From the NCBI GenBank assembly GCA_020881835.1, contig CP052876.1, positions 558,001 through 622,000 of the forward strand: a stretch of 64,000 nt of DNA, read 5' to 3'. The position numbers and the translations under genes were made by a program. Shown in pieces: positions 1 to 64,000 of the stretch. A model generated the notes under the pieces. It did not search any database and was not told the DNA's origin. It saw only the letters and a list, made by a program, of their open reading frames with translations. The DNA is from Kineosporiaceae bacterium SCSIO 59966 (GTDB taxonomy: Bacteria > Actinomycetota > Actinomycetes > Actinomycetales > SCSIO-59966). Each line of letters starts with the position of its first letter. The stretch's first letter is position 1.

Positions 1-1
1 C

Positions 2-67
2 GCGGTGGTCCACACCGTCGGCGGGCTGGCGATCCTCAACGTGCTCATCGCCGTTCTCTGGGGCTAG
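2..67 (+). CDS. 3' end of a small membrane-protein gene (cut by window edge)
   Basis: An open frame runs from the left edge to TAG at 65-67 and encodes a 21-residue hydrophobic tail ending LNVLIAVLWG, as expected of a last transmembrane helix. A close copy of the same 3' end occurs at 2391-2457. The start and the rest of the protein lie outside the window, so no function can be given. The bases after the stop (68-90) resemble the 3' end of the PIG-L gene that follows the second copy, so this is one side of a duplication. Confidence 0.5.
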   Translation, partial: AVVHTVGGLAILNVLIAVLWG

Positions 68-126
68 CCGGTCGCCACCACCACCTGAAGTGATCCCGCC
101 GCACAGGAAGAACGTCGGCCGTGGAC

Positions 127-287
127 CACGCTCGCCTCTTCTCCATCCGCTGACTTCGGCGACACGGTCGACTTCGACCACATCAAGCGGCACCACTACG
201 GGCACGCATGAGCAGACCCACCCGAGAGGGATCGTGCCACTGGCGCCGGAGCTGTCGGGGTGTACGGAGCCGTCCCGGCGGGGCTGA
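127..287 (+). pseudogene. Decayed C-terminus of a glutathionyl-hydroquinone reductase-like gene
   Basis: Three reading frames together spell the conserved C-terminus of the ECM4/YqjG family (S-glutathionyl-hydroquinone reductases, GST fold). ARLFSI is at 130-147, then DFGDTVDFDHIKRHHYG at 152-202, then GTHEQTHPRGIVPLAPELSG at 201-260, ending at TGA 285-287. Family members carry a motif of the form GFGDTVDFDxIKRHYYxTHxxINPxxIVPxGP here. A stop at 151-153 and a frameshift near 200-203 make this a relic. No upstream part of the gene is present, because the membrane-gene tail ends at 67. The match is from memory of the family, not a search. Confidence 0.6.
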
Positions 288-438
288 TCGCCTGCCGAGG
301 GCGACGAGCGCCAGTACGACAGATGAGGGTGGACCTGTCCCGGATGTCAAACGTTCGGTTGCCCACGGGTCATCTGTTACCTACCAGCATGTCCCACAGC
401 CGGGTTAAGGTCCCACTACCCAACGGACTCATCCAGTC

Positions 439-444
439 AAGGAG
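439..444 (+). promoter_or_regulatory. Ribosome binding site of the 5'-nucleotidase gene
   Basis: AAGGAG with a 4-base spacer to ATG 449. It fixes the start at the signal peptide rather than at upstream in-frame starts such as 260. No convincing -10/-35 pair is evident in the non-coding stretch 288-438; TTGCCC at 359-364 with TACCAG at 382-387 is only a weak candidate. Confidence 0.65.
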
Positions 445-448
445 TCAC

Positions 449-2261
449 ATGTCCATCGCAACCAGCCGGCGCATCGCCGCCTCGGTGATCGCCTCCGGCG
501 CCATGGTGGCGACCGTCGCCGCAGGTGCGGCCACGGCGGCACCCGGCGAGGGCCGCAAGGCGGCGGACAAGGGTGGGTTCACCCTCACGGTCCTGCACGC
601 CAACGACACGGAGTCCGCTCTGCTGCCGATAACCCGCACCTACGGGAGCGGTGAGGACGCCGTGATCGCCGAGGTCGCCGGTGCGGCCATGTTCACCGAG
701 CTGGTGCAGCAGCAGCGCGACGCTGCCGTCACCGGACCGCCTGCCGCGCCGGGAACCAAGCGCGGTGTCATCACCATCCACGGCGGTGACCTGTACCTGC
801 CGAGTGCCCAGCTCGACGCGAGCCGCCAGGAGGGTGCCCCGTTCTACGACGCCCTCGCGTTCAACGCGGCTGGCTGGGACGTCAGCGCCATCGGCAACCA
901 CGACTTCGACCTGGGTCCGGAGTTCTTCGCCGACTTCCTCGCGCAGGTCGACCAGAGCACCACGTTCGTCGCCGCGAACCTGGACTTCAGTGGCGAGCCG
1001 CGGCTCCAGGGCCTTCGTGGACGACGGCACCATCGTCGACGCCACCGTGGTCCAGGAGCGCGGTGAGCGCATCGGCGTCATCGGCCTGACCACGCCGGAG
1101 CTGTCGTCCCTGACCAGCAGCCGAAACGTCGCGGTGGACCCGGACCTCGCGGGTATCGCCAACGCGCAGGCCGAGCTGCTCGAGAAGGCGGGCGTGAACA
1201 AGATCATCCTTGTCTCCCACCTGCAGGACATCGACAACGAGATCGCCCTGGCTGCGGAGCTCGAGAACATTGATGTCGTGGTCGGCGCCGGTGGCGGTGA
1301 GGTCATGGCCAGCGCGGGCGACGAGATTCTCCCGGGCGACACGCGCAACCCCGGCTACTCCTACCCACAGGTGGTCACGGCCGCCGATGGTGCGGACATC
1401 CCGGTGGTCACCACCTCCGGCCTGTACCGGTACGTCGGCAAGCTGGTCGTGCAGTTCGACCGCGACGGCAACGTGGTGTCGGTCGACGACGAGGCGAGCC
1501 GGCCGATCCCAGTGACCTCGCTCGGGCCGGACGCGGTCAAGCCGGACGCTCGGGTGCTGCGCATCGTCGAGCAGCCGGTCGCGGAGTTCGTCGAGTCGCT
1601 GCAGGAGACGGTCGTCGCGACGACCGAGGTGCCGCTGGACGGAACGCGCGTCAGCATCCGCTCCAAGGAGACCAACCTCGGTAACCTGGTCACTGACGCC
1701 CTCCTGTCCGAGGGAAAGCGGCTCGCGGCCGAGAACGGCGTGACGCCGCCGCAGGTGGCGATCCAGAACGGCGGTGGCATCCGCAACGACTCGGTCATCC
1801 CGGCGGGCGACCTCACGCTGTTTGACACCTACAGCGTTGTGCCGTTCCCGAACTTCGTCTCCGTAGCGCCGGCGCTCCCGGTGGAGGCGTTCGTGGCGGC
1901 GGTCGAGCACGGCTCCGTCTCGGCGACCGGCTCGTTCGCCCAAGTGGCCGGCTTCTCGTACACTTACGACCCTGCCGCCCCGGTCGGCAGTAGGGTTCAG
2001 TCGCTGACCCTCAACGACGGCACGTCGGTGGTTACCGAGGGCGAGATCGTGTACTCCGGGACGATCTCCCTGGCGTCGATCGACTTCCTGCTGCGCGGCC
2101 AGGACGGCTACACGATGTTCGCCGGCCAGCCGTTCACTGTCCTGCCCTCCACGCAGCAGGCCGCCCTGACGGGCTACCTGGTCGAGACGCTGGGCGGCGT
2201 CGTCTCTGCCCAGCAGTACCCGGCGGTCACGACCCCGACCCGGATCGTGCCGCTGTCCTGA
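449..2261 (+). pseudogene. Secreted 5'-nucleotidase / UDP-sugar hydrolase family protein, frameshifted
   Basis: Exported metallophosphatase of the bifunctional 5'-nucleotidase family, expected to release phosphate from extracellular nucleotides. The N-terminus is a signal peptide (hydrophobic run, then ATAAPG). Calcineurin-like motifs follow: VLHANDTES (about residue 50), GGDLYLP (about 112) and GNHDFDLG (about 148). The C-terminal nucleotidase domain carries ETNLGNLVTDALL, QNGGGIRND and a YSVVPFPN stretch. The first frame is open to about 1010 and the rest lies in another frame. Removing one G from the GGG at 1009-1011 restores a continuous protein of about 603 residues, reading RLQAFVDDGT across the junction. 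Both halves are otherwise well conserved, so this is either a very recent mutation or a base-call error. No stop interrupts either half. Confidence 0.85.
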
Positions 2262-2276
2262 GCACGACCCGACCCT

Positions 2277-2316
2277 GAGTCACGCCCCGAGCCCGAATGG
2301 GCTCGGGGCGTGACTC
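2277..2316 (+). terminator. Perfect 18-bp stem-loop after the 5'-nucleotidase gene
   Basis: Arms 2277-2294 and 2299-2316 are exact reverse complements (GAGTCACGCCCCGAGCCC on the left) around a GAAT loop, 16 bases after the stop codon. There is no U-tract, which is usual for high-GC actinobacterial terminators. Confidence 0.8.
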
Positions 2317-2340
2317 TCCCCTACGACCTGCTCCTCGTCC

Positions 2341-2457
2341 TGCGTCGTCGCGGCGCTCGCGTTCGCCTACCGCAAGAAGGACGCCTCGCCCGCGGTCGTC
2401 CACACCGTCGGCGGACTGGCCGTCCTCAACGTGTTCATCGCCGTCCTCTGGGGCTAG
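2341..2457 (+). pseudogene. Duplicated 3' fragment of the small membrane-protein gene
   Basis: The frame reads CVVAALAFAYRKKDASPAVV then HTVGG and a hydrophobic tail ending LNVFIAVLWG, stopping at TAG 2455-2457. The last 67 bases match positions 1-67 at about 90%. Nothing upstream of about 2335 continues the gene: the preceding DNA is the nucleotidase terminator. This is therefore a truncated second copy, and the stop region overlaps the end of the convergent PIG-L gene by four bases. Confidence 0.6.
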
Positions 2458-3161
2458 CCGGTCGCCACCACCTTGAAGTGCTCGGCGTAGCGCCCCGGCC
2501 CGCCGGCGCCTTGCGCCATCCCCTCCCGCACCTGGGCCGCCAGCTCGTCCCAGCGGTGCGCCGTCTGCGACCGGTGGGCGCGCAGCGCGTCGAGCTTGCG
2601 GTCGACGACGTCGGTGATGTCGACCCTGTGGTCGGTGTCGGGGTGTGCCGCCAGCCACAGCTCCTGCACCACCCACGGCTCGAGGCCCTCGTCCTGGAGC
2701 AGCTCCGGGTAGGCGAACGGGTTGCGCGCCGCCGGGTACACCGCCCGCACCGCCGCCTCCCCGCACGCCAGGTGGTCGGGGTGGCCTGCCGCGAAGAGGT
2801 CCCACCGTCGCTCCGGGCTGGGCGCCAGCACCCGCACCGGCCGCACCTGCCGGATCACCCGGGTGAGGTCCCGGACGAGGTCGTGCCCGACCTCGAGGTA
2901 GCCGTCCCGGTACCCCTCGAGGAACCGGACGTCGTGGACGCCGACCGCTGCCGCGGCGGCCCGCTGCTCGGCCGCCCGGATGCCCGGGACCTCCTCGCGC
3001 GGGGTGTCGTCGAAGCCGCCGGCGTCACCGTACGTGCACAGCAGGTACGTCACCTGCGTGCCGGCGGCGGTCCACGTCGCGACCGTGCCGGCGGAGCCGA
3101 AGTCGATGTCGTCGGGGTGGGCGGCGACGACGAGGGCGCGCGGGACGGCGGTCAGCGGCAT
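2454..3161 (-). CDS. PIG-L / LmbE family N-acetylglucosaminyl deacetylase
   Basis: 235-residue zinc-dependent deacetylase of the PIG-L family, which in actinobacteria includes MshB and Mca of mycothiol metabolism as well as uncharacterised members. The zinc and catalytic motif AHPDD is at residues 14-18, and the third ligand lies in AGHPDHLACG at about 126. The domain fills the whole protein with no signal peptide, so it acts in the cytoplasm. Start ATG 3161 lies 6 bases after a TAGCGT -10 box. Substrate cannot be assigned from sequence; at 235 residues it is shorter than typical MshB. Confidence 0.85.
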   Translation of the reverse strand: MPLTAVPRALVVAAHPDDIDFGSAGTVATWTAAGTQVTYLLCTYGDAGGFDDTPREEVPGIRAAEQRAAAAAVGVHDVRFLEGYRDGYLEVGHDLVRDLTRVIRQVRPVRVLAPSPERRWDLFAAGHPDHLACGEAAVRAVYPAARNPFAYPELLQDEGLEPWVVQELWLAAHPDTDHRVDITDVVDRKLDALRAHRSQTAHRWDELAAQVREGMAQGAGGPGRYAEHFKVVATG

Positions 3162-3167
3162 GCCACC

Positions 3168-3173
3168 ACGCTA
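3168..3173 (-). promoter_or_regulatory. -10 box (TAGCGT) for a leaderless PIG-L mRNA
   Basis: TAGCGT on the minus strand ends 6 bases before ATG 3161, so transcription would begin at or next to the A of the start codon. No Shine-Dalgarno sequence is present. Confidence 0.55.
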
Positions 3174-3238
3174 ACCGCCACCCTCGCCGTCCGCCCGGGA
3201 ACCGGCTGTCCGTCGTCCGCCGTAGGCTGGACCACACG

Positions 3239-5605
3239 ATGAGCACCCTCTTCGACGACCTGCAGCTGCCGCCCCCGGGCGGCGGACCGGGGCCCCAGCC
3301 GGCCGCGGCACCCGCCCTCCGCACCGAGGACCTGCTCGCCGGCCTGAACCCCCAGCAGCGTGAGGCCGTGCTGCACGAGGGCGGCCCGCTGCTCATCGTC
3401 GCCGGCGCCGGGTCCGGCAAGACCCGCGTGCTCACCCACCGGATCGCCTACCTGCTCGCCGGGCGCGGCGTCCGCCCCGGGCAGGTGCTGGCGATCACCT
3501 TCACGAACAAGGCGGCCGCCGAGATGCGCGAGCGGGTCGCCGCCCTCGTCGGCCCGCGCGCCGAGTCGATGTGGGTGTCCACCTTCCACTCCGCCTGCGT
3601 GCGGATCCTGCGGCGCGAGGCCGGCCGGGTCGGGATGCGCTCGAGCTTCTCCATCTACGACGCCGCGGACTCCCAGCGGCTGATGGGGATGGTGTGCCGC
3701 GACCTCGATCTCGACCCCAAGCGCTACCCGCCGCGCTCGCTGAGCGCCCAGGTGTCCAACCTCAAGAACGAGCTCGTCGACGAGGAGACCTACGCCGCCC
3801 AGGCCGCCGACGGCAGCGGCGCCGACCGAGTGCTGGCCGAGGCCTACGCCCGCTACCAGCAGCGGCTCCGGCAGGCGAACGCGCTCGACTTCGACGACCT
3901 GATCATGACGACGGTCAACATCCTGCAGGCGTTCCCGGACGTCGCCGAGCACTACCGGCGCCGGTTCCGGCACGTCCTCGTCGACGAGTACCAGGACACC
4001 AACCACGCCCAGTACGTGCTCGTCCGTGAGCTCGTCGGCGGGTCCGTGTCCGAGGCCGCGGCCCGGGGGGAGGTCCGCGCCGTCGACGGCAGCACCGTGC
4101 GGGAGGGCAGCGAGGTGGCCGTGCCCCCCGCCGAGCTCACCGTCGTCGGCGACGCCGACCAGTCCATCTACGCCTTTCGCGGGGCGACGATCCGCAACAT
4201 CGTCGAGTTCGAGAAGGACTACCCCGACGCGCGCACGATCCTCCTGGAGCAGAACTACCGGTCCACCCAGACGATCCTCGACGCCGCGAACTCCGTCATC
4301 GCGCGCAACCCCGACCGGCGCGCGAAGAACCTGTGGACGTCGGCCGGCACCGGCGCCCAGATCGTCGGCTACGTCGGTGACACCGAGCACGACGAGGCCG
4401 CGTTCGTCGCCGAGGAGATCGACCGGCTGCACGACACCGAGGGGGTCCGGTACGGCGACGTCGCGGTGTTCTACCGCACGAACGCCCAGTCGCGGGCGCT
4501 GGAGGACGTCCTCGTCCGGGTCGGGCTGCCGTACAAGGTGGTCGGCGGCACCCGGTTCTACGAGCGCCGCGAGGTCAAGGACGCCCTGGCCTACCTGCGC
4601 GTGCTGGCCAACCCGGTCGACACGGTCAACCTGCGCCGGATCCTCAACGTGCCCAAGCGGGGTATCGGGGAGCGGGCCGAGGCGTCCGTCGCCGCGCTGG
4701 CCGAGCGGGAGCGGATCCCGTTCGCCGAGGCGCTGCTGCGTGCCGAGGAGGCGCCGGGTATCGCCGCCCGGTCGCTGACCTGCATCCGGTCGTTCACCGC
4801 CCTGGTCGAGGAGCTGCGCACGGTCGTGGAGTCCGGGGCCGGCCCGGCGACGGTGCTGCAGGCGGTGCTCGAGCAGACCGGGTACCTCGACGAGCTGCGC
4901 GCCAGCCACGACCCGCAGGACCAGTCCCGGGTGGAGAACCTCGCCGAGCTCGTGGCGGTCGCCGGCGAGTTCGAGCAGTCCGAGCCCGAGGGCGGTCTCG
5001 ACGAGTTCCTCGAGCGGGTCTCCCTGGTCGCCGACGCCGACGAGATCCCCTCGGGGCAGGACGACACCGGCGTCGTCACGCTGATGACCCTGCACACCGC
5101 CAAGGGCCTGGAGTTCCCGGTCGTGTTCCTCACCGGGATGGAGGACGGCACGTTCCCGCACGTCCGTTCACTCGGGGACGCCGCCCAGCTGGCCGAGGAG
5201 CGCCGGCTCGCCTACGTCGGCCTCACCCGCGCCCAGCGCCGGCTGTACGTCACCCGCGCGGGCGTGCGCAGCGCGTGGGGACAACCTCGGTACTTCCCGG
5301 CCTCGCGCTTCCTCGACGAGCTGCCCGGCGAGCTCGTCTCGTGGAAGCGAGAGGAGACCACCGCCACCCGGCCGGGGTCCCAGCCGGCGGTGGCCCGGCT
5401 CGCCGGACGCCCCGGCGTCCGCACCCCCGGGGACCGGCCGGTGCTCGCGCTGCAGCCGGGGGACAAGGTCACCCACGACACGTTCGGCCTCGGCACGGTC
5501 GTGGCGATCGAGGGGGAGGGCGACAAGACCGTCGCCCACGTCGACTTCCGCTCCGAGGGCACCAAGCGCCTGCTGCTGCGCTACGCGCCGGTCGAGAAGC
5601 TCTGA
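3239..5605 (+). CDS. pcrA: ATP-dependent DNA helicase PcrA/UvrD
   Basis: 788-residue superfamily 1A 3'-5' helicase for nucleotide-excision and mismatch-type repair and replication-fork clearance. Motifs in order: Walker A AGAGSGKT (55-62), Ia FTNKAAAEMRERV, Walker B VDEYQDT (about 247), III VVGDADQSIYAFRGA, IV EQNYRST, V TLHTAKGLEFPVVFLTG and VI AYVGLTRAQRRLYVT. A C-terminal SH3-like module (GDKVTHDTFGLGTVV to the end) matches the RNA-polymerase/DNA-contact domain of PcrA proteins. The ATG at 3239 has no clear Shine-Dalgarno; TAGGCT at 3223-3228 is a plausible -10. It diverges from the PIG-L gene across 77 bases. Confidence 0.95.
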   Translation: MSTLFDDLQLPPPGGGPGPQPAAAPALRTEDLLAGLNPQQREAVLHEGGPLLIVAGAGSGKTRVLTHRIAYLLAGRGVRPGQVLAITFTNKAAAEMRERVAALVGPRAESMWVSTFHSACVRILRREAGRVGMRSSFSIYDAADSQRLMGMVCRDLDLDPKRYPPRSLSAQVSNLKNELVDEETYAAQAADGSGADRVLAEAYARYQQRLRQANALDFDDLIMTTVNILQAFPDVAEHYRRRFRHVLVDEYQDTNHAQYVLVRELVGGSVSEAAARGEVRAVDGSTVREGSEVAVPPAELTVVGDADQSIYAFRGATIRNIVEFEKDYPDARTILLEQNYRSTQTILDAANSVIARNPDRRAKNLWTSAGTGAQIVGYVGDTEHDEAAFVAEEIDRLHDTEGVRYGDVAVFYRTNAQSRALEDVLVRVGLPYKVVGGTRFYERREVKDALAYLRVLANPVDTVNLRRILNVPKRGIGERAEASVAALAERERIPFAEALLRAEEAPGIAARSLTCIRSFTALVEELRTVVESGAGPATVLQAVLEQTGYLDELRASHDPQDQSRVENLAELVAVAGEFEQSEPEGGLDEFLERVSLVADADEIPSGQDDTGVVTLMTLHTAKGLEFPVVFLTGMEDGTFPHVRSLGDAAQLAEERRLAYVGLTRAQRRLYVTRAGVRSAWGQPRYFPASRFLDELPGELVSWKREETTATRPGSQPAVARLAGRPGVRTPGDRPVLALQPGDKVTHDTFGLGTVVAIEGEGDKTVAHVDFRSEGTKRLLLRYAPVEKL

Positions 5606-5663
5606 ACCCGGCGGATGCGCCGCGCCCCTCGCCGCGCGGCCGTGGCACCGGCAAGGGAGCCGG

Positions 5664-6068
5664 TCAGTGAGCCGGCACGTGCTCGCGGACCCACTCCACG
5701 ATCTCGGACGTCGGCGCGCCCGGGGTGAAGATCCTCGCCACGCCCTGCCGCTCGAGCTCGGGGATGTCCGCCTCGGGGATGATCCCGCCGCCGAACACGA
5801 CGATGTCCTCGGCGTCGCGCTCCCGCAGCAGCTCGACGACCCTGGGGAACAGGGTCATGTGGGCGCCGGACAGCACCGACAGGCCGACGCCGTCGGCGTC
5901 CTCCTGGATGGCTGCCTCGACGATCTGCTCCGGTGTCTGGTGCAGGCCGGTGTAGACGACCTCCATGCCCGCGTCGCGCAGCGCTCGCGCGACGACCTTG
6001 GCGCCGCGGTCGTGCCCGTCCAGGCCGGGCTTGGCGACGACGATGCGTACCGGGGAGGTCGTGGCCAT
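5664..6068 (-). CDS. B12-binding small subunit of a split acyl-CoA mutase
   Basis: 134-residue stand-alone cobalamin-binding Rossmann domain, the length of small subunits in IcmB/archaeal-type methylmalonyl-CoA mutases. It has the DxHxxG motif in [10 protein letters not shown] (14-23), whose His is the lower axial cobalt ligand, then SVLSGAH (about 79) and FGGGIIP (about 102), which line the nucleotide-tail pocket. The only catalytic-subunit partner in the window is the 554-residue mutase at 41613-43277, 36 kb away. Start ATG 6068 follows a GGAAGG at about 12 bases, and TAGTCT (6118-6123) is a likely -10. Confidence 0.88.
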
Positions 6069-6117
6069 CGTGGTGCTGCCTTCCGTCGACTCGTAGCCGC
6101 CTCGTCGCGGCGTTCGC

Positions 6118-6123
6118 AGACTA
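6118..6123 (-). promoter_or_regulatory. Candidate -10 box (TAGTCT) for the B12-subunit gene
   Basis: TAGTCT on the minus strand in the 100-base gap after the neighbouring gene. It would give a leader of roughly 43 bases before ATG 6068, so the small subunit probably has its own promoter. No good -35 is visible. Confidence 0.4.
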
Positions 6124-6168
6124 ACCGACGGGCCGGCGGCGCAGCCGGGCTCGGCCCGGGAGCGGGCC

Positions 6169-7167
6169 TCACGTCCCCTCGGTGGTGGCCGGGAGCCGGG
6201 TCAGCTCCTCCCGGTTGCACTGCGGGTAGGCGGTGGTGCGCACCGAGCCGTCCGCGCCGACGACGACGAGACCGTGCTCCAGGCCCGTCAACGCGACCGG
6301 GTCGCTCGCCCAGTCGGTGACGGAGCCGCTGAGCCGGCCGGTGACCCACCCGTCGCCCAGGTCGAGCACCCGGACCTGGGAGCCGTCGGCGAGGTGCACC
6401 ATTCCGTCCCAGCCGATCGTCATCGCGTCGGGGGTGGCCGCCGGCACCGGCAGCGGCTGGCCGCCGCCGGTCGCCGTCGCCATCCGGGTCAGCGGGCCGT
6501 CGGTGGCCAGCAGCAGCACCTGCCCGTCCCGGGACGCCAGCGCCCGGTGCACGGGCGGGACGTCGCGGGTGTCGGCCGGGTGCACCTCCCCGATCCGCCG
6601 GTACGCCCAGCGCGCCGCGTACAGCTCACCGCTCTCGGTGACGAGGTAGACCTGCCGGGTGGTCGCCGTCACCGAGACGACCTGGACGCCGCCGGGCAGC
6701 GGCTGCCGGGACCGGACCGCCCCGGTCCGCACGTCGACGGCGGCGACGGCGTCGGTGCCGACGACGAACACGTCGCGGCGGATCGGCTCCTCGCCCAGCA
6801 GCAGCGGCTCGCCGACCCCGAGGTCGGCCGGACCGGGGCCGGCGGTCCACGGCTCCAGCGCGCCGGAGAACGGGTCCCCGCGCCACAGCTGCCCGTCGCC
6901 GGCCAGCACGAGCGCCTCGCCGGAGCGCAGCGCCACCACGGACCGGGCACCGACCGGGCCGTCGACCGGTTCCGGGGTGCCGGTGGCGGTGCAGACCAGC
7001 TCACCGGGCAGCTCGACGGCACCCGGCTCGGTCCGGATGATCTCGCTGACGCCCTCGTAGTCGCGGCTCGCCCACAGCGCGACCGCGATGGCCACGGCGG
7101 TCACCACCGTGCCGATGACGAGGGTGAGCAGCACCCCCCGCCAGCCCTCGAACGCCCCTGTGCGCAC
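6169..7167 (-). CDS. Membrane-anchored beta-propeller-like protein, unknown function
   Basis: About 332 residues with one N-terminal transmembrane helix ([20 protein letters not shown]) and a large outside domain. That domain contains several blade-like repeats ([58 protein letters not shown]) resembling PQQ/quinoprotein propellers. I recognise no catalytic motif. The start is uncertain: I chose GTG 7167, just before the helix; a second GTG 27 bases downstream is possible. The start region lies inside an 18-bp perfect palindrome (7155-7172) shared with the divergent sucC promoter region. Confidence 0.65.
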
Positions 7168-7172
7168 AGGGG
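7155..7172. promoter_or_regulatory. 18-bp perfect palindrome between sucC and the divergent gene
   Basis: CCCCTGTGCGCACAGGGG equals its own reverse complement. It overlaps the probable start codon of the minus-strand gene and lies 64 bases before the sucC -10 candidate. Contiguous symmetry of this length fits a dimeric repressor site; the regulator is unknown. Confidence 0.5.
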
Positions 7173-7235
7173 AAGGGTCGCACGGCGGCCAGGTGCCGGG
7201 CCCGGACGCCCGGCAGGCGCCCTGGAGGCTGCCGA

Positions 7236-7241
7236 TAGGCT
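7236..7241 (+). promoter_or_regulatory. Candidate -10 box (TAGGCT) of the sucCD operon
   Basis: TAGGCT in the only free stretch before sucC. It would give a 5' leader of about 38 bases that includes an AAGGA at 7273-7277, eight bases before GTG 7286. Confidence 0.45.
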
Positions 7242-7285
7242 CGGCGACCGATCGGCTTCCGCTTCGACGACGAAGGACGGCGCAC

Positions 7286-8491
7286 GTGGACCTGTTCGAG
7301 TACCAGGCGCGCGACCTGTTCGCCAAGCACGGGGTGCCCGTGCTGGACGCAGTGGTCGCAAGGACCCCCGAGGAGGCCCGGGCGGCCGCAGAGCAGCTGG
7401 GCGGGGAACAGCTGGGCGGGGGCACCGTGGTGGTGAAGGCGCAGGTGAAGACCGGCGGCCGCGGCAAGGCCGGCGGCGTCAAGCTCGCCCACTCCCCGGA
7501 GGAGGCGGCCGAGAAGGCCGAGCAGATCCTCGGCATGGACATCAAGGGCCACACCGTGCACCAGGTGATGGTGGCCCAGGGCGCCCGGATCGCCGAGGAG
7601 TACTACATCTCCCTGCTGCTCGACCGGGCCGAGCGCGCCTACCTGGCGATGGCCTCGGTCGAGGGCGGCGTCGAGATCGAGCAGCTCGCTGTGGAGCGGC
7701 CCGAGGCCCTGGCCCGGGTGCACGTCGACCCGCTCACGGGTATCGACGAGGCGAAGGCCCGCGAGATCGCCGAGCGCGCCGGGTTCGCCGACGACGTCCG
7801 CGACGAGGTCGTCCGGGTCGCCCAGCTGCTGTGGACCGTCTACCGCGAGGAGGACGCCACCCTCGTCGAGGTCAACCCGCTGGTGCGCACGGAGGACGGC
7901 CGGATCATCGCCCTCGACGGCAAGGTGACCCTCGACGACAACGCCGCCTTCCGCCACCCCGAGCACGCCGAGCTCGTCGACCGGTCCGCCACCGACCCCC
8001 TCGAGCAGGCGGCCAAGGAGAAGGACCTCAACTACGTCAAGCTGGACGGCGAGGTCGGCGTCATCGGCAACGGCGCCGGGCTCGTGATGAGCACCCTCGA
8101 CGTCGTCGCCTACGCCGGTGAGGAGTACGGCGGAGTGAAGCCGGCGAACTTCCTCGACATCGGCGGCGGCGCGTCCGCCGAGGTGATGGCGAACGGCCTG
8201 GAGATCATCCTGTCCGACCCGCAGGTCAAGAGCGTGTTCGTCAACGTGTTCGGCGGGATCACCGCCTGCGACGCGGTCGCCAACGGCATCGTCGGCGCGA
8301 TCGAGTCCCTCAAGGCCAAGGGCGAGGAGATCTCCAAGCCCCTCGTCGTCCGGCTGGACGGGAACAACGCCGACGAGGGCCGCCGGATCCTCGACGAGTT
8401 TGTCGACACAGGGCACGAGTCCCTTGAGCTGGTGGACACGATGGACGCCGCCGCGCGCCGCGCGGCCGAGCTCGCCTTCGCGGCGAAGTAA
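7286..8491 (+). CDS. sucC: Succinate-CoA ligase (ADP-forming) beta subunit
   Basis: 401-residue ATP-grasp subunit that phosphorylates ADP while succinyl-CoA is converted to succinate in the TCA cycle. The N-terminus [18 protein letters not shown] is typical. ATP-grasp motifs [19 protein letters not shown] (about 49-67) and EVNPLV (about 196) are present, and the C-terminal domain has [12 protein letters not shown] and [12 protein letters not shown] 7286 is chosen because an AAGGA lies 8 bases upstream and homologues begin here; the open frame continues further upstream without support. sucD follows after 11 bases, so the two are co-transcribed. Confidence 0.95.
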
Positions 8492-8502
8492 GGGGACCCG
8501 AG

Positions 8503-9396
8503 ATGGCGATCTTCCTCGACAGCAGCAGCACCATCATCGTCCAGGGCATGACCGGCTCGGAGGGGATGAAGCACACCCAGCGGATGCTGCGCTCCGGCGC
8601 GAACGTCGTCGGCGGGGTCAACGCCCGCAAGGCCGGCCAGCGCGCGTCCTTCGCCGACGGCGTCGAGCTGCCGGTGTTCGGCACGGTCGCCGAGGCGATG
8701 GAGGCCACCGGGGCGAACGTCTCGGTGGTGTTCGTCCCGCCGGCGTTCACCAAGGACGCGGTGGTCGAGGCCGTCGACGCCGCGATGCCGCTGTGCGTCA
8801 TCATCACCGAGGGCATCCCGGTCAGGGACACCGCCGAGTTCTACGCCTACGCCCGGGAGGCCGGCACGACCCGGCTCATCGGTCCCAACTGCCCCGGGCT
8901 GATCAGCCCCGGGCAGTCCAACGCCGGCATCATCCCCGCCGACATCACCCCGCCCGGCCGCATCGGCCTGGTCAGCAAGTCCGGCACGCTGACCTACCAG
9001 ATGATGTACGAGCTCAAGGACTTCGGCTTCAGCACCTGCGTCGGCATCGGCGGCGACCCGGTCATCGGCACCACCCACATCGACTGTCTGGAGGCGTTCG
9101 AGTCCGACCCCGACACCGACGCCATCGTCATGATCGGCGAGATCGGCGGGGACGCCGAGGAGCGCGCCGCCGCCTACATCGCCGAGCACGTGACGAAGCC
9201 GGTCGTCGGCTACGTCGCCGGTTTCACCGCCCCGGAGGGCAAGACGATGGGGCACGCCGGCGCCATCGTCTCCGGCTCCTCCGGAACCGCCGCCGCGAAG
9301 AAGGAGGCCCTGGAGGCCGCCGGGGTCAGGGTCGGCAAGACCCCCTCCGAGACGGCCGACCTCATGCGCGAGGTGATGCGCGGCCTGCAGGGCTGA
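8503..9396 (+). CDS. sucD: Succinate-CoA ligase alpha subunit
   Basis: 297-residue CoA-binding subunit. It has the Rossmann CoA motif ([18 protein letters not shown]), the [19 protein letters not shown] stretch, and the phosphohistidine loop at [19 protein letters not shown], in which the His is phosphorylated during catalysis. Start ATG 8503 follows AGGGGACCCGAG after sucC. Length and motifs are full. Confidence 0.95.
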
Positions 9397-9482
9397 ACCG
9401 GGGCCACTCGGTCGCCGCATCCGGCGAAGGGGGCGTGTCGGTCGCCGGACGGGCCCGGCCCGTCCCGGACGATGGGGGCGTC

Positions 9483-10772
9483 ATGAGCCTGTTGTCGCGT
9501 TCCTCCGTCGCCGCCGGCGCGGTGGCGGCCGCCCCGCCACCGGCGACCGGCGGCGCCGGAGGCGGCCGTGCCCCGCTGCGCTCCCCGCTCGCCCTCGGTG
9601 CGCTGGCCGCCGTCCAGGCCGTCGTCGGGTCGCTGCTCACCGTCGTCGCCCCCGTCGTCGCCGTGTGGATCGCGGCCACCGACACCGGCGCGACGTGGGT
9701 CGAGGCGGTGCGGGTGGCCGCCGACGCGTGGCTGCTGGCCCACCACACCGGGATCGCGGTCCCCGGCGGGCAGCTGGCCGTCGTCCCGCTCGGTCTCACC
9801 CTCGTCGTGGGCGGGTGGTCGTGGGCCGCCGGCCGGCGGCTCGCGATCGCTCTCGGCCTGTCCGCCGCCACGTCCGGGACGCCGCCGGCGGAACCGGTGA
9901 CCGGGGGTCCCGCCCGGGCCGCCCGCCGCGCGGTCGTCACCTACGCCGCCGCCTACGGCCTGCTCGCCGCCGTCGTCAGCCTGCTCGCCGCCAGCCCCGT
10001 CGCCCGCCCGCTGTCCGGGCAGGCCCTTGCCGGCGGGGCGGTGCTGGCCGGGCTCGTCAGCGGGGCGGCGGTCCTGCACACCTGGCGGACGGCGGGCCGG
10101 TCGCGGCCGTGGTCGGTGGTCGCCGACCGGCTGCGGGTGCCGGCGGCGCTGCGGCGGGTGCTGCCCGCCGCGCTGCTCGCGACGGCGGGCTGGGTCGGCG
10201 CCGGGGCGCTGCTGCTGGCCGCCGCGCTGGCCGTGCACGGCGGTGACGTCACCGCCGCCCACCGGGCCCTGGACCCCGGGGTGCTCGGCGGCGCCGGGCT
10301 GGTGGCCGCCCAGCTGCTGCTCCTGCCGACCCTGGTGGTCTGGGCCGCCGCGTGGCTCGCCGGGCCCGGGTTCGTGGTGGGGGAGGGCACGGTGGTGTCC
10401 CCGGCCGTCGTCGAGCTCGGGCCGGTGCCCGCGCTGCCGGTCCTCGGCGCGCTGCCCGACCCGCTCGGGACGGCCGGCTGGGCGGTGCTCGTGGGGCCGG
10501 TGCTGCTCGGCGTGCTCGCCGGGCGCCGGCTGCTGCGGGACCGCGGCGGGGCGCCGGGCGGCTGGGCGGCGGCAGGCCGGGACGTCGCGCTCACCGGGCT
10601 GGTCACCGGCGGGCTGGCGGCCGTGCTGGCCTGGGTGGCGTCCGGACCGGCCGGGCCCGGTCGGCTCGCCGAGGTCGGCCCGCAGGGCTGGGCGGTGGGC
10701 GCCGCGGTGGGCGTCGAGGTGGCCGTGGGCTGCGCCGTCGCGCTGGGGGTGGCTGCGCTGCGCGCCCGGTGA
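9483..10772 (+). CDS. DUF6350 family multi-span membrane protein
   Basis: 429 residues with about nine to eleven predicted hydrophobic helices rich in Ala, Leu, Val and Gly, fitting the DUF6350 family that sits beside sucCD/purNH in many actinobacteria. No enzymatic motif is seen. Start ATG 9483 follows GGGGG. It is 86 bases after sucD, in a gap holding an 8-bp GC hairpin, and may be partly read through from sucCD. The function of the family is not established. Confidence 0.75.
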   Translation: MSLLSRSSVAAGAVAAAPPPATGGAGGGRAPLRSPLALGALAAVQAVVGSLLTVVAPVVAVWIAATDTGATWVEAVRVAADAWLLAHHTGIAVPGGQLAVVPLGLTLVVGGWSWAAGRRLAIALGLSAATSGTPPAEPVTGGPARAARRAVVTYAAAYGLLAAVVSLLAASPVARPLSGQALAGGAVLAGLVSGAAVLHTWRTAGRSRPWSVVADRLRVPAALRRVLPAALLATAGWVGAGALLLAAALAVHGGDVTAAHRALDPGVLGGAGLVAAQLLLLPTLVVWAAAWLAGPGFVVGEGTVVSPAVVELGPVPALPVLGALPDPLGTAGWAVLVGPVLLGVLAGRRLLRDRGGAPGGWAAAGRDVALTGLVTGGLAAVLAWVASGPAGPGRLAEVGPQGWAVGAAVGVEVAVGCAVALGVAALRAR

Positions 10773-10782
10773 CGCCGCCGCC

Positions 10783-11196
10783 CTACGGGGCGTTGGCGTC
10801 GGCCGGGTCCCGTCGCCGCAGACCTGGCAGGTCGTCGAAGTCCCGGTCGGCGGAGACGATCTCATCGAAGCCGTGCCGTAGAGCGGTTGCCGCGTGGACG
10901 GCGTCCCTGCCGCGCACGTGGCTGGTCGCCATCAGCCGCAAGGCGCCGTCGAGGACCTCCTCGTCGAAGGCGTGCAGTGTCAGCATCCGGCACAGGGCCA
11001 GGGCCTCGTCGACCGCGGTGTGCTCGGACCGGCGGCGACGGTGGTGGACGTACTCCTGGACGGCCTCGACGCTGGCGTGCCCGTCGACGTCGCCCTCGTG
11101 GATCCCGGCGATGATCTGACGGCACGTGGACCGTTGCTCATGGTCTCCGCCGACCGCGAGCAGAAGCACGGAGGTGTCGAGAAAGAAGCGCCTCAC
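10783..11196 (-). CDS. PIN-domain ribonuclease toxin (VapC-like)
   Basis: 137-residue PIN domain. The four acidic positions of the Mg-dependent nuclease site are visible: D7 in FLDTSV, E44/E48 in VEAVQEY, D98 in RGRDAVHAAT and D117/D119 in SADRDFDDL, so it should be active. Family members cleave tRNA or rRNA when freed from antitoxin. GTG 11196 overlaps the antitoxin's TGA (bases shared at 11194-11195), so the pair is translationally coupled with the antitoxin first, the usual order. Confidence 0.88.
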   Translation of the reverse strand: MRRFFLDTSVLLLAVGGDHEQRSTCRQIIAGIHEGDVDGHASVEAVQEYVHHRRRRSEHTAVDEALALCRMLTLHAFDEEVLDGALRLMATSHVRGRDAVHAATALRHGFDEIVSADRDFDDLPGLRRRDPADANAP

Positions 11197-11480
11197 GACG
11201 ACGCCTTGTGCTCGACGTAGGAGGTCAGGTCTTCCTCCAGCTCCTGCTTCATCTCCTGCCACGACTGGCCCGGGCCCGGATGTGCCCGCGCCGTCAGCTC
11301 GAGGAAGTGCCCCGCCGCCTCGGCTCGGCGGATAGTCGCCGCCCGGTCCTCGAAGTGCTCGTCGATGGACTGCCGGATCACCGAGGCGACGCTCCTCCCG
11401 GTCCGCTTCGCCTCTGCGGAGACCAGTTCGTAGCGCTCGGTGTCCAGCAAGAGCTGGAGGCGCTTCTCCAACACAGACAT
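11193..11480 (-). CDS. Antitoxin of the PIN toxin, ribbon-helix-helix-like
   Basis: 95 residues. The N-terminal part (KRLQLLLDTERYELVSAEAK then RTGRSVASVIRQSIDEHF) has the beta strand plus two helices of a ribbon-helix-helix DNA binder. The acidic C-terminus (WQEMKQELEEDLTSYVEH) would wrap the toxin. Two in-frame ATGs exist, at 11486 and 11480. I favour 11480 because TAGTGT (11487-11492) is placed exactly as a -10 for a leaderless transcript starting there. A 10-bp inverted repeat spans the promoter and start codon, indicating autorepression. Confidence 0.85.
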   Translation of the reverse strand: MSVLEKRLQLLLDTERYELVSAEAKRTGRSVASVIRQSIDEHFEDRAATIRRAEAAGHFLELTARAHPGPGQSWQEMKQELEEDLTSYVEHKASS

Positions 11481-11504
11481 GCACATACACTAGCATGTGC
11501 ATGT
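11477..11504 (-). promoter_or_regulatory. Operator and -10 of the toxin-antitoxin operon
   Basis: Perfect 10-bp inverted repeat: ACATGCACAT at 11477-11486 and ATGTGCATGT at 11495-11504 (plus strand), separated by 8 bases that contain the minus-strand -10 TAGTGT (11487-11492). The symmetry is centred on the -10 box and covers both candidate ATGs, so a bound antitoxin dimer would block RNA polymerase directly. Confidence 0.75.
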
Positions 11505-11542
11505 CGAGGGCTCAAGGTACACCCGCGCCAGGGCCCCTCTCA

Positions 11543-12058
11543 TCACCCCTGCGGCTCCGGCAAGCCGCTGCGCTCGAGCAGCCACTCCTCGTACTGGGCC
11601 TGGCACTCGTCCTCGGCGCTGACGGTCAGCGCCCGGGCCCGGCACTCCTGCAGCTCGAGGGCGGCCGGCCACACCGCCAGCATCGCCAGGTGCAGGACGA
11701 GCACGAGCCCGCCCATCGCGAGGCCGACGACGACGGACACGACGAGCGCGGTGCGCACCCGGGCACGCAGCGCCCGCCGCAGTGCCCCGGCCCCCACCAC
11801 GAGCCCGGCCCCGGTCAGCAGGATGCCCGAGGCCTGCCACGGCACCGGCAGCTGCAGGGCCAGCACGCCGCCGAGCATGAGCAGGGAGAACCGCAGGACG
11901 CGGCGGGCGAGGTCCCGTAGCTGCTCAGGATCCGCAGGCGGGGGCTGTGGCCCCGGCTGGTCCGGCCCGTCGGGCTGGTCCGGCCGGCTGGACGGCGGGC
12001 CCGCCGGACGGTCCGGCAGCGGGCGGCCCGGTTCGGGCGGCGCGTAGGGGTTGCCCAC
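11543..12058 (-). CDS. Small membrane protein with proline-rich N-terminus
   Basis: 171 residues. The first 55 are rich in Pro, Gly, Asp and Arg ([14 protein letters not shown]). Two or three hydrophobic helices follow ([53 protein letters not shown]), then a soluble tail with two Cys. GTG 12058 is preceded by GAGGAGG at 6 bases, which decides the start. It diverges from purN. Function unknown; no motif recognised. Confidence 0.7.
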
Positions 12059-12132
12059 CGTGCACCTCCTCGTCCGGGTCGGGGGCGGGCACCGCTCGGG
12101 TGGCGCCCTCCCGCACACTATGGTCTCTGACC

Positions 12133-12792
12133 GTGACCGCCGACGCGACGCCGGCCTCCGCCGGCCGCCACCGGTTCACCCCGTCCGTCCCCGCCCGGCT
12201 CGTCGTCCTGCTCTCCGGGACGGGAACCCTCGCCCAGGCGCTGCTCGACGCCGCCGCCGACCCCGCCTACGGCGCGGACGTCGTCGCGGTCGGCTCCGAC
12301 CGCCCCGACGCGCCCGGGCTGCAGCGGGCCCGGGCCGCGGGAGTCCCGACGTTCGTCGAGACGCTCGCCGCCCACCCCGACCGGGCCGCCTGGGACGCCG
12401 CGCTCACCGAGCGGGTCGCCGCCCACCGCCCCGACCTCGTCGTCCTCGCCGGGTTCATGCGCCTGGTCGGCCCGGCCTTCCTCGACCGGTTCGCCGGCCG
12501 CTGCCTCAACAGCCACCCGGCCCTGTCCCCGGCGTTCCCCGGGGCGCACGCCGTCCGGGACGCCCTCGCCTACGGCGTCCGGGTCACCGGCACCACCCTC
12601 TTCCTCGTCGACGCCGGGGTGGACACCGGCGCGATCGTCGCCCAGCACCCGGTCACGGTGGCCCCGGACGACGACGAGGCGACCCTGCACGCCCGGATCA
12701 AGACCCACGAGCGCCGGATGCTCGTCGACGTCGTCGGGCGGATGGCCCGCGACGGCTGGACCGTCTCCGGCAGGAAGGTGACCATCGGATGA
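12133..12792 (+). CDS. purN: Phosphoribosylglycinamide formyltransferase
   Basis: 219-residue GAR transformylase, third step of purine synthesis, using 10-formyl-THF. The P-loop-like segment is [15 protein letters not shown]; the substrate Asn found in E. coli PurN here is replaced in the TLAQ context, which I recall from related actinobacteria. The catalytic Asn/His are in [10 protein letters not shown] and the Asp in [13 protein letters not shown] 12133 lies 8 bases after TATGGT (12119-12124), a possible leaderless promoter. Its TGA overlaps the purH ATG by four bases. Confidence 0.92.
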
Positions 12793-14381
12793 GTGCCACC
12801 CCAGAGGCCGACGGGCGCACCCCCGTGCGCCGCGCCCTGGTCAGCGTCTACGACAAGACCGGCCTGGAGGACCTCGTCACCGGCCTGCACGCCGCGGGCG
12901 TGACGATCGTGTCGACCGGGTCGACCGCCGCGCGGATCGCCGCCGCCGACGTCCCGGTGACCCCGGTGGAGGAGGTCACCGGCTTCCCCGAGTGCCTCGA
13001 CGGCCGGGTCAAGACCCTGCACCCGCGGATCCACGCCGGGATCCTCGCCGACCGGCGCAACCCCGGTCACGTCCAGGAGCTGGCCGACCTCGGCGTCGAG
13101 GCCTTCGACCTCGTCGTGGTCAACCTCTACCCGTTCCGGGAGACGGTGCACTCCGGCGCCGGCATCGAGGACGTCGTCGAGCAGATCGACATCGGCGGGC
13201 CGGCGATGGTCCGGGCCGCCGCCAAGAACCACGCCAACGTCGCCGTCGTCGTCGACCCCGGCGGGTACGACGACGTGCTCCGGCAGGTCCGCGACGGCGG
13301 GTTCGACCTGGCTGCCCGGCGCCGGCTCGCCGCCCGGGCCTTCGCGCACACCGCGGCCTACGACACCGCCGTCGCCCGCTGGTGCGCCGCCGAGCTCGCC
13401 GTCGACGAGGACTGGTGGCCCCCCTACGCGGGGATGGCGCTGGAGCGTGCCGACGTCCTGCGGTACGGGGAGAACCCGCACCAGAAGGGCGCCCTGTACG
13501 TCGACGTCGACGCCCCGGCCGGCGTCGCCCAGTCCACCCAGCTGCACGGCAAGGCGATGTCGTACAACAACTACGTCGACGCCGACGCCGCCGTGCGAGC
13601 CGCGTTCGACCACGAGCGGCCCGCCGTCGCGGTCATCAAGCACGCCAACCCGTGCGGTATCGCGGTCGCCGACGACGACGCGGCCGACCCGGTCGCCCAG
13701 GCCCACGCCCGCGCCCACGCCTGCGACCCGGTGTCGGCGTTCGGCGGCGTCGTCGCCGCCAACCGCCCGGTGACCGCCGGGATGGCCGCCCAGCTCGCCG
13801 ACGTGTTCACCGAGGTCGTCGTCGCCCCGTCGTTCACCGACGACGCGCTGCGCCTGCTGACCGCCCGCAAGAACGTCCGGCTGCTCGAGCTGCCCGAGGG
13901 GTACCGGCGCGACGAGGTGGAGTGGCGTCAGGTGTCCGGCGGGATGCTGGTCCAGGTCCGCGACGCCGTGGACGCCGCCGGCGACGACCCGGCCACGTGG
14001 CGGCTCGTCGCCGGTGACCCCGCGGACGACGCCACCCTCGCCGACCTCGCCTTCGCCTGGCGCGCCGTCCGCGCGGTGAAGTCGAACGCGATCCTGCTGG
14101 CCGCCGGCGGTGCGAGCGTCGGGATCGGGATGGGTCAGGTCAACCGGGTGGACTCCTGCCGGCTGGCCGTCGAGCGGGCCGGCGCCGAGCGGGCCCGCGG
14201 CGCCGTCGCCGCCTCCGACGCGTTCTTTCCCTTCCCCGACGGGTTGCAGGTGCTCATCGACGCGGGGGTGCGGGCCGTCGTCCAGCCCGGCGGGTCGGTG
14301 CGCGACGAGGAGGTCGTCGCCGCGGCCCGCGAGGCCGGGGTCACGATGTACCTCACCGGCACCCGGCACTTCGCGCACTGA
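12789..14381 (+). CDS. purH: Bifunctional AICAR transformylase / IMP cyclohydrolase
   Basis: 530 residues catalysing the last two steps of IMP synthesis. The N-terminal MGS-like cyclohydrolase domain has [38 protein letters not shown] and VNLYPF. The C-terminal transformylase domain has [13 protein letters not shown], the KH motif in [10 protein letters not shown] and DPVSAFGG, and ends with [12 protein letters not shown] and GTRHFAH. Length and motifs are complete. Overlaps purN (ATGA), so the two are one operon using the 10-formyl-THF pool that FolD, GlyA and PurU balance further along. Confidence 0.96.
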
Positions 14382-14411
14382 CTGTGCCGACGCCGGCCAG
14401 GGACGAGTGAG

Positions 14412-15650
14412 TCAGCCGCGCAGCGCGGCCCGCACCGGGACGTCCGGGTCGCCCAGCGCCGCGGTGTCCACGGGCACCCCGGTGCCGTCCGCGCCGCCGA
14501 GCGCCCGGCGGGCCTGCGCGACGTCCCGGGGACGGTCCACGGTGAGCAGCGCCACCAGCCGGTCCTGCCCGGCGGTGTCGGCCAGCACCCACGCCGCGGC
14601 GAAGCCCTCACCGGCCGCCGGCTCACCGCGCACGAGCACCCTGGCCCCGGCGTGCGGGCGGCCGGCCAGCGCCACCTCCCGCCCGAACTGGGTGGAGAAC
14701 ACGTACGGCACCGGGTCGTGGACGACGTCCTCACCGGCCAGCGTCGCCGCCGCGGCGTCACCGGCGAGCATCGCCTCCTCCCAGTGCCCGCCGGCGACCC
14801 AGCGGTCGTAGCGCGGCGACCAGCGCACCGCGCAGTCACCGGCGGCGAGCACGTGCGGCGCCAGCGGACCGACCGCGCGCAGGTCGGCGCCCACCTCGAC
14901 GCCGTGAGCGCCCGAGCCCAGCCAGCCGGCGTCCGGCAGCACGCCGAGCGCGGCCACCACCGCGTCCGCCACCAGCTCCTCCCCGTCGTCCAGGACCACC
15001 CGCTCCCCGGTGGCGGACACCACCCGGCGCCCGGTGAGCAGCTGTACGCCGGCGGCGGCGTACCAGGGGCGGGTGAGGTCCCCCACGGTGCCGATCTCGC
15101 GGCCCAGCGGGGTGGGCAGCGCCTCGACCACGGTGACCTGGCAGCCGACGGCGGCCGCGGAGGAGGCGACCTCCGCGCCGATCCAGCCGGCGCCGGCGAC
15201 GACCAGCCGGGCACCGGGCACGAGCGCTGCGCGCAGCCGCGCCGCGTCGTCGAGCGTCCGCAGCACGAGCACCCCGTCCCAGCCGGCGGGCACGACCGGG
15301 CGGGCGCCGGTGGTCACCAGGACGGCGTCGGCCGGCTCGTCCCACCCCTCGCCGCGGATGACGACCCCGGAGGCGTCGACGTCCAGGCCGGTGACGCGGT
15401 GGTCGAGCAGCAGTTCGTCGCACAGGACGTCGAGGTCCTCCCCGAGGTCGTCCTCCAGCCGCGTGGTGTGCCCGCCGGTGAGCACCGCCTTGGACAGCGG
15501 GGGCCGGTCGTACGGGCGGTGCGGCTCGGCGCCGACCATCACCAGGTGGCCGTCGAACCCGCGGCGGCGCAGGCCGGCGACGGCGTAGGTCCCGGCGAGC
15601 CCGGCACCCACGACGAGCACGCTGTCGGGGCGGCGTCCAGGGCTGGGCAC
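14412..15650 (-). CDS. FAD-dependent NAD(P)-linked ferredoxin-type reductase
   Basis: 412-residue pyridine-nucleotide-disulfide-class flavoprotein of the rubredoxin/ferredoxin reductase type. FAD-binding VLVVGAGLAGTYAVAGLRRRG is at about 14-34, PYDRPPLSKAVL is typical of ferredoxin reductases, NAD-binding LVVAGAGWIGAEVASSAA follows and the second FAD motif is HVLAAGDCA. A C-terminal reductase domain completes it. No CxxxxC pair is seen, so it passes electrons to a one-electron carrier; no ferredoxin or P450 gene is adjacent to name the partner. GTG 15650 lies 7 bases after TAGCGT. Confidence 0.88.
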   Translation of the reverse strand: MPSPGRRPDSVLVVGAGLAGTYAVAGLRRRGFDGHLVMVGAEPHRPYDRPPLSKAVLTGGHTTRLEDDLGEDLDVLCDELLLDHRVTGLDVDASGVVIRGEGWDEPADAVLVTTGARPVVPAGWDGVLVLRTLDDAARLRAALVPGARLVVAGAGWIGAEVASSAAAVGCQVTVVEALPTPLGREIGTVGDLTRPWYAAAGVQLLTGRRVVSATGERVVLDDGEELVADAVVAALGVLPDAGWLGSGAHGVEVGADLRAVGPLAPHVLAAGDCAVRWSPRYDRWVAGGHWEEAMLAGDAAAATLAGEDVVHDPVPYVFSTQFGREVALAGRPHAGARVLVRGEPAAGEGFAAAWVLADTAGQDRLVALLTVDRPRDVAQARRALGGADGTGVPVDTAALGDPDVPVRAALRG

Positions 15651-15657
15651 GGCCGCA

Positions 15658-15667
15658 ACGCTAACCT
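15658..15667. promoter_or_regulatory. Overlapping divergent -10 boxes of two leaderless genes
   Basis: On the minus strand TAGCGT (15658-15663) sits 7 bases before GTG 15650. On the plus strand TAACCT (15662-15667) sits 6 bases before GTG 15674. The two hexamers share positions 15662-15663, so a single 24-base start-to-start gap must serve both genes. Confidence 0.65.
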
Positions 15668-15673
15668 CCGGCC

Positions 15674-16012
15674 GTGCCCGACACGACTCCCGCCCCCGAC
15701 CGGGGGCCGGGCACGGGACCCCACCGGGGGCCGGGCACCGGACCCGACCGGCTGGACCGGCTGAGTCGGCTGGTCGTCGTCCTCGTCGGGGCCGCGGTCG
15801 TCGTCCCGGTCCTCCTCCTGCCGGTGCTGGGCTTCCGCGGGTCCTCGCTGCTGCTGGCCGGCGAGCTGCTCGGGGCCGCCGCGGCACGGGCGCTGCTGCC
15901 CGCGCGGGCGGTGGCCCCGCTCGTGGTGCGGACCCGAACCCTCGACGTGCTGGTGCTCGTGGTGCTCGCCGTGCTGCTCGCGGTGCTCGCGGCGACGGCC
16001 CCCGGCGGCTGA
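15674..16012 (+). CDS. DUF3017 family small membrane protein
   Basis: 112 residues: a Pro/Gly/Asp-rich N-terminus of about 30 residues, then three hydrophobic helices (LVVVLVGAAVVVPVLLLPVL, LLLAGELLGAAAARALL, VLVLVVLAVLLAVLAATA). Size and topology fit DUF3017, an actinobacterial family often next to purH/folD/mdh. GTG 15674 is decided by the -10 box 6 bases upstream. Function not known. Convergent with mdh, whose stop is 13 bases on. Confidence 0.7.
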   Translation: MPDTTPAPDRGPGTGPHRGPGTGPDRLDRLSRLVVVLVGAAVVVPVLLLPVLGFRGSSLLLAGELLGAAAARALLPARAVAPLVVRTRTLDVLVLVVLAVLLAVLAATAPGG

Positions 16013-16024
16013 GCGGGGCGTGCC

Positions 16025-17026
<1,002 letters not shown>

Positions 17027-17096
17027 TCACTCCTTGTCACGGGAGGCCCGGCTGCGCGCGGGCCGTGGACGGATGCCCGGGACGCTAGCAAGGCGC

Positions 17097-19082
17097 TCAC
17101 CGGTGTGCCGGGTCGGCCGGCGAGACGGGCAGCAGCTCGGACCACCAGCGCAGCACGTGCTCGAAGCGGGCCTGCCGGTGCCGCGGCCGCCCGGAGCGGC
17201 TGAGCTCGTGCCCCTCCCCGGGGAACAGCAGCAGCTCGGTGCGGACCCCGCCGAGCCGCAGGGCGGTGAACCACCGCTGCCCCTGCTCGACCGGGCAGCG
17301 CCAGTCGTTCTCGGAGTGGATCACCAGGGTCGGGGTGGTGACCCGCTCGACGTGGGTCATCGGGGACTGCTCGCGCATCGCCTCCGCCGAGCCGTGGTAG
17401 CCCAGCGGGAAGAACCAGCCGATGTCCGCCGAGCCGACGAAGCTCGTCGCGTCGAGGTAGCCGCGCTCGACGACGGCCCCGGTGAACCGGTCGGTGCGGG
17501 TGGTGAGCAGCGCGGTCATGTACCCGCCGTAGGAGCCGCCCTGGACGCCGACCCGGTCGCGGTCCAGCGGCAGTCGGGGGTCGCCGAGCGCCCCGTCGAG
17601 GAACTGCAGGACGTCGTCGGCGTCCCGGGTGCCCATCGCTCCCTGGACGACGCGCCCGTGGGCCTGGCCGTACCCGGCCGACCCCCGGGGGTTGCACATG
17701 AGGACGGCGTAGCCGGCGCCGGCGTACACCTGCGCCTCGTCGAACAGCCCCCAGCCGTACTGGGCGTAGGGCCCGCCGTGCACGGTGAGCAGCACCGGGT
17801 GCGGACCGTCGCCCCACCGGGCCGGGTCGGGCAGCACCGCCCATCCGTGCACCGGGTAGCCGTCGTCGGCCTCGACGGTCAGCTCGACGAGGGGGCGGAC
17901 CCCGGCGGCGCGCAGCGGCGCCGCGACGTCGGTGAGCCGGGTCGTGGCCCCGGCGCCCAGGGCCACCAGGTCACCCGGGGTCGTGGGGTCGGCGACGACC
18001 GCGACCACCGTGCGGCCGTCAGCGGTGGCGTCCACGCCCCTGACCTGCAGCTCGCCGTCCAGCAGTACGTGCGGGTCACCGCCGTCGGCGGGGACGGCGA
18101 GCAGCCGGACGGCGCCACGGGACCGGTCGGCGACCAGGACGCCGCGCTCGGTGACGACGGGCCGGCCGGACTCGGTCAGGTCGACGGTCTCGGCGTCGGT
18201 GAGCCGGTGGGCCGGGCCGCCGGCCAGCGGGGCGGTGAACAGTCCTGCGTTGCGGGCCACGAAGTCGGTGCCGGAGGGCCCGACCTCGGAGGCGATGAAC
18301 CACACGGTGCGGCCGTCGGGGGAGGCGACGGGAGCGCTGGCGGTGAGGTCCCCGCCGACCACGAGGGTGAGGTCGCCGCCGTCGGCGGGTACGCGGTACA
18401 CCCCGCGGCGCAGGTCGGTGTCCCGGCTGTCGTGGGCGTCGGCCACGACGAGCAGGGCCGCGCCGTCCGGGGTCCAGGCGACGTCGCCGTGGCTGACGTC
18501 CCCGTGGGTGACCCGTCGCGGCTCGGCGACGGCGCCGGAGGACACCGTCGCGTCGGCGAGGTCAGGGACGTCGAGCACGAACACGTGCGGCCGGCGGTCC
18601 CGGGTGTAGCCGAGGCCGTCCTCCCGGTAGGCCAGCGTCGTCACCAGACGTGGCGGCTCGGCGTCCGGACCGACACCCTCCTGGGTGCCGTACCGGCCGT
18701 CCTCGGGGACCCGCGCGGTGTAGGCGATCCGGCGTGAGTCCGGCGACCAGACCGGGTCACCGGCGCCGAGGTGGTGGTCGGTGAGCCGTAGCGGCTCCCC
18801 GCCGTCGAGCTCGAGCAGGTGAAGCTGCGGGCGGCCCTTGGGCTCGGCCCGCAGGAACGCGACGTACCGGCCGTCCGGGCTCACCGCCGGAGAGGTGTCC
18901 CGGTGGCCGCGGGTCAACGGGCGCGGGCCGGCGGAGCCGTCGGTGCGGACCAGCCACAGCCCGCCGACGTACTCGTCGGTGCCGGTGTCCGGGCGGACCA
19001 CGGAGGTGACGGCCCACGAGCCGTCGGGGGACAGGGACGGCGTGCCGCACTGGCGCAGCAGTGGCAGGTCGGTGGGGCGCAT
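17097..19082 (-). CDS. S9 family prolyl-oligopeptidase-type serine peptidase
   Basis: 661 residues. The N-terminal seven-bladed propeller has WD40-like repeats (SLSPDGSWAV, AVSPDGRYVAFLR, PVWSPDSRRIAYTAR, VAWTPDGAALLVV). The C-terminal alpha/beta hydrolase carries Ser in GVQGGSYGGYM, with Asp near HSENDWRCP and His in GEGHELSRSG. No signal peptide, so it acts inside the cell on short peptides (acylaminoacyl-peptidase/DPP-like). ATG 19082 lies 7 bases after TAGCGT; an alternative GTG start 9 bases upstream would overlap the promoter spacer. Confidence 0.9.
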   Translation of the reverse strand: MRPTDLPLLRQCGTPSLSPDGSWAVTSVVRPDTGTDEYVGGLWLVRTDGSAGPRPLTRGHRDTSPAVSPDGRYVAFLRAEPKGRPQLHLLELDGGEPLRLTDHHLGAGDPVWSPDSRRIAYTARVPEDGRYGTQEGVGPDAEPPRLVTTLAYREDGLGYTRDRRPHVFVLDVPDLADATVSSGAVAEPRRVTHGDVSHGDVAWTPDGAALLVVADAHDSRDTDLRRGVYRVPADGGDLTLVVGGDLTASAPVASPDGRTVWFIASEVGPSGTDFVARNAGLFTAPLAGGPAHRLTDAETVDLTESGRPVVTERGVLVADRSRGAVRLLAVPADGGDPHVLLDGELQVRGVDATADGRTVVAVVADPTTPGDLVALGAGATTRLTDVAAPLRAAGVRPLVELTVEADDGYPVHGWAVLPDPARWGDGPHPVLLTVHGGPYAQYGWGLFDEAQVYAGAGYAVLMCNPRGSAGYGQAHGRVVQGAMGTRDADDVLQFLDGALGDPRLPLDRDRVGVQGGSYGGYMTALLTTRTDRFTGAVVERGYLDATSFVGSADIGWFFPLGYHGSAEAMREQSPMTHVERVTTPTLVIHSENDWRCPVEQGQRWFTALRLGGVRTELLLFPGEGHELSRSGRPRHRQARFEHVLRWWSELLPVSPADPAHR

Positions 19083-19089
19083 GACCGGC

Positions 19090-19095
19090 ACGCTA
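19090..19095 (-). promoter_or_regulatory. -10 box (TAGCGT) for the leaderless S9 peptidase gene
   Basis: TAGCGT on the minus strand, 7 bases before ATG 19082 and directly after the large hairpin at 19125-19171. Confidence 0.55.
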
Positions 19096-19124
19096 TCCGC
19101 GCACGGTGAGCGGACCGGGAGCCG

Positions 19125-19171
19125 GGCACGGCGAGGGCCCGGTGCGGGATGCACCGGGCCCTCGCCGTGCC
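19125..19171 (-). terminator. Perfect 21-bp stem-loop after the DUF membrane gene
   Basis: Arms 19125-19145 and 19151-19171 are exact reverse complements with a 5-base loop (GGGAT). It lies 38 bases past the stop at 19209 and before the next promoter, so it insulates two minus-strand genes. Confidence 0.8.
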
Positions 19172-19208
19172 GGACGTGTCGGCCCGCGTCAGGCGCGGGC
19201 GGCTCGCG

Positions 19209-19664
19209 TCAGTAGCGGGCGGTCGCCGGCGCCACCTTCATCAGGGCGTAGCCGACGAGCAGGAACAGGACACCGAGGCCCATCGCCATCGCGGCCACGC
19301 CGAAGGAGACCACGGAGGTGAACAGCGAGGCCCGCAGGAACGAGGCGTTCATCACCGTGGCGCGGGTGGGGTCGTCCTGCGCCAGCTCGGCGTAGGTCTT
19401 GCCGCCGGAGGCCTTGAGGGCGTGCTCGTTGATGATCTCGGCCTGCGCGTAGGCGCTGAAGGGGCCGTTGACCTCGTCGCCGGCGAGGAAGGAGGCGTCC
19501 TCGGCGACGGTGACCTTCTCGGCGGACAGCTGGCTCTGGACGAGGCCCCACGTGGTGGCGCCGCCGATGGCGAGGATGAGCCCGCCGATGATGACGATGA
19601 TGCCGAGGGTGCGGACGAGCCTGGACTGGTCGGTGCCGGTGCGAGTGGCCGAGGTGGTGGCCAT
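19209..19664 (-). CDS. Two-helix membrane protein (family often mislabelled LigA)
   Basis: 151 residues. Transmembrane helices are at about 19-41 (TLGIIVIIGGLILAIGGATT) and 118-143 (VVSFGVAAMAMGLGVLFLLVG). The 75-residue segment between them is polar and probably faces outside (AEKVTVAEDASFLAGDEV, then a putative repeat around NEHALKASGGKTYAELAQDD). AGGAG lies 5 bases before ATG 19664. Databases sometimes call such proteins aromatic ring-opening dioxygenase LigA, but I see no dioxygenase motif. Function unknown. Confidence 0.7.
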   Translation of the reverse strand: MATTSATRTGTDQSRLVRTLGIIVIIGGLILAIGGATTWGLVQSQLSAEKVTVAEDASFLAGDEVNGPFSAYAQAEIINEHALKASGGKTYAELAQDDPTRATVMNASFLRASLFTSVVSFGVAAMAMGLGVLFLLVGYALMKVAPATARY

Positions 19665-19823
19665 GGCTTCTCCTGTTGGTCGTGTTGGGTCGTGCCTGGT
19701 CGTCGTTCCCGGGGGTTTCCCGGTGTGCCACTACTCCATCGGCATCGGCACGCTGAGCGCAGGGGCGCAGGACCCGAACCTGCCGGGACGTTCGTCCTGA
19801 CCAGCAGCATCCCCCACCCAGCC

Positions 19824-19895
19824 GGGTTCGCACACCCAGTGGCGGTGATCCGCCCCTCGGCAGCCCGGTTTTACCGCCACTGGGTGTGCGAACCC
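19824..19895. repeat. 72-bp palindromic element C, copy 1
   Basis: Arms of 23 bp (19824-19846 and 19873-19895) are perfect reverse complements (left arm begins GGGTTCGCACACCCAGTGG) around a 26-base loop. A second copy of the same length lies inverted at 41495-41566. It sits in the 254-base gap upstream of the membrane gene and downstream of purU, both on the minus strand, where it may also end purU transcription. Confidence 0.85.
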
Positions 19896-19918
19896 ATGGG
19901 GGGGAGGCCGGGCGGCGG

Positions 19919-20764
19919 TCAGCGGAAGACGACGGTGCGGTGCCCGTCGAGCAGGACCCGGTGCTCGGCGTGCCAGCGCACCGCGCGGGAGAGCACCTGC
20001 GCCTCGACGTCCTGGCCGATCGCGACGAGCTCGGCGACGGTCATCGTGTGGTCGACCCGCTCGACGTCCTGCTCGATGATGGGCCCCTCGTCGAGGTCCG
20101 CGGTGACGTAGTGGGCGGTGGCCCCGATGAGCTTGACGCCACGCTCGTGGGCCTGGTGGTAGGGCCGGGCGCCCTTGAAGCTCGGCAGGAACGAGTGGTG
20201 GATGTTGATGATCCGGCCCTCGAGCCGCCGGCACAGGTCGTCGCTGAGCACCTGCATGTAGCGGGCCAGGACGACGAGCTCGACGTCGAGGTCCTCGACG
20301 AGCTCGAGCAGGCGGGCCTCGGCGTCCGGCTTGGTCTGCGGGGTGACCGGCACGTGGTGGAACGGGACGCCGTAGAAGTCCGCCAGGGGGCGCAGGTCCT
20401 CGTGGTTGCCGACGATGGCCGGCACCTCGATCGGCAGCAGCCCGGAGCGCTGCCGGAACAGCAGGTCGTTGAGGCAGTGCGCGGCCTTGCTCACCAGCAC
20501 CAGGGTGCGGGTCGGCCGGCCCACCTCGTCGAGCTGCCAGTCCATCGAGAACCGTTGGGCGACCGGGGCGAACGCCGCCTCGAGGTCGGTCCGCGACGCG
20601 GGGGAGTCGACCTGCAGCCGCAGGTGGAACAGGCCGGTGCCGGGGTCCCCGAACTGCTTGCTCTCGGTGATGTTGCCGCCCAGGCGGGCGATCACCTCGG
20701 TGACGGCGTGGACGATCCCGGGCCCGTCCGGGCAGGTCAGGGTGAGCACGAGGGGGGTCGTCAC
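19919..20764 (-). CDS. purU: Formyltetrahydrofolate deformylase
   Basis: 281 residues hydrolysing 10-formyl-THF to formate and THF, which balances the folate pool. The N-terminal ACT domain ([19 protein letters not shown]) senses the Met/Gly state in known PurU. The C-terminal formyltransferase fold has [20 protein letters not shown] and the Asp of [15 protein letters not shown] 20764 is 8 bases after TACGCT. Divergent from glyA, the other main one-carbon gene, across 80 bases. Confidence 0.95.
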
Positions 20765-20772
20765 GGGCGGCC

Positions 20773-20778
20773 AGCGTA
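20773..20778 (-). promoter_or_regulatory. -10 box (TACGCT) for purU
   Basis: TACGCT on the minus strand, 8 bases before GTG 20764, with no Shine-Dalgarno in between. Confidence 0.45.
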
Positions 20779-20844
20779 GTGGTGCGGCGGGGGCGCGGTC
20801 GGGGTGCCGTAACCTGGCGCCGCCGCCGTCCCGAGGAGCCCGCC

Positions 20845-22134
20845 GTGACCGACGTCCCGACGTCCACGTCCGTGACCGAGCAGCCGCTCGCCGAGGTCGA
20901 CCCCGAGATCGCCCGCGTCCTGGAGCAGGAGCTCGGGCGCCAGCGCGACACCCTCGAGATGATCGCCAGCGAGAACTTCGTGCCCCGCGCGGTGCTCGAG
21001 GCCGCCGGGTCCGTGCTGACGAACAAGTACGCCGAGGGCTACCCCGGACGCCGGTACTACGGCGGGTGCGAGTACGTCGACGTCGCCGAGGACCTGGCCC
21101 GCCAGCGGGTGCGGGACCTGTTCGGCGCCGAGCACGCCAACGTCCAGCCGCACTCCGGCGCCTCGGCGAACGCGGCGGTCATGCACGCCCTCATCCGCCC
21201 CGGGGACACCATCCTCGGCCTCGAGCTGGCCCACGGCGGTCACCTCACCCACGGAATGAAGATCAACTTCAGCGGCCGGCTGTACGACGTCGCCGCCTAC
21301 GGGGTGGACCCCGAGACGTTCCGCGTCGACATGGACGAGGTGCGCCGGATCGCGCTGGAGCGCCGGCCCAGGCTCATCATCGCCGGTTGGTCGGCGTACC
21401 CGAGGCAGCTGGACTTCGCGGCGTTCCGCGAGGTCGCCGACGAGGTCGGCGCCTACCTCATGGTGGACATGGCGCACTTCGCCGGCCTGGTCGCCGCCGG
21501 CGAGCACCCCTCACCGGTGCCGTACGCGGACGTCGTGACGACCACCGTGCACAAGACCCTCGCCGGACCGCGCAGCGGCACCATCCTGTGCCGCGAGGAG
21601 CACGCCAAGAAGATCGACTCGGCGGTGTTCCCGGGCCAGCAGGGCGGGCCGCTCATGCACGTGGTCGCGGCGAAGGCGGTGGCCTTCAAGATCGCCGCCA
21701 CCGAGGAGTTTCGCGAGCGGCAGCGGCGCACCGTCTCCGGCGCCCGGGTGCTGGCCGAGCGGCTGACCCGCCCGGACGTCGCGCAGGCCGGGGTCTCGGT
21801 GCTGACCGGCGGCACCGACGTCCACCTCGTCCTGGTCGACCTGCGCGACTCCGAGCTCGACGGCCGGCAGGCCGAGGACCGGCTGCACTCGGTCGGGATC
21901 ACCGTCAACCGCAACGCCGTCCCGTTCGACCCGCGCCCGCCGATGGTCACCTCCGGGCTGCGGATCGGCACCCCGGCGCTGGCCACCCGCGGGTTCGGCG
22001 ACGAGGAGTTCGCCGAGGTCGCCGACATCATCGCCGAAGCCCTGAAGCCGTCCTGTGACACCGACGAGCTGCGCGGGCGGGTGCGGGCGCTCACCGAGGC
22101 GTTCCCGCTCTACCGCGGCCTGGAGCACTGGTGA
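20845..22134 (+). CDS. glyA: Serine hydroxymethyltransferase
   Basis: 429-residue PLP enzyme interconverting serine and glycine with transfer of a one-carbon unit to [32 protein letters not shown], the [10 protein letters not shown] region and the PLP lysine in [14 protein letters not shown] (about residue 236) are all present. GTG 20845 is preceded by GAGGAG at 6 bases. Its TGA overlaps the start of folD, so the serine-derived methylene group can pass directly to FolD chemistry from one transcript. Confidence 0.96.
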
Positions 22135-23015
22135 CTGCGAGAGTCCTCGACGGCAAGGCCACCGCGGCCACCATCAAGGCCGAGCTCGCGCAGCGGGTGA
22201 GCGCCCTGCGGGAGCGGGGCATCGAGCCCGGTCTGGCCACCGTGCTCGTCGGCGACGACCCGGGCAGCCGCTCCTACGTGGCCGGCAAGCACCGGGACTG
22301 CGCGGAGGTCGGGATCGCCTCGATCCGGGTCGACCTGCCTGCTGACGCCTCCCAGCAGGACGTCGAGGACGCCGTCCGGCGGCTCAACGAGGACCCGGCC
22401 TGCACCGGGTACATCGTCCAGCTGCCGCTGCCTCGCGGCCTGGACAGCCAGCGGGTGCTCGAGCTGATGGACCCGGCCAAGGACGCCGACGGGCTGCACC
22501 CGACCAACCTCGGGCGGCTCGTGCTGCGGGTGGCGGGACCGCTGGACTCCCCGTTGCCGTGCACCCCGCGCGGGATCGTCGAGCTGCTCGGCCGGCACGG
22601 TGTGGCCCTGGCCGGTGCCCGGGTGTGCGTCATCGGCCGCGGCGTCACCGTCGGCCGGCCGCTCGGCCTGCTGCTGACCCGCAAGGACGTCAACGCCACG
22701 GTCACCTTGTGCCACACCGGAACTCGGGACGTCGCCGAGCACACCCGCGGCGCGGACGTCGTCGTCGCGGCCGCCGGGGTGCCCGGGATGCTCACCGCGG
22801 ACATGGTGCGCCCCGGCGCCGCCGTCCTCGACGTCGGCATCACCCGGGTCGTCGACGAGCAGACCGGCAAGGCGCGGCTCGTCGGGGACGTGGACCCTGG
22901 CGTGCACGACGTCGCCGCCTGGGTGGCGCCGATGCCGGGCGGCGTCGGGCCGATGACCCGGGCGATGCTGCTCGCCAACGTCGTGGAGGCGGCCGAGCGA
23001 GTTCAGCCGGCTTAG
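22131..23015 (+). CDS. folD: Methylene-THF dehydrogenase / methenyl-THF cyclohydrolase
   Basis: 294-residue bifunctional enzyme making 10-formyl-THF from methylene-THF for PurN and PurH. The catalytic Tyr-Lys region [10 protein letters not shown] is at about residue 45-54, with [18 protein letters not shown] and the NADP site [26 protein letters not shown] closes the protein. GTG 22131 overlaps the glyA stop (GTGA). The 3' end overlaps the convergent M20 peptidase gene by four bases (TTAG). Confidence 0.95.
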
Positions 23016-24217
23016 CGGGTCAGGGTCCGCGCCGCCAGCTCGGCGTAGACGGCGGTGCCGTCCGGCAGCACGGCGTCGTCGAACGCGGCGAACGGCGAGT
23101 GGTTGTCCGGCGCCGTCCGCCAGTCCCGGCCCGTCAGGCACGCCCCGAGGAACAGCATCGCCCCCGGCACGGCCTGGATCACCCGGGAGAAGTCCTCCGA
23201 GCCGGTGATCGGGTCCGCCATCGTCTCCCACCGGTCCGGGCCGAGGGCCCGCTCGACGACGTCCTGGGCCGTGCTCACCGCGCCGGCGTCGTTGACCGTC
23301 ACCGGGTACTGCCGGTGGAAGGCGACGTCCACGTCGACGCCGTGCGCGGCCGCGACCCCCTGGACGTAGCGGACGGTGTCACGCTCCAGGCCGTCCAGGA
23401 CGTCGGGGTCGAAGCAGCGGATGGTCGCCTGGAACGTCGCGTCGTCCGGGATGATGTTCGCCTTCGTCCCCGCGTGGAACTGCCCGACGGTCAGCACCGC
23501 TGGGGCGAACGGCGACACCGTGCGCGACAGCAGCGTCTGCAGGCCGGTGACCATCGCCGCGGCGACCGGGACCGGGTCCTTCGCGTTGTGCGGTGCCGAG
23601 CCGTGCCCGCCCGCCCCGCGGACGGTGACGTGCAGCTCGTTGCTCGCCGCCATCAGCGGCCCCGGCCGGGAGGCGACGTGGCCCCGGGGCGTGAGACCGG
23701 ACATGACGTGCAGCGCCCAGGCGGCGTCCGGACGTCGTCCGGCGGCGTCCAGCACACCCTCCTCGATCATGAGGCCGGCGCCGTCGAACCCCTCCTCGCC
23801 GGGCTGGAACATCAGGACGACGTCGCCGGGCAGCTCGTCGCGGCGGGCGGCGAGCAGCCGGGCGGCGCCGACGAGCATCGTCGTGTGCTGGTCGTGCCCG
23901 CACGCGTGCATCGCGCCGGGCACCTGCGAGCGGTAGTCGACGTCCACCTCCTCGGTCACCGGCAGCGCGTCCATGTCCCCGCGCAGCAGCACGGTGCGCC
24001 GCTCGGCGTCCGGGACGTCGGCGGTGCCCCGCAGCACCGCGGTCACCGACGTCGCCCGCTCGCCGGTGCGGACCTCCAGGTCCAGTCCGCTCAGCGCGTC
24101 GAGCACGGTGCGCTGGGTGACCGGCAGGTCCAGGCCGATCTCGGGGTGACGGTGCAGGGTGTGGCGCAGCTCGGTGAGGTCGCCGGCGATCGCGCGGGCG
24201 TCGTCCAGGTAGGTCAT
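23012..24217 (-). CDS. M20D amidohydrolase / aminoacylase
   Basis: 401-residue metal-dependent amidase of the M20D group (hippurate hydrolase, N-acyl amino acid and auxin-conjugate amidohydrolases). HPEIGLD comes near the N-terminus, then [10 protein letters not shown], metal-binding [25 protein letters not shown], and the late [11 protein letters not shown] with its metal-bridging Glu/Asp. No signal peptide. A second, different M20D paralogue is at 43352-44602. The natural substrate cannot be told. Divergent from xthA. Confidence 0.88.
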
Positions 24218-24242
24218 GGCAGGTGCCTACCACGTCGGCTCC

Positions 24243-24248
24243 TACCAT
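24243..24248 (+). promoter_or_regulatory. -10 box (TACCAT) for leaderless xthA
   Basis: TACCAT, 7 bases before GTG 24256. It lies inside a longer open frame beginning at GTG 24223, which argues against that upstream start. Confidence 0.55.
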
Positions 24249-24255
24249 CGCGAAC

Positions 24256-25059
24256 GTGCTCACCGTCGCCACCGTCAACGTCAACGGGGTGCGCGCCGCC
24301 CACCGGCGGGGGATGGGCCGCTGGCTGGCGGCCGCGGCCCCGGACGTCGTGTGCCTGCAGGAGGTTCGCGCCCCGGACGACGTGCTGCGCGCCCACCTCG
24401 ACGACGGCTGGCACTGCGCCCACGCCGAGCCGGCCCTGGACGGGCACCGCGGCCGGGCCGGGGTCGCCGTCCTGAGTCGCCTGCCGGTCACCGCGGTCCG
24501 CGACGAGGTGGGTGCTCCGGAGCTCGACGCGTGCGGCCGCTGGGTGGAGGCGGACCTGGTCACCGCCGGCGGCGAGCCGCTCACCGTCGTCAGCGTGTAC
24601 GTGCACACCGGGGAGGCCGGCACTCCGCGGCAGGACCAGAAGGAGGCGTTCCTGCAGCAGATGACCGACCGGATGGAGGCCCTGCGGGTCGGCGGCCGGC
24701 ACGTGCTCGTCTGCGGTGACCTCAACGTCGCCCACCGCGAGGACGACCTGCGCAACTGGCGGGGCAACCTGCGCCGGGCGGGGTTCCTGCCGCAGGAGCG
24801 GGCCGTGCTCGACCGGTGGTTCGACGAGCTCGGGTGGGTGGACGTCGTCCGGGCGCACACCGGCCCGGGTCCGGGGCCGTACTCGTGGTGGTCCTGGCGC
24901 GGCCGGGCCTTCGACAACGACACCGGGTGGCGGATCGACTACCAGATCGCCACCCCGGAGCTCGCCAAGCGGGTCGTCGCCACCCGGGTCGACCGGGCAC
25001 CGTCCTACGCCGAGCGGTGGAGCGACCACGCGCCAGTCGTTGCCACCTACGACGTGTGA
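24256..25059 (+). CDS. xthA: Exodeoxyribonuclease III / AP endonuclease
   Basis: 267-residue base-excision-repair nuclease. Motifs of the exonuclease-endonuclease-phosphatase fold: VATVNVNGVRAA near the N-terminus, LQEVRAPDD with metal Glu, VYVHTGEAG, CGDLNVAH, RIDYQIATP and the terminal SDHAPVVATYDV. I chose GTG 24256 because homologues begin here and a -10 box is placed for it. The last 19 bases of the gene are the first unit of a three-copy tandem repeat. Confidence 0.93.
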   Translation: MLTVATVNVNGVRAAHRRGMGRWLAAAAPDVVCLQEVRAPDDVLRAHLDDGWHCAHAEPALDGHRGRAGVAVLSRLPVTAVRDEVGAPELDACGRWVEADLVTAGGEPLTVVSVYVHTGEAGTPRQDQKEAFLQQMTDRMEALRVGGRHVLVCGDLNVAHREDDLRNWRGNLRRAGFLPQERAVLDRWFDELGWVDVVRAHTGPGPGPYSWWSWRGRAFDNDTGWRIDYQIATPELAKRVVATRVDRAPSYAERWSDHAPVVATYDV

Positions 25060-25097
25060 GGCCACCTACGACGTGTGAGGCCACCTACGACGTGTGA
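25042..25097. repeat. Three tandem 19-bp units across the xthA/MFS convergent ends
   Basis: The unit GCCACCTACGACGTGTGAG occurs at 25042-25060 and 25061-25079; the third copy (25080-25097) lacks only its last base. The first copy encodes the end of xthA (ATYDV, stop). The MFS gene's stop lies in the third copy on the other strand, so the array forms the 3' ends of both genes. Because 19 is not a multiple of three, each copy is read in a different frame. Confidence 0.95.
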
Positions 25098-26371
25098 CCC
25101 TGCGGCGGTGCCGCGTGCGCGTCGAGCGAGCGCGGCAGGTCCCGCATCCGGATCAGCGGCGAGAACAGCACCGGCAGCGCCGCCACCGCCAGGCCGCCGG
25201 CCGCGATCCACAGCGTCGGCAGGATCCCGATGCTGCTGCCGAGCACGCCACCGACGAACGCCCCGACCGGCATCGTGCCCCACACGATGAACCTGATCGA
25301 GGCGTTCATCCGCCCCAGCAGCGGCTTCGGGCACAGCCGCTGGCGGAACGACACCTGCACGACGTTGTAGAGCACCAGGCACAACGACATCCCGAACGTG
25401 CCGACGAACAGCGCCGGCATCGTCGGCAGCGCGGCGGCGGCCGGGGTCAGCGCGGCGAACGGGGCGGACGCCAGCGCCGACAGCGGCACCGTGCGGCCCT
25501 CCCCGACCCAGCGGGTCACCGGTCCGACGACGAGCGCGCCGAGCAGGCCGCCGACCGCGCTGACCGACAGCACGAGCCCGAGCGCCGCCTCGTCGAGCCC
25601 GAGGTCGCGCAGCGCGAACAGCACGACGAGTGCGCCCGTGATCGCCCCGAAGAAGTTGCCGATCGCCGTCGTCGCCGTGATCCGTACGAGCAGCGGGTTC
25701 CGGACGACGAACGAGAGCCCCTCGGCGATCTCCGTGCGCAGCGGACGCCGGTCCTCCTTCGCCGGCGGCGTCTCGACGTGCCGGATCCGCCAGACGAACA
25801 GCGTCGAGGCGAGCATGAGGACCGCGGTGACGCCGATCGCCAGCGGCGCGCCGACGACCCGCATCAGGACGCCGCCGAGCGCGGGGCCGCCGATCTGGGC
25901 GACCTGGTGGGTCGCCTCCAACTTCGAGTTGCCCTCGCTGATCTGCTCGGACGGCACTAGGTCGGGCAGGTAGGACTGGTAGGCGACGTCGAAGAACACC
26001 GTGGCCGCCCCGACGGTGAGCGCGACCGCGTACAGCTGCCACATCGTCAGCACGTCGAGCAGCCACGCGGCCGGCAGGCTGAGCAGCACGAGCCCGCGCA
26101 CGACGTCCCCGGCGATGAGCACCCGCTGCTTGCGCCAGCGGTCCACCCAGGCCCCGGCCGGCAGACCGATGACGAGGAAGGCGAGCATCTCGAAGGTGGC
26201 GAGCAGGCCCATCTGGAACTCGTCGGCGCCGAGCACCTGGACGGCGAGCACGGGCATGGCCAGGCCGACGAGCTGGACGCCGACCTGGCTGACGGCGTCC
26301 CCCATCCACAGCTGACGGAAGTCGTGGTGGAAGGCGAGGCTGCGGGGCCGCGCGGTCGCCGGGACGGTCAC
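25085..26371 (-). CDS. MFS transporter of the enterobactin-exporter (EntS-like) type
   Basis: 428 residues with twelve expected hydrophobic helices and the cytoplasmic loop motif GLPAGAWVDRWRKQRVL (motif A-like) after helix 2. Overall pattern fits MFS_3 exporters: FHHDFRQLWMGDAVSQVG at the N-terminus and LLGRMNASIRFIVWGTMPVG in the second half. Substrate unknown. GTG 26371 is 7 bases after TAGGCT. The stop lies in the tandem repeat shared with xthA. Confidence 0.85.
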   Translation of the reverse strand: MTVPATARPRSLAFHHDFRQLWMGDAVSQVGVQLVGLAMPVLAVQVLGADEFQMGLLATFEMLAFLVIGLPAGAWVDRWRKQRVLIAGDVVRGLVLLSLPAAWLLDVLTMWQLYAVALTVGAATVFFDVAYQSYLPDLVPSEQISEGNSKLEATHQVAQIGGPALGGVLMRVVGAPLAIGVTAVLMLASTLFVWRIRHVETPPAKEDRRPLRTEIAEGLSFVVRNPLLVRITATTAIGNFFGAITGALVVLFALRDLGLDEAALGLVLSVSAVGGLLGALVVGPVTRWVGEGRTVPLSALASAPFAALTPAAAALPTMPALFVGTFGMSLCLVLYNVVQVSFRQRLCPKPLLGRMNASIRFIVWGTMPVGAFVGGVLGSSIGILPTLWIAAGGLAVAALPVLFSPLIRMRDLPRSLDAHAAPPQGHTS

Positions 26372-26378
26372 AGCGCGC

Positions 26379-26384
26379 AGCCTA
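26379..26384 (-). promoter_or_regulatory. -10 box (TAGGCT) for the leaderless MFS gene
   Basis: TAGGCT on the minus strand, 7 bases before GTG 26371. Confidence 0.5.
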
Positions 26385-26430
26385 CGATCACCCGGACGGG
26401 TGCACACCAGGACAGACACCGGCAGGCTGA

Positions 26431-28027
<1,597 letters not shown>

Positions 28028-28031
<4 letters not shown>

Positions 28032-29164
28032 GCCAGGACGACGGCGTGGTCGAGCGCGGCAAGGAGCTCGCCCGCAAGGCGGCGACGACGCACCCGGTGC
28101 GCACCTGGCAGACGTACCTGGCCGGCCGCGGGAACGTCGTCGCCGGTGGTATGGCCTACGCCGGGCTGTTCTCCATCGGCTCGGCCCTCGTCGTGGGGTT
28201 CACCGTCTTCGGGCTGGTCCTCGGCCGCCGCTCCGACCTGCGCGAGCCCCTGCTGGAGGCCATTGACGCCCAGCTGCCCGGTCTGCTGGACCTCGGTGAG
28301 GGCGGACTCGTCCGGCCGGACGCCCTGTTCGCCACCGACGCCCTGAGCCTGACGGGGGCCGTGGCGCTGGCCGTCGCCCTCTACGCCGGCCTCGGCTGGC
28401 TCGACGCCACCCGCGAGGGCATTCGCATCGTGTTCGATCTGGACCGTGACGACCGACCGCTGGTGCGAAAGAAGCTGCTCGACGTCGTCGTCCTCGCCAC
28501 CCTGGGCGTCACGATCCTGGCGTCCGCCGTGCTGAGCGTCGGGGTCAACGCCACGGCCGGGGTGCTCTTGCGCTGGGTGGGTCTCGACGGCAGCAGTGTC
28601 GGAGAGCTGACCGTGCGCGCTGCCGGTGTGCTCGTCGTCTTCATCGTCGACACTCTCGTGTTCGTCGTCATGTTCCGGTTGCTGTCCGGCGTCCCGCTGA
28701 CCTGGCGCCAGGTGCGCGTCGGGGCGCTGCTCGGCGCCGTCGGCCTCGGCCTGCTCAAGCTGTTCGGCGGCCTGCTGCTCGGCAGCGCCGGCGGCAGCAA
28801 CCCCGTGCTGGCCGCTAGTGCGACCCTCGTCGGGCTGCTGCTGTGGATGAACATCGTCTCCCGGATCGTGCTGCTGGCCGCGGCCTGGGTGTCCAGCGAC
28901 ACCAGCGTCGAGGAGGAGCGGGCACGGCGGGTGCCGGTCGGCGCTGGTGCCTCGGCCCGTGCCGGGGTCCCGGCTCGTGCCGGCGTCGCGGACCTGCCGG
29001 TGGCCGCGGGGCCGCGCGACGTGATGGCTCCGTCGTTCGGTCAGCGCTCCGCGGACCGGGTGACGTTGGCTGCCGGGGCGGTGCTCGGTGCGGTCGTCGT
29101 CTCCGGGGTGCGGGTGGTGCGTGGAGCGATTCGGGCGGTCGCCGACGGGGTGCGGGGGAACTGA
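28028..29164 (+). CDS. YihY/BrkB family inner-membrane protein
   Basis: 378 residues with about six transmembrane helices. AYAGLFSIGSALVVGFTVFG, the GWLDATREGIRIVFD loop and the LLWMNIVSRIVLLAAAW helix with its conserved polar positions fit the YihY (formerly RNase BN) family. The C-terminus is an Ala/Val-rich cytoplasmic stretch and another hydrophobic segment. GTG 28028 overlaps the preceding stop. Molecular function is not established, and BrkB-like activity should not be assumed. Confidence 0.85.
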
Positions 29165-29216
29165 CACCGGCCCGGTCCGGACGGAGAGGTCGACCGCCAC
29201 CGGGGGCGGTTGCTGG

Positions 29217-30422
29217 TCAGCCGGCGCGTCTGCGGTTGACCCGGCGGGTCCGGCGGATGAGCAGCACCCGGGCGCGCAGCACGGCCACGGCGGCGAGCAG
29301 GACCGCCAGCACGGTCAGGCCGGTGGCCGCCCACGCGGGCAGTGCCTGGTCCTCCGGCAGGTCGCTGCGCAGGGCGGTGGCCAGCTCGCCGTCGGCCGCT
29401 GGGCCGGCTGTGTCCCCGGCGTCCGCTGTGTCCGCGCCTGCTACGGGAGGCCCGGGTGCGTCGTCCGTCGTCGTGGCGTCGTCCGTGGGCGGTCCCGTCG
29501 GGAGCATGCCCACCGGCTCGACGCGCTGCCCGTGCGCGATCGCCCAGTCGAGCAGGTCGCGGGCCTGGCCGGAGGCCGAGCCCTCGGCGCGCATGAGCGT
29601 GGCGATGTACCGGTGCCCGTCGCGCTCCACGGCGCCGACGAAGCTGCTGCGAGCCGCCTGGGTGTAGCCGTTCTTGAGTCCCAGCGCGCCCTCGTAGCCG
29701 TAGAGCAGCCGGTTCTTGTTGCCGATCTCGAAGGTCGGACGGCTGGCGTCGAACGTCGTCCCCTCGCCGGGGAACTGGTAACGGGTCGTACGGACCACCT
29801 CGGCGAGGTCGGGGTCGGCGAGGACGGCGCGTCCGATCAGCGCGAGGTCGCGGGCGGTGGACACCTGCCCGTCGGCGTCCAGGCCGCTGGTGTTGCGCAC
29901 CACCGTGTCGGTGGCCCCCAGCGAGTGGGCGGTCTCCTGCATGAGCGCGGTCGCCCGCGGCATCCCACCGGCCAGCCCGGCCAGGGCGTGCGCGGCGTCG
30001 TTGCCGCTGGACAGCATGAGGCCGTGGACGAGGTCGTCCACGCGGTACACCGAGTCCGGGACGAGGCCGACCTTGCTGCCCTCGATGGCGGCGTCCTCGT
30101 GCCGGGCGGTCCAGGTGGCCTGCCGGTCGAGGCCAGGGACGAGGGTGAGCAGGGTCAGCAGCTTCAGCGTGCTGGCAGGGGCCAGGGGGGTGCGCGGGTT
30201 GTGCGCCGCGAGCACCTCACCGGTGTCCAGGTCGGCGACCAGCCAGCCGGTCGCGTCCACCGCGGGGGGCGCCGGGACGCCGGGTGGCAGCAGGGTGCCG
30301 GTGACCGGCAGCTCCTGGCCGCCGGCGGCGCTGTCGGGAGCCGCGACAGCCGGGACGGCTGCCGGGCCGCCGGCGATCAGCAGCCCGCACGCGGCGGCCA
30401 GCAGGAGGGACAGGGCGCGCAT
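29217..30422 (-). CDS. D-alanyl-D-alanine carboxypeptidase (S11, low-mass PBP)
   Basis: 401-residue penicillin-binding protein trimming peptidoglycan stem peptides. Signal peptide at 1-28 (LSLLLAAACGLLIAGG, then AVAAPD). Active-site SxxK is in PASTLKLLT, SxN in LSSGNDAAH, and the third motif reads LKNGYT (KNG in place of the usual KTG). A C-terminal transmembrane helix (LTVLAVLLAAVAVLRARVLLI) and an Arg-rich tail anchor it facing outside. Convergent with the YihY gene. The KNG variant could alter beta-lactam binding, but activity is still expected. Confidence 0.93.
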   Translation of the reverse strand: MRALSLLLAAACGLLIAGGPAAVPAVAAPDSAAGGQELPVTGTLLPPGVPAPPAVDATGWLVADLDTGEVLAAHNPRTPLAPASTLKLLTLLTLVPGLDRQATWTARHEDAAIEGSKVGLVPDSVYRVDDLVHGLMLSSGNDAAHALAGLAGGMPRATALMQETAHSLGATDTVVRNTSGLDADGQVSTARDLALIGRAVLADPDLAEVVRTTRYQFPGEGTTFDASRPTFEIGNKNRLLYGYEGALGLKNGYTQAARSSFVGAVERDGHRYIATLMRAEGSASGQARDLLDWAIAHGQRVEPVGMLPTGPPTDDATTTDDAPGPPVAGADTADAGDTAGPAADGELATALRSDLPEDQALPAWAATGLTVLAVLLAAVAVLRARVLLIRRTRRVNRRRAG

Positions 30423-30502
30423 CGCGGCACAGGGTACGGCCGGCTGCCCGCGACGCGAGCCCCGACGCGCACACCTTTCACGTGGCCACTCGACAACCCC
30501 CC

Positions 30503-30578
30503 GTGATCATGCAATCCCGCCACCCCGCACCACCCCCCCCGTGATCATGCAATCCCGCCACCCCGTACGACCCGCCCC
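30503..30578 (+). repeat. Interspersed repeat A, two tandem 38-bp units
   Basis: Two head-to-tail 38-bp units at 30503-30540 and 30541-30578, each beginning with the 23-bp core GTGATCATGCAATC...CCACCC and followed by a C-rich 15-bp stretch (CCGCAC/CCGTAC...). Cores of the same sequence recur at 32191, 40549 and three times at 62321-62389. It lies upstream of the carboxypeptidase gene in a gap of 271 bases that has no intact gene. Confidence 0.9.
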
Positions 30579-30579
30579 T

Positions 30580-30697
30580 GATCCTCTGTGTACCTCGGGA
30601 GTCCCTTCCCGCACCAGGGCGCGGTAGGCCATGTGCCGCTGACCGCTATCGGACAGGTCGAAGATCCGTGAGGAATCCTCATCGCCGGGGAAGTCAC
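30580..30697 (-). other. Possible coding remnant, unrecognised
   Basis: The minus strand downstream of the AbrB gene reads in one frame DFPGDEDSSRIFDLSDSG followed by QRHMAYRALVREGTPEV without a stop until repeat A. It looks protein-like (Asp/Glu/Arg-rich helix pattern) but has no start codon of its own and runs into the repeat. I do not recognise the family. It is best seen as a fragment of a gene broken by the rearrangement here. Confidence 0.25.
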
Positions 30698-31764
30698 GCG
30701 CGGTCTACGCGTAGCCAGGCGGCTATGAGTGGGGCGCCGAGCAGCATCACGAACAACCGCAGCACCTGAACCGCAAGTACGAAGACGGCATCCGCTCCGC
30801 TGTCCGTCGCGGTCGCCAGGACGGCGTACAGCCCGCCGGGGGTGGTCGCCAGGTAGCCGACGAGCGGGCTGACACCGGCGACCTCGGACAGCAGCACCCC
30901 CAGGCCGGCGCAGGCCACGATCAGGGCGAGGATCAGCACCAGCGCCAGCGGCATCGCTCGGCCGATCAGGCGCAGGCTGGAGCGGGTGAAGCTGACCCCG
31001 ACCTGCAGGCCGATCACAAGGAAGGCCGCGTTCGCCAAGGCGTCGGGCACTGTCGCGCCGTCGGAGATGCCGGCGAGGACGGCGACCGCAGCGGCGAGCA
31101 TCGGACCCAGCAGCGACGCCACCGGCACCCGGGCCAACCGGGCCACCACGAGGCCCACCACCGCGCACGCCGCAGTGAACAGCAGGTCGGCCGGCCACCC
31201 GGGACCTTGCGGGGCCGGCGGTGCGAGGGCGGTGCCCGCGCCCGCCGAGGCCCCGTACACCGTCGCCGCGACCACCGGCATCAGCACGACGATCAGCAGC
31301 ACCCGCAGGTACTGCAGGACAGCAACCATCCGGTCGTCCGCTCCCAGGTCGCGGGCCATCGCCGTGATCCCCGACGCGCCCCCGGCGATCATCGCGAACA
31401 CCCCGGTCACCGGTGAGATGCCGCGCTGCAGCTGCAGCACCAGGCCCGTGGCTACGCTGAGCGCCAACGTGGCGACCGTGACCAGCAGCACGACCGGCCA
31501 GTTCTCGCCCACCGCCCGCAGCGTCTCGACGTCCACCAGGGCACCGACCGTGACGCCAAGCACCGCCTGAGCCGCCGTCCCGGCCGAGGACGGCACTCGT
31601 ATCGGCGTCGTCAGGCCCAAGGCGTACACCAGCCCCGCGACGAGCCCACCGAACAGGGCGGCGGAGGGCAGCCCGGCGATGTTGAACGCGACGGTGAGGC
31701 CCAGCGCCACGACCATGAGGCTCACACCTGCACGCAGCTGCCGCCACCGTCGTCCGTCGCTCAA
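30694..31764 (-). CDS. AbrB-family (PF05145-type) membrane protein
   Basis: 356 residues with nine or ten hydrophobic helices and an internal duplication: FNIAGLPSAALFGGLVAG in the first half and VARVPVASLLGPMLAAAV-like in the second. Gly-rich loops AGGASGITAMARDLGAD and YLATTPGGLYAVLATATDS are typical. Despite the family name it is a membrane transporter-like protein, not the Bacillus AbrB DNA binder. The first candidate start is TTG 31764 with GGGGG upstream; GTG 31725 is an alternative. It abuts a transposase relic, so its original promoter may be lost. Confidence 0.78.
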   Translation of the reverse strand: MSDGRRWRQLRAGVSLMVVALGLTVAFNIAGLPSAALFGGLVAGLVYALGLTTPIRVPSSAGTAAQAVLGVTVGALVDVETLRAVGENWPVVLLVTVATLALSVATGLVLQLQRGISPVTGVFAMIAGGASGITAMARDLGADDRMVAVLQYLRVLLIVVLMPVVAATVYGASAGAGTALAPPAPQGPGWPADLLFTAACAVVGLVVARLARVPVASLLGPMLAAAVAVLAGISDGATVPDALANAAFLVIGLQVGVSFTRSSLRLIGRAMPLALVLILALIVACAGLGVLLSEVAGVSPLVGYLATTPGGLYAVLATATDSGADAVFVLAVQVLRLFVMLLGAPLIAAWLRVDRA

Positions 31765-31789
31765 CCGTCCCCCTTCCGCCTTCGGCCGC

Positions 31790-32108
31790 GGCGCAGGAAG
31801 TCACGCACTCCAGTGGTGTCGGTCGGTGGGGTTCGTCGAGACAGCACCCCGACGATGATCTGCTTGTCGGTCGCCGCGGCTTGAGCGTTGTGGCCCTGCG
31901 CGAACTCGGGCTTGTCCTTCATCGGGCCGAGGACGGCTCGTACGCCGCCCGCCGCTGCCCCGCTACCGGGCATACCGCCGGCACGTCCAGCCGCGCGAGC
32001 GCAATCGCAGACGGAGGACGCCAGATGATCCTTCGGCAGCTACTCCTCAGGATCCGGCGGTAGCAAGAACGGCTGTCCCGCCCGCGAGTCGATGAAGTTC
32101 TGCGGCAC
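31790..32108 (-). pseudogene. Relic of an IS1182/IS5-type transposase
   Basis: Minus-strand fragments in different frames spell conserved pieces of one transposase: VPQNFIDSRAGQPFLLPPDP from GTG 32108, stop TAG, then LPKDHL; RRAAYEPS in a second frame; and KDKPEFAQGHNAQAAATDKQ followed by IIV near 31900. In intact elements these correspond to the N-terminus (MPQNFI..LLPPSLREWLPEDHL), the GRAAYEPAMM segment, and the later KTKxGFxQGYNAQAAV block of the DDE domain. A stop, frameshifts and large deletions make it non-functional. Assigned from memory of the family. Confidence 0.6.
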
Positions 32109-32175
32109 ACTCTGACCCTCCCAATCCGCCACGACGAGCTCCGGCAGGCGCGCCTGTACGCGACAGACTCGGTCA

Positions 32176-32213
32176 CGGGGGGGTCGTGCGGGGTGGCGGG
32201 ACTGCATGATCAC
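32176..32213 (-). repeat. Interspersed repeat A, inverted 38-bp copy
   Basis: Reverse complement of the 38-bp unit at 30541-30578 with about four mismatches; the 23-bp core is 32191-32213 with one A-to-G change. Together with the copies at 30.5 kb it forms inverted repeats around the AbrB gene and the transposase relic. Confidence 0.85.
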
Positions 32214-32224
32214 GGGGGAGGGGT

Positions 32225-33043
32225 CTAGAGCTTGCGGGTGAGGAGGGCCTGCTTGACCTCGGCGATGGCCTTGGTGACCTGGATCCCGCGCGGGCACGCG
32301 TCGGTGCAGTTGAACGTCGTCCGGCACCGCCAGACGCCCTCGCGGTCGTTGAGCACCTCGAGCCGCAGGTCCGAGCCGGTGTCGCGGCTGTCGAAGATGA
32401 ATCGGTGCGCGTTGACGATCGCCGCGGGCCCGAAGTACTGGCCGTCGGTCCAGAACACCGGGCAGGACGTCGTGCACGCCGCGCACAGGATGCACTTCGT
32501 CGTGTCGTCGAAGGCCGCCCGGTCCGCCTGGCTCTGCAGCCGCTCGCGGGTCGGCTCGTGGCCGTCGGTGATGAGGAACGGCATGACCTCGCGGTAGGAC
32601 TGGAAGAACGGCTCCATGTCCACGACGAGGTCCTTCTCGACCGGCAGTCCCTTGATCGGCTCGACGGTGATCGGCTTGCTGGGGTTGAGGTCCTTGAGCA
32701 GCGTCTTGCAGGCCAGCCGGTTCTTGCCGTTGATCCGCATCGCGTCCGACCCGCAGACGCCGTGCGCGCACGAGCGCCGGAAGGTGAGCGAGCCGTCCTG
32801 CTCCCACTTGACCAGGTGCAGGGCGTCCAGCAACCGGTCCGTGCCGTGCACGGTGACGGTGTAGTCCTCCCAGTGCGGTTCGTCGTCCGTCTCGGGGTTG
32901 TACCGGCGAATCCGCAAGGTGACGTCGAAGGTCGGCACCTCGCCCGCTCCGCCGGCGGCGGCCTGCGAGGAGCGCTCGTCCTGGCCGCCGGGGGTGCCCT
33001 CCACCGATGCCTGCTCCGGTTCGATCTCGTTCTGCTGAGCCAT
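32225..33043 (-). CDS. sdhB: Succinate dehydrogenase iron-sulfur subunit
   Basis: 272 residues carrying the three Fe-S clusters that pass electrons from SdhA to quinone. The N-terminal [2Fe-2S] ligands are in SCAHGVCGSD and ACKTL. The [4Fe-4S] and [3Fe-4S] ligands are in CILCAACTTSCPV and CRTTFNCTDACPRGI. It has a 35-residue Gln/Glu/Gly-rich extension before the ferredoxin fold. ATG 33043 shares one base with the sdhA stop. Last gene of the operon; repeat A lies 12 bases past its end. Confidence 0.96.
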   Translation of the reverse strand: MAQQNEIEPEQASVEGTPGGQDERSSQAAAGGAGEVPTFDVTLRIRRYNPETDDEPHWEDYTVTVHGTDRLLDALHLVKWEQDGSLTFRRSCAHGVCGSDAMRINGKNRLACKTLLKDLNPSKPITVEPIKGLPVEKDLVVDMEPFFQSYREVMPFLITDGHEPTRERLQSQADRAAFDDTTKCILCAACTTSCPVFWTDGQYFGPAAIVNAHRFIFDSRDTGSDLRLEVLNDREGVWRCRTTFNCTDACPRGIQVTKAIAEVKQALLTRKL

Positions 33044-34785
33044 CAGTACTTGCGCTCCATCGGCTGGTAGCGGGTCACGGTCACGGGCTTGTACTCCAGC
33101 CGGATGGAGTGGCTGCCGTCCGGCTCGGCCTGCCGGAAGGCCATCGTGTGCCGCATGTAGTTGACGTCGTCGCGGGTCGGGTAGTCCTCGCGGAAGTGTC
33201 CGCCGCGCGACTCCTTGCGCTCCAGCGCCCCGTGCACGATGACCTCGGCGAGGTCGAGGAGGAAGCCAAGCTCGACGGCCTCGAGCAGGTCGGTGTTCCA
33301 GCGACGGCCCTTGTCCTGCACGGACACCCGGCGGTACCGCTGCTGCAGCCGCTGGATGTCGTCCAGAGCCTGCTTGAGCGTTGCCTCGGTGCGGAACACC
33401 TGCGCGTTGCGGTCCATCGTCTCCTGCAGCTCGGCCCGTAGGGTGGCGACGCGCTCGCCGTCGCTGCGGCCGCGCAGCTCCTCGAGCAGGTCGACGACGC
33501 CGGCCTCCGGCTGCTCGGGCAGCTCGACGAGCGGGGCGCTCGCCGCGTACTCGGCGGCCCGGACGCCGGCCCGGCGGCCGAACACGTTGATGTCGAGCAG
33601 GGAGTTGGTGCCCAGCCGGTTGGCCCCGTGCACGCTGACGCAGGCCACCTCACCGGCGGCGAACAGGCCTGGGACGACGGTGTCGTTGTCGGCGAGCACC
33701 TCGGTCTCGATGTTCGTCGGCATGCCGCCCATCGCGTAGTGCGCGGTGGGGAACACCGGCACCGGCTCGGTGTACGGCTCGACGCCGAGGTAGGTCCGGG
33801 CGAACTCGGTGATGTCCGGCAGCTTGGCGTCGATGTGCGCGGGCTCGAGGTGGGTGAGGTCCAGCAGGACGTAGTCCTTGTTGGGACCGCAGCCGCGGCC
33901 CTCGCGCACCTCGTTGGCCATCGCCCGGGCGACCATGTCGCGCGGGGCCAGGTCCTTGATGGTGGGGGCGTAGCGCTCCATGAACCGCTCGCCCTCGCTG
34001 TTGCGCAGGATGCCGCCCTCGCCGCGCGCCGCCTCGGACAGCAGGATGCCCAGGCCGGCCAGGCCGGTCGGGTGGAACTGGAAGAACTCCATGTCCTCCA
34101 GCGGCAGCCCGCGGCGCAGCGCGATCGCCATCCCGTCGCCGGTGAGCGTGTGCGCGTTCGACGTGGTCTTGTACACCTTGCCGGACCCGCCGGTGGCGAA
34201 CACGACGGACTTGGCGCGGAAGACGTGGATCTCCCCGGTGGCGAGCTCGTAGGAGACAACGCCGGCGGTGCGCCCCTGCGTCATCAGCAGGTCGAGCACG
34301 TAGAACTCGTTGAAGAACTCCACCTCGTGCTTGACGCACTGCTGGTAGAGGGTCTGCAGGATCATGTGCCCGGTGCGGTCGGCGGCGTAGCACGAGCGGC
34401 GCACCGCGGCCTCGCCGTGGTTGCGGGTGTGGCCGCCGAAGCGGCGCTGGTCGATCCGGCCTTCCGGCGTCCGGTTGAACGGCAGGCCCATCTTCTCCAG
34501 GTCGAGGACGGCGTCGATCGCCTCCCGGCACATCACCTCGGCGGCGTCCTGGTCGACGAGGTAGTCGCCGCCCTTGACGGTGTCGAAGGTGTGCCACTCC
34601 CAGTTGTCCTCCTCGACGTTGGCCAGGGCGGCGCACATCCCGCCCTGGGCCGCGCCGGTGTGGGAGCGGGTCGGGTACAGCTTGGTGAGCACGGCGGTGC
34701 GAGCGCGCTGCCCGGACTCCAGGGCCGCGCGCATGCCGGCGCCGCCGGCACCGACGATGACGACGTCGTAGACGTGGGTCTGCAT
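33043..34785 (-). CDS. sdhA: Succinate dehydrogenase flavoprotein subunit
   Basis: 580-residue catalytic subunit. FAD-binding [15 protein letters not shown] is near the N-terminus. The histidine that carries covalent FAD lies in [12 protein letters not shown]. It also has the [14 protein letters not shown] loop and the substrate Arg/His region [23 protein letters not shown]. Complete length. Located between sdhD and sdhB on one transcript. Confidence 0.97.
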
Positions 34786-34800
34786 GGTGTCCGCTCTCTC

Positions 34801-35277
34801 TCAGCCGGCGCAGAAGGACGGCAGCAGCTCGGGGTCCGCCCCGGTGGGGCACGGGTCGAAGGTGAAGATGACGAGCGTGCCGAGGACGACGACGACGGCG
34901 AACGCGGTGTACAGCAGCAGCTTCAGCCACATCCTGGTGCCGTCGCGCTCGGCGTAGTCGTTGATGATGGTGCGGACGCCGTTGGTGCCGTGGAGCATCG
35001 CCAGCCACAGCATGAGCAGGTCCCAGACCTGCCAGAACGGGCTGGCCCACTTGCCGGCGACGAACCCGAAGTCCAGGGCGCTGATCCCGTCGCCGACCAT
35101 GAGGTTGGCGAACAGGTGGGTGAGGACGAGGACGATGAGCAGGACGCCGGACAGCCGCATGAACAGCCAGCTGTAGAGCTCGTAGTTGCTGCGGGTGGAC
35201 TTCGTCCGGCGGTAGGGCGAGCGTGGCGCGTCGAGCGCCGGCGTCGTGGCGGCCGGGGTACCAGGTGCGGTCGACAT
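34801..35277 (-). CDS. sdhD: Succinate dehydrogenase membrane anchor subunit
   Basis: 158 residues with three helices: LFMRLSGVLLIVLVLTHLFANLM (heme/quinone His in THLF), VWDLLMLWLAMLHGTNGVR and LLLYTAFAVVVVLGTLVIFTF. The N-terminal 35 residues are Ala/Thr/Pro-rich. ATG 35277 lies 5 bases after the sdhC stop. Order sdhC-D-A-B is standard for actinobacteria. Confidence 0.9.
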   Translation of the reverse strand: MSTAPGTPAATTPALDAPRSPYRRTKSTRSNYELYSWLFMRLSGVLLIVLVLTHLFANLMVGDGISALDFGFVAGKWASPFWQVWDLLMLWLAMLHGTNGVRTIINDYAERDGTRMWLKLLLYTAFAVVVVLGTLVIFTFDPCPTGADPELLPSFCAG

Positions 35278-35282
35278 CGCGG

Positions 35283-35663
35283 TCACTCTCCCCCGAAGAC
35301 GTTGCCGAGGTGGCGGACGAGGAACGGCACCATGACCACGACCCAGGTCCCCAGGACGCCGTACAGCAGGTGGCGCTGGTAGCGGGTGCCCTTGGACCAG
35401 AAGTCCACGAGCATGATCCGCAGGCCGTTGAGACCGTGGAACAGCACCGCGCCGACGAGGCCGGCCTCGGCGAGGCCGACGACAGGGTTCTTGTACGTCG
35501 CGATCACCGAGTTGTACGCCTCGGGGCTGACCCGGACCAGGGACGTGTCGAGCACGTGCACGAGCAGGAAGACGAAGATCAGGAAGCCGGTGACGCGGTG
35601 CGCCACCCACGACCACATGCCTTCGGTCTGGCCTCGGTACAACGTGCCGGGTGCGCTGGGCAC
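35283..35663 (-). CDS. sdhC: Succinate dehydrogenase cytochrome b subunit
   Basis: 126 residues with three helices and the family motif WSWVAHRVTGFLIFVFLLVHV, where the His is a heme b ligand; HGLNGLRIMLVDFW follows. GTG 35663 is chosen because AAGGAG lies 7 bases upstream; the open frame extends to 35774 but lacks homology. First gene of the operon; TACAGT at 35746-35751 is the likely -10. Confidence 0.9.
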   Translation of the reverse strand: MPSAPGTLYRGQTEGMWSWVAHRVTGFLIFVFLLVHVLDTSLVRVSPEAYNSVIATYKNPVVGLAEAGLVGAVLFHGLNGLRIMLVDFWSKGTRYQRHLLYGVLGTWVVVMVPFLVRHLGNVFGGE

Positions 35664-35745
35664 GGCCGGACTCCTTCCTGACAGCAACGGGACGCGGACG
35701 CCCACCCGGGCGCTGCCGGCGGACCGCGACGTCCGTGATGGCGTC

Positions 35746-35751
35746 ACTGTA
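35746..35751 (-). promoter_or_regulatory. Candidate -10 box (TACAGT) of sdhCDAB
   Basis: TACAGT on the minus strand, with GTGGAC near the -35 position at 17-bp spacing. It implies a leader of about 75 bases before sdhC that includes the AAGGAG ribosome site. Confidence 0.4.
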
Positions 35752-35860
35752 GTGCGGCACACACCCCCGTCCACGCTCCGGGCGCCGAGAGTGACGAAAT
35801 CCTCAGTGACATCCTCAGGACGGCCGCGCCCCGGCCTGCCCGCGTGCCAGGATCGCCGGC

Positions 35861-36970
35861 GTGACGTCGTCCGTGCTCCCGGGGTTCTGGGCCGTCGTGC
35901 CCGCCGGGGGAGCCGGGACCCGGCTGTGGCCGCTGTCCCGCGCGGCCGCGCCGAAGTTCCTGCACGACCTCACCGGGGCCGGGCGCACCCTGCTGCAGTC
36001 GACGTGGTCCCGGCTCGAGCCGCTCACCGGTCCCGAGCGGCTGGTCCTGGTCACCGGACGTCCGCACGCCGACGCCGTCCGGGCCCAGCTGCCGGCGCTC
36101 GCCGAGGCCAACCTGCTGCTCGAGCCCTCCCCCCGGGACTCGATGGCGGCGATCGGCCTGGCCGCCGCCGTGGTGCTCCGCCGCGACCCGGACGCCGTGG
36201 TCGGCTCCTTCGCCGCCGACCACGTGATCGGGGACGTCGAGGCCTTCCGGGACGTCGTCCGGCAGGCGGTGGCCGTCGCCCGGCAGGGGTGGGTGGTCAC
36301 CATCGGGATCGAGCCGACCGGTCCGGCGACCGGTTTCGGGTACGTCCGGGCCGGTGAGGCCCTGGACGTCGAGGGGGCGCCCACCGCGGTCCGGGCCGAG
36401 GAGTTCGTCGAGAAGCCGGACGCCGCCACCGCCGCGGCCTACGTGGCGGCGGGGGGCTACCGGTGGAACGCCGGGATGTTCGTGTCCCGCGCCGACGTGC
36501 TGCTCGGGCACCTGCAGCGCGAGCACCCCGAGCTGGCCGGCGGCCTGGACCGGATCGCCGCGGCCTGGGACGGGCCGCACCGCGAGGCCGTGCTCGAGGA
36601 GGTGTGGCCGGGGCTGACCCGGATCGCCATCGACCACGCGGTCGCCGAGCCGACCGCCGCCCGCGGCGGGGTGGCGCTCGTGCCGGCCACCTTCGACTGG
36701 GACGACGTCGGCGACTGGGACTCCCTGGCCGCGCTGCTGCCGGGTGCGGACGAGGGGACGGCGGTGCTCGGCGAGGGCCACGTCGTGGCGCTGGGTGGCC
36801 GCGGCGTCGTCGTCCCTGGGTCCGGTCGGACCGTCGCCGTCGTCGGGCTCGACGACGTCGTCGTCGTCGACACCCCCGACGCGGTGCTCATCGTCCCGAG
36901 GTCCCAGGCGCAGCGCGTGAAGCAGGTCGTCGACGCGTTGCGGGAGGCGGGGCGCGCCGACCTGCTGTAG
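35861..36970 (+). CDS. Mannose-1-phosphate guanylyltransferase
   Basis: 369 residues making GDP-mannose from GTP and mannose-1-P for mannosylated lipids and glycans. The nucleotidyltransferase signature VPAGGAGTRLWPLSRAAAPK is at about 13-32. Then SFAADHVIGD, FVEKPDAATA and WNAGMFVSRADVLL with sugar-binding residues, and DWDDVGDWDSL. A left-handed-helix-like tail follows (VALGGRGVVVPGSG), shorter than two-domain ManC with isomerase. GTG start. No mannose operon partners are adjacent. Confidence 0.92.
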   Translation: MTSSVLPGFWAVVPAGGAGTRLWPLSRAAAPKFLHDLTGAGRTLLQSTWSRLEPLTGPERLVLVTGRPHADAVRAQLPALAEANLLLEPSPRDSMAAIGLAAAVVLRRDPDAVVGSFAADHVIGDVEAFRDVVRQAVAVARQGWVVTIGIEPTGPATGFGYVRAGEALDVEGAPTAVRAEEFVEKPDAATAAAYVAAGGYRWNAGMFVSRADVLLGHLQREHPELAGGLDRIAAAWDGPHREAVLEEVWPGLTRIAIDHAVAEPTAARGGVALVPATFDWDDVGDWDSLAALLPGADEGTAVLGEGHVVALGGRGVVVPGSGRTVAVVGLDDVVVVDTPDAVLIVPRSQAQRVKQVVDALREAGRADLL

Positions 36971-37002
36971 GCGGCTGTCGTCACGGCTGACCGGGGGGTG
37001 GT

Positions 37003-37692
37003 TCAGCGTGGCCGCAGCGCGGCGAACGGGTCGGTGACCTGCAGCGTCCGGCTGGTGAACTCGTACCTGGCCGCCGGCCTGCCGCCGGACCGGCCGGGTG
37101 CTGCGACCTGTCCCGTGGCCCGCAGGGCGCCTCGCCGGAGCAGCACCCGCTGCAGGTTCGTGGCTGACACGTCGTAGCCCAGGGCGGCGGTGTAGATCTC
37201 CCGCAGCTCCGAGATCGTGAAGGTGCGTGGGGCCAGGGCGAACCCGAGGTTGGTGTAGGAGAGCTTGGCCCGCAGCCGGGCCACGCCGGAGTCCACCAGC
37301 GACCCGTGGTCGAACGCCGTGGCTGGCAGCCCCTGGTAGGGGTGCCACGCGGTGTCGGGGGGCACCGCCGGGTCGCTGTCGCTGGGCACCAGTCCGAGGT
37401 AGGCCGTCGCCAGCCGCCGTTCGCGCGGGTCGCGCCGGGGGTCGCTGCGGGTCTCCAGCTGCTCGAGGTGCGTGATCTCCCGGACGTCGACCTTGTCCGC
37501 GAGCTGGCGGGCCAGCGACGTCCCGAGCCGCTCGTCAGTCCCGAGGGCTCCGCCCGGCAGGGCCCAGCAGCCCTGGAAGGGCTCCCGCGCCCGCTGCCAG
37601 AGCAGGACGCTCAGCCGGCCGTCGCGGACGCTCAGGACCACGGCGAGCGCTTCGTGCGGGTAGCACGGCCACCGGGACGACGTAGACGTCAT
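37003..37692 (-). CDS. nrtR: NrtR: NUDIX-fold transcriptional regulator of NAD synthesis
   Basis: 229 residues. N-terminal NUDIX domain with box at 48-70 in which the catalytic REUxEE has become RQLADK, so hydrolysis is unlikely and ligand sensing (ADP-ribose-type effectors in studied NrtR) remains. C-terminal winged helix (TFTISELREIYTAALGYDVS, then RRGALRATGQ and the GRSGGRPAARYEF wing) binds DNA. It is divergent from nadABC with a 27-bp imperfect palindrome between them, the expected operator. ATG 37692 is the first Met. Confidence 0.88.
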   Translation of the reverse strand: MTSTSSRWPCYPHEALAVVLSVRDGRLSVLLWQRAREPFQGCWALPGGALGTDERLGTSLARQLADKVDVREITHLEQLETRSDPRRDPRERRLATAYLGLVPSDSDPAVPPDTAWHPYQGLPATAFDHGSLVDSGVARLRAKLSYTNLGFALAPRTFTISELREIYTAALGYDVSATNLQRVLLRRGALRATGQVAAPGRSGGRPAARYEFTSRTLQVTDPFAALRPR

Positions 37693-37718
37693 GGCCGGGC
37701 AGGGTATACAGTCCCGGC

Positions 37719-37745
37719 AGGTTTTTGCCCGACGGGCGATAACCT
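37719..37745. promoter_or_regulatory. Putative NrtR operator between nrtR and nadA
   Basis: 27-bp imperfect palindrome of form AGGTTnTnGCCCG-n-CGGGCnAnAACCT centred at 37732. It overlaps the most plausible nadA -10 (TAACCT, 37740-37745) and lies 27 bases from the nrtR start, so one site could control both directions. Confidence 0.65.
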
Positions 37746-37764
37746 CTGACGTGAGGAGCCCGAG

Positions 37765-38799
37765 ATGACGGCGCGTGAGACGACGGTGCCCGTACCGACC
37801 GTGGCCGGGACGACGACGGCCGGGCAGGCCGGCCTCGACCCGGACTGGGCGCGCCAGGTGCGTCGCCTGCTGCGGGAGCGGGACGCCGTCCTGCTGGCGC
37901 ACAACTACCAGGACCCGCGGATCCAGGACGTCGCCGACCACGTCGGGGACTCCCTGGCACTGTCCCGGATCGCCGCCGGGAGCGACGCCTCGACGATCGT
38001 GTTCGCCGGCGTCCACTTCATGGCCGAGACCGCCAAGATCCTCGCGCCCGACCGCACGGTGCTCATCCCGGACGCCGCCGCCGGCTGCTCGCTCGCCGAC
38101 ACGATCACCGCCGACCAGCTGCGCGCCTGGAAGGCCGAGCACCCGGGGGCCGTGGTGGTGGCGTACGTGAACACCACCGCCGAGGTGAAGGCCGAGTCCG
38201 ACGTGTGCTGCACGTCGTCCAACGCCGTGGACGTCGTGCGGTCGCTGCCGGCCGAGTCCGACGTGCTGTTCCTGCCCGACCAGTTCCTGGGGTCCCACGT
38301 GCGGCGGGTGACCGGGCGGCAGAACATGCACGTCTGGATGGGGGAGTGCCACGTGCACGCCGGCATCTCCGCGACCCACCTGCGCGAGCGGGTCGCCGCC
38401 GAGCCCGAGGCCGAGGTGCTCATCCACCCCGAGTGCGGCTGCGCGACCCCGGCGATGTGGCTGACGTCGGTCGGCGACCTGCCCGCCCAGCGGACCCACG
38501 TGCTGTCCACCGGCGGGATGCTCGAGCACGCCCGCCGGACCAGCGCCACGAAGGTCCTCGTCGCCACCGAGGTGGGCATGCTGCACCAGCTGCGAAAGGC
38601 CAACCCGGGGACCGTCTTCGAGCCCGTCAACGAGCGGGCGGTGTGCCGCTACATGAAGATGATCACCCCGGAGAAGCTGCTGCGCTGCCTGCGTGAGGGT
38701 GTCGACGAGGTGACCGTGGACCCGCAGGTCGCCGCCCGCGCCCGCCAGGCCGTGGAGCGGATGATCGCGATCGGCACGCCGGCGGCCGGCGGTGAGTGA
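37765..38799 (+). CDS. nadA: Quinolinate synthase
   Basis: 344 residues condensing iminoaspartate with DHAP; oxygen-sensitive [4Fe-4S] enzyme. Three Cys regions are present: [20 protein letters not shown] and [13 protein letters not shown]. Also substrate motifs [29 protein letters not shown] and [16 protein letters not shown] 37765 has GAGGAG 8 bases upstream. Overlaps nadB by 8 bases. Confidence 0.96.
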
Positions 38800-40567
38800 G
38801 CCGGCACGGGAGCAGCTGCCGCCTCCCCGTGCCCTGGAGTCCGTGGACGCCGACGTCGTCGTGGTCGGGGCCGGCGTCGCCGGAGCGGCCGCCGCGCTCG
38901 CTGCGGCAGCAGGCGGCCGGCGGGTGCTCGTGGTCGTCAAGGGCCACGCCGGCGACGGTGCGACGCGATGGGCCCAGGGCGGCCTGGCGGCGGCGCTCGA
39001 CCCGGCGGACTCGCTCGCGGCGCACCGCGAGGACACCCTGACCGCCGGGGCGGGACTGTGCGACCAGGAGGCGGTCGGCGCCCTGGTCGCGGCCGCGCCC
39101 GGCGCGATCACCGACCTGCTCCGGCTGGGCGCCCGGTTCGACCGTGCCGCCGGCGCGGGCGGGCGGCTCGCGCTGACCCGTGAGGGTGGTCACCGGCACC
39201 GCCGCGTCGTCCACGCCGGGGGCGACAGCTCCGGGGCGGAGGTCAGCCGGACCCTGCTGGCGGCGCTGGCCGCCTCCACGGCCGACGTCTGGGAGCACAC
39301 CGTCGCCCTCGACGTCCTGCTCGACGGCCGCGGCCGCGCCGGTGGCCTGCTCGTCGGCCACCTCGACGACGCCGGCCGGCTGCTCGCCGTCCGGTCGGTG
39401 CACGCCCGCGCCGTCGTCCTGGCCACCGGCGGCCTCGGCCAGGCCTTCCACGTCACGACGAACCCCGCCGCGGCCACCGGCGGAGGGCTGGGTCTCGCGC
39501 TGCGTGCGGGCGCCCGGCTGGCGGACGTCGAGTTCGTCCAGTTCCACCCGACCGTGCTCTGGCAGGGGCCGGAGGCACGCGGCCAGCAGGTGCTGGTGAC
39601 CGAGGCGCTGCGGGGCGAGGGCGCCGTGCTGCTGGACGACGCGGGACGCCGGTTCCTGCCCGCGGTGCACCCGCAGGCCGAGCTGGCACCGCGCGACGTG
39701 GTGGCGGCGGCCATCCATGCCACGATCGCCGCCGGCAGAGCCGCTGGCGGGGCTGCCGAGCATGTCTGGCTGGACGCCACCGGCCTGGGCCGGGCGGTGC
39801 TCGAGAGCCGGTTCCCCACCGTGCTGGCCGGCTGCCGGGCCGCCGGCGTCGACCCGGTGAGCGAGCCGATCCCGGTGGCTCCCGGCGCGCACTACGCCTG
39901 CGGTGGGGTGCGCGCCGACCTCGACGGCCGGACCGACGTCCCCGGGCTGTTCGCCGTCGGTGAGGTCGCTGCCACCGGTGTGCACGGCGCCAACCGGCTG
40001 GCCTCCAACTCCCTGACCGAGGGCTTCGTGGCAGGGACGCGAGCCGGCCGGCTGCTCGCTCGGGACCTGGCCTGCACGGGTGACCCGGCCGGCCCGGACG
40101 ACGCGGGGGACCTGGCAGTCCCGTCGCCCCCCGCCGCCGGAGTCGACCCGCGGACCAGGTCCGCCACCGCGCACGAGACCTCCCGTGGGGCCGGCGTGCT
40201 GCGCAGCCGGGACGGCCTCGAGGGGCTGCTGACGCACCTCAGCCGCGTCGCGGAGCGGCCGGCTGCCGGTCCGGTGCGCACCCTCGCCGATGTGGAGGCC
40301 GCCGAGCTGCACCTGGTCTCGACCGTCGTGGCGACCGCGGCGCTGGCCCGGGCGGAGAGCCGGGGCTGCCACCGCCGCTCGGACGCCCCTCAGACCCGCC
40401 CGGACCTGGCGCGCCGGCTCCTGCTGCGGCTCGCCGACGGCCGGGTCGTCGTCGCCACCGAGACGCACAGAATGCTGGATCTGCCGCCGCAGCGTCGGCG
40501 TGTTGCGCCAACAACCCAGCACTTTGCGAGCGGGCGGCGGGGGCTGGTGGGTGGCGGGATTGCATGA
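38792..40567 (+). CDS. nadB: L-aspartate oxidase with a repeat-derived C-terminus
   Basis: 591-residue FAD enzyme making iminoaspartate for NadA. FAD motif [34 protein letters not shown], the active-site region [26 protein letters not shown] and [17 protein letters not shown] are all intact, as is the helical C-terminal domain to about residue 557. From residue 559 on, the codons lie in element B (40468-40526) and then repeat A (40549-40571), which supplies the TGA. The tail (HRMLDLPPQ to GGGIA) is therefore not ancestral; the core should still be active. GTG start overlaps nadA. Confidence 0.93.
40468..40526 (-). repeat. 59-bp element B, copy 1 (inside nadB 3' end)
   Basis: Reverse complement of the 59-bp element at 62425-62483. 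On the plus strand it begins CAGAATGCTGG and ends CAGCACTTTG. The block GTTGTTGGCGCAACACGCCG (minus strand) matches GTTGCTGGCGCGACACGCCG in the other copy. The terminal inverted repeat is degenerate here. A repeat A core follows 22 bases later, in the same relative arrangement as at 62 kb. Confidence 0.8.
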
Positions 40568-40571
40568 TCAC
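40549..40571 (-). repeat. Interspersed repeat A core, forming the nadB stop
   Basis: Exact reverse complement of the 23-bp core. The TGA of nadB (40565-40567) is inside it, in the palindromic TGATCA segment. It lies 28 bases before the nadC start. Confidence 0.9.
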
Positions 40572-40598
40572 GAAGAGGGTGGGGAGGGGGGTGGTGGG

Positions 40599-41519
40599 GT
40601 GAGCCGGCTGTCGGTGACGACGTCGAGTGCGCTGACGGACGCCGGGCTCGACCCGGCCGCCGTCGAGGCCGTCGTGGCCGCGGCGCTGGCCGAGGACCTC
40701 GCGCTCGGGCCGGACGTGACCACCGACGCCGTGGTGCCCGAGGACGCCGTCGGCACCGGTGACGTCGTCCCACGCGCCCCCGGCGTCCTGGCCGGCCTGC
40801 CGGTGGCCGCCGCGGTGCTGGACGTCGTGGGCGGCGGCGCGGTGCAGGTCACCCTCACCGGCCGGGACGGCGAGCGCGTCCCCCCGGGCCAGGCCGTGCT
40901 CACCGCCACCGGGCCGCTGCGCTCGCTGCTCACCGCGGAGCGCACCATGCTCAACCTGCTCGGCCGGCTGTGCGGGGTGGCCACCCTCACCCGGACCTGG
41001 GTCGACGCCGTCGCCGGCACCGGGGCGGCGATCCGGGACACCCGCAAGACCACTCCCGGGCTGCGCGCGCTGGAGAAGTACGCGGTGCGCTGCGGGGGAG
41101 GCACCAACCACCGGATGGGCCTCGGCGACGAGGCGCTGGTCAAGGACAACCACGTGGCGGCCGCGGGAGGCGTCGCGGCGGCGCTGGCCGCGGTGCGGGC
41201 CGCGGCCCCGGGCGTCCCCGTCGAGGTCGAGTGCGACACCGTCGAGCAGGTCCGGCAGGCGGTCGCCGCCGGCGCCACGCTCGTGCTGCTGGACAACATG
41301 ACGGTGGAGGACATGCGCGCCGCGGTGCAGGTGGCCCGGGCAGCGGGAAGGGTCCGCCTCGAGGCCAGCGGCGGGCTGCGGCTGCAGCATGCCCGTGACG
41401 TCGCGGCCACCGGGGTGGACTACCTGGCCGTCGGGTCGATCACGCACTCCGCGCCGACCCTGGACCTCGGCTTCGACCTGCGCGACCACCCCCCGGGTTC
41501 GCACACCTGCTGGTCGTAA
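40599..41519 (+). CDS. nadC: Nicotinate-nucleotide pyrophosphorylase (quinolinate PRTase)
   Basis: 306 residues converting quinolinate and PRPP to nicotinate mononucleotide. RTMLNLLGRLCGVATLTRTW, DTRKTTPGLRALEKYAVRCG with substrate Arg/Lys, NHRMGLGDEALVKDNH, VEVECDT and LLDNMT with metal acids, then EASGGLRL and VGSITHSAPTLDLGFDL. The normal end is just after this; the last residues GSHTCWS and the TAA come from element C (41495-41566). GTG 40599 is preceded by a GGGGAGGGGGG stretch. Open frame upstream of it is repeat DNA. Confidence 0.94.
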   Translation: MSRLSVTTSSALTDAGLDPAAVEAVVAAALAEDLALGPDVTTDAVVPEDAVGTGDVVPRAPGVLAGLPVAAAVLDVVGGGAVQVTLTGRDGERVPPGQAVLTATGPLRSLLTAERTMLNLLGRLCGVATLTRTWVDAVAGTGAAIRDTRKTTPGLRALEKYAVRCGGGTNHRMGLGDEALVKDNHVAAAGGVAAALAAVRAAAPGVPVEVECDTVEQVRQAVAAGATLVLLDNMTVEDMRAAVQVARAAGRVRLEASGGLRLQHARDVAATGVDYLAVGSITHSAPTLDLGFDLRDHPPGSHTCWS

Positions 41520-41566
41520 AACCGGGCTGCTGGAGGCCGGATCACCGCCACTGGGTGTGCGAACCC
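41495..41566. repeat. 72-bp palindromic element C, copy 2 (nadC 3' end)
   Basis: Same length as copy 1 (19824-19895) and inverted relative to it. The right arm ending GGTGTGCGAACCC is conserved, the left arm has several changes (CACACCTGCTGGTCG versus CACACCCAGTGGCGG), so the stem is imperfect. Its first bases are the last codons and stop of nadC. It may act as the terminator of nadABC. Confidence 0.85.
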
Positions 41567-41598
41567 GGCTGGGCGTGGGGGAGCAGGACGGCGCGGAC

Positions 41599-41604
41599 TA
41601 GCCT
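41599..41604 (+). promoter_or_regulatory. -10 box (TAGCCT) for the mutase large-subunit gene
   Basis: TAGCCT, 8 bases before ATG 41613, with no Shine-Dalgarno. It gives the mutase gene its own leaderless promoter directly after element C. Confidence 0.5.
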
Positions 41605-41612
41605 GCGACGCT

Positions 41613-43277
41613 ATGGCAGACGTGACGCAGACGGCCGAGACGGTCCCCGAGCCGAACGCCGGCGACCCCACCCCGGGGCGTGCTCCCGCGGCCGACCCCC
41701 GCACCAGCACCGAGTCGGGGCTGCCGTTCCAGCCGGTGTACCGGCCGCAGGACCTCGACGGCTGGGACCCGCAGGTCAAGCTCGGCGAGCCGGGCTCCTA
41801 CCCCTACACCCGCGGCGTGTACCCCACGATGTACACCGGCCGGCCGTGGACGATGCGCCAGTACGCCGGGTTCGGCACCGCCCGGGAGTCCAACGAGCGC
41901 TACCACCAGCTGGTGCGCGCGGGCACCGGCGGGCTGAGCGTCGCCTTCGACCTGCCGACCCAGATGGGCTACGACTCCGACGACCCGATCGCGCACGGCG
42001 AGGTCGGCAAGGTCGGTGTGGCCATCGACTCCCTGGACGACATGCGGCTGCTGTTCGACGGCATCCCGCTCGACGAGGTCTCGACGTCGATGACCATCAA
42101 CGCCCCGGCGAGCGTGCTGCTGCTGCTCTACCAGCTCGTCGCCGCCGAGCAGGGGGTGGACCCCGCCCGGCTCACCGGCACCATCCAGAACGACGTGCTC
42201 AAGGAGTACATCGCCCGCGGCACCTACATCTTCCCGCCGAAGGAGTCGCTGCGCCTGGTCAGCGACTCCTTCGCCTACTGCGCCACCGAGATGCCGCGCT
42301 GGAACACCATCTCCATCTCCGGCTACCACATGGCCGAGGCCGGGGCGACGCCCGCGCAGGAGATCGCCTTCACCCTGACCAACGCCCGCGAGTACGTCCG
42401 CGCCGCGCTCGCCGCCGGCCTGCGGATCGAGCAGTTCGCGCCGCGGCTGTCCTTCTTCTTCGTCGCCCGGACGTCGCTGCTCGAGGAGGTGGCGAAGTTC
42501 CGCGCCGCCCGGCGGATCTGGGCCCGGGTGATGAAGGAGGAGTTCGGCACCGACGACCCGAAGTCGCAGATGCTGCGCTTCCACACCCAGACCGCCGGCG
42601 TCCAGCTCACCGCCCAGCAGCCGGAGGTCAACCTCGTCCGGGTGGCCCTGCAGGGGCTCGGCGCCGTCCTCGGCGGAACCCAGAGCCTGCACACGAACTC
42701 CTACGACGAGGCGATCGCCCTGCCGACCGAGAAGGCGGCCCGCCTCGCCCTGCGCACCCAGCAGGTGATCGCCTACGAGACCGACGTCACCAAGACCGTC
42801 GACCCGTTCGCCGGGTCGTACGTCGTCGAGCGGATGACCGACGACCTCGAGGACGCGATCGTCGCCCTCATGGACGCCGTCGAGGAGCGCGGCGGTGCCG
42901 TCGCCGCGATCGAGCAGGGCTTCCAGAAGACCGAGATCGAGCGCTCCGCCTACCGGATCAGCCAGCAGATCGACTCCGGCGAGCGGGTCGTCGTCGGGGT
43001 CAACCGGTTCACCGTCGAGGAGGAGGAGCCCTACGAGCCGCTGCGGGTCGACCCGGCGATCGAGGCCGAGCAGCGGGAGCGGCTGGCCCGGCTGCGCGAG
43101 GAGCGGGACGGCGACGCCGTCCGGGAGGCCCTGGCCCGCCTGCAGGAGGCCGCCCGCGGCACCGACAACGTGCTGTACCCGATGCGGGACGCGCTCGCGG
43201 CCCGGGCCACCGTCGGCGAGGTGAGCCACGCGCTGCGGGAGGTCTGGGGCACCTACGTGCCGCCGGACGCCTTCTAG
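41613..43277 (+). CDS. Methylmalonyl-CoA mutase-type large subunit (B12 domain separate)
   Basis: 554-residue TIM-barrel substrate subunit lacking the cobalamin domain, as in archaeal-type MCM and in isobutyryl-CoA mutase (IcmA). Substrate positions: Tyr84 in RQYAGFG and Arg202 in [10 protein letters not shown], 118 apart, exactly the spacing of Tyr89 and Arg207 of Propionibacterium MCM. ICM has Phe/Gln there, so methylmalonyl-CoA is favoured. Conserved [35 protein letters not shown] and [14 protein letters not shown] are present. The small subunit at 5664-6068 is the likely partner. No MeaB-type chaperone gene is in view. Confidence 0.9.
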
Positions 43278-43351
43278 CCCACGTCCAGCCCACCGGCCGC
43301 CCACCGGCCACCCACCGGCCGCGAGCCGGCAGCGATACCGTGGCCGGCATC

Positions 43352-44602
43352 GTGGAGACCGACGACACCCTCACCGACCTGCTCGCCCCGCACCTCGACG
43401 CGCTGGTGGCGTTCCGCCGCGACGTGCACGCCCACCCCGAGGTCGGGCGCTCGGAGACCCGCACCACCGCGGTGATCGCGGACCGGTTGCGCGCCGCCGG
43501 CCTCGAGCCGCTGCTGCTGCCCGGCACCGGCCTGGTCTGCGACATCGGGGACCCCGCTGCACCCGCCGTCGCACTGCGCGCGGACATCGACGCCCTGCCC
43601 GTGCAGGAGGAGACCGACCTGCCGTTCGCCTCGACGGTCGACGGCGTCGCGCACGCCTGCGGGCACGACGTGCACACCACCGCCGTCCTCGGCGCCGGGC
43701 TGCTGCTCGCCGACCTGCACCGGGCTGGCCGGCTGCCCGGACGGGTCCGGCTGATCTTCCAGCCGGCGGAGGAGTCCACGCCCGGCGGCGCCCTGGACGT
43801 CATCGCGGCCGGCGGCCTGGACGGCGTCCAGCGGGTGTACGCGGTGCACTGCGACCCGGCCACGGACGTCGGCCGGGTCGGGGTGCTCGTCGGGCCGATC
43901 ACCTCGGCGTCCGACCACGTCCTGGTCCGGCTGCGCGGGGACGGCGGGCACACCTCCCGCCCGCACCTGACCGGCGACCTCGTCTTCGCGCTGGCGAAGG
44001 TCGCCACCGAGGTCCCGGCCGTGCTGTCGCGCCGTCTCGACCCGCGCTCCGGGGTCGCCCTGGTCTGGGGGCGGATCACCGCCGGCGGCGCCGCCAACGC
44101 CATCCCGCGGCACGGCGTCCTGGAGGGCACGCTGCGCTGCCTGCGCCAGGAGGCCTGGTACGAGGCCGGCGAGCTGCTGCCCCAGGTGGTCCGCGACGTC
44201 ACCGAGCCCTACGGGGTGCGTGCCGAGGTCGAGCACACCCGGGGCGTGCCGCCGGTGGTCAACGAGGCGGCCAGCGTCGCGCTGCTGGAGGCCGCCGTGC
44301 GCGAGGAGCTCGGCGAGGAGTCCCTGGTGCCCACCGAGCAGTCGCTCGGCGGCGAGGACTTCGCCTGGTTCGTCGAACGGGTGCCCGGCGCCCTGGCCCG
44401 GCTCGGCACCCGCACCCCTGGCGGGCCCACCTACGACCTGCACCGGGGGGACTTCGTCGCCGACGAGCGTGCGGTCGGCGTCGGGGCCCGGCTGCTGGCC
44501 GCGGTCGCCGCCCGGTCGGCGGCCTCGCTGAGCGGGACCGAAGGGGTCCCGGACGCCGTCACCGGCCCCGTGGGGGGCGCCCTGCCGGTCGCAGATCGAT
44601 AA
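43352..44602 (+). CDS. M20D amidohydrolase (second paralogue)
   Basis: About 416 residues. HAHPEVGRSE (near residue 24), LRADIDALPV, metal site AHACGHDVHTTAVLG, FQPAEESTPGGA, dimerisation domain GDGGHTSRPHLTGDLV, and QSLGGEDFAWFV with the last metal Glu. It differs from the minus-strand M20D protein at 23012-24217 (HTSRP instead of GSAPH), so substrates probably differ. Start uncertain: GTG 43340 and 43352 are both in frame; TACCGT at 43336-43341 overlaps the first, so I use the second. Follows the mutase by 75 bases. Confidence 0.82.
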   Translation: METDDTLTDLLAPHLDALVAFRRDVHAHPEVGRSETRTTAVIADRLRAAGLEPLLLPGTGLVCDIGDPAAPAVALRADIDALPVQEETDLPFASTVDGVAHACGHDVHTTAVLGAGLLLADLHRAGRLPGRVRLIFQPAEESTPGGALDVIAAGGLDGVQRVYAVHCDPATDVGRVGVLVGPITSASDHVLVRLRGDGGHTSRPHLTGDLVFALAKVATEVPAVLSRRLDPRSGVALVWGRITAGGAANAIPRHGVLEGTLRCLRQEAWYEAGELLPQVVRDVTEPYGVRAEVEHTRGVPPVVNEAASVALLEAAVREELGEESLVPTEQSLGGEDFAWFVERVPGALARLGTRTPGGPTYDLHRGDFVADERAVGVGARLLAAVAARSAASLSGTEGVPDAVTGPVGGALPVADR

Positions 44603-44653
44603 CGTTCCTGCTCTTCGGGACCGAGGTCCCGGTCGCCGGACCGCCGGAGGACC

Positions 44654-44659
44654 TATAGT
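44654..44659 (+). promoter_or_regulatory. -10 box (TATAGT) of the nucleoside-importer operon
   Basis: TATAGT, one of the best -10 matches in the window, giving a leader of about 44 bases that contains AGGAGG just before GTG 44710. No clear -35 is seen, which suggests an activator. Confidence 0.55.
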
Positions 44660-44709
44660 CCCGAGCGCTGATGCCGGGACACCTCCCGGTCGGTACCACA
44701 GGAGGCAAC

Positions 44710-45804
44710 GTGAAGAAGATCGTGCGGGCCACGGCGCTCGCCGGGGCCCTGGCCCTCGCCCTCGCGGCGTGCGGCGAGGCCCCCGAAGAGGACAACGGCG
44801 AAGCCGGCGGGACCACCGGAGGCACCGAGACCACCGCTGCGGCGTCGGACTTCCAGGGCTGCATGGTCACCGACTCCGGTGGTGTGGACGACCGGTCGTT
44901 CAACGCCAGCGCGTGGGCGGGCCTGCAGGCCGCGGAGGAGGAGCTCGGCATCGACGTCAAGTACGTCGAGTCCAACACCGAGACCGACTTCACCCCGAAC
45001 GTGCAGCAGATGGTCTCCGACGACTGCGGGATCATCATCACCGTCGGCTTCCTCCTCGGTGACGCGACGGCCGAGGCGGCCCAGGCCAACCCGGACGAGC
45101 GGTTCGCGATCGTCGACTTCCAGTACGAGGAGCCGATCGAGAACGTCAAGCCGCTCATCTTCGACACCGCCCAGGCGTCGTTCCTCGCCGGCTACCTGGC
45201 CGCCGGGATGACCGAGACCGGCACGGTGGCCACCTTCGGCGGCATCAACATCCCGACCGTGTCCATCTTCATGGACGGGTTCGCCGACGGCGTCGCCCAC
45301 TACAACGAGGTCAAGGGCACCGACGTCGAGCTGCTCGGCTGGGACAAGGAGGCGCAGGACGGCTCGTTCACCGGTGACTTCCAGAACCAGGCGAACGGCC
45401 AGAACCTGACGAACAACTTCATCCAGCAGGGCGCCGACATCATCATGCCGGTCGCCGGCCCGGTGGGCCTGGGTGCCGCCGCCGCCGCTCAGGAGGCCGA
45501 CGGCGTCAAGATCATCTGGGTGGACACGGACGGTTACGAGTCGGCGTCGCAGTACGCGCCGCTGTTCCTGACCTCCGTCGTCAAGGAGATCGACAACGCC
45601 GTGCTCGAGGCGACCCGTCAGGCGGTCGACGACGAGTTCACCGGCGAGCCGTACGTCGGCACCCTGGAGAACGAGGGCGTCTCCATCGCCCCGTTCCACG
45701 ACTTCGAGGACGACGTGCCCGACGAGCTCAAGACCGAGCTCGAGGACCTGCGCCAGCAGATCATCGACGGCGAGATCACCGTCGAGTCGCCGAGCTCCCC
45801 GTAG
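44710..45804 (+). CDS. BMP-family nucleoside-binding lipoprotein
   Basis: 364-residue substrate-binding protein of a BMP/Med (PnrA-like) ABC importer that captures nucleosides outside the cell. Lipobox LALAAC with lipidated Cys21; a Gly/Glu/Thr-rich linker follows. The domain starts GCMVTDSGGVDDRSFNASAW (the aromatic and Asp residues of PnrA-type pockets), with NPDERFAIVDFQY, DTAQASFLAGYLA and VATFGGINIPTV. AGGAGG lies 4 bases before GTG 44710. A strong stem-loop separates it from the ATPase gene. Confidence 0.92.
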   Translation: MKKIVRATALAGALALALAACGEAPEEDNGEAGGTTGGTETTAAASDFQGCMVTDSGGVDDRSFNASAWAGLQAAEEELGIDVKYVESNTETDFTPNVQQMVSDDCGIIITVGFLLGDATAEAAQANPDERFAIVDFQYEEPIENVKPLIFDTAQASFLAGYLAAGMTETGTVATFGGINIPTVSIFMDGFADGVAHYNEVKGTDVELLGWDKEAQDGSFTGDFQNQANGQNLTNNFIQQGADIIMPVAGPVGLGAAAAAQEADGVKIIWVDTDGYESASQYAPLFLTSVVKEIDNAVLEATRQAVDDEFTGEPYVGTLENEGVSIAPFHDFEDDVPDELKTELEDLRQQIIDGEITVESPSSP

Positions 45805-45826
45805 TCCGCAGTCCCCTCGCACCACC

Positions 45827-45860
45827 CGTCCGGGGAGAGCGGCCACGCTCTCCCCGGACG
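45827..45860 (+). terminator. 15-bp perfect stem-loop between lipoprotein and ATPase genes
   Basis: Arms 45827-45841 and 45846-45860 are exact complements (CGTCCGGGGAGAGCG) around GCCA. It is 22 bases after the lipoprotein stop with the operon continuing, so it probably acts as a partial terminator or mRNA stabiliser that keeps binding protein in excess over the transporter. Confidence 0.75.
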
Positions 45861-45912
45861 GCCTGTCCCCAGGGGGCACGACGGAGTGCCCGACGATCAG
45901 GAGGTCACCCCG

Positions 45913-47475
45913 GTGAAGCTGGAGCTGCGGGGTATCACCAAGCGCTTCGGGGCGCTCACCGCCAACGACTCGATCGACCTGGTCGTCGAGCCCGGCGAGA
46001 TCCACTGCCTGCTCGGGGAGAACGGCGCCGGCAAGAGCACGCTGATGAACGTGCTCTACGGGCTGCTGCACCCTGACGAGGGCGAGATCCTCGTGGACGG
46101 CGAGGTCGTCCACTTCGAGGGGCCCGGCGACGCCGTCGCCGCCGGCATCGGCATGGTGCACCAGCACTTCATGCTCATCCCCGTCTTCACCGTCGCCGAG
46201 AACGTCATGCTCGGCTTCGAGCACACCCGCAGCGGCGGGCTGCTCGACCACGCCGCGGCCCGGGAGGAGGTCCGCCGGCTCTCCGAGCGGTTCGGCCTGG
46301 ACGTCGACCCGGACGCCGTGGTCGAGGACCTCCCGGTCGGCGTCCAGCAGCGGGTCGAGATCATCAAGGCCCTGGCCCGGGACGCCAAGGTGGTCATCCT
46401 CGACGAGCCGACCGCGGTGCTCACCCCCCAGGAGACCGACGAGCTCATGGGGATCATGCGCGACCTCAAGGCGTCCGGGACGTCGATCGTCTTCATCACC
46501 CACAAGCTGCGCGAGGTGCGCGCCGTCGCCGACCGGATCACGGTCATCCGCCGCGGCAAGGTCGTCGGCACGACGAGTCCGGAGACGTCCGAGACCGAGC
46601 TCGCCTCGATGATGGTGGGACGGACCGTCGAGCTCACCGTGCACAAGGAGGAGCACCGGCCCGGGGACGTCGCGCTCGCCGTCGACGACCTCGTCGTCCG
46701 CAACGACCTCGGCAACAAGGTCGTCGACCACGTCTCGTTCGACGTCCGGGACGGCGAGATCCTCGCCGTGGCGGGCGTCCAGGGCAACGGCCAGACCGAG
46801 CTGGCCGAGGCCGTCCTCGGTCTGCAGGACGACGTCTCCGGCTCGATCCGGCTGCACGGCGAGGAGCTCGTGGGCCGCCCGATCAAGGAGATCATCGACC
46901 TGGGGGTGGGTTTCGTCCCCGAGGACCGCTCGCACGACGGGCTGATCCCCAGCTTCTCGGTCGCCGAGAACCTCGTGCTCAACACCCACGACCGCCCGCC
47001 GTTCGCCTCCGGCCTGGTGTACTCCCCCAGCACGGTGCGGGCCCGCGCCACCGAGCTCGTCCAGGAGTTCGACGTCCGCACCCAGAGCGTCGACGACCCG
47101 GCCTCCGCGCTGTCCGGCGGCAACCAGCAGAAGCTCGTCGTGGCCCGGGAGATGTCCCGCCCGCTGAAGCTCTTCGTCGCCTCCCAGCCCACCCGCGGCG
47201 TCGACGTCGGCTCGATCGAGTTCCTGCACAACCGGATCGTCGCCGAACGGGACCGCGGCACCCCGGTGCTCATCGTGTCCACCGAGCTCGACGAGGTGCT
47301 CGCCCTCGCCGACCGGATCGCGGTGATGTACCGGGGACGGTTCGTCGGCATCGTCGGACCGGACACCTCCCGCGACGTCCTCGGCCTGATGATGGCCGGC
47401 GTCCCGCTCGAGGAGGCCCGTCAGCAGGCCGGCGCGGCGCCCGCCGCCCGCCCCACCACCGGAGGTGTGCTGTGA
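45913..47475 (+). CDS. Nucleoside ABC importer, duplicated ATPase subunit
   Basis: 520 residues with two ABC domains in tandem, as in sugar/nucleoside (RbsA/YufO-like) ATPases. Domain 1: Walker A GENGAGKST, signature-region VGVQQRVEIIKAL, Walker B VVILDEPTAVL. Domain 2: degenerate Walker A GVQGNGQTE, signature ALSGGNQQKLVVARE, Walker B-region LFVASQPTRGVD. I use GTG 45913 because AGGAGG (45899-45904) is 8 bases upstream; GTG 45886 has none. Overlaps the first permease gene (GTGA). Confidence 0.93.
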   Translation: MKLELRGITKRFGALTANDSIDLVVEPGEIHCLLGENGAGKSTLMNVLYGLLHPDEGEILVDGEVVHFEGPGDAVAAGIGMVHQHFMLIPVFTVAENVMLGFEHTRSGGLLDHAAAREEVRRLSERFGLDVDPDAVVEDLPVGVQQRVEIIKALARDAKVVILDEPTAVLTPQETDELMGIMRDLKASGTSIVFITHKLREVRAVADRITVIRRGKVVGTTSPETSETELASMMVGRTVELTVHKEEHRPGDVALAVDDLVVRNDLGNKVVDHVSFDVRDGEILAVAGVQGNGQTELAEAVLGLQDDVSGSIRLHGEELVGRPIKEIIDLGVGFVPEDRSHDGLIPSFSVAENLVLNTHDRPPFASGLVYSPSTVRARATELVQEFDVRTQSVDDPASALSGGNQQKLVVAREMSRPLKLFVASQPTRGVDVGSIEFLHNRIVAERDRGTPVLIVSTELDEVLALADRIAVMYRGRFVGIVGPDTSRDVLGLMMAGVPLEEARQQAGAAPAARPTTGGVL

Positions 47476-48719
47476 GCCACGCCGCCCCGCAGGACCAGGA
47501 GCAGGAGCCGGGCCCGGCTGAGCCGGCACCGACCGTCGAGCAGGCGGACCGCCGCCGCGGCGTCCTCGACGGCGCCGTCCTGACCCTGCTGTCGATCGTG
47601 CTCGCGCTCGTCGTCAGTGGTGTGCTGATCGCGATCGCGGACCCGGACGTCCAGGAGTCCGCCGGGTACTTCTTCTCCCGCCCGACGGACATGCTCAGCG
47701 CCGTCTGGCAGTCGGTGAGCTCGGCCTACGCCGCGATGTTCCGCGGTGCGGTGTTCGACCCGGGCGCCGGGTCGGTCACCGGGGCGATCCGGCCGCTGAC
47801 CGAGTCGCTCGTCGTCTCGGCCCCGCTCATCGCCGCCGGTCTGGCCGTCGGCCTGGCGTTCCGCGCCGGCCTGTTCAACATCGGCGCCGAGGGCCAGATC
47901 ATCCTGGGCGCGGTCGGCGCCGCCTACGTCGGCTACGCCGTCGACCTGCCGGTGGTCCTGCACCTCGTCGCCGCACTGCTGGCCGCGCTCCTGCTCGGCG
48001 GGTTGTGGGGCGGGATCTCGGGCATCCTCAAGGCCAGGACCGGGGCGCACGAGGTCATCACGACCATCATGCTCAACAACATCGCCCGGTTCCTGCTGGC
48101 CTGGCTGCTGAGCACCGCCGCGTTCCAGCGGCCCGGACGCAACGACCCGATCAGCCCGCCGGTCGAGGAGACCGCGGAGCTGCCGCTGCTGCTGGGCAGC
48201 TGGTCGCGCCTGCACCTCGGCTTCGTGCTCGCCGTGCTCGCCGCGCTCGCCGTGTGGTGGCTGCTCGGGCGCAGCACGCTCGGGTTCAAGTTGCGGGCGG
48301 TCGGCGCCAGCCCGTCCGCCGCCCGGACGGCGGGCATCCGCACCGGCACGATGACGTTCGCCGCCATGGCCATCGCCGGATCCCTCGCCGGGCTCGCCGG
48401 CGCCTTCCAGGTGCTCGGCACGGAGAAGTCGCTCACCGGCGGGATCTCCGCCGGCATCGGCTTCGACGCCATCACGGTCGCGCTGCTCGGCCGGGGCAAC
48501 CCGTTCGGCATCGTCGCCGCCGGCATCCTGTTCGGCGCGCTGCGTGCCGGCGGGGTGACGATGCAGGCCCGGACCGGGACCCCGATCGACATCGTCCTCG
48601 TCGTCCAGTCCCTCATCGTGCTGTTCATCGCCGCGCCGCCGCTGGTGCGCGCGATCTTCCGCCTGCGCACCCGCGGCGGGCTGGGCTCCATGCAGATCTC
48701 GAAGGGGTGGAGCGCATGA
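47472..48719 (+). CDS. Nucleoside ABC importer permease 1
   Basis: 415 residues, about ten helices, BPD_transp_2 type. A hydrophilic N-terminus (40 residues) precedes the first helix; typical GLFNIGAEGQIILGAVGAAY, HEVITTIMLNNIA and the AGSLAGLAGAFQVLG region are present. Start overlaps the ATPase stop and the end overlaps permease 2 (ATGA). Confidence 0.92.
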   Translation: MSHAAPQDQEQEPGPAEPAPTVEQADRRRGVLDGAVLTLLSIVLALVVSGVLIAIADPDVQESAGYFFSRPTDMLSAVWQSVSSAYAAMFRGAVFDPGAGSVTGAIRPLTESLVVSAPLIAAGLAVGLAFRAGLFNIGAEGQIILGAVGAAYVGYAVDLPVVLHLVAALLAALLLGGLWGGISGILKARTGAHEVITTIMLNNIARFLLAWLLSTAAFQRPGRNDPISPPVEETAELPLLLGSWSRLHLGFVLAVLAALAVWWLLGRSTLGFKLRAVGASPSAARTAGIRTGTMTFAAMAIAGSLAGLAGAFQVLGTEKSLTGGISAGIGFDAITVALLGRGNPFGIVAAGILFGALRAGGVTMQARTGTPIDIVLVVQSLIVLFIAAPPLVRAIFRLRTRGGLGSMQISKGWSA

Positions 48720-50008
48720 GCACCACGACGACGACACCGACGTCCCCGGCTCCCGCCCCCGCCGTCGAGGACACCAAGCCGCCGACCTGGAAGATCCCGG
48801 TCACGCTGTGGGTGTTCGGTGCGCTCGCCCTGCTCGTGTTCGGCCTGGGCTCCGAGTCCGGCGCGCGCAGCACCTTCGGCATCTCCACCGGCGGGGACTT
48901 CTTCCAGATCCCGCCGGCGTCCCTGCCGACCCAGCTCACCGCGATCGTCATGTCGCTCGTCATGCTGGCCCTGGCCGGCGTGGCGACCGGCTACGTGCTG
49001 CGGCGGCGCCAGGTGCCGTTGTGGGTGCCGATCGGGTTCGCCGCGCTGTTCCTGCTCGCCTTCCTCGTGTGGGCGGTCGAGGGCAACCAGATCTCGTTCA
49101 CCGGGCTGCTCGCCGGCTCGCTGCTGCTGTCGACGCCGCTGGTCTTCGGTGCCCTGGGCGGCGTCCTGTGCGAGCGGGCCGGTGTCATCAACATCGCCAT
49201 CGAGGGTCAGCTGCTCGCCGGTGCGTTCCTGTCCGCCGTCGTCGCCAGCGTCACCGGCAACCTGTGGCTCGGTCTCGCCATGGCCCCGGTCGCGGGCCTG
49301 CTCGTGTCCGTCGTCCTCGCGGTGTTCGCGATCCGCTACGTCGTCGACCAGATCATCGTGGGCGTCGTCCTCAACGTGCTCGTCATCGGCCTCACCGGCT
49401 TCTTCTACAGCCGGCTGCTGTCCCCGCAGGCCGACACGTTCAACCAGCCCGGCACCTTCCGGCCGATCGCGATCCCGCTGCTGTCGGACATCCCGGTGCT
49501 CGGCCCGGTGCTGTTCGAGCAGTCGATCATCGTCTACCTCATGTACGTCGCGGTGATCGCCGTCCACGTGGCGCTGTTCAGGACCCGCTGGGGGCTGCGG
49601 GTGCGGGCGGTCGGCGAGCACCCGACCGCCGCCGACACGGTGGGCATCAAGGTCAACCGGATCCGGGTGCAGAACGTGCTGCTCGGTGGGATCGTCGCCG
49701 GTCTGGGCGGCGCGTTCTTCACCCTCGGGTCGGTGGGTGCGTTCGGCCGGGAGATGACCGCCGGCCAGGGGTACATCGCCCTCGCGGCGATGATCTTCGG
49801 CCGGTGGAGCCCGACCGGTGCCCTGGCCGCGGCCCTGCTGTTCGGGTTCGCGAGCAACCTCCAGGGCGTGCTCGGCATCATCGGCACCCCGATCCCGAGC
49901 GAGTTCATGCTGATGGCTCCCTACCTGGCCACCCTGTTCGCCGTCGCCGGCCTCGTCGGCCGGGTGCGCGCCCCCGCCGCCGACGGCCAGCCCTACGTGA
50001 AGAGCTGA
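48716..50008 (+). CDS. Nucleoside ABC importer permease 2
   Basis: 430 residues, about ten helices. GGVLCERAGVINIAIEGQLL, IRYVVDQIIVGVVLNVLVIG, RVRAVGEHPTAADTVGIKV and LGGAFFTLGSVGAFGREMTAG match YufQ/NupQ-type permeases. Pairs with permease 1 to form the channel. cdd follows two bases after its stop. Confidence 0.92.
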   Translation: MSTTTTTPTSPAPAPAVEDTKPPTWKIPVTLWVFGALALLVFGLGSESGARSTFGISTGGDFFQIPPASLPTQLTAIVMSLVMLALAGVATGYVLRRRQVPLWVPIGFAALFLLAFLVWAVEGNQISFTGLLAGSLLLSTPLVFGALGGVLCERAGVINIAIEGQLLAGAFLSAVVASVTGNLWLGLAMAPVAGLLVSVVLAVFAIRYVVDQIIVGVVLNVLVIGLTGFFYSRLLSPQADTFNQPGTFRPIAIPLLSDIPVLGPVLFEQSIIVYLMYVAVIAVHVALFRTRWGLRVRAVGEHPTAADTVGIKVNRIRVQNVLLGGIVAGLGGAFFTLGSVGAFGREMTAGQGYIALAAMIFGRWSPTGALAAALLFGFASNLQGVLGIIGTPIPSEFMLMAPYLATLFAVAGLVGRVRAPAADGQPYVKS

Positions 50009-50010
50009 CG

Positions 50011-50415
50011 ATGCAGCCCGAGGACGTCGACTGGCCGGCCCTGCGCCGCACCGCGCGAGAGCTCATGGAGCGCGCCTACGCGCCGTACTCCGGCTTCCCG
50101 GTCGGGGCGGCGGCGCTGGTCGACGACGGCCGGGTCGTCGCCGGCTGCAACGTCGAGAACGCGGCCTACGGCGTCACCCTGTGCGCCGAGTGCGGGCTGG
50201 TCTCCCAGCTGCACGCCACCGGCGGCGGGCGGCTCGTCGCCTTCACCTGCTGCGGCCAGGACGGCCAGGTGCTGATGCCCTGCGGCCGGTGCCGGCAGCT
50301 GCTGTGGGAGGCCGGTGGCCCGGACCTGCTCGTGGAGACCGTCCGGGGGATCCGCCCGATGACCGAGGTGCTGCCCGACGCCTTCGGTGCCCACGACCTG
50401 GAGGAGCACTCGTGA
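50011..50415 (+). CDS. cdd: Cytidine deaminase
   Basis: 134-residue homotetrameric-type enzyme converting (deoxy)cytidine to (deoxy)uridine. Active-site CAECGLV with catalytic Glu, and the second zinc motif PCGRCRQ. AYAPYSGFPVGAAALVDDG and GCNVENAAYG line the substrate pocket. Directly follows the importer and overlaps the phosphorylase start, so uptake, deamination and phosphorolysis are coupled. Confidence 0.95.
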   Translation: MQPEDVDWPALRRTARELMERAYAPYSGFPVGAAALVDDGRVVAGCNVENAAYGVTLCAECGLVSQLHATGGGRLVAFTCCGQDGQVLMPCGRCRQLLWEAGGPDLLVETVRGIRPMTEVLPDAFGAHDLEEHS

Positions 50416-51701
50416 GCGAGCCGTTCGACGCGGTCGACGTGATCCGGGCCAAGCGGGACCGCCGCGAGCTCTCGGACGCCGAGATCGACTGGGTCGTCGA
50501 CGCGTACACCCGCGGTGTCGTCGCCGACGAGCAGATGGCCGCCCTGGCGATGGCGATCCTGCTCAACGGGATGTCGCGGCGGGAGATCTCCCGCTGGACG
50601 GCGGCGATGATCGCCTCGGGGGAGCGGATGGACTTCTCCGGACTGTCCCGCCCGACGGCGGACAAGCACTCCACCGGCGGCGTCGGCGACAAGATCACCC
50701 TGCCGCTGGCGCCGCTCGTCGCCTCGTTCGGGGTGGCCGTGCCGCAGCTGTCCGGCCGCGGCCTCGGGCACACCGGCGGCACCCTGGACAAGCTGGAGTC
50801 CGTGCCCGGCTGGCGGGCCGAGCTGAGCACCGAGGAGATCCTCGCCCAGCTCGAGGACGTCGGCGCCGTGGTCTGCGCCGCCGGCGCCGCACTGGCCCCC
50901 GCCGACAAGAAGCTCTACGCGCTGCGTGACGTCACCGGCACCGTCGAGGCGATCCCGCTCATCGCGAGCTCCATCATGAGCAAGAAGATCGCTGAGGGCA
51001 CCGGGGCGCTCGTGCTCGACGTCAAGGTGGGGTCGGGCGCGTTCATGAAGGACGTCGAGGACGCCCGTGAGCTGGCCCGCACCATGGTCGACCTGGGCAC
51101 CGACGCCGGGGTGCGCACGGTCGCGCTGCTCACCGACATGGCCACCCCGCTCGGCCTGACCGCCGGCAACGCCCTCGAGGTCCGCGAGGCCGTCGAGGTG
51201 CTCGCCGGCGGCGGGCCGCCGGACGTCGTCGAGCTCACCGTCGCGCTCGCCGCGGAGATGCTCGCCGCGGCCGGCCGGGACGACGTCGACCCCGCCGAGG
51301 CGCTCCGCGACGGCCGGGCGATGGACACCTGGCGGGCGATGATCCGCGCCCAGGGCGGCGACCCGGACGCCGAGCTGCCCCGGGCCCGGGAGACCCACCA
51401 CGTGCTCGCCCCCGCCGACGGCGTCCTGGGCCGGCTCGACGCGCTCGCCGTCGGTGTCGCCGCGTGGCGGCTCGGCGCCGGCCGGGCCCGCCAGGGCGAG
51501 GCCGTGCAGGCCGGCGCCGGGGTCGAGCTGCACGCCAAGCCGGGTGCCGTCGTCCGCGGGGGTGAGCCGTTGCTGACCCTGCACACCGACACCCCCGAGC
51601 GGTTCGAGCGGGCCGTCGCCGCCCTCGAGGGCGCCTACGACGTGCTGCCCGAGGGGGACCGGCCGCTCGAGCAGCCGCTGGTCATCGACCGCATCGCCTG
51701 A
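50412..51701 (+). CDS. deoA: Thymidine / pyrimidine-nucleoside phosphorylase
   Basis: 429 residues splitting thymidine or uridine with phosphate to base and (deoxy)ribose-1-P. Signature KHSTGGVGDKITLPLAPLVA near residue 80, SGRGLGHTGGTLDKLES, SSIMSKKIAEG and the C-terminal barrel-like domain with VGDPVxxG replaced by GRARQGEAV. Thymidine versus broader pyrimidine specificity cannot be decided by eye. GTG 50412 overlaps the cdd stop. Confidence 0.92.
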   Translation: MSEPFDAVDVIRAKRDRRELSDAEIDWVVDAYTRGVVADEQMAALAMAILLNGMSRREISRWTAAMIASGERMDFSGLSRPTADKHSTGGVGDKITLPLAPLVASFGVAVPQLSGRGLGHTGGTLDKLESVPGWRAELSTEEILAQLEDVGAVVCAAGAALAPADKKLYALRDVTGTVEAIPLIASSIMSKKIAEGTGALVLDVKVGSGAFMKDVEDARELARTMVDLGTDAGVRTVALLTDMATPLGLTAGNALEVREAVEVLAGGGPPDVVELTVALAAEMLAAAGRDDVDPAEALRDGRAMDTWRAMIRAQGGDPDAELPRARETHHVLAPADGVLGRLDALAVGVAAWRLGAGRARQGEAVQAGAGVELHAKPGAVVRGGEPLLTLHTDTPERFERAVAALEGAYDVLPEGDRPLEQPLVIDRIA

Positions 51702-51831
51702 GCGACGTCGTCGCCGCACAGACCTTCCCAGCAGGCGGCCCGGGCCTTACCGTGAGCCACGCCGTAGGGCACCGTCGTCGGGGGTCGTGGACAGCGACGA
51801 ACGGTGCCTCCCACCCACGAGGAGGACCACA

Positions 51832-54018
51832 GTGGCCCATCGTCCTGCGCGCCGGCTCACCGTCATCGCGGCGTCGTCGGCGCTCGCTCTCGCCGTCACC
51901 GGTGGCGCCCTGACCGGCGCCACCGCTGCACCCGGCGGCGGCCGGGGCGCCGACGCGACGACCGACGCCCCAGGGCGCGCCGGCGTCGACTCCGGCAGCG
52001 CCGTCATCCAGCTGGCCTCTGCGCCGCTGACCACCTCCCAGCGGACGCGCCCCGCCCCTGGCAAGAAGATCGACTTCAGCAGCGACGCGGTGCGCTCGGA
52101 GCGCGCGCGGCTGGCCGCTGAACGCAACGCGCTCAAGAAGTGGCTGCGCCAGAACGCCCCGAAGGCAACGGTCACCGGGGAGTTCGACGTCGCCGTCCAC
52201 GCGCTGTCGGTCCAGCTGAACGGGACGTCGCTGGAGACGCTGCGCTCCGCGCCCGGCGTCGCCTCCGTCGACTACCAGGCCACCTACGTGCCGCTGGCCC
52301 ACGAGGACCCCGACCTCGGCCTCATCGACGCCCCCGAGGCCTGGGCCGCGGCCGGGGTCGCCGACGGGCTCGCCGGTGAGGGGGTCAAGGTCGGGGTCGT
52401 CGACTCCGGCATCGACCCGACGCACGAGTGCTTCGACGGCGACGACGACCCGGCGACCGCAGAGGGGTCGCGCATCGTCGAGGCCAAGGTCTTCCACATG
52501 CGCGCCAAGCAGCAGCGGTACTCCCCGGTCCCCACCCAGGACAGCCACGGCACCCACGTCGCCGGCACGATCGGCTGCGACGCCCACACCCCGGCCTCGG
52601 TGGCCGGAGCCGAGGTGGACTACGCGCCGTCCGGTGTGGCACCCGGGGTGCTGCTGGGCAACTACAACGTGTTCCCGGCGGACGTCGCCAGCGCCCGCAG
52701 CGAGGACATCCTCGACGCGCTCGACGCGGCGGCCGAGGACGGCATGGACGTCATCAACATGTCCCTGGGCGGCGGCGCCTCCGGCGTCCAGGACCTGCTG
52801 ACCGTCGCGGTCGACAACCTCGACCGGGCCGGCATCGTGGTGGCGGTCGCGGCCGGCAACGACGGCCCCGGCGAGTACACCGTCGGGTCCCCCGGCTCGG
52901 CCGAGCGGGCGCTGACCGCCGGGGCGTCGTCCGTGGGGCACTTCGTGTCGCTGCCGCTGACCGAGGTCGACGTTGCGGCGGGTGGCACGGTCAACACCGC
53001 GGTCGGCGACTTCCCGGTGCCTGAGGAGGCGATCTCGGGGACGCTCGTCCCGGTGCTCGCCGGCGGTGCGCTGGGCCTTGGCTGCTCGGAGTCCGATTTC
53101 ACCGGCCTGTCCCCGACGGTCGCCGACATCGCCGTGGTCAAGCGGGGCGCGTGCACGTTCTCGCAGAAGGTCGCCAACGCCAAGGCCGCCGGCGCCGACG
53201 CCGTGGTGGTCGTCAACAGCGTCGCGGGCGACCCGACCGCGATGGGCCGCAGCGCCGGGTTCGACGACGAGCTGCCGGCGGTGATGGCCGGCCTCGCCGA
53301 CGAGGCGGCCCTGTCGCAGCCCGACGCCAGCGTGACCCTCGGCACCGACCTGGAGTACGTCCAGACCGGCAACGACAACATCATGGCCGGCTTCTCCAGC
53401 CGCGGGCCGACCGACGTCGACTACCGGGTCAAGCCGGACGTCGTCGCCCCCGGGGTCAACGTGCTCTCCTCGGTCCTCGGCAACGAGTGGGCCTTCTACC
53501 AGGGCACGTCGATGGCCACACCGCACCTGGCCGGCATGGCCGCCGTGGTGATCGACGCGTGGACGGACCGCGGGCGGTCGTTCACCGCCGAGCAGGTGCG
53601 CTCCGCCGTGGTCAACACCGCGGTCGAGGGGGTGCTGCTCGACTCCGCCACCGGCACGAGGACGGTCACCGACGCCAACCTCGTCGGCGCCGGCCTGGCG
53701 AACCTGGCGAACGCGGTCGACGCCCCGGTGACGCTCAGCCCGGTCAGCACGTCGTTCGGCGCCGTGCCACAGCGCAGCAGCAAGCCGCTCACTCGCACGG
53801 TGACGGTCACCGGCTGGGACGGTGCGCCGCCGGAGATCACGGTGGAGGGCGAGGGCTTCTCCCTCGTCGGCACGCCGAGCCTCAGCGGCAGCACCGCGAC
53901 CGTCACCGTCGCCTTCGACCCAGCGCAGGCCGACGGCGGTCACGCCCAGGGCGTGCTGCGCGTCGGCGTGGGCGGTGGCGAGGTCGCGCACAGCGTGCTG
54001 TACGCGTTCGTCAAGTGA
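51832..54018 (+). CDS. Secreted subtilisin-family (S8) serine protease with PA domain
   Basis: 728 residues. Signal peptide (LTVIAASSALALAVTGG, then ATAAPG), I9-like propeptide around 65-170, then the subtilase domain with Asp in VVDSGIDPTH (about 190), His in DSHGTHVAGT (about 239), Asn in AAGNDGPGEYT (about 342) and Ser in GTSMATPHLAG (about 561). A PA domain (CTFSQKVANAKAAGADAVVV) is inserted between Asn and Ser. The C-terminus is a beta-rich Fn3-like domain. GAGGAGG lies 6-8 bases before GTG 51832. It interrupts the salvage genes and looks like a separate unit. Confidence 0.93.
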   Translation: MAHRPARRLTVIAASSALALAVTGGALTGATAAPGGGRGADATTDAPGRAGVDSGSAVIQLASAPLTTSQRTRPAPGKKIDFSSDAVRSERARLAAERNALKKWLRQNAPKATVTGEFDVAVHALSVQLNGTSLETLRSAPGVASVDYQATYVPLAHEDPDLGLIDAPEAWAAAGVADGLAGEGVKVGVVDSGIDPTHECFDGDDDPATAEGSRIVEAKVFHMRAKQQRYSPVPTQDSHGTHVAGTIGCDAHTPASVAGAEVDYAPSGVAPGVLLGNYNVFPADVASARSEDILDALDAAAEDGMDVINMSLGGGASGVQDLLTVAVDNLDRAGIVVAVAAGNDGPGEYTVGSPGSAERALTAGASSVGHFVSLPLTEVDVAAGGTVNTAVGDFPVPEEAISGTLVPVLAGGALGLGCSESDFTGLSPTVADIAVVKRGACTFSQKVANAKAAGADAVVVVNSVAGDPTAMGRSAGFDDELPAVMAGLADEAALSQPDASVTLGTDLEYVQTGNDNIMAGFSSRGPTDVDYRVKPDVVAPGVNVLSSVLGNEWAFYQGTSMATPHLAGMAAVVIDAWTDRGRSFTAEQVRSAVVNTAVEGVLLDSATGTRTVTDANLVGAGLANLANAVDAPVTLSPVSTSFGAVPQRSSKPLTRTVTVTGWDGAPPEITVEGEGFSLVGTPSLSGSTATVTVAFDPAQADGGHAQGVLRVGVGGGEVAHSVLYAFVK

Positions 54019-54023
54019 CTGTC

Positions 54024-54061
54024 GGCGGGGGCGGGCCCGGCAGAACGGGCCCGCCCCCGCC
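54024..54061 (+). terminator. 15-bp perfect stem-loop after the subtilase gene
   Basis: Arms 54024-54038 and 54047-54061 are exact complements (GGCGGGGGCGGGCCC) with an 8-base loop, 6 bases after the stop codon. The next gene's -10 begins 4 bases later. Confidence 0.85.
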
Positions 54062-54064
54062 GCC

Positions 54065-54070
54065 TACAGT
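54065..54070 (+). promoter_or_regulatory. -10 box (TACAGT) for the leaderless cupin gene
   Basis: TACAGT, 7 bases before GTG 54078, immediately after the subtilase terminator. It would drive cupin, the small acidic gene and add. Confidence 0.65.
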
Positions 54071-54077
54071 GGGGCGC

Positions 54078-54473
54078 GTGCCCGAGCTGATCACCCAACC
54101 GCACCGGATCCCGGTGCCGGGCGGCAAGGTCATCGACGAGTTCGTCGGCCGTGTCGCCACCGGCACCGACGCGGTGTCCGTCGCCGTCATGGCCGCCCCG
54201 CCGGGCTGGGACGAGCCCGCCCAGCGGCCCGACTTCGACGAGGTCACCGTCGTCCTGGACGGCGAGGTGAGGGTCGAGCACGACGGCGGCACGACGGTTG
54301 TGCCCGCCGGTCAGGCCGTGCTGACCCGGGCCGGCGAGCGGGTCCGGTACTCCGTCGGCCCGGACGGCGCCCGCTACGTCGCGGTCTGCCTGCCGGCGTT
54401 CTCCCCGCAGACCGCGCACCGCGACGACGACACCGGACCTGACACCGGACCCGACACCCAGGAGGAGCAGTGA
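54078..54473 (+). CDS. Small single-domain cupin protein
   Basis: 131 residues. A double-stranded beta-helix is suggested by the order [20 protein letters not shown], then [19 protein letters not shown], similar to EutQ-like cupins. The usual metal His residues of cupin motif 1 are largely absent (Asp, Glu and His at spaced positions only), so metal binding is unsure. The tail is Asp/Thr/Pro-rich. Ligand or reaction unknown. First gene of a unit with the acidic protein and add, so a link to nucleoside metabolism is possible. Confidence 0.78.
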
Positions 54474-54667
54474 GCGAGGACTTCGCCAACCCCGCCGACG
54501 TGGCCGAGCAGCAGGAGGAGGTCGAGCCGGACACCGTCGACCCCGAGCGTCCGGTGGCCGCCGACGACGACGTCGAGGTGCCGGACGACGCCAACGAGGC
54601 AGACGTGCTCGAGCAGCACCAGGAGGTCCGCGTCGAGGACCTCGACGACGAGGACGACGGGGAGTGA
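54470..54667 (+). CDS. Small acidic protein between cupin and add
   Basis: 65 residues, about 40% Asp plus Glu and no Cys; no hydrophobic helix or known motif, likely disordered. It is supported by position: its GTG overlaps the cupin TGA and its TGA overlaps the add GTG, both with four-base GTGA overlaps, so ribosomes would pass from one gene to the next. Function unknown; it may be a coupling linker or a partner of adenosine deaminase. Confidence 0.65.
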
Positions 54668-55794
54668 CGACGGCCGACGTCCTCGCCCGCGCCCCCAAGG
54701 TCCTGCTGCACGACCACCTCGACGGCGGGCTGCGCCCCGCCACGGTCGTCGAGCTCGCGGCCGACGTCGGCCACGCCCTGCCGGCGAGCGAGCCCGACGC
54801 CCTCGGCCGGTGGTTCCGCGACGCCGCGGACTCCGGCTCCCTGGAGCGCTACCTCGAGACGTTCGCGCACACCGTCGCGGTGATGCAGACGCCCGACGCG
54901 CTGCGCCGGGTGGCCCACGAGGCGGTGGTCGACCTGGCCACCGACGGGGTCGTCTACGCCGAGGTCCGGTACGCCCCCGAGCAGCACCTCGAGCGCGGGA
55001 TGACCCTCGAGCAGGTCGTCGCCGCGGTCCAGGAGGGTCTGCGCTCCGGTGAGCGGGAGGCCACCGCCGCCGCCGGTCACCCGGTCCGGGTCGGCACCCT
55101 GCTCACCGCGATGCGGCACGCCGACCGCGGCCGGGAGATCGCCGAGCTCGCCGTCGCCCACCGCGACGTCGGCGTCGTCGGGTTCGACATCGCCGGCGCC
55201 GAGGCCGGCTTCCCGCCGTCCCGGCACCTCGACGCCTTCCGGTACCTGCACGAGCAGAACTTCCCGTTCACGATCCACGCCGGCGAGGCGTTCGGGCTGC
55301 CGAGCATCTGGGAGGCCGTCCAGGTGTGCGGGGCCGACCGGCTCGGTCACGGCGTCCGGATCGTCGACGACATCCAGCCCGCGGACGACGTCCAGGCACC
55401 GGACGACGTCCCGCCGGCTCCGGACGACGTCCCGGCCGGCCGGTCCGGCGTCCGGCTCGGCCGTCTGGCGGCCTGGGTCCGGGACAAGCGGATCCCGCTG
55501 GAGATGTGCCCGACGTCGAACGTGCAGACCGGCGCGGCCGCCAGCGTCGCGCAGCACCCCATTACGCTGCTCAAGGACCTGCGGTTCCGGGTCACGGTCA
55601 ACACCGACAACCGGTTGATGTCCGGCACGTCGATGACCCGGGAGATGCAGCTGCTCGTCGACGACGCAGGCTGGGACCTCGAGGACCTGCGCTGGGTGAC
55701 GATCAACGCGATGAAGAGCGCGTTCCTGCCGTTCGACGAGCGGCTCGCGCTGATCGAGGACGTCGTCAAGCCTGGCTACGCCGCGCTCACCTGA
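54664..55794 (+). CDS. add: Adenosine deaminase with an unusual Asp-Val repeat insert
   Basis: 376 residues. Zinc HxH in [12 protein letters not shown] (near residue 15), [26 protein letters not shown] and the late acidic motif [13 protein letters not shown] are all present. Between VDDI and the next conserved block ([20 protein letters not shown]) about 25 residues (237-262) carry three near-repeats of PxDDV with Pro/Ala spacers. This looks like expansion of a short repeat at a surface loop, and catalytic residues are not touched. Ends 19 bases inside the convergent kinase-like gene. Confidence 0.94.
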
Positions 55795-56447
55795 GCCCGC
55801 AGCGCGTGGATGTGCGCCTCGGCCGCCCGAGGGGACAGCCGCCGGCAGCCCAGTGACGCCCAGTGCGCGACGAGCCGCGGCTCCTCGCGCATGAGCGCCA
55901 GCCCGCGGCGCAGCAGCGTCCACGGCGGCTTGCGGGACTCGGCGAGGTCGCGGGCCAGCCGCCGCCAGAACGTCAGCGCCGGCCGCTGGTCGAGGCACAC
56001 GGCGTCGGCGAGGATGCCGGCCTGGCGGCACCGGTCGACGAGCTGGGCGGCGAAGATTCCCTCGGCGAGCAGCAGCGGGCTGCCGTCCACCTCCAGGTGG
56101 GTGACCCCGGTGCGCCGTGACAGCGAGATGTCGTACACCGGCACCTGCGCCCGCCGCCCCGCGCACAGGTCGAGCAGACAGTCCATCGCCGCGTCCGCGT
56201 CCCAGCTGCGCGGGTCGTCCCAGTCCACGATGCCGAACCGGCGCGGCAGCGGGGCCTGCGGCCGGTCGTCGTCGACGTCCCGGTAGAAGTCGTCCAGGGC
56301 GAGCACGGGCAGCCCGAGACGACGGGTCAGCGACGTCTTGCCCGACCCGCTCGGCCCGCACAGCAGCACGACCCGGGTGCTGGGGTGCGGCAGGCGGTGG
56401 GCGGGCTCGTCGAAGAGCCCGGGCTGGACGGCGTCCGGGTCGGTCAC
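55776..56447 (-). CDS. Uridine-kinase-like P-loop protein
   Basis: 223 residues. Walker [11 protein letters not shown] at about 31-40, LDDFYRD (typical of the uridine kinase/phosphoribulokinase fold, Asp as base), [12 protein letters not shown] and a lid-like segment LLAEGIFAA. It is shorter and more diverged than Udk, so phosphorylation of uridine or a related small molecule is only inferred. GTG 56447 follows CAGGAT by 8 bases. Convergent with add and divergent from deoC. Confidence 0.75.
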
Positions 56448-56484
56448 GGACGGCCATCCTGCCAGCGGGTGACAGACTGGCGGC

Positions 56485-57141
56485 ATGACCACCCGCGCCG
56501 AGGTCGCCCGCATGGTCGACCACACCCTGCTCAAGCCCGAGGCCACCGCCGAGGACGTCGCCGCCCTCGTCGAGGAGGCCCAGCGGCTCGGCGTCCTCGC
56601 CGTCTGCGTGTCCCCCTCGATGCTGCCGCTGGCGGACACCGGCGACCTCGTCGTCGCCACCGTCTGCGGGTTCCCGTCCGGCAAGCACACCTCGACGGTC
56701 AAGGCGACCGAGGCAGCCGAGTCGGTGCAGCGCGGCGCCGACGAGATCGACATGGTCATCGACCTCGGTGCCGCCCGGTCCGGCCGCTGGCAGGACGTCG
56801 AGGACGACATCGCCGCGGTCCGGCGGGCCGCGCCCGCCCCCACCGTGCTCAAGGTCATCATCGAGTCGGCGGCGCTGGACGACGAGCAGATCGTGGCCGC
56901 GTGCCGGGCCGCCGAGGCCGCCGGCGCCGACTTCGTCAAGACCTCCACCGGCTTCCACCCCGCCGGGGGGGCCAGCGGGCACGCCGTCGCCCTCATGCGG
57001 GAGACGGTCGGGGAGCGGCTGGGCGTCAAGGCCAGCGGCGGCATCCGCACCGCCCAGGACGCCCGGATCATGCTGGACTCCGGCGCCTCCCGGCTCGGCC
57101 TGTCCGCCTCCGCGGCGGTGCTCGAGGGGTTCAGCGACTGA
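56485..57141 (+). CDS. deoC: Deoxyribose-phosphate aldolase
   Basis: 218 residues splitting deoxyribose-5-P to glyceraldehyde-3-P and acetaldehyde. [24 protein letters not shown], the Schiff-base lysine in DFVKTSTGF and the second lysine in [10 protein letters not shown] are present. ATG 56485 follows CAGACT by 6 bases. It completes the route from deoxynucleosides opened by DeoA/PunA. Confidence 0.95.
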
Positions 57142-57142
57142 C

Positions 57143-57742
57143 GTGGAACCGCTCGTCTACCGGCCGACGTTCGTCCGGGTGCTGTCCGTCATCACCTGGG
57201 TGCTGCTCGCCGTCGGGCTCGTCGTCACGACGGTGCAGGACCCGGTCGCCGGGCTGTACTGGGCCCCGGTCATCGCCTTCGTCGCGGTCGGCGTCCTCAC
57301 GCTGTTCTGGCGGCCCTCGGTCGAGGTGGACGACGAGGCGGTGACGGTCCGGAACCTGGTCCGGGACACCCGCATCCCCTGGCCGCGGCTGGACGCCATC
57401 GACACCCGGTACTCCCTCACCCTGTTCGCCGGGGACCTGCGCGTCGCGGCGTGGGCAGCGCCCGCCCCCGGTCGCTCGCAGGCGTTGCGGCAGAGCAAGT
57501 CCGAGGCGGCGGCCCTGCAGTCGCTCGGCACCAACCTCCAGCACGGCCTGCGCTCGAGCGCCGTCCCGAACAGCGACTCCGGCGGCGCGTCGCTCATGGT
57601 CCAGGCCCGCTGGGAGCGCGCCCGGATGGCGGGCCCGCCACCGGGCGACCCGCCGCCGGTGCAGCGCACCTGGGCGGTCGGCGTCATCGTCGCGCTCGTC
57701 GTGACCTTCGCGGCCAGCGTCGTGTCCGTCCTACTCGGCTGA
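57143..57742 (+). CDS. Membrane protein with PH-like (DUF/PF10756-type) domain
   Basis: 199 residues. Two N-terminal helices (VLSVITWVLLAVGLVVTTV and WAPVIAFVAVGVLTLFW), then a bacterial PH-like strand pattern (VEVDDEAVTVRNLVRDTRIPW, RLDAIDTRYSLTLFAGD). A disordered linker and one C-terminal helix (VGVIVALVVTFAASVVSVL) follow. GTG 57143 is one base after the deoC stop, so it is probably co-transcribed. Function unknown. Confidence 0.75.
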   Translation: MEPLVYRPTFVRVLSVITWVLLAVGLVVTTVQDPVAGLYWAPVIAFVAVGVLTLFWRPSVEVDDEAVTVRNLVRDTRIPWPRLDAIDTRYSLTLFAGDLRVAAWAAPAPGRSQALRQSKSEAAALQSLGTNLQHGLRSSAVPNSDSGGASLMVQARWERARMAGPPPGDPPPVQRTWAVGVIVALVVTFAASVVSVLLG

Positions 57743-57752
57743 GCGGCCTCGT

Positions 57753-59489
57753 TCACGCGTCCTGGAGGCCGAGAGCGGCCGCCATGTCCGAGCGCAGCGC
57801 CGCCAGCCGGCCGGCGGCCTCCTCGCGGGCGGCGGCGAGCCCGTCGCCGGCGACCGGCACGACCGCCTCGAGGTAGCACTTGAGCTTCGGCTCGGTGCCG
57901 CTCGGCCGGACGATGACCCGGTCCCCGGCGGCGGTGAGGTAGCGCAGCGCGTCGGTCGGCGGCAGTCCGCCGGCCCCGGCGGCCAGGTCGTCGGCGGTCA
58001 CGACCCGGTGGCCGGCCAGCGTCGTCGGTGGCGTCGCCCGCAGCCGGGCCATCGCGTCGGTGATGACGGACAGGTCCGCGACCCGCACGGACAGCTGCCC
58101 GCTGAGGTGCACGCCGTGCGTCCGCGCGAGGTCGTCGAGCAGGTCGAGCAGGCTGCGGCCCTGGGCCTTGAGCACCGCGGCGGCCTCGGCGACGAGCACC
58201 GCTGCGGAGATGCCGTCCTTGTCGCGCACCGCGTCCGGGTCCACGCAGTAGCCGAGCGCCTCCTCGTAGCCGAACCGCAGCCCCGGCACCCGGGAGATCC
58301 ACTTGAACCCGGTGAGGGTCTCCACGTGCGCGATCCCGTGCGCCGCGGCGACCCGGGCCAGCAGCCGGGACGACACGATCGAGTTGGCGTACACGGCGCC
58401 CTCGCCGACCCCGCGGCGGGCGATGTGCTCGCCGAGCAGGGCCCCGACCTCGTCGCCGTGCAGCATCCGCCAGCCGCCGGTGTGCACCGGCCCCCGCGGG
58501 TCCCGGACGGCGACCGCGCACCGGTCGGCGTCCGGGTCGTTGGCGATGACGATGTCGGCGCCGCGCTCGCGGGCCGCCGCCAGCGCCAGGTCGATCGCAC
58601 CCGGCTCCTCGGGGTTGGGGAACGCGACCGTCGGGAAGTCCGGGTCCGGCTCGGCCTGCTCCGGGACGACGTAGGTGCGGCCGAACCCGGCCCGCCCCAA
58701 CGCCTCGACGACGCTGTCGCCGCCCACGCCGTGCAGCGGGGTCAGGACGATGTCGAGGTCGCGCGGGCCGCCGGGGGCCGCGACGCCGGCGGCCGCGTCG
58801 AGGTAGGCGTCGTGCACCTCCTCGTCCAGGGTGACCCAGCCGTCGTCCGGGCGGTACACCTCGGCGACGGAACGGACCGCGGCGATGGCGGCGGCGATCT
58901 CCTCGTCCGCCGGCGGCACGATCTGCGAGCCCTCGTGGCCCTCACCGCCGAGGTACACCTTGTAGCCGTTGTCCTGGGGCGGGTTGTGGCTCGCGGTCAC
59001 CATCACCCCGGCGTGGCAGCCCAGGTGCCGGACGGCGAACGCCAGCACCGGGGTGGGCAGCGGCCGGGGGAGCACCATCGCATCGATGCCGGCGCCGGCC
59101 ATCACCGAGGCGGTGTCCCGGGCGAACTCGTCCGAGCGGTGCCGGGCGTCGAAGCCGACGACGACCCGGCCGGTGGGCCGGTGCCCCGAACGCTCCTGCT
59201 CGGCGTCCAGGCGGGCGTTGAGGTAGGCAGCCAGCCCGGCGGCGGCCCGGATCACGACGGCCCGGTTCATCCGGTTCGGCCCGGCTCCCAGGGCGCCGCG
59301 CAACCCGGCGGTGCCGAACTGCAGCAGGCCGGCGAACCGGTCGGCGAGGTCGGCGGCCGCCGCGGCGTCGCCGGCCTCGGCCCGGACCACGACGTCCTGC
59401 AGCTCGGCCCGGGTGAGCGGGTCCGGGTCGTCGGCCGCCCAGGCGCGGGCGGCGTCCAGCAGACCGGGGTCGACGGAGGGGCCGGTCAC
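57753..59489 (-). CDS. Phosphosugar mutase (PGM/PMM family), possible phosphopentomutase
   Basis: 578 residues, alpha-D-phosphohexomutase superfamily. Phosphoserine loop VTASHNPPQDNGYKVY, metal loop NDPDADRCAV, sugar loop GYEEALGYCV and the phosphate-binding RPSGTEPKLKCY at the end. Large members near deo and pun genes often turn out to act on ribose-1-P or deoxyribose-1-P, and no DeoB-type gene is in the window, so a role in linking PunA/DeoA to DeoC is plausible. Its GTG start overlaps the punA stop. Confidence 0.9.
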   Translation of the reverse strand: MTGPSVDPGLLDAARAWAADDPDPLTRAELQDVVVRAEAGDAAAAADLADRFAGLLQFGTAGLRGALGAGPNRMNRAVVIRAAAGLAAYLNARLDAEQERSGHRPTGRVVVGFDARHRSDEFARDTASVMAGAGIDAMVLPRPLPTPVLAFAVRHLGCHAGVMVTASHNPPQDNGYKVYLGGEGHEGSQIVPPADEEIAAAIAAVRSVAEVYRPDDGWVTLDEEVHDAYLDAAAGVAAPGGPRDLDIVLTPLHGVGGDSVVEALGRAGFGRTYVVPEQAEPDPDFPTVAFPNPEEPGAIDLALAAARERGADIVIANDPDADRCAVAVRDPRGPVHTGGWRMLHGDEVGALLGEHIARRGVGEGAVYANSIVSSRLLARVAAAHGIAHVETLTGFKWISRVPGLRFGYEEALGYCVDPDAVRDKDGISAAVLVAEAAAVLKAQGRSLLDLLDDLARTHGVHLSGQLSVRVADLSVITDAMARLRATPPTTLAGHRVVTADDLAAGAGGLPPTDALRYLTAAGDRVIVRPSGTEPKLKCYLEAVVPVAGDGLAAAREEAAGRLAALRSDMAAALGLQDA

Positions 59490-60325
59490 CGCACGGCCTC
59501 GCGGACGACGTCGGCGAGCAGGGCGCCGATCCGAGCCGCGGCCTGCCGGCCGGCGTCGATGACCTCCTGGTGGCTCAGCGGCTCACCGCCGACCCCGGCG
59601 GCGAGGTTCGTCACCAGCGAGATGCCGAGCACCTCGAGCCCGGCCTGCCGGGCCGCGATCGCCTCGAGCGTCGTCGACATCCCCACCAGGTCCCCGCCGA
59701 GGACCCTGGCCATCGCCACCTCGGCGGGCGTCTCGTAGTGCGGGCCGCGGAACTGCACGTACACGCCCTCGGGCAGGTCGCCGTCCACGCCGCGGGCGAG
59801 GCCGCGCAGCCGCGTGGAGTACAGGTCGGTGAGGTCGACGAACGTCGCCCCCTCGACCGGCGAGGTGGCGGTGAGGTTGAGGTGGTCGCGGATGAGCACG
59901 GCGGTGCCCGGCGTCCACTCCGGGCGCAGCGACCCGCAGCCGTTGGTGAGGACGACGAACCGGCAGCCGGCGGCGGCCGCGGTGCGGACCCCGTGGGCGA
60001 CCGCCCGGACGCCCTTGCCCTCGTACAGGTGCGTGCGGGAGCCCAGCACGAGCGCGCGGGCTCCGCTGACTCCCACCGCGATCGAGCGGATCGTGCCGAC
60101 GTGCCCCTCGACGGCGGGGGGCGGGAAGCCGGGGATTTCGGGTGCCGGCAGCTCGGCGAGGGTCTCCCCGAGCAGGTCGGCGCCGGCGGCCCAGCCGGAA
60201 CCCAGGACGAGGGCCACGTCGTGCCGCTCGGTGCCCGTGCGCTCGGCGACGACGGCCGCCGCGGCGCGGGCGACGTCCAGCGGGTCGGTCGCCGGGTCGG
60301 ACAGGTCGGGGACGGGGGCGGTCAT
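59486..60325 (-). CDS. punA: Purine-nucleoside phosphorylase
   Basis: 279 residues, trimeric type. Phosphate-binding LVLGSGWAAG near residue 43 and SRTHLYEGKGV, then VLTNGCGSLRP, the base-site MSTTLEAIAARQ region and VTNLAAGVGGEPLSHQEV. Converts inosine and guanosine (and deoxy forms) to base and sugar-1-P. ATG 60325 lies 8 bases after TAGCCT. Stop overlaps the mutase GTG, so sugar-1-P maker and mutase are coupled. Confidence 0.95.
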   Translation of the reverse strand: MTAPVPDLSDPATDPLDVARAAAAVVAERTGTERHDVALVLGSGWAAGADLLGETLAELPAPEIPGFPPPAVEGHVGTIRSIAVGVSGARALVLGSRTHLYEGKGVRAVAHGVRTAAAAGCRFVVLTNGCGSLRPEWTPGTAVLIRDHLNLTATSPVEGATFVDLTDLYSTRLRGLARGVDGDLPEGVYVQFRGPHYETPAEVAMARVLGGDLVGMSTTLEAIAARQAGLEVLGISLVTNLAAGVGGEPLSHQEVIDAGRQAAARIGALLADVVREAVR

Positions 60326-60333
60326 GAGCAGGC

Positions 60334-60339
60334 AGGCTA
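60334..60339 (-). promoter_or_regulatory. -10 box (TAGCCT) for leaderless punA
   Basis: TAGCCT on the minus strand, 8 bases before ATG 60325, in a 35-base gap. Confidence 0.5.
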
Positions 60340-60360
60340 GTGGTCGGACGCCGGAGCCGG

Positions 60361-60810
60361 TCAGCCGACCGAGCGGCAGGGCAGGTTCTGCAGCCAGGTG
60401 ACGTAGTCGGCCGGGGCGCCGGCTGCCTCCGCCGCCTCGGCGAGCATCCCGACGTACAGCGCGCTGGGCAGCCCGCCCTCGTAGTCGTCCAGGACGTAGA
60501 GCCAGGCGACCTCCTCGCCGTCGAGGGTGGACACCCGCACCTGCACCTTGCGGTACAGGCCGATGTCGACGCCCTCCCAGCTGTCCAGGACGGCGACGTC
60601 GGCGTCCGACATCTCCCACAGCGCCACGTACACCCGGGCGCTCGGGTCCTCCACGACGGTGGCCAGGGCGCCGTCCCAGCCGAGGTTCTCGGCGCCGAAG
60701 GTGAGCCGCCAGCCGGTCAGCCAGCCGGTGCCGCGCAACGGCGAGTGCGGCGCCCGGTGCGCCATCCGCTCCGGGTGCATGTTCGAGCCGTAGGCCGCGT
60801 ACAGCGCCAT
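60361..60810 (-). CDS. Gamma-glutamylcyclotransferase-like (AIG2/GGCT) protein
   Basis: 149 residues. N-terminal YAAYGSNMHPERM is the family's YGSN glycine loop; FGAENLGWDGALATVVEDP, an acidic LDSWEGVDIGLYRKV region (Glu as catalytic acid) and WLYVLDD follow. Members cyclise gamma-glutamyl amines to 5-oxoproline; in an actinobacterium the substrate is unknown. ATG 60810 is 8 bases after TAGGGT. The longer open frame upstream to 60945 has no support. Confidence 0.85.
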   Translation of the reverse strand: MALYAAYGSNMHPERMAHRAPHSPLRGTGWLTGWRLTFGAENLGWDGALATVVEDPSARVYVALWEMSDADVAVLDSWEGVDIGLYRKVQVRVSTLDGEEVAWLYVLDDYEGGLPSALYVGMLAEAAEAAGAPADYVTWLQNLPCRSVG

Positions 60811-60818
60811 GGGCGCAG

Positions 60819-60824
60819 ACCCTA
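60819..60824 (-). promoter_or_regulatory. -10 box (TAGGGT) for the leaderless GGCT-like gene
   Basis: TAGGGT on the minus strand, 8 bases before ATG 60810; the divergent LpdA start is 31 bases further on. Confidence 0.5.
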
Positions 60825-60854
60825 TCGGCGCGCGAGCGGGCACAATGGCCGCCG

Positions 60855-62294
60855 ATGCCCGACACCACGAGCCCCCGCCCCACCCCCCGCGTCGTCGTCC
60901 TCGGCGGCGGACCGGGCGGGTACGAGGCCGCCCTCGTCGCCGCACAGCTCGGTGCCGACGTCACCGTCGTCGAGCGCACCGGCGTCGGCGGGGCCGCGGT
61001 GCTCACCGACGTCGTGCCGTCCAAGACCCTCATCGCCACCGCCGAGGTGATGACCCTCGTCGACGACTCCGTCGAGCTCGGCGTCCGGTTCCCCGACAGC
61101 CCCGGCGGCGACACGGACGCCGAGAGCTCGGTGTCCGTGGATCTCGCCCGGGTCAACGAGCGGGTCAAGCGGCTGGCACTCGCCCAGTCCCAGGACGTCC
61201 ACCGCCGCCTGGAACGGGACGGCGCTCGCGTCGTCCGGGGGCAGGGCCGGCTCGACGGACCCGAGCGGGTCGTCGTGGACCTCGCCGACGGGGGCACCGA
61301 GACCCTCGCCGCCGACGTCCTGCTGGTCGCCGTCGGCGCCCACCCGCGCCGGTTGCCGGACGCGATGCCGGACGGCGAGCGGATCCTCACCTGGACCCAG
61401 CTGTACGACCTCGACACGCTGCCCGAACGGCTCGTCGTCGTCGGGTCCGGGGTCACCGGGGCCGAGTTCGCCTCCGCCTACGAGGCCCTGGGCGCCGAGG
61501 TGGTCCTCGTCTCCAGCCGCGAGCACGTGCTGCCCGGCGAGGACGCCGACGCCGCCGCCGTCATCGAGGACGTGTTCCGCCGCCGGGGGCTGACCGTGCT
61601 GAACCGGACGCGGGCGCAGCGGGTCGAGCGCCGCGGCGAGGGAGTCGTCGTCACCCTAGACGACGGTCGCACCGTCGAGGGGTCGCACTGCCTGATGGCA
61701 GTCGGGTCGATCCCGAACACCGAGGGGATCGGCCTGCAGGAGGCAGGGGTCTCGCTGTCGGCGTCCGGGCACGTCGAGGTCGACGGGGTGTCCCGCACCT
61801 CCGCCCGCGGGGTCTACGCGGCCGGGGACTGCACCGGCGTCCTGCCGCTCGCCTCGGTCGCCGCGATGCAGGGCCGGATCGCGATGTGGCACGCGCTCGG
61901 TGACGCCGTCGCCCCGCTGGACCTCGGCCGGGTGGCGGCGAACATCTTCACCGCGCCGGAGATCGCGACCGTCGGGGTGACGCAGGCCGACGTGGAGAGC
62001 GGCCGCGTCCCCGCTGAGATGATCAAGTTGCCGCTGGCGGGCAACCCCCGGGCGAAGATGCAGGGCATCACCGACGGGTTCGTCAAGCTGTTCTGCCGGC
62101 GCGGGGTCGGCACCGTGCTCGGCGGGGTGGTGGTCGCGCCGCGGGCCTCCGAGCTCATCCACGCGGTGACGCTGGCGGTGGAGCACCGGTTGTCGGTGGA
62201 CCAGGTGGCGCAGTCGTTCACCGTCTACCCGTCGCTGTCCGGGTCGGTCGCCGAGGCCGCCCGCCGCCTGCACGTCCACCCCGCCCCCCGCTGA
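60855..62294 (+). CDS. lpdA: NAD(P)H-quinone dehydrogenase, LpdA type
   Basis: 479 residues with the dihydrolipoamide-dehydrogenase fold: FAD motif VLGGGPGGYEAALVAAQLGA, NAD motif VVGSGVTGAEFASAYEALGA, VYAAGDCTG, and the dimer domain with APEIATVGVTQADV. The redox disulfide CxxxxC is replaced (GVGGAAVLTDVVPSKTLI has no Cys), and the His-Glu dyad at the C-terminus is not seen. That is the pattern of mycobacterial LpdA (Rv3303c), a quinone reductase, not a lipoamide enzyme. CACAAT 7 bases before ATG may be its -10. Confidence 0.9.
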   Translation: MPDTTSPRPTPRVVVLGGGPGGYEAALVAAQLGADVTVVERTGVGGAAVLTDVVPSKTLIATAEVMTLVDDSVELGVRFPDSPGGDTDAESSVSVDLARVNERVKRLALAQSQDVHRRLERDGARVVRGQGRLDGPERVVVDLADGGTETLAADVLLVAVGAHPRRLPDAMPDGERILTWTQLYDLDTLPERLVVVGSGVTGAEFASAYEALGAEVVLVSSREHVLPGEDADAAAVIEDVFRRRGLTVLNRTRAQRVERRGEGVVVTLDDGRTVEGSHCLMAVGSIPNTEGIGLQEAGVSLSASGHVEVDGVSRTSARGVYAAGDCTGVLPLASVAAMQGRIAMWHALGDAVAPLDLGRVAANIFTAPEIATVGVTQADVESGRVPAEMIKLPLAGNPRAKMQGITDGFVKLFCRRGVGTVLGGVVVAPRASELIHAVTLAVEHRLSVDQVAQSFTVYPSLSGSVAEAARRLHVHPAPR

Positions 62295-62320
62295 CCCCCG
62301 CCCCCCTCACCACCCCCTCC

Positions 62321-62389
62321 GTGATCATGCAATCCCGCCACCCGTGATCATGCAATCCCGCCACCCGTGATCATGCAATCCCGCCACCC
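62321..62389 (+). repeat. Interspersed repeat A, three tandem 23-bp cores
   Basis: Exact units at 62321-62343, 62344-62366 and 62367-62389, each from GTGATCATGC to CGCCACCC. Directly adjacent with no spacer, unlike the 38-bp spacing at 30.5 kb. They lie 27 bases after lpdA. Element B follows after 35 bases. Confidence 0.95.
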
Positions 62390-62424
62390 CGTCCCGCCAC
62401 GCGCACGGCCACTCCGCCTGTCTC

Positions 62425-62483
62425 CAGAATGCTGGGTTGCTGGCGCGACACGCCGGCAGAACGGTGACGGACGCAGCATTCTG
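62425..62483 (+). repeat. 59-bp element B, copy 2
   Basis: Bounded by a perfect 10-bp inverted repeat, CAGAATGCTG and CAGCATTCTG, with internal GGTTGCTGGCGCGACACGCC matching copy 1 (40468-40526, inverted). It is in the 298-base gap between lpdA and the mycosin-like gene. Between it and that gene only TACTCT at 62542-62547 (possible -10) is notable. Confidence 0.85.
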
Positions 62484-62592
62484 TGACATCGATGGCGTCG
62501 CGGATCTGGTCACAATCATGCTGGTTCGGGACGCTCTGTCGTACTCTGCGGGCGGACGCGAGTCACCAGGGAGTGCGAAGAGGGGGCTGGTG

Positions 62593-63996
62593 ATGGCCGG
62601 GAAGTCTGCCAAGCGGGGCGACGCGGCTCCGGCCGACGCCGGCGCCGCAGGTCCGGACGGACGAGGCCCCTTTCGTGCCGTGAGCCGCAGGTTGGCCCTG
62701 GTCGCGGCGCTGCTGCTCGCCGCCCTGCCCGCGCCGTCCGCCGCCGCGGCCGACCTCGGCGACCCGCCGGGCACGTGGTGGCGGGACGCGATGGGGATCG
62801 ACGAGGCGCACGCGCTGAGCACCGGGGAGGGGGTGACGGTGGCAGTCATCGACTCGGTCGTGGACTTGACCGTCCCGGAGCTCGCCGACGCCAACGTCGT
62901 CCCCGCGTTCAACGCCTGCGCCGCCGACCCCGTCGGCGAGGGTCTGGGCTCCGGGTACGGCAGCCATCACGGCACGTCGATGGTGTCGATGGTGTCGCAG
63001 GCCGCGCCGGACGCCACCATCCGGGCGTACGCCTACACCGACACCGCCGACGCCGAGGAGCCGTGCGCCGGCCAGGGGTCGTCGCGCAGCATGTTGATCA
63101 ACGTGCGGGCCGCCTTCGAGCAGGCGGTTGCCGACGGCGTCGACATCATCAGCTTCTCAGCGACCCTCGGTGGCACTCTCGCCGACCTGCTCGAGGCGGC
63201 GGTCGACGCCGACACGGTCGTGGTCGTCTCCGTCGGCAACGGCCCGAGCGTGGGTCTGCCTGCGCTGCACAGCACCGACATCGGCGTCGTCTCGGTCACC
63301 GGGGTCGGCCCGGACGGCAGGCTCGGTGACTACGTGGTACCCGGCCGGCAGGTCGTCATCGCCGCGCCGGGTACCTCGCTGCGCACCGGCGGGTTCGTCG
63401 ACGGCCGCTGGCGCAGCGACGGGCTCACCAACGGGTCGAGTGCCGCGACGGCCCTGACCGCAGGTGGGCTTGCGCTGGTCCGTTCCCGCTACCCAGAGGC
63501 CACCGGCAACCAGATCGTCCAGCACCTCATCCGGCACACCACGCGCGACACGCTGGCCTTCGACGAGAGCTTCGGCTTCGGCTTCATCAACGTGCCGGAG
63601 ATGCTCGAGAACGACCCGACGCGCTGGGAGGACGTCAACCCGCTGACCGCTGTGTCCCGGCTCGCCATGATGGCCGAGGAGTACCCGGACGAGGCCGCGC
63701 TCGCCACCGCGGCTACCCCCGACAGCGGGGTGACGACGTCCGAGACGGCCGGGCCGACGGCGTCCGGGACGGCCGAGCCGACGGCGTCCGGCCCGGCCCC
63801 GGCGGACGACGGGTCGTCCGAGGCCACCGGCGCGGGCGCCGCCTCCGCTGGCCTGGGCACCTGGGGCGTCGTCGCGGTGACCGCCGCCGTCGTCGCCTCG
63901 GCGCTCGTGCTGGTCCTGCGCAGCCGACGGCTCCGGCGCTCGAAGCACCCGGACCGCCATGGATCACGACCGGCGCGGCGGACCAGCGGGTCGTAG
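62593..63996 (+). CDS. Mycosin-like membrane-anchored subtilase (S8)
   Basis: 467 residues. N-terminal basic stretch then signal sequence (LALVAALLLAALPAPSAAAA), subtilase domain with Asp87 in AVIDSVVD, His126 in GSHHGTSMVS, the oxyanion Asn in VVSVGNGP and the Ser in NGSSAATALTAG (about residue 281; GSSAA instead of GTSMA). The C-terminus has a Ser/Thr/Ala/Pro-rich stalk and one helix (VVAVTAAVVASALVLVL) with a basic tail, the layout of type VII secretion mycosins. No ESX genes are in view. ATG 62593 or GTG 62590 start; complete before the window ends. Confidence 0.85.
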   Translation: MAGKSAKRGDAAPADAGAAGPDGRGPFRAVSRRLALVAALLLAALPAPSAAAADLGDPPGTWWRDAMGIDEAHALSTGEGVTVAVIDSVVDLTVPELADANVVPAFNACAADPVGEGLGSGYGSHHGTSMVSMVSQAAPDATIRAYAYTDTADAEEPCAGQGSSRSMLINVRAAFEQAVADGVDIISFSATLGGTLADLLEAAVDADTVVVVSVGNGPSVGLPALHSTDIGVVSVTGVGPDGRLGDYVVPGRQVVIAAPGTSLRTGGFVDGRWRSDGLTNGSSAATALTAGGLALVRSRYPEATGNQIVQHLIRHTTRDTLAFDESFGFGFINVPEMLENDPTRWEDVNPLTAVSRLAMMAEEYPDEAALATAATPDSGVTTSETAGPTASGTAEPTASGPAPADDGSSEATGAGAASAGLGTWGVVAVTAAVVASALVLVLRSRRLRRSKHPDRHGSRPARRTSGS

Positions 63997-64000
63997 GGCC

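Follow-up and report, generated by a model that had tools for sequence, protein, structure and literature searches.

How can two divergent genes be transcribed when 23 bp separate their start codons? This question is raised by a locus in the window, the whole 64,000-nt stretch of DNA analysed here, where the gene for a FAD/NAD(P) ferredoxin-reductase-like oxidoreductase and the gene for a small DUF3017 protein are read away from each other (Table 1). The first-pass annotation had placed two overlapping leaderless-type -10 hexamers in the gap and had read them as a compact bidirectional promoter linking both genes by mutual exclusion. Our analysis suggests that the reductase/DUF3017 core is a constitutive bidirectional promoter, presumably served by the housekeeping sigma factor, that would yield two leaderless mRNAs and accommodate one polymerase at a time. 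We assign this reading a probability of about 0.85.

Table 1. Coordinates of genes, promoter elements and related sites. Unprefixed positions refer to the window.
Feature	Position	Strand	Details
FAD/NAD(P) ferredoxin-reductase-like oxidoreductase gene	14412..15650	-	412 aa; GTG start, leaderless-type; PF07992 (1e-41), PF14759 (4.3e-11)
DUF3017 small-protein gene	15674..16012	+	112 aa; GTG start, leaderless-type; PF11222 (2.2e-8, exceeds curated cut-off)
Candidate bidirectional promoter core ANNNTANNNT (ACGCTAACCT)	15658..15667	both	head-to-head -10 hexamers, common TA at 15662-15663; read directly
Reductase -10 hexamer TAGCGT (ACGCTA on + strand)	15658..15663	-	7 nt upstream of GTG
DUF3017 -10 hexamer TAACCT	15662..15667	+	6 nt upstream of GTG 15674-15676
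Perfect 11-bp inverted repeat GGGCACGGCCG / CGGCCGTGCCC	15645-15655 / 15669-15679	both	over both start codons; not noted in the first-pass annotation
Composite site L075, clpS/pncB	G000:C1:2159668-2159696		divergent housekeeping pair
Composite site L076, ispH/xseA	G000:C1:2444632-2444659		divergent housekeeping pair

Gene context of the divergent pair

Pfam matches bore out the proposed identity of both genes (Table 1). The reductase has PDB relatives 6tuk, 1d7y and 1q1r, and the N-terminus of the DUF3017 protein carries a short tandem repeat, RGPGTGPH RGPGTGPD, encoded at 15700-15745. None of the papers covered by the literature search names DUF3017. Across positions 12793-17023 the genes are ordered purH> <reductase DUF3017> <mdh, so that the divergent pair lies between purH and mdh, which both point towards it across convergent gaps of some 30 and 12 bp; purH also adjoins the reductase in many orthologues. 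A folD gene (PF02882) lies on the plus strand at 22497-23000, about 6.5 kb further along and not beside purH. Because neither the reductase nor the DUF3017 gene has a co-directional gene directly upstream, a local promoter is likely. The gene order also permits a transcript across the opposite gene, as in a non-contiguous operon, and no terminator-like sites were found at or near the convergent junctions; read-through from purH or mdh across the opposite gene, with long antisense transcription, is therefore possible.

Two -10 hexamers share one TA step

On the plus strand, the GTG start codon of the reductase reads as CAC at 15648-15650. The two hexamers overlap by exactly 2 bp (T15662, A15663), and the distance from one start codon to the other is 24 bp, start to start. 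The overlap, the spacings of 7 and 6 nt to the GTGs and the 24-base distance agree to the letter with what the first-pass annotation had reported. TAGCGT and TAACCT thus share bases in the manner of shared -10 bidirectional promoters, and each is a TANNNT hexamer at leaderless distance (6-8 nt) from its start codon. No usable Shine-Dalgarno sequence was found on the plus strand within the 23-bp gap, nor on the minus strand, where the sole GGAGG ends 14 nt before the GTG, upstream of the predicted start site. The region contained no classical -35/-10 promoters and gave no match to known RNA families.

Genome-wide leaderless signature

Leaderless statistics were obtained from a 464-kb sample of the genome, made up of the window and 20 stretches of 20 kb, and were complemented by a pattern search of the whole genome. 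In the sample, TANNNT preceded a candidate start of called genes in 18, 31 and 21 cases at gaps of 6, 7 and 8 nt, compared with about 2 cases per gap elsewhere (background about 2/357). In about 20% of called genes the start codon has a TANNNT upstream at a gap of exactly 6-8 nt, and by this distance criterion about one gene in five would be leaderless. The gaps of the reductase (7) and of the DUF3017 gene (6) fall inside this 6-8 nt peak.

We then considered the composite pattern CAY-N6-7-ANNNTANNNT-N6-7-RTG. The whole 3.1-Mb genome held 3 matches, all between genuine divergent genes (reductase/DUF3017, clpS/pncB and ispH/xseA), and the reversed-pattern control held none. This count comes from the whole-genome search and is independent of the sample, which deliberately included both other composite sites and whose 3 matches do not represent a density. 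TANNNT is a loose motif, and two such strings might meet by coincidence in a GC-rich genome; the probability of this is practically negligible, as an order-3 Markov simulation of about 2.8 Mb yielded no composite site and the arrangement is kept in 54 orthologues. The orthologue comparison had in itself already refuted coincidence. In lower-GC relatives, composite counts were weakly above the reversed control, and for this reason the conservation argument is based on orthologous loci rather than on raw counts.

Conservation of both hexamers in orthologues

A scan of genome contigs with the reductase gave distant relatives only; the orthologues came from a separate genome search, which provided 110 reductase loci across the order, drawn from families other than that of the window. 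One of these (L037) escaped the automatic pass and was taken from an earlier comparison. A TANNNT hexamer preceded the reductase start in all 110 loci, at a gap of 6-7 nt in 109 and of 8 nt in one. In 54 of them the TA of this hexamer serves at the same time as the beginning of a plus-strand TANNNT directed towards DUF3017, usually within the core ACGGTAGTCT, and the hexamer at this place reads TAGTCT, TAGCCT, TAGTGT, TAACCT or TAGGCT. In the other 56 the hexamers do not overlap. The shared state was found in 1/1 loci of family f1, 18/19 of f2, 35/72 of f8, 0/16 of f13 and 0/2 of f18. A conserved -35 element was absent in either direction in the orthologue comparison. Since the loci are related, their number overstates the independent support.

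Downstream of the core, a DUF3017-like frame was detected in 52/53 shared loci (E < 1e-5) with a profile built from these same sequences. Pfam agreed for most of the DUF3017 loci checked; some fell just under the cut-off and one (L028) was undetected. The DUF3017 starts derive from stop-to-stop profile matches and are unreliable at several loci; for that reason only the hexamers were used to score the shared and separate states. Another plus-strand TANNNT within 50 bp was present in 1/53 shared loci, compared with 36/56 separate loci (Fisher p = 2.6e-13, a descriptive value given that the sequences are related). As a rule, DUF3017 has a -10 of its own in separate loci, and where this lies near, the distance between the starts is mostly about 33-67 bp. 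This complementarity is the strongest evidence suggesting that the shared hexamer is a working DUF3017 promoter.

The same data bear on whether the reductase hexamer alone works, the plus-strand TANNNT being a by-product and DUF3017 being transcribed by read-through that comes from purH and runs antisense to the reductase gene, as in a non-contiguous operon. The universality of the reductase hexamer, the sharing of the plus hexamer in half of the loci and the lack of a terminator-like site at the convergent junctions would fit this explanation. We nevertheless regard it as quite improbable: a separate plus-strand TANNNT usually appears when the shared one is absent, the TAGNCT-like form of the plus hexamers is kept in both states, and in the window the DUF3017 start lies at leaderless distance.

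The conserved 10-mer could also be the operator of a transcription factor instead of two -10s. In favour of this, conservation in ACGGTAGTCT extends to its N positions, beyond what TANNNT requires, and in the window the core is flanked by the inverted repeat. This possibility is very remote, given that the 10-mer is not palindromic, that its spacing to the starts fits the genome-wide leaderless peak and that the repeat occurs in the window but in none of the orthologues. The repeat itself was ruled out as an operator by this restriction. Inverted-repeat arms of at least 11 bp occur in about 0.5% of 60-bp segments of the window, and the repeat is probably incidental.

On a tree of the loci, the shared/separate state changed about 14 times, compared with about 37 with shuffled labels; the tree was built from about 115 N-terminal residues and has low resolution, so that the figure of 14 is approximate. 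Switching between both states thus appears to have happened several times. Taken together, the comparative evidence backs the proposal of the first-pass annotation that two leaderless-type -10s form a compact bidirectional promoter.

Translation mode of DUF3017

At shared loci, the DUF3017 start lay 5-9 nt past the hexamer in 27/53 cases, followed a short Shine-Dalgarno leader in 20/53 and showed neither arrangement in 6/53. At loci L025, L027, L033, L036, L041, L047, L069 and L091-L093 the core is preserved, and DUF3017 is preceded by a short leader that contains a GGGAGG-like Shine-Dalgarno sequence. There, the translation mode of DUF3017 appears to have switched under a constant promoter. 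Because 20/53 shared loci carry such a leader, the trait that these sequences indicate as conserved is the promoter core and not double leaderlessness.

Recurrence at other gene pairs

Hexamer sharing at the two other composite sites was also found in other families, namely f1, f7, f10, f16 and f18 for ispH/xseA, and f1, f16 and f17 for clpS/pncB. The design therefore recurs at unrelated gene pairs. A wider proposal is that one type of regulatory unit keeps recurring in high-GC Actinobacteria: at several conserved pairs (reductase/DUF3017, ispH/xseA and clpS/pncB), a single TA step would connect two genes, in many cases both leaderless, with a spacing of 22-26 bp selected because the choice of direction couples outputs or limits noise. 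We advance it tentatively and consider it doubtful.

Proposed mechanism of initiation

In the proposed mechanism, the first two bases (TA) of both -10s in the 10-bp core ANNNTANNNT would constitute one base-pair step, read on opposite strands. In standard -10 numbering, the -12T and -11A of each promoter pair with the -11A and -12T of the other. Melting would begin at the same TA step whichever the orientation, and sigma region 2 could open the DNA either way. Transcription starting 7-8 nt past each hexamer would begin at the first base of each GTG, so that both mRNAs are predicted to be leaderless. The footprint of RNA polymerase far exceeds 24 bp. With so short a distance between the predicted starts, occupancy by one polymerase at a time would be near certain, and the direction would be picked at each binding event. 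Ordinary occupancy would probably just set the ratio of the two transcripts, with real competition arising only under strong activation of one direction.

The mutual exclusion claimed by the first-pass annotation held in part. Physical exclusion is what the geometry predicts. The stronger form, in which the overlap acts as a regulatory switch that persists because reductase and DUF3017 transcription suppress each other through competing polymerases, seems unlikely to us. It would accord with the fact that two polymerases cannot fit on starts 24 bp apart, with the phylogenetic conservation of the shared state, and with the finding that E. coli bidirectional promoters, when strongly activated in one direction, are repressed in the opposite one (PMC12825309). 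However, the same study reported no measurable competition at basal bidirectional promoters, the overlap was lost or never present in half of the orthologues (56/110), and neither an activator site nor a regulator gene could be recognised. In addition, split versions, with their wider start spacing, should still clash sterically, and hence hexamer overlap would not be what creates exclusion. The overlap thus appears dispensable, and mutual exclusion of reductase and DUF3017 transcription is only partly supported: it is physically reasonable, whereas any regulatory role would be conjectural.

Relation to known promoters

Bidirectional promoters have been defined by divergent start sites 7-25 bp apart (PMC10268837), the range expected when -10s on the two strands overlap, with a spacing of 18 bp being the commonest and 10 and 23 bp also common (PMC12825309, PMC10268837). 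The locus resembles the shared -10 promoters of E. coli and Salmonella in its overlapping -10s on opposite strands; its 24-bp start-codon spacing fits the published range and stands next to the 23-bp class, with the qualification that start sites were mapped there, whereas here they are predicted from the leaderless signature. It differs from them in belonging to a high-GC actinobacterium, in using loose TANNNT hexamers rather than TATAAT-like -10s, and in that both window products would be leaderless.

In Actinobacteria and Deinococcus, leaderless genes are marked by a TANNNT placed about 6-8 nt upstream of the start codon (PMC3160421, PMC3898074, PMC12340547), and M. tuberculosis promoters lack a conserved -35 (PMC3898074). 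The TANNNT gap and the absence of both a Shine-Dalgarno sequence and a conserved -35 are common to these genes and to the locus described here, where, unlike in ordinary leaderless TANNNT genes, two of them meet head to head in a common TA. A partial parallel is offered by M. tuberculosis prpD and Rv1129c, which are divergent neighbours with two leaderless mRNAs (PMC3898074). One of those genes encodes a regulator, whereas neither product of our pair looks regulatory, and hexamer sharing is not described in the passages of that source considered here.

The reductase/DUF3017 promoter is, on this comparison, a conserved case combining two known kinds, the shared -10 bidirectional promoter and the leaderless TANNNT gene. 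With 23 bp between the start codons, it forms a complete promoter pair of very small size, and its comparative support is deep. As half of the orthologues have fused and half have split -10s, they offer matched natural promoters for the study of expression ratio, competition and noise. Experiments on -10 sharing have mostly used E. coli and Salmonella; these results indicate that in GC-rich Actinobacteria it occurs alongside leaderless expression.
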